Of a stretch of 36,382 nt of DNA, positions 1 through 36,382 are shown piece after piece (the first letter of the stretch is position 1; every line of letters starts with the position of its first letter). The DNA comes from Spirogloea muscicola. Lineage: Eukaryota; Streptophyta; Zygnematophyceae; Spirogloeales; Spirogloeaceae. Position numbers and translations under genes: made by a program. The stretch is from the NCBI GenBank assembly GCA_009602725.1, contig WELB01000020.1, forward strand, positions 589,844 through 626,225. The letters are read 5' to 3'. Below the pieces are notes generated by a model. The model saw nothing but the letters and a program-made list of their open reading frames with translations. It did no database searches and had not been told where the DNA came from.

Positions 1-3000
1 CGCCTGCGTTCGCGCCGCTGCAGGGCCACGGCGAGACGCCGGGCCCACGCTGCGGCCACACGCTGACGTCCGTGGCGGCGGTCGGCGAGCCCGGCGCCGA
101 CGACTACGTCGGCGCGCGGCTGATCCTCTTCGGCGGTGCCACCGCGCTCGAGGGCAGCACCGGCCCCCAGGCCAGCGCGGGAGGCGCCGCTGGGATACGT
201 GAGCGCCGAGGACGCTAAGAACTGGCGCGCCATCGCTTAGGGTTGCCATCTGCCAGGCTGCCCCATCATCCCTTGGTCTAAGAGTGGCCGTGCTGATTGA
301 TGGCCATAGAAGCACGAGCGCCATCTATGCCTAACGAGGAGCTGTTCTATCCTGACGGTGTAGTGAACCCGGGGAGGACGCAGATGTAATGTGATCCCAG
401 TAACATAGCCATTCACGGTTGCAGAGCTCGGTCCTCCTGGCAGGTCTGGCTGGTGCGACTGCGGACATCCACAGCTTCGATGTCCAGACCAGCACATGGT
501 CGAGGTGAGCACGGCCTCGCGCCAAGCTGCTGCAGACTTGCGGGTTGACAGTAGTGCACAGTACATGGCCAATTGTCCGGCTCAGGGTCTCTGGTGCACT
601 TGCGCCAAAGAATGGCAGGGTAACCTAGTGGTGAGATCCATAAGAGGATCCAAGCCTCACAATTTCACCAATGTTTCAGCGATGTCAATTGCACCTCGAG
701 CTAACTTGCTCGCAACCAGAAGAGAGGAAGACAGCATGCTGCTGGTTACACCGACGACACGCTATTGTACCAGAGAATGTGGAGTGTGGGGATTGCCCTG
801 TTATGATTGCCTAGCCCATGAAGCTTGGAGCCTTTTGCCTAGCTTCATCACTGTGAGCCTCGTCTCATACAGGTTCCAACCAGTGGGGGAGCCACCTTCA
901 CCTCGGGCTGCACATGCTGCTACTGCTGTGGGCACAATGGTTGTCATTCAGGTCAGCTCTTGCAGCCAACAAGGCAAAGCCCTACATTGAGCTTCTTGTG
1001 TGAGAGAAGAGCAGTTTGAGTTGTCCAGATGATGTGGCTCAACAGATTGCAAATTTACCCGCTGTTATGGCAAGAGGTAGCTAGCAGGATATAAGAAGCT
1101 GGCATTAAGGTTGGACTTTCATATTGTGATTGCAACACCAGAACTGTGCTGTGGGGGTTTCGAAAAGACTTGCTCATCTGCAGACAAGAAGCACAGTGTG
1201 CAGCTTGTGCAGATGGCTCCTGAGTAATACAATCGACCAGTGTTGCCGGTATTGTAGGTAGTCATAGCTGATAGCTCATTGTGCATTTGTTTCTGATGCA
1301 GGGTGGTATTGGACCAGCTGGTCTCGCCACGGACGATCTGCACGTGCTTGATCTGACTCAGACAAAGCCTCGCTGGCATCGGTGAGGACTTATAACTTCC
1401 TATATATGTGGTTGCTTAATGGTGATAATTATATTTGGTGCTCAAATCTGATCTGCAAATACCTTGCCTATATTTTAAGTCATCAGCACACCTAAATCAA
1501 CGTGCTAGCGCGTTACAGTGTGGTAGTACAGGGTGCTGGGCCTGGACCCCGGTATGGCCATGTCATGGCCTTGGTTGGCCAGCGTTTCCTTCTCTCAATA
1601 AGTGGCAATGATGGTATATTCCACAATCCTGCATATTTTTCTCTTAAGCCCTCTCTGCTGAGATCCATTTGAGCATCTGCTGAGGCATCTGGCAATGTCC
1701 CACATCACAAATGTGAGCTCGAACTTCTGTGTATTGCAGTATTGGAAGGCACTCTATGCTTCCAGGTCAAGGCTTATCGCCCTTAAGAATATGTGGGCAC
1801 CGGCCTGACCATGCCTTGATTTGACAGGGAAAAGGCCACTAGCAGACGTATGGGCCCTAGATACAGCTGCGAAACCTTACGAGTGGAGGAAGCTTGAACC
1901 AGATGGCGAGGGTCCCCCTCCATGCATGTATGCAATCTTGTTCCACTCAGTTAGACACTTACATTAGAGACAGAGCTTCAAAGGTCTTACTTTTGGTGCA
2001 TAATGTTGTACATAAATATCATAGCTGCAGCAACAAACTTTTCATGTTGAGGAATTAAGTCAAGGGAGTCACTATCGCCCTTTTAATCATAGTGCTTGCT
2101 TTGTCTGGTAGGTATGCCACGGCGAGCGCTCGTTCAGACGGATTGTTGCTCTTGTGTGGAGGGAGGGATGCGAGCAGTGTGGTATTGCTTGAAACCCATT
2201 ACTCACAATCGCATAGCTTTTGCTAGTGCATGATGATGACTTTTGGTCTCTTGACAAATCAGTCCCTGTAAGCAGGACTTGCTGGCAACCCTGGAAACTC
2301 CTCACATGTCCTTGTCTTCTGGGGTGTCCTTGTCTCGTGGGGTGAGGTTACCGAGGTTGACCATTTGCATCTTCTTTGCAGCCCCTGGCTGGTGCATACG
2401 GGTTAGCAAGGCATCGGGACGGGCGATGGGAGTGGGCAATTGCTCCTGGCATTTCGCCGTCTGCCAGATACCAGCATGCAGCGGTAGATCATCGAAATTG
2501 CATTCCTGTCATTGCAAGCTATTAGCTCCAATGGCAAGCCTATCACACGGACTGCATTACTTCTCTCGAATGTCCACATGTATTGACATGAGAGCAACTC
2601 TCAGATTGCTGAGTGTCTGAAGCAAAGACCAGGCCGTACTGCTTCTCAGCCATAATCACTTAGCTGCTGGGTTGCATGAAGTTAAATAGTCAGTGCGATC
2701 CGATGCATTTTTGTGGATGTCTTTGCGGCAGGTATTTGTGAATGCAAGATTGCATGTCTCAGGAGGTGCTCTGGGAGGTGGCAGAATGGTGGAAGATGCC
2801 TCAAGTGTGGCAGGTTCTGTTCCAGTCTGCTACTCAGCTGTGTCTTATGCGACTCGCTTCCTCCTAATCAAAAGGAAATCTGTTCCGATAGCAGATGGGA
2901 ATTCGAATATGTGCAGTGCTAAGATGTTTGCAACCTGATGGAAGACACACCACCTTGTGATATATCTCCTTTAGTGTTTGTGGCTTAGGAACTGGTTATT

Positions 3001-6000
3001 AGATAGGGAACTGGGCTCACGGTCTTACACAGCTCCATGAAGTGATAAGGTAGTCATGGTCTATTTCCTTCGTGAGGGCAGGTTGGGCCCTCTGTGGCTG
3101 CTTGATAATCTTGACCTGACTTTCTGCGCTCCTTGGTCCTCTTGGCTGCAGTGCTGGATACTGCTGCAGGAGTCTGGTGTGACCGTAGGGCAGTGGTGAC
3201 CAGCCCCAGAACAGGCCGCTACAGTGCAGACGCACCTGGTGGTGATGCTGCAATCGAGCTTACAAGAAGATGTCGGCATGCGGCTGCAGCTGTTGCGGAG
3301 AACATCTACATATATGGCGGTCTTCGCGGTGGTCAGTATCTTGGCAATACCTGGAGTCAGTAGGAGGCAGGCTGTGATGTTTTTGGATCCTTTGACAACA
3401 CTGCCAGATATGGTCTACGAGCATAACATGCTAAGCTGTTTATGGAGAAGGAATGGCTAGATCAGATTGGCTGAGTCTAACGTGCCCTTTGTGGTGTCCT
3501 TAGGGATCTTGCTGGACGACCTTTTGGTAGCTGAGGATGTTGCAGCTGCAGAGCTTACTCCAGCAGCAAACGAGGCTGCTGCAGCTGCCGCTACTGCTGG
3601 TAGCATTCCAGTGGCTGCAAAATCTCAATCGAGTAGTGACAGCGAGACTCTACTTGAGAATGGTCACGTTGGTCCCGTGGTGGTGAAGAGTCCTGTTGCC
3701 GCTCCAGTGGGCGGGGAAACAAAGATGGACATTACCACAGAGAATGCGCTCGCACATGATCATAGGTGAGCTCTGGAAATGCAGAGATTTGATATGCAGA
3801 GTTACAGGGGCCCAGAAACGAAAGTTTGTGGCAGACTTGGGCATGAACATGGGCAGTCAGCTTGCAAGTCAGCTACTGAGCTGTAGCGGCTTGGAGCAAT
3901 CAGCTCGGGCCAGGTGGGAAGATGTAGGAGATGGTCACTAGAGGCACAGCTCAGGCTCCAGAGGTCAACAGAAAGACAAGCGCCAGAGAACATGGGGCTG
4001 ATTTGAGCTGATGCTGCTGATGCAGTGTGGACGAGAAGGACTCAGCAGTGCTGGTGGAGGCAGCTGCTGCTGAGGCAGCTGCTGCCAGCGCGGCATTGGC
4101 AGCAGCTGCTTCAGGCAAGCTGCAGGAGAATGGGGAAGTGGATCCTAATTTGAAGGAGCAGGTGGAGCGAGACCGGGGAGCTGATGCAACGACCAATGGA
4201 GCTGCAGGAGCTGCCACGACCTTACCATCAATGGGCGGCTTCACAAAGGCAGCTGCGGCAAGTTTGGCTGCTCAAAGCCAGGCCGCTGAGCAAAACCAGG
4301 GCGTCAGGCTACACCACCGGGCGGTGAGCACAGAGATTGACATACCCGCTGCTGTGAAGCTTGTGCTCTTTCACTTGGTCTATTAAATGTTGTACTTATG
4401 CACGAGCCTCACATCAAGCTTGCATTCATCAATTTGCAGGTAGTTGTAGCAGCAGAGTCTGGGGGTGCACTTGGAGGGCTAGTCAGGCAGCTCTCAATCG
4501 ATCAATTTGAGAACGAGGGAAGACGAGTGAGCTTTGGTACACCAGACAGCGCCGGGGCTGCACGAAGGTTACTGGACAGGCAAATGTCTATGCAAGGTGT
4601 TCATAAGAAGGTTTGCACCTCCACATATGCAAGCAAATGCCCTCAGCTTTTGTCCAAGCCCATTGCACAAGTAGTTGCTATGATAGCGACACCCTGTCAC
4701 AGGTTGAGCTGCCCACTATAAAGCCAACATGGACAGGACTACAGATTGTTGCTGTACATGAAGAGGGATGCACAAACTTTGCCCGAGAAGGTCCTGGTCA
4801 ATGATCAAAAGGTTAGGAAGTCTATTGTTTTTGTGGAATTATTGGGTCTAAGACTTTCACTAGCTACACTCCAGGTCTTGTCCTACCTGCTCAAGCCCCG
4901 GGGCTGGAAACCTCCGGTGAGGAGGCAGTTCTTCATGGACATGCACGAGATTGCAGAGCTCTGTGACTATGCGGAGCGGCACTTTCAGCAGGAGGGCAGT
5001 GTCATCCAGATTCGTGCACCAGTGAAGATCTTTGGAGACTTGCATGGTCAATTTGGCGACCTCATGCGCCTCTTTGACGAATATGGATCACCGTCAACGG
5101 CTGGAGACATCACGTAGGTTGCCTTTAGTGCTTCTAATTGGTGTTCTACTATAAGGGTTCACGTCCTGGCTGACCTAGCACTGTTCTGGCCCATCTACCA
5201 AAGCAGTATGTGCAGCAGCATGCAGAGGTTTGCTTGTACCTGGAGAGCTGCTTAGAGGCGAGGAAGCTTATGCATCCCATTGTCACCCACAGACCTTGCC
5301 ACACAGTGCTTGCAAGTTGTTAGCACAGCCTTGTCAGCTCCTCTGTGCTGTACAATGAAGCCCTATCTAAGAGTCGAATGTCCGTGTACACTTGATGAAG
5401 GTACATTGACTACTTATTTCTTGGGGATTATGTGGATCGTGGTCAACATAGCCTGGAGACCATATCCCTTCTTTTGGCTCTGAAGGTAAGCATCGCTCTC
5501 AAGAAGTGGTGCAAGTTCTGGGCATTGTCTGGTTGAAGTTATTAGCAGCTGCTAGAGGTCGACGAGTCAATGCTGATATGGAGATCCGTCTGGTATCTTA
5601 GATTGAGTATCCCAGAAATGTGCACCTCATCCGCGGCAACCATGAGGCTGCGGATATTAACGCACTCTTTGGCTTCCGCATCGAGTGCATCGAACGCATG
5701 GTGAACATTCCCGCCAACTCTTCTGCTCAAGGAGGGCAAAAGTGTATGTTTGTGCACGAGAATGCTTTGGTGATTATCATGACAACATGCACCTGCACCA
5801 TATGGCTTATCCTTTTTCCTGTTGGAAATTGTATGCCTCAGGGAGAGGTTGCTGGTATCTGGGTCTGGCAGCGCATCAATCAGCTCTTCAACTGGCTGCC
5901 CCTTGCTGCCTTGATAGAGAAGAAAATCATCTGCATGCACGGTGGAATTGGGAGGTCAATTCATCACGTGGAGCAAATCGAGGCACTTCAGCGGCCCATC

Positions 6001-7214
6001 ACCATGGAAGCTGGCTCGGTTGTCCTGATGGACCTCCTGTGGTAAGGACATTAGTTTTGCATTTAGTCATTCTGCATCAGAGTCCAAGTTTTGCCTTATT
6101 CTGATTCACATGGTTCCACAAGTGCGCCAATTGGGGTTACTAGACATTCTTGTGGGTGGCTTGGTCGCATGGAGCGTTATCTCACATTCATGTCCTCACT
6201 GCCAGGTCTGATCCAACCGAAAACGACAGTGTTGAAGGTCTTCGGCCAAATGCTCGAGGACCTGGCCTTGTCACATTCGGGGTGAGCAGAAAAGCTTCTG
6301 ACATTCGAAGGGTAGTTACATCATGCTGCACTGTCTCAGCGCGTCTGCGTGTCAGAGAGCTTTTGGTAAGACTGCATGCCCTCTGCCGGTGTGATTGACA
6401 TTGCTGCAAGCAATCGTGGTGATTGGCAGCCGGACCGGGTGATGGACTTCTGCAAGAACAACGACCTGCAATTGATTGTGCGTGCTCATGAGTGTGTAAT
6501 GGATGGCTTTGAGCGCTTTGCTCAAGGTCACCTGATCACACTCTTCTCTGCCACAAACTACTGTGGTAAGGGGCAGAGAAAATAACCTCTTCAATTCAAG
6601 TCGACTTCTGGCTACCTAGGCCTCAACTTTTTGTGACTTGGCCTTTACGTTCACGTATAGCTGTTGTTTCCTGTTGGTTCCTTCTTTAGCACGTATATAA
6701 GCTAAGGCAGATTAGCTGCTTCACTTGTACTGCTCTTGCATTGTTGAGGTACAATTTAATCATGACAACTGAGGTTTGACTTTGATCCTTTCTGCCCAGG
6801 GACGGCAAACAATGCGGGTGCTATATTGGTACTGGGAAGAGACCTGGTGGTTGTACCCAAGCTTATACACCCACTTCCGCCGACAGGCCACTCACCCACA
6901 TCCTCACCTGAGAGCCAACCCGAGGATACGTGGATGCAGGTTTGCACTTTACTCAGCTGGGACTTGCCATAGGATGAAGGTGCACTAATGAGCTGAAGTG
7001 TTGATTTTAATTCAATAGAGGAGCTTGTGCTAGACCCCTGGTTTGACTGATTGTTGTGCAGCAGATAACTGTGGGCAGGCAGGGCAAGGACCCTGAACAC
7101 CCGCCTGATCTGTTACTTGCCCTTGTACAGGAGCTGAATGATCAAAGGCCGCCAACGCCAACTCGTGGACGCCCTCAGAGCAGCAATGATCGCAGCTCAT
7201 TGGCTTGGATATGA
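1..7214 (+). CDS. BSL: Kelch-repeat PP1-type Ser/Thr phosphatase (PPKL/BSL family), 5'-partial, 21 exons
   Basis: Removes phosphate from Ser/Thr of protein substrates; plant homologues (BSU1/BSL) act in brassinosteroid signalling, but the algal role is unknown. Joined exons: 1-198, 444-504, 873-951, 1302-1381, 1519-1613, 1828-1927, 2112-2181, 2382-2483, 2732-2813, 3152-3331, 3504-3765, 4026-4323, 4440-4610, 4875-5113, 5401-5485, 5602-5700, 5842-6041, 6206-6281, 6430-6565, 6800-6939, 7131-7214. All introns are GT-AG and the total stays in frame (944 residues). Exons 1-10 encode kelch blades ([35 protein letters not shown] with following Gly-Gly pairs). Exons 11-12 encode an Ala-rich linker. 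Exon 13 carries the family-specific [16 protein letters not shown] block. Exons 14-20 carry the metal-site motifs GDLHG, GDYVDRG, RGNHE, MHGG, RAHE and SATNYC. Exon 21 ends in SLAWI. No catalytic residue is missing, so it looks functional. Start codon and first blades lie upstream of the window. Confidence 0.96.
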
Positions 7215-7760
7215 TCTATCATGCTCGTATGCAGCTTTCTAGAGCTGGTTATACGTCAGTGACGGCACTCAATGCCAATAGTTAGGATGAAGAGCAACCA
7301 GGTAATCAGGTACCAACATGCTAGCATTCAATCTGGGGCCCGTCTCAGCGTGTGCATATGTCTTGCGGCAACTAGAGGTGTAATTAGCAAGATTTGATTA
7401 GACTCAGGTAGTCATCTGAATATGAAACTTGCCACAGAAGGCCTTGTGGTCTGGTGGCCGTGTTCATACAGACCAGCGTGATCTTAACATCCGCATGGAA
7501 TGTCCTCAATCAAGGTGTCGTAGGAATCAGATCAACTTAAAAATGACATGCACAATGTTTGGGGACTAAGCTTGCAGGTCACTGGCATTGGTGGCTTTAT
7601 AAGCTGAACGGGCTTGAAGCCCTGGAGTCTGACCAGGACGCTTGTTGGTGTACTGTATTGCTTAGAGAAGGGAATTTCGAATCAAGAGTGACAATGGTAA
7701 GGATGTCACACAAGTATTTGCCAGGAAGCTCATCCAAAGCAAAGTGAGTTCTTCCAAATA
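7215..7760. other. 3' UTR of the phosphatase gene and spacer, no further gene seen
   Basis: The first part is presumably the 3' untranslated region. I see no coding exon, RNA gene or repeat here. Retrotransposon tail remnants begin near 7761. Confidence 0.5.
7379..7383 (+). terminator. Putative TGTAA poly(A) signal of the phosphatase gene
   Basis: TGTAA is the usual chlorophyte polyadenylation signal. This one lies about 165 bp after the phosphatase stop codon on the coding strand. The pentamer is short, so chance occurrence is possible. Confidence 0.45.
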
Positions 7761-8105
7761 AGAAAGGCTCTTCCAATGGAGGGCGATGGCTGTGGTTGGC
7801 AAGCCCCAACAATCTTACTGTGAGGGGCAGAAAAGTGTTGAAGTACATATAGCGACTCTTCCGAAGGAAAGTTGGAGGAGCCACATACATCTTCAAAGAA
7901 CCAGCTCTTCCAACATAAGGCAGTCGACGTGAAAGGCCAGCCAAAAGGAATGCATACGATCTGAAAAGGAAAGCTCTTCCAATGTGAGGTAGTGGCTAGG
8001 AAAGGCCAGCCAGAAAATGTACAAGGTCCAAAGAGCCGCAAGGCGCCTAAATTACACAGCTATGCACGAGACTACAGCGGAGGGGAGCTTAGTACGGAAA
8101 AAGAA
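7761..8105 (-). mobile_element. Three RLE-LINE 3'-tail remnants in tandem
   Basis: Three antisense hairpin tails follow one another: about 7761-7810, 7905-7960 and 7966-8105. Each starts with a GCTCTTCCAA-like box and continues through a GGCCAGCC hairpin arm. The last one extends through TGGACAAGGTCC-like and AAGGCGCC sequence to about 8105; the same stretch recurs at 25905-26060, next to a C-terminal LINE coding end. They are 5'-truncated copies that carry almost only the element's 3' end. Confidence 0.7.
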
Positions 8106-8390
8106 AGGAAGGCGGGGGGGGGGGGGGGGCTGTTAATGGCCAGCTCGAGGAGATTGGACAAGGTCAGAAGGGGCCTGACAGGAAAGAGAGAGAAGGCGCG
8201 CCGTGCGCATGAAATTGAAAGGGAGGCCAGTTCTAGCCTTACAAATGTCCTATTAAGTTGGTAATGAGCTGGCTAAGGGGGACACTAATATCCCCGAGTG
8301 AGCACATGCATATCTGACAAGCTATACTGAGGCGCCAACCCACCACCACGGAAGCCATTAGCCTGGGCTAATGCACGAAAGCAAGAAAAA
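8106..8390 (-). mobile_element. 5'-truncated RLE-LINE copy (C-terminal coding end plus 3' UTR)
   Basis: On the minus strand the coding end reads ...SLSDMHVLTRGY (about 8296-8390). This is the C-terminal signature shared by all copies in the window. It is followed by a 3' UTR holding a GGCGCGCC/TGCGCAT box (near 8196-8209) and a degenerate hairpin tail. It belongs to the subfamily also seen at 11170-11480, 26251-26485 and 27960-28411. Confidence 0.75.
8114..8129. repeat. Poly-G run (16 G)
   Basis: An uninterrupted run of 16 G inside the 3' end of a retrotransposon fragment. Its length is likely unreliable in the assembly. Confidence 0.9.
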
Positions 8391-8437
8391 AAGAAAGCCG
8401 GAGTGCTGGAACACCGTTGAAAGAAACAGAAACATGT

Positions 8438-8540
8438 AAGCTCTTCCAAAAAGGGAAAGAGCTCTCCTATAGAAATAGGGGCTGGGAAAGGCCAGCCCAA
8501 AAAATGGACAAGGTCCAAAGAGCCGGAAGGCGCCTAGAAG
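8438..8540 (-). mobile_element. RLE-LINE 3' tail(s), antisense
   Basis: A short tail box abuts a second complete tail. The second shows the hairpin GGGGCTGGG...CCAGCCC, then TGGACAAGGTCC and AAGGCGCC. No coding sequence is attached. Confidence 0.65.
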
Positions 8541-8564
8541 AAGAAAGAATCTAACCCCTGAAAA

Positions 8565-9590
8565 GAGAGAGAGCTCTCCCATAGAAGAAAGTGCTCGACC
8601 AAAGAGAAGAGGGGCTGGCAATGCCTGCCTAAAAAGATTGGACAATGTCCAAAGCCAAAGAAAGAGGTGCCGAAAAAGGACTACACCTCAAAATACTACA
8701 AAGCACAAGACGATGCAGAGGGAAGCTCAGTACCCGCGAGTGAGCAACATCAGGTCGGAGTAGCTCGCTGCAGGGAAAGAGGCACTCCGCCGAGACCCAG
8801 AGGCGGCAGCCATTGCACGGCCTGCTCGCGTGTGGACGGCGTTGGCAAGGGAGAGTTGAAACGATACCGCCAGGCGCACACGGAAGACATGGGCGAACGA
8901 AGCGGCGGCGTTGAAGCCGGGCATCGCCCCTGGCAGACAGACCCGGCCGCCGGTCAATGGCCCGACGGGCAAGCCGCTGGAGGAGATCCAGCCAGCGACT
9001 GCCGAAAGCCCCGTGTACATCTGTCGCCAGGGCCGCGAACTCATCACCAACCGGGTCATCGGCATATTTTCGCTCCTTGCCCCGGGCCGCCTGGCCGACT
9101 GCGTGCCCTGCAAACGACGCCGATCTGGTGGGATTGGCGGAGTCGATGCAGTCAGTTGTCGCCACATTGGCGATGATGCAGGGACCGCCGCCTGGCGGGA
9201 TGGCGACCAGGTCGGCGCGTCGAGAGTGGGGCTGGCCGTCCGCGCCCACCTGGATGGGCATGATTGATGTGTTTTCCACAGCCACCTTGAAGCCCGCTTC
9301 CATAAACACCCACCTGCATGCCATCTCACAGGAGATCGTGGAAAGCGGTCCGCTCGCCCCCGTGCCCGCAACGGAGCATATGCGCAGCCAGCTCTGCAGG
9401 GTCGGCGTGACGGGCACCACACTCGCACTGAGTGACGCCCACGAGGCAGGGAGGGAGGAGGCCCAAGAGCCGGTGGACCGCCGTCCTGAAGAACTCATCG
9501 GGCATGGTGAGCGCCCCGTATAGTGGGAGCGCTGGACAGAGACGGAGAGCCGCATACGGAAGACCTACGCAAGCGAGCCGGCTGCTTTGA
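8565..9590 (-). pseudogene. RLE-LINE copy: endonuclease and C-terminal domain, decayed
   Basis: Minus-strand coding remnant of the retrotransposon's 3' half, with the 3' UTR and hairpin tail at 8565-8726. Read in shifting frames it contains the zinc-binding CECGARHADPAELAAHMLRC motif, the GERTAFHDLL block, and RRADLVAIPPGGGP...IIANV. The last is the PD-x-D-like core of a restriction-like endonuclease, with D changed to N in the second acidic position. It then has the C-terminal domain ending SYSDLMLLTRGY at 8727. A stop codon replaces the Arg after HDLL (CGA to TGA), and at least two frameshifts follow. It cannot make a working protein. The 5' break is near 9590. Confidence 0.85.
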
Positions 9591-9665
9591 AGAGAGAAAG
9601 ACGCTTCTATGAGAGGGCGGTGGCTGGGAGAGGCCTTCTTTTTGGGCTGGCCGATCCCATAGTTT
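9585..9665. mobile_element. Mosaic of two opposed RLE-LINE hairpin tails
   Basis: An antisense tail (GGCGGTGGCTGGGAGAGGCC) breaks inside its hairpin at about 9624. It is followed directly by sense-orientation TTTTTGGGCTGGCC. The junction lies at the same GGCC/CTC position used by other insertions in the window. Confidence 0.5.
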
Positions 9666-9666
9666 G

Positions 9667-9945
9667 AGAAGAAGTGGCTCTCCCAATGGGGGCAAGGGCT
9701 GTGAGAAGCCAGCCCGACAAGAATTGACAAGGTCCGAAGGGGCCAAACTACGAGCTAAGCAGCGACTGCGGGGCCTGAAGAGGCTATGGCAGAACGGGGG
9801 AGGATGGACCGCTTAGTAGTTACGAGTGAGGAGCCTCACATCCGACAGACTAGCTGCCGGTAAACTATCCCCCTGACGAAAGCCGGAGGCCGCAGCGAGA
9901 GCACGGCCAGCACGCAGATGCAAGGCGTGGGCCATGGACCGCTGA
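9667..9945 (-). mobile_element. Family-A short LINE copy (C-terminal end plus tail)
   Basis: Reads on the minus strand from the ...MAHALHLRAGRALAAASG region through SLSDVRLLTRNY (stop at 9813). A 3' UTR and the hairpin tail follow, ending ...GAGCCACTTCTT. The stretch 9735-9944 matches 14461-14672 almost base for base, and also matches 33467-33600 and 35845-36000 (reverse). The copies are therefore young. Its 5' end abuts the hairpin of the neighbouring copy at 9946. Confidence 0.8.
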
Positions 9946-10392
9946 GAGGCCAGCCCCAAAAATATGGAATGAACAAAGGTCGGAGGGGCCAAGGGAAATC
10001 GCGAAAGCCTACACATTGGGAATGAAGCAGCTACGAAACACTCAGTAAGCCCTGCTAATAAGCCGCAGGTCAGAGAAACTGGGCTCCAGGTAGTGGGTCC
10101 CCAAGCCAGGGCCAGAGGCCGCACCGAGGCCACGACCAGCACGCAGATGCAACGCCCCAGCCATGGACCTCTGCAGCGAGACGGACAACGCATTTGATGC
10201 ACCTGCGCGAGCGAGCCTGCAGCATGGAAATCCACTGGCTCCCCCTGGTATTGGAGATGGCGTGGCGCGAGAGCTGGTTGAGCAGCTCGAGCCACCGAGC
10301 GCCCAACGCACCGTTGGTGTCGATGGCGAGCTAGAAGAACTCGTCGCCTGCGAATGGGCAGCGTACTTCAACTCTTTGGCCCGAGCGGCGCA

Positions 10393-10457
10393 GGCCACCG
10401 CATTTTGGGCTGGCTTTTTTCCAGCCCATATCCTTAATGGGCGAGCCCTTCTTCATA
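10393..10457 (+). mobile_element. Solo hairpin tail inserted into the U6-linked LINE copy
   Basis: Sense-orientation family-B tail: TTTTGGGCTGGC, a T-rich loop, CCAGCCC, then AATGGGCGAGCCCTTCTT. It sits in opposite orientation inside the LINE remnant, between the ...VSRRL and DEFF blocks. Confidence 0.7.
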
Positions 10458-10555
10458 TCCAGCCTTCGAGACACAATGTGGGGGTGAGAGCGGTCGTAGG
10501 AGTCGGTGGTCAACACATCTAGGATGAGATGCGGCCCGCCGGCTAGTGGGGTGGC

Positions 10556-10690
10556 CGCGAAAGTGGATTTCCCAATGGGGGCAAGGGATGTGAAAAGCCA
10601 GCCCGAAAAGAGTTGACAGAGGCTCGAAGGGGCCAAACGAAGAAAGTGCTCGCACATAGAGAAGAGGGGCTGGCAAAGCCAGTCCAAAAC
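10556..10690 (-). mobile_element. Two solo hairpin tails inserted into the U6-linked LINE copy
   Basis: A family-A tail (10556-10636) and a second variant with GGGGCTGGCAAAGCCAGTCC (10637-10690) interrupt the endonuclease coding region between the RRVDIS and AGGPHLI blocks. The flanks CACTTTCGCGGCC and CACTTGGCCGC look like a decayed target duplication. Confidence 0.6.
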
Positions 10691-10860
10691 AGAGCGGCCA
10701 AGTGACGAGATGTCGACGCGACGGGCGAGGAGACCATCCGCCCGCTGCTGTAGCGGCATGACAGCGTAGTCCTCGGCGGCCACCGAGAAGCCGGCCTCCA
10801 CGAGGATGACATAGCATGGCATTGGAGGCGGCGAGGTTGGCGGGGCCGGCGGAAAGAGAG

Positions 10861-10914
10861 AAAAAAAATTTGGACCATTTCTCGATTTGTGCGTGTCATC
10901 CTTGCGCAGGGGCC

Positions 10915-10946
<32 letters not shown>

Positions 10947-10967
10947 ACGGATGTCCCGAAGGACATC
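10861..10967 (-). ncRNA. U6: U6 spliceosomal snRNA
   Basis: Catalytic RNA of the spliceosome. On the minus strand it starts with a 5' stem-loop of 7 bp capped by UUCG (10950-10967). It then has the AACGAUACAGAGAAGAUUAG segment with the ACAGAGA box (10925-10931), the AGC triad (10917-10919), and the internal stem-loop region CCCCUGCGCAAGGAUGACAC. It ends GGUCCAAAUUUU with an eight-T terminator (10861-10868). Length (about 105 nt) and all conserved blocks match functional plant and algal U6, so by sequence it could be active. The unusual point is the context: a LINE fragment in the same orientation starts right after the T-run, so it may be a retroposed chimera and not a normal gene copy. Confidence 0.95.
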
Positions 10968-10986
10968 AAGATTGGCATGTTTTGCA

Positions 10987-11030
10987 CATATCAACAGGCC
11001 AACAGAGTGCTGGCTGAGGGTGAAATGGGA
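10987..11030 (-). promoter_or_regulatory. Weak USE-like and TATA-like elements upstream of U6
   Basis: On the minus strand, TCCCATTTCAC (11020-11030, starting about 63 nt upstream of the U6 5' end) faintly resembles the plant upstream sequence element. GATATG (10987-10992, about -25) is a poor TATA match. The spacing fits a pol III type U6 promoter, but both motifs are weak. Confidence 0.2.
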
Positions 11031-11169
11031 TTAAATTTGTCGACGCCGGGGTTGGGGGGGAGGGCGTTGGGCGGGGCCCGCACTTGGGACTGCGTTTCCC
11101 TCGATGAGCTGTCGCCGTTGCCGCCTTGGCACCGGCGGGTTAGTGGTCGGTAGTGGAAGAAGTGAAGGC

Positions 11170-11480
11170 ATTTTGCAGCGTCCCGCGAGCCATCGTTGCT
11201 TGCCACAGAATGCGGTTATCATTGAGTCAGCAGCGCTCCCAGGCACTCGCGATACTCCAGCGAGCTGGGAGCTCGTTAGGCCAGACTAATGGCTTCCGTG
11301 GTGGTGGTCTGGCTCCTCAGCTTAGCTTGTCAGATACGTATGTGCTCACTCGAGGATATAAGTGTCCCCATTACCCAGCTCACTGCCCCGTTACCAGGAC
11401 TTTGGTAAGGCCCGAACTGGCCATCCCTCGGTGCACATTCTCATGCGCAGCGCGCGCCTTCTCTCGAAGTGACTGACGAT
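11170..11480 (+). mobile_element. 5'-truncated RLE-LINE copy, GGCGCGC-box subfamily
   Basis: Plus-strand C-terminal remnant: ACHRMRLSLSQQRSQALAI, then the GFRGGGLAPQLSLSDTYVLTRGY region ending near 11360. The 3' UTR holds CATGCGCAGCGCGCGCCTTC at about 11433-11463. It matches the minus-strand copy at 8106-8390 in both coding end and UTR. Confidence 0.75.
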
Positions 11481-11554
11481 CCCAGGCTACACTGGACCGG
11501 GGTGCCAACCAGGCCAACGGCCAACCCCAAATGTACTTCTTTGACCCAGTGAGA

Positions 11555-11810
11555 TTCATTCGTGTAAGGACATTCATGGCGACTACGGTATCAAGTGGTC
11601 CTCCCTCCCATGGCCAGAAAGCTGGTCGAGCTTTTCACTGGTGGCACAAGAGCTTGTCAATCGCCATCCGGTAGGTAGTCAGGCATCGTCTAGGGACCTC
11701 TATGTGCTGACTCGTGGTTACTGAGCCGGTCAGCTTAGCAGCAGGGAGATTTCATCTTTCAATTGTGCTTGTTTTTGTACTCGGCCACACAGGCCCTCCA
11801 CTACATAATA
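11555..11810 (+). mobile_element. 5'-truncated RLE-LINE copy, 3' UTR type shared with 29047-29220
   Basis: Contains a decayed DIHGDYGIKWSSL block (compare DIYGSYGVKWSSL at 28118-28411) and ends SSRDLYVLTRGY with a stop at about 11721. The following UTR (TGCTTGTTTTTGTACTCGGC and AGGCCCT) resembles that at 29150-29210. Unlike the other subfamilies it has no GGGCTGGC hairpin within reach. Confidence 0.65.
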
Positions 11811-12205
11811 CACACTCCATTTTCTCCTGCCTCACCTGGTCGACGCCGGCTGTCGTGGTCGGGCCGGTAGCGTAAGGCGTACTAGAGAACACTCTTCCAG
11901 TAGAGGGCGATGACCGTGATTGGCCAGCGCAAAGTTCAAAGGGTCCTAAAAAGCGCTAAAGCAAGCAGCAACTCAAATACAGCGACTAATCGGTCAGCTG
12001 GCTAGTGCCCCCAACGGACCCATTACAGTCTCCGCTTCGTTCAGGCGACTGTTTACTTGACTCGTACTTTCTTGAGGGTGGTTATAGGTTTGTCCTGGAC
12101 GCCTGTCCCGTGCACCAAGTGTGTGTGGTCAATGCTCAAAAATAATTTTAATTGAAGTCGCAGAGAGCCTTTGCTTTGCTCTCCTCTGTTTGCTGGTCTT
12201 CACTA
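11811..12205. other. Intergenic stretch with one LINE tail remnant
   Basis: Holds an antisense tail remnant at about 11890-11990 (ACTCTTCCAGTAGAGGGCGA, then GATTGGCCAGCGC). I see no coding or RNA gene in the rest. Confidence 0.4.
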
Positions 12206-12290
12206 GAGAAGTGGCTCTCCTATGGGGGCAAGGGCTGTGAGAAGCCAGCCCGAGAAGAATTGACAAGGGTCGAAGGGGCCCAACTACAAA
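12206..12290 (-). mobile_element. Family-A solo hairpin tail
   Basis: Antisense GAAGTGGCTCTCC, GGGGGCAAGGGCTGTGAG, AAGCCAGCCCG and AATTGACAAGG, as in other family-A tails. No coding part is attached. Confidence 0.75.
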
Positions 12291-12827
12291 GGGGCCAGAT
12301 GCGCAATTGTCAACGGTCTTCATTGCATCGAGGCGTGTGTATCTCCGGCTGAGGACAGGACTTCGCATTTATTGTGTTGGCCGAGCTGGCAAGCTGGAAA
12401 GCAGTCTGATGAGAGGCCAACATTGACACTTGTTCTCAGTTCTTGGATATCACAGCACCCTTTGATAAGTCAAGAATGCTTGAAATTTGAATCTGTAATT
12501 TTAAAAGGGGCGCTGGACTGTCCACCGAGTTGTTTGTATCCAGTATCCAGAACTAGGTGACTAGTGGCCACTGTCTACCGGTCCAATGGTACGATGCAAG
12601 CATACAAGGTATATTGAAATGCGAGCAATATGAAAGAGCATACACACAAGCAAATATGAAGTAGCACAGAATCACCACGACCTCTCGCAGTCGCGCAGCG
12701 CGTTCGTGCGAAGGTTGACTAGCTGCTGCGGCTCCTGCCCTAGGCTCTACGCCTCCATGGCGCGGCGTCGGCGCAGGCGTGACTCGCGGCATGGGGGTAA
12801 AACGTGCGAAGCGAACTGCTTCGCACA
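12291..12827. other. Unassigned stretch with one perfect hairpin
   Basis: No gene recognised. A perfect 9-bp inverted repeat with a 5-nt loop (GTGCGAAGC, GAACT, GCTTCGCAC) lies at 12804-12826, just before the next LINE tail. Its role is unknown. Confidence 0.4.
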
Positions 12828-12925
12828 GAAAGGGCTCCCCATTGAAATAGGGGCAGGAAAAGCCAGCCCAAAAATGAAGAAAGGGCTCGCCCATTGAGGA
12901 TAGGGGCTGGAATAGCCATCGCAGA
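12828..12925 (-). mobile_element. Two family-B hairpin tails in tandem
   Basis: Two antisense tails lie side by side: AAAGGGCTCCCCATTGAAAT with its hairpin, then AAAGGGCTCGCCCATTGAGG with GGGGCTGG. The second breaks off within the hairpin near 12920. Confidence 0.7.
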
Positions 12926-13454
12926 AGCCGCTCGACTTGGGCCGGGCGCGGCGTGGTCCTAGCGCTGCCTGATAGAATAGAGGATTGGCCTGATAGGCCA
13001 GGTCCGGCCGTTGGCTACGCTGGATAGCCGGCTGTTGTGGGCCGTCACCCATTCCAGTGGCCGGCTCGACCGTAAGATGGTCATCTTCGGCCGTCCGTTC
13101 CACGATCGCCCCCGCCAACGGTCTGTAGCGCCTTCACGGTCTTGTGGTCGCTCTCTCTTGTGGGCGGTTGAGGTACCTTCAGATGGGCTTCCATCGGTGC
13201 GCTTCGAACGGTCTTCTGACGGTCGGCGTCGCGCGTGGGCTTGTCCCATGTAGTCGTTCCGTTGTTGTAGTCCGCATTTGATGAGCCGTCGCCGAGAGAG
13301 AGAGAGAGAGAGAGAGAGGAAGAGAGAGAGAGAGAGAAAGGAAGTGGTCTTCCATCTCTGGTCTGAATTACACCCAAAACTGTATGACTCAGACGAAGGA
13401 ATCTACGTGTCAAGCCAGGTCAGCTGTCCTAGTCAGATCGACACAAACAAGCCG
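12926..13454. other. Unassigned stretch with GA microsatellite
   Basis: No gene recognised. A (GA)n microsatellite with minor interruptions occupies 13294-13340. Confidence 0.5.
13294..13340. repeat. (GA)n microsatellite
   Basis: About 22 GA dinucleotides with one GGAA interruption. Confidence 0.95.
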
Positions 13455-13610
13455 TCTGACGGGATATAATACGAAACTGCTTAATTCCTTCTGTGCTAGC
13501 TTTTTCGCGCTTCCCCTAGCCCCTTCAAACTTTGTGCATTCTTTTTGGGCCGGCCTCTCCCAGCCCCTATCCTCTATGGGCGAGCGCTTCTCTCTATGGA
13601 AGAGCCACTT
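13455..13610 (+). mobile_element. Family-B LINE 3' UTR and hairpin tail
   Basis: Sense orientation: GCCCCTTCAAACTTTG, then GGGCCGGCCTCTCCCAGCCC (hairpin), then ATGGGCGAGCGCTTCT. A second short tail box (GGAAGAGCCACTTTC) follows directly. Confidence 0.65.
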
Positions 13611-13682
13611 TCATCCCAACGAAATGCAGTGTGTATTGAGTAATGGAGGGCCTGAGTGGCCGAGTACAGAGGGGGCCAGGGG

Positions 13683-13862
13683 CTGTGAAAGAGAAAGTGG
13701 CTCTTACAAAGGGGGAGATAGGGCTATGAGAAGCCCAGAAAGGTTACAGAGAGCCTCCTTGCTGACGTCTTAGCAAGTAGTATCTCGCTTCTTGTGCCAT
13801 CCGGCCCTTTCAGGCCTTGTCCATTACTTTGGGCTGGCCTCTCACAGCCACTGCTGTCAATT
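13683..13862. mobile_element. Antisense tail (13683-13744) joined to a sense tail (13745-13862)
   Basis: The antisense part shows GAAAGTGGCTCTTAC and GGGCTATGAGAAGCCC. The sense part (GAGCCTCCTTGCTGACGTCT, then GCCATCCGGCCC, then GGGCTGGCCTCTCACAGCC) matches the 3' UTR after the coding copy at 35343-35756. Confidence 0.6.
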
Positions 13863-13963
13863 TGGAAGTGCTGTCTTCAGAGAGAATGGAAAGGTGGACA
13901 AAGACTGGACAGAGAGGCAAGAGATGAAATAGCACGTTGAGATTGACAGCAAATGGCCGTGAG

Positions 13964-14338
13964 AAGAAGTGGCTCTCCCAATGGGGGCAAGGGCTGTGAA
14001 AGGAAAGTGGCTCTTCCAGTGGGGGCAAGGGCTGTGAAAAGCGAGCCCGAAAAGATTTGACAAAGGGTCGAAGGGCCACAATGACGGAGGGGCCTGAAAA
14101 TGCTGTCAGAACGGGTGGAGGATGGACCACTCAGTAGCTACGAGTAAGGAGCATCAAATCCGACAGACTAGCCGCCGGAAAATTATCCCCCTGACGAAAG
14201 CCAGAGGCTGCAGAGAGAGCACGGCCGGCACGCAGATGCAAGGCGTGGGCCATGGACCGCTGGAGGGACTGACAAACGCATGCGATATACCTGGGCCCAC
14301 GAGCCAGCGGCGTTGAAGTCAGCCGGCTCACTTCGCCT
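13964..14338 (-). mobile_element. LINE copy inserted into the hairpin of an older tail (5-bp TSD)
   Basis: Minus strand: the coding end from the EPADFNAAGSWAQVYRMRL region to SLSDLMLLTRSY (stop near 14131), then a UTR and a duplicated family-A tail ending ...CCACTTCTT at 13964. It is flanked by GTGAG at 13959-13963 and 14339-14343. Outside these lie the two halves of another tail: GGCCGTGAG on the left, GAGAGGCCAGCCC on the right. It therefore landed in a hairpin loop. Confidence 0.8.
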
Positions 14339-14343
14339 GTGAG

Positions 14344-14393
14344 AGGCCAGCCCAACGGAAGCAAGCGCGGCGAGATTAACTGGTGGCTGGGAG
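14344..14393 (-). mobile_element. Halves of two older hairpin tails flanking the insertions
   Basis: 14344-14356 is the first half of the tail split by the insertion at 13964-14338. 14361-14393 (GCAAGCGCGG...CTGGGAG) is the 3'-terminal half of a tail whose other half resumes at 14830. The unsplit version of the latter is at 15255-15300. Confidence 0.65.
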
Positions 14394-14829
14394 AAGAAGT
14401 GGCTCTCCCAATGGGGGCAAGGGCTGTGAGAAGCCAGCACGAAAAGAATTGACAAGGTTGGAAGGGGCCAAACTACGAGCTAAGCAGCGACTGCGGGGCC
14501 TGAAGAGGCTATGGCAGAACGGGGGAGGATGGACCACTTAGTAGTTACGAGTGAGGAGCCTCACATCCGACAGACTAGCTGCCGGTAAACTATCCCCCTG
14601 ACGAAAGCCGGAGGCCGCAGCGAGAGCACGGCCAGCACGCAGATGCAAGGCGTGGGCCATGGACCGCTGGAGGGAGACGGACAAGCGCATACGATACACC
14701 TGAGCCCACGAGCCAGCGGCGTTGAAGTCAGTCGGCTCATCGCGCCTGCGGGACACAGCGAGCCGTGCAAGCCTGGCCAACAGGTCGAGCCAGTGGGATC
14801 CGAGAGCCCCATGCACGTCCACAGCCAGG
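14394..14829 (-). mobile_element. LINE copy inserted at the same hairpin position (5-bp TSD), family A
   Basis: Minus strand: LAVDVHGALGSHWLDLLARL, then FNAAGSWAQVYRMRLSVSLQ, then HALHLRAGRALAAASG and SLSDVRLLTRNY (stop 14538), then the family-A UTR and tail. It is flanked by GGGAG at 14389-14393 and 14830-14834. The outer sequences rejoin as one tail (CTGGGAG / AGGCCAGCCC) like the intact one at 15255-15300. An in-frame run of about 100 codons survives. Confidence 0.85.
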
Positions 14830-15150
14830 GGGAGAGGCCAGCCCAAAGGAATGGACAAGGTCTGTAAGGAGAAAGACCAGGAGAGGGCGGTGGCTGGGAG
14901 AGGCCAGCCCAGAGAAATGAATGAACAATTTTCGAAGGGGGCCAGGGAAAGAATGCAAGTGGCTCTCCCAATGGGGGCAAGGGCTGTGAGTTGCCACCCG
15001 GAAAGATTTGACGAGGTTCGAAGGGGCCAAACCACGGAGCTAGAAGCGCTATCTCAGTGTGGTGTAGGATGAATCACGCAGTAAGTCAATAAGAAAGGGG
15101 TCTGATAGGGTCGGATGGCGCAAAAGCAGGGTACTAGCCTCCAAGACGTC
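14830..15150 (-). mobile_element. Array of antisense LINE tails
   Basis: Begins with the split tail (14830-14875). Another follows at 14880-14950 (GAGAGGGCGGTGGCTGGGAG, GGCCAGCCCAG), then a family-A tail and UTR at about 14955-15150. The last UTR part (GGATGGCGCAAAAGCAGGG and GACGTCAGCAAG) matches that of 13745-13862. Confidence 0.65.
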
Positions 15151-15251
15151 AGCAAGTGGACGAGGTGGTGGTGGGGGCCCCACCTCGTGCCACCGCCCCG
15201 CCCGACCTGGCGCCGGGCAGCCCAACCGCGGGGTCCCACCAAGAAGCAGGG

Positions 15252-15312
15252 AGCAAGCGCGGCCAGATGAACTGGTGGCTGGGAGAGGCCAGCCCAAAAG
15301 AATGGAAGCAGC
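15252..15312 (-). mobile_element. Intact reference hairpin tail with GCAAGCGCGG terminus
   Basis: Antisense GCAAGCGCGGCCAGATGAAC, TGGTGGCTGGGAG and AGGCCAGCCCAAAAGAATGG in one piece. It shows the unsplit target used by the insertion at 14394-14829. It also shows the 3' terminus seen in the 29-bp insertion at 35321. Confidence 0.7.
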
Positions 15313-16414
15313 AGTCCCAGTGAGGGAGTGAAGCTCGTCCAAAGGCGGCGGGGGCAGTGAATGGGTGCTGTGGCTGGGAGAGCCAGCTTGCCACAACGGC
15401 GGCTCCACGACAGGACACAGCTCGGCCAGCTGCCCGCGAGGCCGGCCCGGGGCAGCCGGGGCCCGGCCCGGGCGCGCCTGGCGGCCCTCCCCATGGATCG
15501 CCGTCAAAAGGGCGGCTGCCAGCGGGGCGGAGAGCCCACCCCCCGTTGACCCGGCCGGGGCCCCCTGGTCCGGGCGGCAGAACTGGGGCACCGCACGTGT
15601 GACACGGCCCGCACGTGACGTGGCCGGCAAGCCGACGGCCACCGCCCTTCCCGGAAATTTGCGGATGCAGAGTATCTGCGCAGGGGCGCGGGGAATCAGC
15701 GGTACCGTGACGGTCCCGGCAGGCGTGCTCGGCCACCACGTGGCGGCCGCCCACCGGGCGGAGCGGGCCGCGCGGGCGGCGGAGGCGCTGCCACGTCGGC
15801 GGTCGGGGGACGTCAGCCGGGTGCACGTGGCGGGCGCCGGGCGGGCCGCGGCCTCCCCGCCGGCGCCGCCGCCCAGGGGCCACCAATCCGCGCATTCCCG
15901 GATTCTCGGGGCGGCGGAGGGGGGGAGGATCTTCGCCCTGCCGGATGATCCGGCGGGGGCCGCGGCGCCGCTCGCGGATCGCCTCCGCGCCCGCCGCCGC
16001 CGGGCCCGTGCTTTTGTCGCGACGCCAAGCTTGTCGCGACTCGCAAGACGTACTCCCCCATCCCCCGTTTCCCGCCGTCGCGCCGCCACGCCCAGAACGG
16101 GCCCCCACCGCCCCCCTTCCCTCACCCGGCGGCGGCCGCCATAGCAGCGAGCTCGCCGCGCGAGCGCTGCCCTGCCGCTGGCCCGCGGCGGCCGAGCCAG
16201 GCTCAACGCCGCCGAGCTGCGGCCGCCTGCGCCGGAGCTCCCAGCTCCGCTCCGCGACAAAGGCCAACTGGCGGGCCTGACGGCCTCCGCGGCGTCGCGG
16301 CGCCGGCCGCGGATTGAACCCCCCCCCCGGGCCTAAGCCATGCGGCTCCGGTGAGATCGGGCCGCGACCGAGCACAGGGGAGCCGCTCGAATCGTCCCTG
16401 CGACATCAGCGGCG
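15313..16414. other. GC-rich region upstream of the oxidase gene, no gene recognised
   Basis: Very GC-rich from about 15400 to 16650. Long overlapping open frames exist on both strands, but they have low-complexity Ala/Arg/Gly/Pro composition and no recognisable domain, as expected by chance at this base composition. It may hold the promoter of the gene at 16415. A tail fragment (GTGGCTGGGAGAGCCAGC) lies at 15369-15388. Confidence 0.4.
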
Positions 16415-19400
16415 ATGGCCGGGCGGAGCCCACCAACGGAGGCCCAGCGCAGCTGCAGGCGCCGGCCGGCGGTGTCGCCCGCGGCGGTGGCGCTCGCCGT
16501 CGTGGCCGGCCTGCTCTGCGCCCGCAGCGCCGCCGCCGCAATCCCCCCCCGGCACGCGCCGGCTTGCGTCGGCGGACCAGACGGTGGGCATCCGCCTGGC
16601 CGGCGACCTCCGCCTTCAGCTAGCTGGCCTGGGCGGCCGCCAGCGCCACGGCACTGAGCTGGCGCGGCGACGGTTAGAGTCTACGTTTGACAATCTAAGT
16701 CTGTGGTTCCAATCTAAGTCACAGCTGACGCTGTGCCTGGCGCCCCTGCAGTGTGCGGGCAACACGACGTGGTCGTGCCGGACCTCGGCATCTCGCCCAT
16801 GCACTGCATTCTGACGCACACCAACGAGCTGCTCTTCATCGACCGCACTGACGTGGGCCCGACGCGCATCAACGACACCACCACTGGGAGCTACGCCTAC
16901 TCTGTCCTCCTCAACCTTGACACCCATGAACGCCGCGGCCTTGACGTGGGTGTCCCTGCTACCAGCTGCAGCTGCCCCTCTGCTCATTGCCCTCCTGCCT
17001 TCCTTCATCCCCATCACTCACACACCTCTCCTGTCTGCTCTGCCGCTCGATGCCCTCTCCCGCTGCCTCTTGGTCCTCCTTCCCATGCGGGCTAGTCCCT
17101 CCACCCTTTCTCTTTCCCCACTCTCCTTCCTCCAGCCAGCAAACCTCCAAGATGAGATTTTGTGTGGAGTGCCTTGCGCTCCTCCCCCTCTCTTTGCCCA
17201 CTGGCCTCCTCCTGGCTGAAGCGCTACTCTTTTGCCGCTGTGGCTGATGATTGTGAGCTGTTGTGGGCGCTGTGGTTCAGGTGATTACCAACACTTTCTG
17301 CTCGGCTGGCCACACGACACCAGAAGGGTATGTAGTCAACAATGGCGGCACATTCCTCGTCAACATATCTGGGAATCCGAATCTCGTGAATAGCTACGTA
17401 TCGGTGCGGAAGTTCTACCCCTGCGGCCCCGGTGGCAACTGCGACTGGGTTGTCAACCAGACAATGGGCTCCAATCGCTGGTACCCATCATCCATCCGCC
17501 TTGCATCGGGGAACATAATCTTCTTCGGTGGTGGCGCCCACAGCGTCGGCGGCGATGGAAAGAATTCACAGCCTAATCCCACATTTGAGGCAAGCTGCAC
17601 GATCAACCTTCCTTCTCTGCTACCATGGGTCCTCCTGCGCCATACCCTGCTACTTCTTTCCTGGGTTTCTGCTACCATCTTGCGGCCGTCTACCTCCCTC
17701 TTCCCCCCTCATGCTCCCTCTGCTTGCGCCACTGGCGCTCCACCTCCGTCCATGACCCTCTCCCCTCCTACGATGTCTGTCCTTCTTCCTGCCTTAGCCG
17801 CCGGCTGCCACTGACCCCACCTCTTCTTGAATGGCGGCCCAGTTTTTCGCAAACTCGGACAAACTGCAGTACCATGTGCCCATCCTCGACGACTCGCTGC
17901 CGTACAACCTGTACCCCTTCCTGCACGTGCTGACGAACCAGAACGTCTTTGTGCTCGCCGGCGCACTAGCATGCGAGATCAACTTCTACATCAATGGCTC
18001 CTGCGTCCGCAACTTCCCTCCCATCACCGCCCCTGACGGCATCAACGCCACGTCCCGCAACCACCCCTGGACCGGTGTGCCATCGCCGCTGCAATCTGCA
18101 TTGCAGCGATTACCACCATAGTGGTCCGCGAGAAGCCTGACCGAGGTTTGCACGTCGTTTGGGGGGGGTGGCATGCAGCTGGGACTGCCCTCCTCACGCT
18201 AGACCCGTATGCGGGATACAAGCAGATCATCATCGTGTGCGGTGGCGGCGAGAATCCGGTGCCTGCCAACCAGATCCCGGCTTCTCAGAGCTGTGGCTCC
18301 ATTGACGTTGACGCCCCCAACCCCAGCTGGACAATTGAGATCATGCCCGGCACCCGGTGTGCCCATTTTAACCTTCCCACTGGTCCTTCTCTCGGTTCAC
18401 AGCCAAACATTCTCCTCGCTTCCCCCTAAGCTTCATCTTGGCCATTGCAGCAAGTTCCCCAGCTGCCCTGCCGCCTGCCTTTTCTCTGCAAGAGTCGAGC
18501 ACCCTCTCTCAGCATCACCTGCCCCTTGACATCTTTTGACAGGATCATGAGCCCACTGGTGATGCTGCCGACGGGTGACATCGTGCTAATTCAAGGTGTA
18601 CGGAGCGGCCTGGCTGGTTACTACCTCTCCACGGACCCCAACTATCAAGGTGCCCTCATTTTCTTTGCTCATGATCTTTCCCATCTTAACCCCCTGCCTC
18701 TCTGAATCTTGCCAGTGTAGCACTGAAGTGCCCTACTCAATACTTAGTGACCTTCACCTTATCTAAAATCTGTAACTTATCAAACCGCCGTCTGTGGCAT
18801 GGGCTTTGGGGCCAGCGTACATGTATCGGCCGGATGTCGCCAATCCAAGCCCGTCGAACGAGACAGTGTCGCCACGCTTTGCGGTGCTGGGCAACTCCAC
18901 GATCCCTCGCGTCTATCACTCTTCGCTATCTATGACGCCGAGTGCCAAAATCTACCTCGCCGGCTCCAACTTCCGTGACACCTACACGCCGCTCAACTAC
19001 ACTGTGTTCCTCGGCACTGAGTTCCGTGTCGAGACATTCTCGCCTCCTTACTTCTTCACTGGGTGCGGATGGTTCCTCCCTGCCCCCCAGCCCCTTCTCC
19101 TTCCTTCCCCCCTCCCTCTTCACTGCTGCCTCTCTGTGGACTTCATTGTTTACCTCTCTCTGCCACAGTCTTGAGTGTGCACAGTGAAAGCTGGGTCTAC
19201 GCTGGAGTCATATTCCTAAAGGATAGGGTCTGATGGATCCACATGCCTTAATTACCCATTGACTCTCCTATATCGCATGACAAAGCTAGTCTCTGTACGT
19301 CCTTTCCATCTGCCACGCTTGCTTCCCCTACTCTCATACTTGGGTATAGCCTCCACTTTTACACCCTCCACACTGACGCCTGCTGGCCGCCACTGCTGTC

Positions 19401-22400
19401 TGCTGTCTCAGGCAGCCTCAGCCTCAGATTCTGAGCGCGCCGACGTCGCTCGCATATGGCCAGGCGTTTACTGTGCAGTTCAGCCTCGTCCAGGCGGGCG
19501 TCTCATATTCCAATATCAAGCTGGTGCTGCTTGATGCTGGTTTCAACACTCACTCCTTCATCATGGGCCAGCGCGCCGTACGCTGCGCCTACACTGTCAC
19601 ATCAGCGGTGAGCGCCAGTGAACCCTTGGCAAGCTGCCGCATCGACTTCCAATCCATCAAGCGAGACACACCGCTGCCTGCCTGCAATCCTCCCTCCTTC
19701 CCTCTCCTGTCCCGCAACAGCCCAGAGCTGATCCGTTGCAGCTGCTGGTGCTGTCATGCAGGTGGGAAGCCCGCAGGTGGTGACACTGTCAGCAATGGCG
19801 CCGCCCCATGTGGGCATTGCATCACCGGGCTACTACATGCTCTTTGCCGTCTCAAATGGCGTACCCTCAGTCGCGCCCTGGGTGCAGCTCGGCGGCTTTC
19901 CCACACCGCCGCCGCCACGCCCGCCTGCTCCTTCGCCACCACCGCCGCCACCGCGCCCGCCGCACCCACCACCACCACCGAGCCCACCACCCGGCACACC
20001 CGCCCTTTCACCACCGCCGCCTCCGCCACCGCGTCCTCCGCCCTCACCAAAGCCGCCTCCCCCCCCTCCAAACCCCCCGCCGCCGTCGCCGCCTGCCCCC
20101 GCTGGTGCCAACTTCCTAGTGCTTAACACCAATATTGGCATCGTTGGGACGTATGCTGTGCTCACCAAGGCCGGCACCATCCTTTACACTGACCGCACCG
20201 ACATTGCCGTCACGGGGGTCACAAATCCAGCTAATGCATCAGCGTACGCACATGCCGTGGAGCTAACTATCGCAAGTGGTGCTTCTCGCGCGCTGGCGGG
20301 ACCGGACCTCAATGACCTCGGGTGCCACGGCCACACCACACCCGATGGCACTGTCATAGTCGCAGGCGGCTACGCAAAGGTTGTCGGGCCTGAGTTCCGT
20401 GCTATTCGCCAATTCAAGCCATTGGCCGACTTTGGTGCAACGACATCAATGGCCGCATCGCGCTTCCGTGGCGCGGCGCATCGCCTGCCTGACGGCAACC
20501 TCGTCTTCCTTGGTGGCTCGAGCAACGGCAATGACGCTGATGACAGTAACCACCATCAGCCGACCTATGAGCGGATGATCAAGCCGCCAGGCCAGAGCCT
20601 GCTGTCACTGCCGCTTCTTGCCGGCACACTGCCCTACGACCTCTACCCAGTCCTTCACCTCCTTCCCACTGGCACCTTCTTCCTGTTCGCCAACACCCAG
20701 GTCATGGCACCCTCTCTCCATCTCCTCCCTACTTGACTGTGTCCCTCCCTACAACCCCTTCCACTCCTCCCTCGTACCAATGTTTTCACTCCCTTTTCGG
20801 ACCTGCCTTCCTCTACTGTCAGTCCTCTTACTTAGCCACCTCCTTCCATGACTGCCGCCTTCTCTGGCCACCGTTATTGGATGGGATGGAAGGCTTGCCA
20901 GCCCCTTTTATTCACTGCACAGTATTAGCCTTCTTAGCAGCTCACTGAAAGGCGTCTCAGTGCTTGCATGGACAGGCCTGCGAGGTGAATCTGACGGCTA
21001 GTGGCACGTGCCTGCGAACCTTCCCCAACCTCACAATTGGCGCTGGCGGGCCAGCAATGGCACGCAGCCACCCGTTCCCAGCCGCATCAGTGCTTCAGGT
21101 CCTCAGCCCAGCAGATGGCTATAAGTCGCGCATCACCTTCTGCGGTGGTGGCAGCCCTCCGACATCTAGCTGTGGTACAATCAGCCCGAGCGATGCCCAT
21201 CCAGCATATGCTTACGAGTCCATGCCGGGGGCCCGTACAATGAGTGCCGGCATCATTCTGCCCACCAGTGACATCCTGTTTGTCAACGGCGCCTCGAACG
21301 GCTCTGCCAGTGAGCAGCTCAGCTGCCCTCACCCCTTTCCTCGTCTGCACCACTTGGCATCTGACTTTTGCCGATGCATTCGGTTGCAGCATCCTTGAAC
21401 TGACTGGCCTGGTGGGGTCCACTCTGCAGCCAACAATGGTGCCCAAAACCCCGTCCTCACACCATACTTGCTGGACTCCACAAAGGCGGTCGGCGCTGCG
21501 GGCCGATTCGTGGTGCTCTCATCTGCGACGCAAGCCCGCATGTTCCAAGCCTCGGCGCTGCTCGACCCAAATGCTCGCGTCATCTTGGCTGGCGGCAATC
21601 CTGTTCAAGCACCCAATCAAGCCAAATATGTGGCACCACCAGCCAGCCTATCTGTGGAAGCTTTCATTCCGCCGTATTTACAGACAGGCCAGACTCAGCC
21701 GACCATCTCCAGCGCGCCGACCACGCTGGGCTATGGCCAGCTCTTCACCTTCACTCTCACGTCTTTCGCATTCGACGCCCCATCGCTGATTGTGGTCTTC
21801 ATCGACAGCGGCTTCAGCACGCATGGCCTCAACATGGGCCAGCGTGGAGTGCAAGGCCTCGTCTCCAGCGTGTCGGGCTCGACCGTCAGCGTCGTGGGGC
21901 CGCCCAATGCCTTCGTCGCCCCACCAGGGTACTACATGATGTTTGCCGTCCCCAAGTCGACGACCACCGGACTTCGTGTGCCTTCCAAAGCAGTCTGGGT
22001 GCAGGTCGGAGGTGTGCCAGCATATCCGCCGCCGCCTCCAGCGCCGCCACCACCTGCAAAGTCACCGCCACCGCGGGCGTCACCGCCGCCACCACCTGCA
22101 AAGTCGCCGCCACCGCGGGCGTCACCACCGCCACCACCTGCAAAGTCACCGCCACCTCGGGCGTCACCGCCGCCACCACCTGCCAAGTCACCGCCACCGC
22201 GGGCGTCACCGCCGCCACCACCTGCAAAGTCACCACCACCACCGGTGCCACCGCCGCCACCGCCCAGCCCCTGGACGACCATTGCAACACTAGGCATCAG
22301 CCCCCACCACGGCACTGCCACGCGGTTTGGTCGTTTGCTGCTGGTTGACCGCACAGACATTGCTGTCACCAAGCTTAATCAGACAGCAAACCCCAGCAAG

Positions 22401-24306
22401 TACGCGCATGCGGCGGAGGTGACAATTGCTACAGGCAGCGTCCGTGGCCTTGCGGGCCCTGCATTCAATGCCCTGGGTGCTTGTGGTGCCACACAACCAA
22501 ACGGTACTGTGCTTGTCCTTGGAGGTTGGAGCTCCAACTCCACTTCATTCACAGCCGTGCGACTCTTCGCCCCAAATTCAGCAGGCAGCTCAGACTTTGC
22601 TGGCGAAGTGGCCAACCTTGCACGGCGCAGGTGAACATATCTTCCTTTGCAGGGACAGATGTGTGATGTGGACACGATCCAGCATCCTTATCGATCTTTT
22701 TTTCTGAGGTGTCATGCACCAAGTATCAACATGTGTCCTGCTCCTCTTTGCTGCCTTAATTTGTAGCTCCTATGTGCCGCTCGAATGCAATTGACGCGGC
22801 TCCTGCACCCGCATGCCTCCTCTAGGTATCAAGCGTCGGCGCTGCGGCTGCCCACTGGCAACACGCTGATTGTTGGCGGCGAGCAGAACACCAACGATAC
22901 CACTACAGCATTCCAGAACTCGCCCTCATTTGAGTACGTGTTCAAACCCACGGCCAAGTACGTCAATATGGACATCATGGCCAACTCAATTCCCTACAAT
23001 CTCTACCCCATCATTCACCTCCTCAAGAATGGGAACATCTTCGTCCTCGCCAACACCATGGTATGATGTCCTTCTCCTCTACTTTTTGCATGCAGAATCC
23101 GGTGCTTGTTTTGTGCTGTGAAGCCAGGAGGCTAGCAATGAAGAAGAGCACTTACCCTGCCTTTGTATCCTGCAGGTTTGTGAGGTGAACATCACGGTCA
23201 GTGGCGCATGCGTGAAGACTTACCCTGAGATTGACCCGTCCCTGAGCGGCCGTGACAGCCCCTTCTCAGCAGCTTCAGCAATACTGCCACTACAGGCCAG
23301 CACAGGGTTTGGCGTCAGCATCATTGTGTGCGGAGGCGGGTATCCGCCAACGTCATCGTGTGGCACAATCAACACCGAGGCACCTGGTGCAGTATGGCAG
23401 TATGAGAGCATGCCAGGGAATCGCACTATGAGCTTTGCAGTGCTGGTACCAACAGGCGCCATCATCATCATCAATGGCGCCCGCAATGGCGCTGCCTGTA
23501 AGCCACTTGCTGCCCACTACTGCATGCCTCATGAGACACTTGCCGCCCACTACTGCACGCCTCACAGGGACAAATGTTTCAGGAATTCGTTGTGTTTAGG
23601 ATTAAGGGTGTCGGGGTTAGGGTTAGGGGTAAGGGTTTAGTGCAGCAAATGGATGGGAGCATTTGGTGCTGGTGCTTATACATGTACTATTTTGTTGGCA
23701 GATACGGCTGGCAATCCCAAGGCACCCACCTTGCCTGCATATGCGCCGTACCTTTTGGACACAACCAAAGCAGTTGGGGCCTCAGGCCGCTTCTCGGTGC
23801 TTGCAAATTCGACAGTTCAGCGCATGTACCAGTCAGTGGCAACGCTTGTGCCAGATGGGCGCATCTTCGTCGCTGGTGGCAACGCGTTCCAGCTGCCCAA
23901 CACTGCCGCCTATGCAGCAGGCACTCCTCTTGACCTGGAAGCATTTGCGCCGCCTTACCTGCTGACCGGTGTGTCGCAGCCAACCATCACAAGCTTCCCT
24001 TCTTCCCTGGCATACAGCCAGAGCTTCACAGTCTCCTACACCAGCAGCACAACCGTTTCAAGTGCAGCTGTGGTTCTGATCGACACGGGCTTTGCTACTC
24101 ACGGTGACCTGATGAGCCAGCGGCTACTGAATCTGGCAATCACGGCCTCTGCGACGGGATCGGTCATAGCCACGGCACCGCCGACTGCCTACCTGGCCCC
24201 GCCTGGGTACTATCTGCTCTACGTTGTCATCACGCCCACTGGCGGCCGGCCTCCTGTCCCCTCCGTTGGGAAGTACGTTCAGGTTGGCGGCTTTCCAAAT
24301 TTCTGA
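16415..24306 (+). CDS. GLOX: Secreted protein with three tandem glyoxal/galactose-oxidase modules, 14 exons
   Basis: Copper-radical oxidase family (glyoxal oxidase N-terminal plus DUF1929-like C-terminal). Family members oxidise aldehydes or alcohols and release H2O2 outside the cell. Exons: 16415-16583, 16752-16945, 17281-17589, 17843-18074, 18179-18356, 18543-18649, 18816-19062, 19412-19607, 19762-20700, 20976-21309, 21430-22630, 22826-23060, 23176-23497, 23702-24306. Phases agree throughout (1755 residues). Residues 1-42 look like a signal peptide (VALAVVAGLLCARSAAAA). Module 1 (about 57-590) keeps Cys128, Tyr189, Tyr430-His431 and His526, with spacing close to that of fungal glyoxal oxidase. 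Module 2 (about 659-1165) has Arg780 and Phe1007-Gln1008 at the corresponding places. Module 3 (about 1250-1755) has Tyr1597-Gln1598. Both keep the last His (1100, 1688) but the Cys is displaced. Proline-rich linkers separate the modules. The start and exon 1 are inferred from the signal peptide and matching phase, so they are less certain than the rest. Confidence 0.88.
17590..17842 (+). other. GC-AG intron (intron 3 of the oxidase gene)
   Basis: The exon reads ...PNPTFE and is followed by GCAAGC, a typical GC donor. The next exon starts FFANSDK after CCCAG. No GT donor nearby preserves the frame and the family alignment. All other introns proposed for this gene are GT-AG. Confidence 0.6.
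19900..20103 (+). repeat. Proline-rich linker 1 (residues about 591-658)
   Basis: About 68 residues, mostly Pro with Ser, Arg, Ala and Lys. It contains several SPPPP-type motifs, which are likely hydroxylated and O-glycosylated in algal wall proteins. It joins oxidase modules 1 and 2. Confidence 0.9.
22026..22271 (+). repeat. Proline-rich linker 2 with 42-bp minisatellite
   Basis: Encodes four consecutive 14-residue units of the type PAKSPPPRASPPPP plus a partial unit, then VPPPPPPSPW. The 42-bp DNA units are nearly identical, so the linker length is probably variable between strains. It joins modules 2 and 3. Confidence 0.92.
23504..23564 (+). repeat. Two-copy 28-bp direct repeat in intron 13
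   Basis: CACTTGCTGCCCACTACTGC plus ATGCCTCA recurs 33 bp later with two differences. It lies just inside the intron after exon 13. Confidence 0.85.
23595..23640 (+). repeat. Telomere-like degenerate repeat in intron 13
   Basis: A run of TTTAGG/TTAGGG-like units (GGGGTTAGGGTTAGGGG, then AAGGGTTTAG). The plant/trebouxiophyte telomere unit is TTTAGGG. It is short and imperfect. Confidence 0.6.
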
Positions 24307-24413
24307 GCCTACATTGTTCGCCCATGGAGCTCTGAAATTGACCACCAATGGGCTCCAAGGCAAGCTTGCGCTGCGTAGGCCCACAAGGGCCTTACTGGCT
24401 AAGGACGACCACC

Positions 24414-24418
24414 TGTAA
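24414..24418 (+). terminator. Putative TGTAA poly(A) signal of the oxidase gene
   Basis: TGTAA lies about 108 bp after the stop codon on the coding strand, a typical distance for chlorophytes. Confidence 0.5.
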
Positions 24419-25734
24419 TAGAAGCACTCCGACTCTGGCTGCAACAATGCCGCCCAAAGTAGGCTTGAATACTTCTTGCTCATTTAGCTGTTAAGTGGGC
24501 CGGTCCACGGCTGGAGGCATTTGTCGTTTATTCGTGGTGGCCGAGGGCGACTCCCTCCAGATAGATGAGGCAGGAATGCTCATGAAAGCCATAAGGGAGG
24601 AGGTGCGCTCTCCTAGCTTCTCTAGTTTTCCTTTGACATGCGCCTTTCTTGTTATCGCCATTACGGCTCACAGTCGAAGCGAGATGGTTTCACCCTCCTG
24701 TCTTGAGCTCCTGATAGTAAGGTGGTGGCACATAGTAGTTGTTGTGAAATTATTGGACCCATGTCGGTATCATGGCGATAGCTTCTGGCAAGAGCACCGG
24801 CTCAGCAGGCATGCTATACACAAATATATGGTGCCCCCTGCACATCAATGCAGCACTTGCGTTATGTCAGCCCACTTCAGGACAAGTAAGCAACTTGGGC
24901 AAGCAATTTATGTCGAAGTTACAGCCATGGAGCCCTTGACTTCTGCCAGTCCTGGTGGGTTTTCAAGAGGATGCCAAGTCAGATGCATCACGTCCTCCAC
25001 CCCATGCAGACCATGCAGGTCAATGGTCATTGAGTGGCATATCGCAAGGGGTCGGGCTTAAATTGGTTAGTAGTATGATATGAAGTGTGCAGTTGGACGA
25101 TGAATATCGGACAGCTCACCAGTGCATCTTTTCAAGGCCTTGGTAATTGCTGCAACATAGTGGCGCCTGTGAGCTATCTGTGTCCTTGTTTGGTATGGCA
25201 TGGAGGTTCAGATTTGGTGCTGAAGTTCAAAGGAGAGGGACATGTAGACGCAAGGTGGCCTCACAGTAATTAAGGACATGCCAAACCAGCAGGAGGCTGG
25301 GCTGTAGTGAGAGGCTTACAGTGTCTTCGTCCAAATGCCTAGTGAGGTGCAGTGGACTTTACGCTCACCAGACCAGAATGCATCACACTCGGCCTCACCA
25401 ACTGCATACCCCACCGATCAGTTGCACCCCACTCACACTGGGCAACGTGCTGGAAGTTTGGCTCTCCTTGTGGGGCCAGTCTGTCCAAACTTTGATGCCA
25501 GGTACCACTGAGTCTTGGCATTATTGTTGTGTTGAGCTCTGCTTCAGCAGGTGCTACTCGCCTCGCCATTAATTTGACATTAGGGCTCGCACGTCGCAGT
25601 CACCACTCTCTCAGCAAGGACGCTTTTTAAAGAGCGGAGTGCTGCTTTTGAATGGCCGACCCACCAATTTCAACGACGTCAGGAGGAGGACAAAAAGGCT
25701 ACTGCAGGCAGAAGGAAGAATGCGGCTGCTGAAA
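24419..25734. other. Unassigned region, possible unrecognised exons
   Basis: No family recognised on either strand. Two plus-strand stretches read protein-like: RLFVVAEGDSLQIDEAG... ending at a possible GTGCGC donor near 24600, and DLVLKFKGEGHVDARWPHSN with a stop at about 25273, preceded by a TTCAG acceptor. They may belong to one small spliced gene, or be chance. The downstream exons of the Cir_N gene (27203-27496, -) could also lie here, but I could not find them. Confidence 0.25.
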
Positions 25735-25870
25735 TTAATGTAAAGAAGCAGCTGTAAAAGCCAACCAGATGTATAAGGTCTTCATGACGGAGCCACAGGC
25801 TAGGCAGACAGGGCGCTCTCAGTACCTCCGTGTCAGCAATAGGAACTCAGATGACAGAGGAAGAGAGTTA
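25735..25870 (-). mobile_element. Old diverged RLE-LINE 3' end
   Basis: The minus strand reads SEFLLLTRRY and a stop at about 25822-25824. A diverged UTR follows, with GGCTTTTACAGC in place of the usual hairpin. It is more decayed than its neighbours. Confidence 0.5.
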
Positions 25871-25904
25871 GAGATAAATGGAGAACTTGCTCACTAGTGA
25901 AAGA

Positions 25905-26250
25905 AAGAAATAGCTCTTCCAATGTAGGAACTGAGCTCTTCCAATTGGCGCGGGGATTGTGATGGCCAGCCCAGAAAGCATGGACAAGGTACTAAGGGCC
26001 GAAAGGCGCCAAAATAACACAGCTATGCAAGAGACTACAGCGAACGGGAGCTTAAGAACCCCGAGTCAGCAGCCGCAAGTCAGAGTAACCTGCAGCTGGA
26101 AACGAGGCACCCCGACAAGACCCAGAAGTAGCAGCCAAAGTGCGGCCTGCCCGTAAGTGCACTGCGTGAGCCAGGGAAAGTTGGAGGAGACGCACAGCCG
26201 CATGCGGAACACATGTAAGGCAATGGCTGTGAGGGGCCAGCCCAAGAAGA
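25905..26250 (-). mobile_element. 5'-truncated RLE-LINE copy with tail, joined to another tail
   Basis: Minus strand: FRMRL and RAGRTLAATSG-like coding remnants in mixed frames, ending SYSDLRLLTRGS-like at 26052. The UTR with CTTGTCCATG and the hairpin (GGGCTGGCCATCACAATCCC) follows. Its 5' end abuts an antisense tail at 26215-26250. Confidence 0.65.
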
Positions 26251-26485
26251 AGAAAGGTGCGCGGTGCGCATGTGGATAAACCGGAGGCCAATTTGAGCCT
26301 TTCAAAGTCCTGGTAACTGGCAATCAGCTGGCTAAGGAGGGTCTCTAGTCCACACGAGTGGGCACATACATATCCGACAAGCTACGCTGAGGAGCCAGGC
26401 GCCACCACGCAAGCATTAGCCTGGCCTAGTGCGCGCCCAACACGCTTGTGTATCGCGAGTGCCTGGCAGCGCTGCATCCTACTCG
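26251..26485 (-). mobile_element. 5'-truncated RLE-LINE copy, GGCGCGC-box subfamily
   Basis: Minus strand: QRCQALAIHKRVGRALGQAN, then a decayed coding end, then a UTR with CATGCGCACCGCGCACC at about 26249-26272. It matches 8106-8390. Confidence 0.65.
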
Positions 26486-26487
26486 AG

Positions 26488-26605
26488 CTCTGTGCCTGCG
26501 CTTTTGGCCCCTTAGTTTCCTTTCTTTTCTTTCGGATCTTGTCAATTCTTTTCGGGCTGGCTGTTCGTAGCCCTTTACCCCCTCTGGGAGTGCCACTTCC
26601 TGCAT
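26488..26605 (+). mobile_element. Solo hairpin tail, sense
   Basis: TTGGCCCCTTAG, then TTGTCAATTCTTTTCGGGCT, GGCTGTTCGTAGCCC, and CTGGGAGTGCCACTTCCTGC. Confidence 0.65.
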
Positions 26606-26644
26606 ACTCTACTCTCGAGTCGCATGCTATAGCTAGCAAGCAAG

Positions 26645-26765
26645 AAGGAAGACTGTTCCAGTAAAGGGCGATGGCCAGCCCAGTAAAAGATGGAAGACTT
26701 TGAAAGTTTAAGGGAAGGATAAAAGGCGCGCGGTGCGCATGCGATGAGGTTGGCCAATTAAAGCA
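26645..26765 (-). mobile_element. Antisense LINE tail with GGCGCGC box
   Basis: CTGTTCCAGTAAAGGGCGATGG and GGCCAGCCCAG, then AAAAGGCGCGCGGTGCGCAT and TTGGCCAATT. The box order is the same as in the other copies of this subfamily. Confidence 0.6.
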
Positions 26766-26879
26766 AAATACTGTCGGGGCAAAAGCTAGTGTAAGAAGTG
26801 GGGCTACATAGAACGAATGGAGAGAAGGGGCGCGGAATCGCACGGAATGAAGGCAAGTGCTGCATCTCCTGCCAGGATC

Positions 26880-27155
26880 TTTTCAGCCCTTTGGACCTTG
26901 TTCTTTCTTTCTGGGTTGCTTTTCACAGCCCCTGCCCCCTATGTCTCGTCAGGGTGCTTCATTTCCAGCTGCAACCTACTCCAACGTGCGGCTGCTGACT
27001 CGGGGTTATTGGGGTTATTAAGCTGTAGTCACTTGCATAGCAGTGTGTTTTTGGCGCCTTTCGGCCCTTTGGACCTTATTCATTCTTTCTGGGCTGGCGT
27101 TTTACAGCTTCCACCCTCTTTGAAAGGGATCAGCTTCCTGCTTTGATGGTGGCAT
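26880..27155 (+). mobile_element. Tail followed head-to-tail by a truncated LINE copy
   Basis: A sense tail (TTTGGACCTTGTTC, GGGTTGCTTTTCACAGCCCC) at 26885-26940 is followed at once by a copy starting GCTTCATTTCCAGCTGC. That copy reads ASFPAATYSNVRLLTRGY and has a stop near 27020. Its own UTR and hairpin (GGGCTGGCGTTTTACAGC) end near 27150. Confidence 0.65.
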
Positions 27156-27202
27156 AAGTGTGGCGGTAACAATTCAATGAGGGTTAGCAAGGGGGGACTC
27201 AC

Positions 27203-27496
27203 CTTGGCCTTCTGCGCCTTAGTGAGCTGCGCGGCGTGGCTGAAGAAGCTCTGCTCCTGCGCAAACTCCTTGGCGACCTCGTCGGAGCGGCGGAGGCCCT
27301 CGGCGTGCTCCTGCTCGGCGATCCACTTGCGGCGCTGGTTCTGGTACGACAGCGGGTGCCACGGCTTCTGGTTTAGGTACCCGTGGCTCCACGCCGTGCC
27401 CGACTTGGTCTTGCCGTCCGCCTCGGCGCGCGGCGGCGGCGGCTTCCGCTTGTCCCGCACGCCGGCGCCGGCGCCGGCAGAAGGTGCGGCGGCCAT
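27203..27496 (-). CDS. First exon of a Cir_N-domain protein, rest not found
   Basis: A 98-codon exon from ATG (27494-27496) to a GTGAGT donor (after 27203). Residues 45-80 read KPWHPLSYQNQRRKWIAEQE followed by a charged helix. This resembles the Cir_N domain of CIR1/CWC25-like nuclear proteins that work in transcription repression or splicing. The first 44 residues are basic and Pro/Ala-rich. The codons are GC-rich, unlike the surrounding repeats. LINE tails lie on both sides. The remaining exons would be at lower coordinates, but only LINE remnants and unassigned DNA are visible there. Either a long intron was invaded, or the gene is broken. Confidence 0.6.
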
Positions 27497-27639
27497 GCTT
27501 GTGGGTCGGACAGAATCACAGCAGGCTCACATGGGGAGCTCGCTGGCCAATTAGAGCCTGTGACTAGCTTGAGCGCCGGACGTGGAGCTGAGTACGCAGC
27601 CGCTTTGTCTAAGTGCGAGAGAGCTGGGAGAGGAGGGGG

Positions 27640-27715
27640 ATGATGACGGAGAGAAGGCGTGCGGTGCGTATGAAGTGAAAGAAGTGGCTCTTTCCAATGG
27701 AATGAAAGGGTGGCC
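27640..27715 (-). mobile_element. Antisense LINE fragment with GGCGTGC box
   Basis: GAGAAGGCGTGCGGTGCGTATG, then a short tail box AAGAAGTGGCTCTTTCC and GGTGGCCAATTTTTTA. Confidence 0.5.
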
Positions 27716-27825
27716 AATTTTTTAAGGCCCCTGCATCATTTGGCCCCTTCGGACCTTTGTCAAGTCTTTTTCGGGCTGGCTTTTCACAGCCCTTGCCCCC
27801 GTTGGGAGTGCCCCTTCTTTCAATG
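27716..27825 (+). mobile_element. Family-A-like solo hairpin tail, sense
   Basis: TTGGCCCCTTCGGACCTTTG, then TTTTCGGGCTGGCTTTTCAC, AGCCCTTGCCCCCGTTGGGA, ending GTGCCCCTTC. Confidence 0.7.
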
Positions 27826-27959
27826 TCAAGCCAAGACATTGTACAAGCCAAGACACACTACTTTACATTGAAAGAGCTGTTTGTATCACATTGTTCAGGA
27901 CGGCAAGTAATGCAGAAGTGAAGAAGGGAGAAATGGGGCTACATGAAGCGGAGCCCCTA

Positions 27960-28411
27960 TGCTAAGGTGGCACAAAGGTAAAGAGGGAAAGGCGCGCGGG
28001 GCGCATGCAATGAAAAGGGAGGCCAATTCAAGCCAATGCACAGGTCAAGCAGAGGCGAGTGCAAACTAAACAAGGCTACATAATACAGAGACCTAAACTA
28101 AGGTGCCTAAGGTGAGATTAGTACCCACGGGAGAGCACAAACAAATCGGACAAGCTAACTTGGGGAGCTGGAGCGCCGCCACGAAAGCCGGAGGCCTGAC
28201 TTAGAGCGCGCCCTGCACGTTGATGAAGAGCCAATGCTTGCGAGCGCAGCAAACAAAGCGAGAGCCGCATTCTATAATATGCAATTAAGGCCTGTGGAAT
28301 GCTGGAGTGGCCCAAGCTGCCCCCCCGACTTTTACGACGCGCATCAACCAGCCGGGCCAGATGCTGGATCAGGGAGGACCATTTCACGCCGTAGCTGCCG
28401 TAGATATCCAT
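27960..28411 (-). mobile_element. RLE-LINE copy, GGCGCGC-box subfamily, open C-terminal frame
   Basis: Minus strand: an open frame from DIYGSYGVKWSSLIQHLARL through YYRMRLSLCLLRSQALAL to SLSDLFVLSRGY (stop 28118). It is followed by a UTR with the GGCGCGCGGGGCGCATGC box at about 27983-28005. About 97 codons are uninterrupted, which points to fairly recent insertion. Confidence 0.75.
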
Positions 28412-28728
28412 GGCACACGGGCAACGATGGTCCCCTCGGGATGGTCCTGGTAGTGTCGCTCCTTCTTGCGTGCAGGCAGCGTGCAGGCAGAGCCCTCGCT
28501 GCTGCCTCTGGCTCTGGTCAGGGGACCCGCTTCCAGGAACCCAGTCTCTCTGACCTGAGGCTGCTTAGCAGGGGTTACTGACTGCTTCGTAGCTGCTTCG
28601 TTTCTTTTTAGTGCTTGTTGTTCTTCGTACTTCCCCTGGCCCCTTCTTGTCCTTTGTTCATTCTTTTCTGGGCTGGCTTTTTCCAGCCCCTATCCTCAAT
28701 GGGCGAGCCCTTCTTCCTGTAAAGGTCC
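28412..28728 (+). mobile_element. RLE-LINE copy, family B, with complete tail
   Basis: Plus strand: RQRAGRALAAASGSGQGTRF, then SLSDLRLLSRGY (stop near 28580), then a UTR and the hairpin GGGCTGGCTTTTTCCAGCCC, and AATGGGCGAGCCCTTCTTCC. The coding end matches the copy at 33753-34290 closely. Confidence 0.75.
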
Positions 28729-29230
28729 AGGTCCAGCATCGAAACACATTCGCTGGCCACGCAGTGGGCAGTGCTGAACAAAGAAAGTTGCAGCACTACT
28801 CCGATAACCCCCCAAGTGATTAGCTCTTGCCAGCGGCAATCGACATCTTTGGCTGCTTAGGTCCTCGTTTCCTTACTCTGCTTCAAAACATAGCCAATCT
28901 AGGCTAGACACGACATGCAGATGTGTTCCCGGCTGAGATGGGCTTGCCAGCTGCATATCTGTTGTTCTTGCGACGAGGAGTTTCGGCCTGTTTGCAGCGT
29001 GCTCAGGCTAATGCTTTGCACCAGAAAGCTGGGCGAGCTCTAGTTGGTGGCAGAAGGGCTCCGTATCTAACATCTAGTATTCAGGCATCGATTAGTGACC
29101 TTCATGTTTTGACCCGTGGTTATTGAGCGGGTCAATCTGCTGTAGGTTATGTAGGTGTTTAGATGTGCTTGCTTTGTACTTGGCCATTAGGCCTTTGTTT
29201 GTTTCAAATACACCAAACATTCTTTAAGGA
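28729..29230 (+). mobile_element. RLE-LINE copy joined head-to-tail to the previous tail
   Basis: Begins right after the tail at 28728. RNTFAGHAVGSAEQRKLQHY aligns with LAGHAVALAARSKERRYADH of the long copy. A TAG replaces the Glu of DEF. Further on, RAQANALHQKAGRAL and ISDLHVLTRGY end with a stop near 29126. The UTR matches that at 11725-11800. Confidence 0.7.
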
Positions 29231-29309
29231 GGGCGCGGAAGAGCTCTGGAAGAATGATACAGATATAAATGTTGAGCACCCAGTGGCCACTTGAGTCCCT
29301 GTGCTGTAG

Positions 29310-29400
29310 CAGCTTGTCTGGCCCCTTCGGACGTTTGTTCATTATGTATTCTGGGCTGGCCAATCACAGCCGCCGCCCTCTACTGGTCTCCCGTTGTGGA
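29310..29400 (+). mobile_element. Solo hairpin tail, sense
   Basis: CTGGCCCCTTCGGACGTTTG, then TTCTGGGCTGGCCAATCACA and GCCGCCGCCCTCTACTGG. Confidence 0.6.
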
Positions 29401-29740
29401 AGCCACTCGCCGGGGACGCGCGCGGCTGTGTCGTGCCACCAGGTGTCAGTTGCTAATTAACGTCGATAGGACAGAGTTGTGTGAAATTCAGGTGACAAGG
29501 TAGAGTCGGCATGACCGGCAACGCCAAACATTGTGAAAGGAATTAGAAAACGAAAAAATTGGACATTACTTGTTTTGAGATGAGATAGATTGTAGTATCG
29601 GAATAAGAAAGTAAGTGGAGCTCGTGATGGATGATTTCCAAGCACTCGGTCAAGAGGCGAGAACACCAAGCAATCACAGCGATGCAGAAACTAGATCTGA
29701 CATAAGTAACGCCCGCACAGGGTCTGGAACACTGTAGCCA
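29401..29740. other. Unassigned spacer
   Basis: No gene, RNA or repeat recognised. Confidence 0.4.
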
Positions 29741-29964
29741 CGATTCGTCGCCCAATGAGGGGTCTCAGTGACGGAACCGATGATACGCTCAAATAAGGGT
29801 CTCAGTGACAGAACCAATGATTCGCCCATGATATTAAGGCTCTTAGGGCCAGTAGCCGATCGTCGCCCAATGAAGGGTCTTCGGGCCAGTAACGATCGTC
29901 GCCAACGAAGGGTCCTAGGGCCAGTAAGCGATTGTCGCCCAATGAAGGGTCTTTTTCCAGTACC
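29741..29964 (+). repeat. Tandem repeat, about 37 bp x 6
   Basis: Six diverged units start near 29741, 29778, 29815, 29856, 29892 and 29928. The core is CGATCGTCGCCCAATGAAGG plus GTCTTAGGGCCAGTAA. Units abut with no unique spacers between them. Confidence 0.8.
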
Positions 29965-30629
29965 GCATGCCCACAAAGATGCACTCAATACAACCATTGA
30001 GGGTAGAGCAAGATCGCGTGTCTTGCCAATGCACCGGTTTACGCACCAGTTGACGGAGTTCGGTAGAAGGCTCTTCAGCAGACGACCTAGCGCGCCAGCC
30101 GTTGCCTTCCTGGCACGTCCGGAACGCTCGCTCGATGTCCGCTGGTTGTTCAGCGGTGGCGGAGGCGGAGACAGCGGCGACGCAGCAGCGGCGGCGACGT
30201 CAGCGACAATGGCACTGACGACGACAGCGGCGACGGCGGCGGCGAAGGCGGCGGCAAATCGGCTAAGAGGAAAAGACTTGACCGAGTAAAAGTACTCGGT
30301 CCTAGCTTTCCGCTCGCTTACCTTCGGTCGGAAAGAACGGTACTGGTTTCTTCGGAGCAGGCTCTTTGGCCCATTTGGCTCCCCATCCACCCTCGATCCC
30401 AAGGCCAGTGTAGCCTGAGATCGCTATTTCCGCCCTGCCCCTCCACCCTCAATTCCCAAGGCTAGTGTAGCCTGGGACTGCTATTCCCTCACCCTTTCAC
30501 CTTTACCCGCCGCTAGCCTGGCCGGTACCCGCCTTCGCTCGTCAAGGCGGGTCATCCCCATCGGAGCGGGCTTTAAGGGCTTTCCGGCTTCTCTTCGGGC
30601 TTTTTGAGCGGTTTCGAGCGGTAAGAATT
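29965..30629. other. Unassigned region with hairpins and a two-copy repeat
   Basis: An Ala-rich open frame is present on the plus strand, but it has no recognisable domain and overlaps the tandem repeat. ACCGAGTA...TACTCGGT (about 30280-30300) and ACCCGCCTT...AAGGCGGGT (30527-30552) are inverted repeats. A 56-bp unit (CCACCCTCGATCCCAAGGCC...) is duplicated at 30387-30442 and 30443-30500. This may be the remains of a different repeat family. Confidence 0.4.
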
Positions 30630-33390
30630 GCGCGCCCTGAGAGAAGAGGGGCTAGCAAAGCCAGCCCAGAAAAGAATGGACAATGTCCGCAGGCCTCAAA
30701 GGCTACAAAACGGTGCCCGGAAAGACAAAACTACACACCAATACTGATGCAGATGCTTACTCAGTAGCCACGAGTGAGCAACATCAAATCAGCATAACTC
30801 GAAGCACGAAAAGCGGCACTCCGCCGAGACCCTGAGGCAGCAGCCATGGCGCGGCCAGCGCGCGTGTGGACCGCGTGAGCCAATGAGCGCTGGAACGAAA
30901 TCGCGAGCCGCATACGAAATACCTGGGCGAAAGAGCCGGCAGCATTGAAGACTGGAAAACCCCGCCGCCGCTCGATGGCCTGCCGGGCAAGCCGCTGGAG
31001 GAGATCCAATTAGCCACTGCCAAAGGCCCTGTGAACGTCAATGGCCAGGGCCGCGAATACCGCCTGGAGAGTGGTCAGCGTACCTGCGCTCCTTACTCCG
31101 AGCCGCCAAAGCGACCGCGTGCCCGGCGAGCGTCGCTGACTTGGCGGGGTTGGCGAAGTCTACGCAATCTGCAGTCACCACATCCGCAATGATACGCGGA
31201 CCTCCTCCGGGCGGGATGGCGACAAGGTCAGCGCAGCGGGTGTGGAGCTGTCCGGCGGCGCCCCGCTGGATGGGCATGATTGTCGTGTATTCCACTGCCA
31301 CCTTGTAGCCGGCCTCCATGAACACACCCTGCATGCCGTCTCGCAGGAGGTCGTGTGAACCGGTCCGCTCGCCCCCGTGCGGGCAGCGGAGCATGTGGGC
31401 AGCCAGCGTCGCAGGGTCATCGTGGCGGGCACTGCACTCGCACAGTTGGACCCGGACGAGGCAGGGAGGGAGGAGGCCCAGGAGCCGGTGGACCGCCGTC
31501 CTGAAAACCTCGTCTGGTATTGTGAGCGCCACGTAGATTGGGAGCGCTGATAACCACGCCGCCGCTCCAGGGGAGGAGGCTGAGCGGATCCGGGCGCGCC
31601 CTCGAAGGTCGTGCGGCGGAAGGAGCTCCACCACCTGGTCATAGGCCGCTTTGTCCACCAGCGCGGTGTAGCGGGCCTGGGCCCGCAGGTCGGGGGTGGG
31701 CGCGAGGTGGACGAGTGGAACGACCTGCTGCGGCATATCGGGGTGGGCAGCCAGGAGCCCGTCGCGGGCAGCGCGGAGAGCAGCCTGGAAGGACAACTGG
31801 CCGCTCTCCACAGCTCCCACCCGCTCCAGGGCGCGGTTGCCGTGAACTTGGAAGCGCTGGCAGATGGGGGTGGCGACCTGGGCCCAGCTGCCCAGGTAGG
31901 CGGCCTCACAGGGGCGGGCAACTGGGCGGCAGCTCAAGCCGCCGCGGCTAACTGGCAGGGTAGCCTGGAGCAGCGCGGCTGGCGTGGTGAGGAAACCCGG
32001 GTGTTGGAGGAGAGTGGCCGAGCTCTCCAGAATGCCGGTGTCAGAAGTTGCGAACGCCACCTTCACCGTCGGGGAGGGGGTGAGGACGCGGGCCAGTAGT
32101 GCGGCCGCTGGGCAATGCACCTGGTCAGCATAGCGGTCGCCAGCTGCATGTCTTGCAGCGTGTGGAGACGGTCTGCCAGCCGGAGGTGCTCCAGCAGTCG
32201 CACCTGGAGCTGCTCCACCACAAAGGCTGGGGAGCCTATGGGGGCGCCGAGGAGGGTGAAGCCCCCGGCTGGTGTCTGGCAGCCCAACGGCAGGCGCAGG
32301 TGGGCTGGCAGGCCCCCAGGGGACCAAGCGCTGCATTTGGCTGCACGGATGCCCAGGCCGATCGTGCCCAGCTGCACTTCGAGGGTGGCGAAGGCTGCCA
32401 CGACATCGTCTGGCGGCCCCACCAGCGTGGCGTCATCCGCGTACGTGCGGACGAGGACGCCAGGGTGAGCCGCGACCGCTGCCAGCAGCGCAAGGTTGTG
32501 AGCCAGCGCGTAGTAGAGCCCCGCCAGCGGATCCCCTTGGCGCGCGCTTGTGGAGGAATGGAGAACCTCCACCCCACCGCGCCCTGTCCGCCACAGCAAG
32601 TCGCTTGGCTGACCGTAGCCCAGCCTGAAGAAGGGTAGGAGGCTGGCGAAGGCCGCCCGCAGCTCCTCTGCGATGACATCCGGGTATGCGCTGTTAAGAG
32701 CATTCCGGACACCTACCGCTAAAGCCATCCAACCGGGATTCAGGTCCAAGGCGGCCCGTACGCCGTGCACGACCACCTCACCGCCGCTCCGCAGCCCCGC
32801 ACGGAACTGGTGGGGCGCCAGGTGTGGCTGGGCAAGCCCCGCGTGCTGTTGCCATAGCGCGCGCCCCACCAGGAGGTAGAGCACTTCGCCAACGGCAATG
32901 GGCCTGACCCCCCATTGGCCTTGCTGAGGGCCAGCAGCGTGCTGGTGCAAATGACGCCGCGTATGCTGGCCGGGACCTGGTCGCGAGTAAGGAGTTGGCA
33001 CACTTGGTGGAGTGCCTGGGAGTCACTTGGTTCTCCCTCCAGGAAGAGCTTCGCGGAGATGCTCGGTGAGCATGTGTGAAGGACCTCCTGCGGCTGCGCG
33101 ACGGCTGCTCTGCAGAGCCTGCCGAAGAGCGGCGGCGTCGAGGGCCACCTCCTCCGGCGGTGCGAAGGTGGCCAAGCCACGGAGGCAGGGGGGAGGCGGG
33201 CCGCAGGGTGCAGGGACTCCAGGGCCGCCCGTGTGGCGGCGTTGGTTGGCGCCAGCGCCGAGTCGTCCAGGGCCTGGACCTCCCACGGGTCCGACTCGCC
33301 CGCGTGAGCGGAGCGCAGAGCCCGGCGGACGTTGGCGGCCCCGTCTGGCGCTGTCTGCACGTCACCTCGGCTTGCTGCCAACGGGCGGTG
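30630..33390 (-). pseudogene. Longest RLE-LINE copy: reverse transcriptase plus restriction-like endonuclease, frameshifted
   Basis: Encoded a non-LTR retrotransposon polyprotein that makes DNA from its own RNA at a nicked target. In minus-strand order: ALHQVCQLLTRDQVPASIRG; RPIAVGEVLYLLVGRAL; SARQGDPLAGLYYALA (motif B, 32526-32543); RTYADDATLVG (catalytic YADD, 32432-32443); the thumb LLGAPIGSPAFV; the zinc motif CECSARHDDPATLAAHMLRC (31435 region); GERTGSHDLLRD; RCADLVAIPPGGGPRIIADV (endonuclease PD-x-D-like core, 31180-31240); then the conserved C-terminal domain to SYADLMLLTRGY (stop 30761) and a hairpin tail (about 30640-30690). Frameshifts near 32910 (in a six-C run), 32096 and 31050 break it. 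The 5' end is truncated near 33390. The N-terminal part is absent, so clade assignment is open. Confidence 0.88.
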
Positions 33391-33613
33391 GGATGAGAAA
33401 GAAGAAGTGGCTCTCCCAATGGGGGCAAGGGCTGTGAGAAGCCAGCCCGAAAAGAATTGACAAGGTTCGAAGGGGCCAAACTACGAGCTAAGCAGCGACT
33501 GCGGGGCCTGAAGAGGCTATGGCAGAACGGGGGAGGATGGACCACTTAGTAGTTACGAGTGAGGAGCCTCACATCCGACAGACTAGCTGCCGGTAAACTA
33601 ACGGATGAGAAAG
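33391..33613 (-). mobile_element. 201-bp family-A insertion with 11-bp target duplication
   Basis: GGATGAGAAAG is duplicated at 33391-33401 and 33603-33613. The insert (33402-33602) holds the coding end LPAASLSDVRLLTRNY, the UTR and the hairpin tail ending CCACTTCTT. It is nearly identical to 9667-9860, 14394-14600 and 35842-36045. Confidence 0.85.
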
Positions 33614-33752
33614 GGCTCGCCCATTGAGGATAGGGGCTGGAAAAAACAGCCCAAAAAGAAGGAACGAAGTACGAGAAGGGGGCCAGGGGAAGCGCTAAGG
33701 AAAACAAGCACAACAAGAAACGAAGCAGCTACGTGTCACTCAGCAACCCCTG
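33614..33752 (-). mobile_element. Family-B tail, head-to-tail in the array
   Basis: Antisense GGCTCGCCCATTGAGGATAG and GGGGCTGG with its partner, then a UTR back to the coding end (SRGC and a stop near 33733). Its 5' end abuts the 3' end of the next copy at 33753. Confidence 0.7.
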
Positions 33753-34290
33753 CAAAGATGAAGGGCTTGCCCATTGAGGATAGGGGCTGGAAAAAGCCAG
33801 CCCAAGAAAGAATGAACAAAGGACGAGAAGGGGCCAGGGGAAGTACGAAGAACAACAAGCACAAAAAAGCTACGCAGCACTCTGTAAACCCTGCTAAACA
33901 GCCTCAGGTCAGAGAGACTGGGTTCCTGGAAGCGGGTCCCCTGGCCGGAGCCAGAGGCAGCAGCGAAGGCTCTGGCTGCACGCAGGTGCAGCGCGCGGGC
34001 CATAGACCTCTGCAGCGAGACGGCCAAGCGCATGCGGTACACCTGCGCTAGCGACCCTGATGCATGGAAGTCCATCGGCTCCCCATGGAAGCGGCGGACA
34101 ATGGCGTGGAGTGAGAGCTGGGTGAGCAGCCCGAGCCACCGAGCGCCCAGCGCCCCGTGCGTATCGATGGCGAGCGGGAAGAACTCGTCTTCCCGCGGGT
34201 GATCTGCATATATTAGCTCCTTGGCCCAAGCAGCGCAGGCTACCGCATACCCAGCCTTGGTGGCACACTGGGCTGGGTGTGAGCTGTCAT
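33753..34290 (-). mobile_element. RLE-LINE copy, family B, open C-terminal frame
   Basis: Minus strand: an uninterrupted frame with KAGYAVACAAWAKELIYADH, EDEFFPLAIDTHGALGARWL, FHASGSLAQVYRMRLAVSLQ and SLSDLRLFSRVY. The stop codon of other copies (TGA after SRGY) is altered, so the frame runs on into the UTR. The hairpin tail is at about 33757-33810. It is the best-preserved C-terminal domain in the window. Confidence 0.8.
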
Positions 34291-34375
34291 TGCAAAGCAG
34301 CCTCAGGTCAGAGAAGCTAGGCTCCTGGAAGTGGGTCCCCTGGCCAGAGCTGGGGCTGCCCCTCGGATGCCAAAT
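34291..34375 (-). mobile_element. Short LINE C-terminal fragment fused in frame to the next copy
   Basis: SGQGTHFQEPSFSDLRLL is followed without a stop by NDSSHPAQCATKAG of the neighbouring copy. This makes a chimeric open frame of about 240 codons that has no evident function. Confidence 0.6.
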
Positions 34376-34659
34376 CCACGGCCCAGTGGCAGATGCGCAC
34401 GGTGTTTGAGTGGTTGGGATGGGGTTGGCCTGCTGATAACGAAATCGACGGCTCCAAAGGCGGATTCTCACTTACTCGACCGGAGCTGAGCTGACAGTAC
34501 TGCGTTCACAGCTCCTGTTTCACGTTTTACAGATAGGTGACGTGCCTCAGATGTCTTACGTGTACAGCCACCTCACAGGCCTTGTCTGATCGACGTCAAT
34601 GAGCCATCGACGGGATATCTCGTGACAGCTGCTCTCGTCATCCGCACCAGGCGCGGCAG
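34376..34659. other. Unassigned spacer
   Basis: No gene, RNA or LINE part recognised. Confidence 0.35.
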
Positions 34660-35255
34660 CTTAATTGTCTGCCCTGCCGACCTACCACGCGCTCTAGATG
34701 CCGGACGACGCCTTCCGCACGCCTCTGCGACGCCTCCTCGGCCTCCACCCACCTTGCCTAAATGGTGTACAGCAGTGTGAGTGCTGCGGGCGCAGCCCAG
34801 ACGCGGCATCGTTGGCAGCCCATGTGCTCAGGTGCGCACGGGGAGGGGAGCGGACCAGCACACACGACCTGCTCCGGAACGCGATGTTCAGCATATTTGT
34901 CGAAGCCGGTTACACTGTGGCGCTTGAGTTTTCAAGCATCATGCCTCATGCCTCTGCTGGGGCGGATGGCCACCTCCACACCGGGTGCGCCGATCTCGTC
35001 GCCAGCGCGCTCGGCTCATATACGTGCCGGCCGCGCTATGGCTGCTGCCTCAGGGTCTCGCCGGAGTGCTTCTTTTCCTGCAGCGAGTTACTCAGATCCG
35101 ATGTTGCTCACTCGCGGGTACTGAGCTTCCCTCTGCATCGTCTTGTGTCTGGTTGTGAAGTTTTCTTTTCGGCTCCTTCTTTGGCTTTGGATTTTGCCCT
35201 TTCTTTTTGGGCTGGCGTTGCCAGCCCCTCTTCTCCAAGGGCGAGCCCCTCTCTC
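34660..35255 (+). pseudogene. RLE-LINE copy with internal deletion
   Basis: Plus strand: MPDDAFRTPLRRLLGLHPPC, the zinc motif CECCGRSPDAASLAAHVLRC, GERTSTHDLLRNAM, VEAGYTVALEFSSIMP and CADLVAS. At about 35008 the sequence then jumps to IRAGRAMAAASG and SYSDPMLLTRGY (stop 35122). The middle of the endonuclease and C-terminal domain (several hundred bp) is missing. The UTR and a perfect hairpin (GGGCTGGC, GTT, GCCAGCCC) end near 35250. Confidence 0.8.
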
Positions 35256-35841
35256 GGCGGGGGGACTCGGCTCGTTGCCGACTTGGTCACCACCGACTGC
35301 TTTGATTCCAGGAGCGCCAAGCAAGCGCGGCCAGATTAACTGGTGGCTGGGAGCGCCAAACGCTCATCCGAGGAGGCGGGCTACGCAGTCCGCCAAGCGG
35401 CCGGCGTAAAGGAACGGAAGTACTCGAATCACCCAGTGGGAGACGAGTTCGTCCCACTCGCCATCGACGTACACGGAGCTTTTGGGACAGAATGGCTTGA
35501 CCTTCTTCACCGCCTTGCGCGGCTTGCAGTGGCCCCGCCGCCACGGGCAGCAGAGCGAGCAGCCTGGCTTCAGTGTCGCCGGGTCCCTCGCTCAAGTCTC
35601 CCGGATGCGCTTGGCCATCTCCTTGCAGCGGTCCCTTGCCTTCGCGGTTCACTTGAGCGCAGGCCGCGCTTTGGCGACGGCCTCCGGCTTTTGTCAGGGC
35701 GACGTCTATCCGCCTGCTAGCTATTCCGATGTGCATCTACTGACTAGAGGTTACCGAGAGTCCCCTTGCTGCCGTCTTAGCACTTAGTACCTTGTTTTCT
35801 GCGCCATCCGGCTCCTTCAGACCTTGTCCATTCCTTTCATG
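35256..35841 (+). pseudogene. RLE-LINE copy head-to-tail after the previous tail
   Basis: Starts directly after the tail: GGGTRLVADLVTTDCFDS (endonuclease core), then EEAGYAVRQAAGVKERKYSN, GDEFVPLAIDVHGAFGTEWL, a frameshift near 35530, SRMRLAISLQRSLAFAVHL, and SYSDVHLLTRGY running on. The UTR (TCCCCTTGCTGCCGTCTTAG) matches 13745-13862. The tail is truncated by the next insertion. Confidence 0.78.
35311..35359 (-). mobile_element. 29-bp LINE 3'-end insertion with 10-bp target duplication
   Basis: GGAGCGCCAA is present at 35311-35320 and 35350-35359. The 29 bp between (35321-35349) match the terminal part of the tail at 15255-15285 in antisense. Insert plus duplication is 39 bp, a multiple of three; it introduces a TAA but keeps the flanking frame. 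Confidence 0.8.
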
Positions 35842-36053
35842 GGGGATAGTTTACCGGCAGCTAGTCTGTCGGATGTGAGGCTCCTCACTCGTAACTACTA
35901 AGCGGTCCATCCTCCCCCGTTCTGCCATAGCCTCTTCAGGCCCCGCAGTCGCTGCTTAGCTCGTAGTTTGGCCCCTTCGAACCTTGTCAATTCTTTTCGG
36001 GCTGGCTTCTCACAGCCCTTGCCCCCATTGGGAGAGCCACTTCTTCTTTCATG
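35834..36053 (+). mobile_element. 204-bp family-A insertion with 8-bp target duplication
   Basis: CTTTCATG lies at 35834-35841 and 36046-36053. The insert starts GGGGATAGTTTACCGGCAGC, encodes SLSDVRLLTRNY and a stop, and ends with the family-A hairpin tail GAGCCACTTCTT. Its 5' end lies within a few bases of that of the copy at 33402-33602. Confidence 0.85.
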
Positions 36054-36064
36054 TCATTCCTCCA

Positions 36065-36155
36065 TCATTTTGCCCCTTCGGACCTTTGTCAATTCATTTT
36101 CGGGCTGGGCTTTTCACAGCCCTTGCCCCCATCAGGAGTGTCACTTCTTCTTTGG
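36065..36155 (+). mobile_element. Solo hairpin tail, sense
   Basis: TTGCCCCTTCGGACCTTTGT, TTTCGGGCTGGGCTTTTCAC, AGCCCTTGCCCCCATCAGGA, GTGTCACTTCTTC. Confidence 0.7.
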
Positions 36156-36382
36156 GCATGGCCCATACCTTTTGGGAAGAGCTGGAAGAGCTGACTAATC
36201 TGCCAGGGGGGCGGCGGCAGGGGGGGCTGGCTGGGGGGTGGATTTGGCGGGTGGCCTTTTTTTGGCGCCAGCCGAGGGCGTCGGCGGAGATGCGCGCCAT
36301 CGGACGGCCGCCGGCGGCCCGGACCGCCGCCCAGGTGGGCGGCGGGCCCCCGGATCGCGGCCATCGACGGCGCCGGGCGGGG
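36156..36382. other. GC-rich window end, possible start of a further gene
   Basis: GC-rich with C/G runs. Short open frames exist on the minus strand (for example from ATG at about 36298-36300), but they lack a recognisable domain and the window ends here. Confidence 0.25.

Follow-up and report, generated by a model that had tools for sequence, protein, structure and literature searches.

A strand-specific insertion hot spot for a putative RLE-type LINE in the tail hairpins of sibling elements of Spirogloea muscicola

In the stretch of Spirogloea muscicola DNA analyzed here (36,382 nucleotides, hereafter the window), two truncated LINE copies lie next to each other on the minus strand, each between the two halves of an interrupted LINE tail. 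The question raised by this locus is whether such an element chooses its target by recognizing a particular point in older tails. The original prediction was that it does: an element with a restriction-like endonuclease (RLE) would target its own tail in a sequence-specific manner and so generate nested clusters. The features concerned, with the copies assigned to a LINE family designated A, are as follows.

13964 to 14338, minus strand: copy 1 of the family A LINE, 5'-truncated, 375 bp, with its 3' end at 13964 and paired target halves
13959 to 13963, minus strand: target duplication on the 3' side of copy 1 (CTCAC on the minus strand, GTGAG on the plus strand)
14339 to 14343, minus strand: target duplication on the 5' side of copy 1 (GTGAG on the plus strand)
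14344 to 14357, minus strand: 5' half of the first target hairpin (CGTTGGGCTGGCCT)
13929 to 13958, minus strand: 3' half of the first target tail (GGCCATTTGCTGTCAATCTC...), which by eye resembles an intact plus-strand tail at about 13830-13870
14394 to 14829, minus strand: copy 2 of the family A LINE, 5'-truncated, 436 bp, with its 3' end at 14394
14389 to 14393, minus strand: target duplication on the 3' side of copy 2 (CTCCC on the minus strand, GGGAG on the plus strand)
14830 to 14834, minus strand: target duplication on the 5' side of copy 2 (GGGAG on the plus strand)
14835 to 14859, minus strand: 5' half of the second target tail (CTTGTCCATTCCTTTGGGCTGGCCT)
14358 to 14388, minus strand: 3' half of the second target tail (AGCCACCAGTTAATCTCGCCGCGCTTGCTTC), belonging to sibling family X1
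15277 to 15295, minus strand: unsplit X1 tail hairpin GGGCTGGCCTCTCCCAGCC (GGCTGGGAGAGGCCAGCCC on the plus strand)
31038 to 33022, minus strand: related LINE pieces with a weak reverse transcriptase (RT) match, a C-x-C...H...C motif and an RLE-like motif, in two overlapping frames

On rereading, the coordinates first given for the two copies and their duplications proved exact to the base, and the unsplit relative of the target is indeed present within the window. Read on the minus strand, both copies terminate in CCACTTCTT directly before CTC. Rejoining the flanks yields GGGCTGGCC-TCTCAC-GGCCATTTGC for copy 1 and GGGCTGGCC-TCTCCC-AGCCACCAGTTAATC for copy 2, and thus both have split a hairpin at GGGCTGGCC^TCTCNC. 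Because the element end shares one T with the target, the duplications can be read as either 5 or 6 bp. The extent of copy 2, about 440 nt, is common to other family A copies. The X1 tail split by copy 2 itself stops some 4 nt short of GGGCTGG in the hairpin hit by copy 1 (window 14344-14388), probably because that tail had already received an earlier insertion, the third at this locus.

The 3' end of family A is TTGGGAGAGCCACTTCTT, for which there are 6,216 matches in the genome at up to two mismatches, compared with a single match for the reversed pattern. Its true terminus is a short, variable (CTT)n tail, and in 84 of the 94 junctions sampled a C follows CTTCTT. Given such an end, the junction can be placed inside TTCTC only to within 1-3 nt, and the apparent CTC boundary belongs in part to the element itself. 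Family A copies show 5' truncation and variable target duplications, both of which are LINE traits. The family A protein is seen only in its 3' part, where the copies keep a C-terminal region that matches sibling LINEs, including RVDLVAS...IIADVV; an RT is assigned to family A only through the homology of this part to the siblings. Over 4.3 kb, five of the siblings (L137-L141) share 99.7-99.95% identity; their open frames span 1,386-1,418 codons from stop to stop, and they have been active recently. Three others (L142-L144) are 99.8-99.9% identical over 2.7-2.9 kb. The RT is recognized by Pfam PF00078 in full-length L141 (E 2.4e-13) and in L142 (2e-11); in the window, the match within 32063-33022 is weak and under the Pfam cut-off, and the C-x-C...H...C and RLE-like motifs lie in 31038-32432. 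Two CCHH-like N-terminal motifs, found by regular expression and known from the sibling only, precede the RT in L141. It is followed by C-x-C...H...C and then RRADLV...IITDVV, which would correspond to a zinc knuckle and a restriction-like endonuclease of the PD-(D/E)XK type. Searches of Pfam and PDB gave no match for the RLE-like region, and its predicted structure has a pLDDT of 42.7, too low to judge the fold. Motif and homology suggest, for family A, an endonuclease of the RLE type. In four loci (L116, L139, L046 and L048), hairpins of the CCTCTC type follow at 68 nt from the end of a LINE ORF. Two of the four, L046 and L048, represent the X1 tail (AGCCACCAGTTAATCTGG...), and consequently X1 is a LINE tail. 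None of the eight siblings L137-L144, which are of other families, lies in a tail loop, as judged from their printed 3' flanks, and this counts against the model proposed below.

A genome-wide search indicates that the split point seen in the window recurs. The pattern GCCACTTCTTN{0,30}CTCNCAGCC, in which the family A end lies at most 30 bp before CTCNCAGCC, is found in 253 places in the sense orientation; the reversed control is found in none, and the antisense hairpin follows the A end in only one. Among the 100 matches listed (of 253), the A end abuts CTCNCAGCC directly (offset 0) in 53. With 31 possible offsets, this corresponds to a binomial p of about 1e-51; among the 53 are some own-tail junctions, which may be stutter. 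Forty-one of these 53 places form our second set of junctions, two were already in the first set (described below), one is copy 2 of the window, and nine were left out. Junctions directly before CTTTGGGCTGG also recur, with 4 among the same 100 matches listed (of 253). In hairpins of a second type, which belong to siblings with a TTT loop, the junction falls between GCCACTTCTT and CTTTGCCAGCC, one exact point in the loop, in 12 of 39 places; with 2,226 such hairpins intact, loop insertion is about 265-fold over background. A different tail that ends in CTTCTT, GAGCCCTTCTT, meets the hot-spot site at offset 0 in 5 of 12 places.

The size of the effect can be estimated. There are 6,414 intact CCTCTC-type hairpins in the genome, of which uniform random insertion predicts that 0.13 would be filled. 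After subtraction of A-type or own-tail junctions, and scaled from the matches listed, the number filled is estimated at 87-102, that is, a per-site insertion rate of about 660-770 times background, given the scaled count and an assumed background of uniform insertion. These observations establish a real, recurrent and strand-specific insertion hot spot in sibling LINE tails. It has been considered that LINE-rich regions simply tolerate insertions, so that tails are struck in proportion to their amount, and many of the sampled insertions do lie in LINE tails at other points. However, the 53 junctions at offset 0 among the 100 matches listed and the orientation bias of 253 to 1 reject such tolerance as the sole cause, and we regard it as very improbable.

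It might also be argued that an element entered a tail only once and that the resulting composite was then multiplied, in which case the shared junction would reflect descent. The shared junction letters, taken alone, would fit this idea. To judge independence, 58 loop records were examined (15 sampled, 41 at offset 0 and the 2 of the window). Some upstream hairpin half was flagged automatically in 43 of the 58; in many of these it is an intact tail, either the element's own or another one. From the flagged records, 17 loci were chosen by eye in which a copy is framed by 5' and 3' hairpin halves and the duplications match over 5-16 nt. The sample contributes 6 of the 17, the offset-0 set 9 and the window 2; the plausible L101, L113 and L120 were excluded. 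The insert lengths in these 17 loci take 17 different values, the flanks outside the tail are unrelated (ungapped identity at most 0.42), and the variable loop base matches between the two halves of each target (CAC, CCC, CCCGG). Such variation in length, loop base and outer flank, together with the presence of several target tail families, contradicts descent from one composite for these 17 loci and leaves it with next to no probability. Of the 79 sampled junctions outside loops, one has an upstream half, which is incomplete. In four of the 17 paired loci (L028b, L048+, L066 and L068), the duplication begins two bases further in. Thus, the consistent split point that had been proposed from two copies is found genome-wide, the same within about 2 nt across 17 independent paired insertions, and the insertions are strand-specific, which gives the nested head-to-tail clusters that had been anticipated. 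In L120, the sequence after the 5' hairpin half resembles family A in reverse orientation, possibly a 5' inversion.

The proposal that the element targets its own tail has proved mostly wrong. By eye, the 41 offset-0 junctions comprise 29 in tails of sibling families, 9 in A-type tails (a class that includes L089 and L105 at 751) and 3 that are unclassified (L095, L101 and L109); an automatic 80% cut gives 33 other and 8 own, and is crude where 11 letters were compared. Furthermore, some apparent own-tail insertions may arise in another way. If the new cDNA re-annealed at the CTTCT of the loop to the CTTCTT end, the tail end would be copied twice, and this stutter would mimic an insertion into the element's own tail. 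In three single insertions with a doubled 3' tail, this is probably what the reverse transcriptase has done.

L053, C5:586079-586888
L057, C5:675053-675897
L072, C5:1308690-1309540

In L057 and L072, one pair of duplications encloses both tail copies (CATCGTCT and CTTTCCG, respectively), and in L053, TATGATCACA is found on both outer sides of the doubled tail, with about 20 extra nt at the 5' end. L061 looks similar, with N on its 5' side, and is probably a doubled tail too. As an account of the hot spot, however, stutter has a slim chance. It provides no way to yield a 5' hairpin half on the far side or the tail of a sibling family, and it can cover only the A-type junctions (9 of 41 at offset 0 by eye). 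In addition, L068 is a paired locus with a 5' hairpin half on the far side and is a true insertion in an A-like tail. Consequently, self-targeting stands in the sense that an A-like tail can be hit, but the targets are mostly the tails of sibling families.

How strict this choice is was judged from a first set of 94 junctions, drawn from the 100 matches listed (of 6,216) as exact matches in contig order C1-C6, with the last six (C6) omitted. By eye, 15 of the 94 lie in tail loops and the remaining 79 elsewhere. Ten were judged to be genuine tail-loop insertions (L003, L021, L028b, L043, L046, two in L048, L064, L066 and L068), with L003, L043 and L064 counted from the 3' junction alone; L053, L057, L072, L061 and L075 were taken off the 15, and the status of L075 is undecided. 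Strict site specificity is thus not supported, and since 84 of the 94 sampled junctions were not judged genuine, recognition is loose. Of the sequence-specific targeting originally envisaged, the shared split point and its strand specificity remain, and the strictness does not: insertion into tail loops is a preference, and most sampled copies have landed elsewhere. In eight more of the sample, the insertion precedes a sense tail hairpin by 4-39 nt, in one it comes just after such a hairpin, and in three it is within an antisense A tail (for this count, positions for tail B were adjusted by hand and L042 was dropped). Given that the tails are CT-rich and that insertions occur upstream of and after the hairpins, part of the effect is a general liking for tails.

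Local sequence accounts for some of the preference. Among 20 sampled copies taken as lying outside the hot spot, with clear duplications of 6-9 nt, C precedes the cut in 16 and C or T follows it in all 20. A motif built from 19 of these sites, leaving out L021 with its degenerate hairpin, scores the CCTCTC hairpin about 13 times above background, the TTT hairpin about 3 times, and the TT-loop hairpin of A itself 1.4-2.1 times; the motif is weak because the element's pyrimidine tail introduces a bias at the left edge of the duplication. A 13-fold preference as the full explanation was rejected against the estimated 660-770-fold rate. A single hexamer was likewise rejected. GCCACTTCTTCTCMC occurs in 163 places, and in the 70 on contigs up to C53 that were compared with the hairpin list, AGCC follows in 49 (35 of 47 after CTCAC and 14 of 23 after CTCCC). 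In the genome, AGCC follows about 12% of 58,754 TCTCAC sites, an estimate in which the CAC share comes from 71 among the 100 matches listed, and the odds ratio for AGCC after CTCAC, insertions versus genome, is about 21. The 13-fold motif and the 660-770-fold rate cannot by themselves separate recognition of an extended sequence from recognition of a hairpin.

Taken together, these results have led to a model, to which we assign a probability of roughly 60%, in which family A would enter its targets through target-primed reverse transcription. C^YTY-like sites would be favored weakly and in general, and the 3' tails of sibling families strongly and in a strand-specific manner. In this model, family A is pictured as a LINE that is subject to 5' truncation, ends in a (CTT)n tail and carries an RLE-like domain at the C terminus of its protein. 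The element protein would recognize the tail DNA, chiefly the GGGCTGGC arm and then the pyrimidine loop, and would nick the hairpin loop between GGGCTGGCC and TCTC. The exposed ...GGGAGA 3' end could then pair with the (CUU)n terminus of the element's RNA and act as primer there. The hot spot is best read, then, as sequence-led target choice combined with tail microhomology in target-primed reverse transcription.

Alternatively, the DNA hairpin itself, as a cruciform or a single-stranded-DNA hairpin, might be recognized and its loop nicked by the endonuclease in a structure-dependent manner. Loops are cut in both CCTCTC- and TTT-type hairpins, which share the stem and differ in loop sequence, and the enrichment exceeds that expected from either the hexamer or the local motif. 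On the other hand, the antisense hairpin is found at 1 place versus 253 for the sense, although loop sequence could account for this difference, and the 3' arm is imperfect in some of the paired targets (CCCGGCC in L048+, CCCAGCTACC in L028b and CTCACGGCC in the window). Moreover, where A copies lie antisense in A tails (17 places), 5 of the 17 are at offset 0, exactly at TCT^CCCAATGGGGG, which is outside that loop. Recognition of the DNA hairpin is regarded as unlikely, if less so than stutter.

Five tails were folded as RNA and compared with shuffles. The L141 tail (z -3.8) and window 28600-28716 (z -2.6) form the hairpin inside an outer stem, and the X1 tail at 15258-15330 forms the hairpin with z -1.7. 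Window 13800-13880 folds well (z -2.7) into a structure different from this hairpin, and for the tail of a family A copy, shuffled sequences fold equally well (z -0.2). Thus, a shared RNA structure in sibling tails is suggested by these predictions. A more speculative idea, which we consider doubtful, is that the RT/endonuclease reads the same stem-loop twice, as RNA to select the template and as DNA in older tails to select the target. If so, each new copy would be an extra landing pad for the whole superfamily, and head-to-tail nested arrays would be built in safe ground.

Nested LINEs have been described in other green algae. Zepp of Coccomyxa subellipsoidea and ZeppL of Chlamydomonas are, in the sections of the reports drawn on here, L1-type LINEs that form nested clusters by targeting existing copies; the clusters consist mostly of 5'-truncated 3' ends, Zepp has one cluster per chromosome, and nested LINEs in green algae have been linked to centromeres (PMC8226300, PMC3446292). 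Like these elements, family A nests in existing copies (17 paired loci), yet mostly in tails of sibling families. Unlike the L1-type Zepp, it carries a domain of RLE-like character, is scattered over the genome with 6,216 matches to its tail, and uses a defined point in a hairpin. When an APE endonuclease, as in Zepp and ZeppL, was sought in sibling ORFs (1393 aa and 1130 aa), Pfam at E up to 1 returned only RVT_1. Family A copies are present on each of contigs C1-C6 and on many others, in an assembly that stops short of chromosomes. Alu and L1 also insert in the A-rich tails of older copies, where the tail recreates the favored target and nested or tandem copies result. Family A resembles them in that its tail recreates a favored target, and differs from these poly-A, APE-type systems in using a hairpin loop, mostly in the tails of other families.

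Among RLE elements, Utopia has, in the part of PMC4640811 used here, a layout with which the full-length siblings agree in the order of two N-terminal CCHH-like motifs, RT, C-x-C...H...C and RLE-like motif. That part gives the targets of the RLE clades (R2, R4, NeSL with Utopia, CRE and HERO) as RNA genes, microsatellites and other repeats including transposons, and notes many non-specific elements in the HERO clade; unlike these descriptions, in which a tail hairpin is absent, the family A target is such a hairpin (PMC4640811). A literature search, itself partial and so no proof of absence, found no report of an RLE element aimed at its own tail or at that of a sibling. Self-targeting nested LINEs are already known from Zepp, and what differs here is an RLE-like type, as judged by motif, a defined hairpin point and the use of mostly sibling tails. 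Self-directed nesting is one route by which a LINE may multiply without breaking genes. The S. muscicola system raises the question of whether a protein that reads the RNA tail also reads the same tail as DNA, and this question can be tested directly, since the element is dispersed in thousands of copies and offers a defined target point, a clear orientation rule and intact full-length relatives. Elsewhere in the window, 17257-20736 holds two pieces of glyoxal-oxidase-like genes (PF07250), of which one includes a proline-rich stretch, and frames that by appearance resemble them run on to about 24.3 kb.
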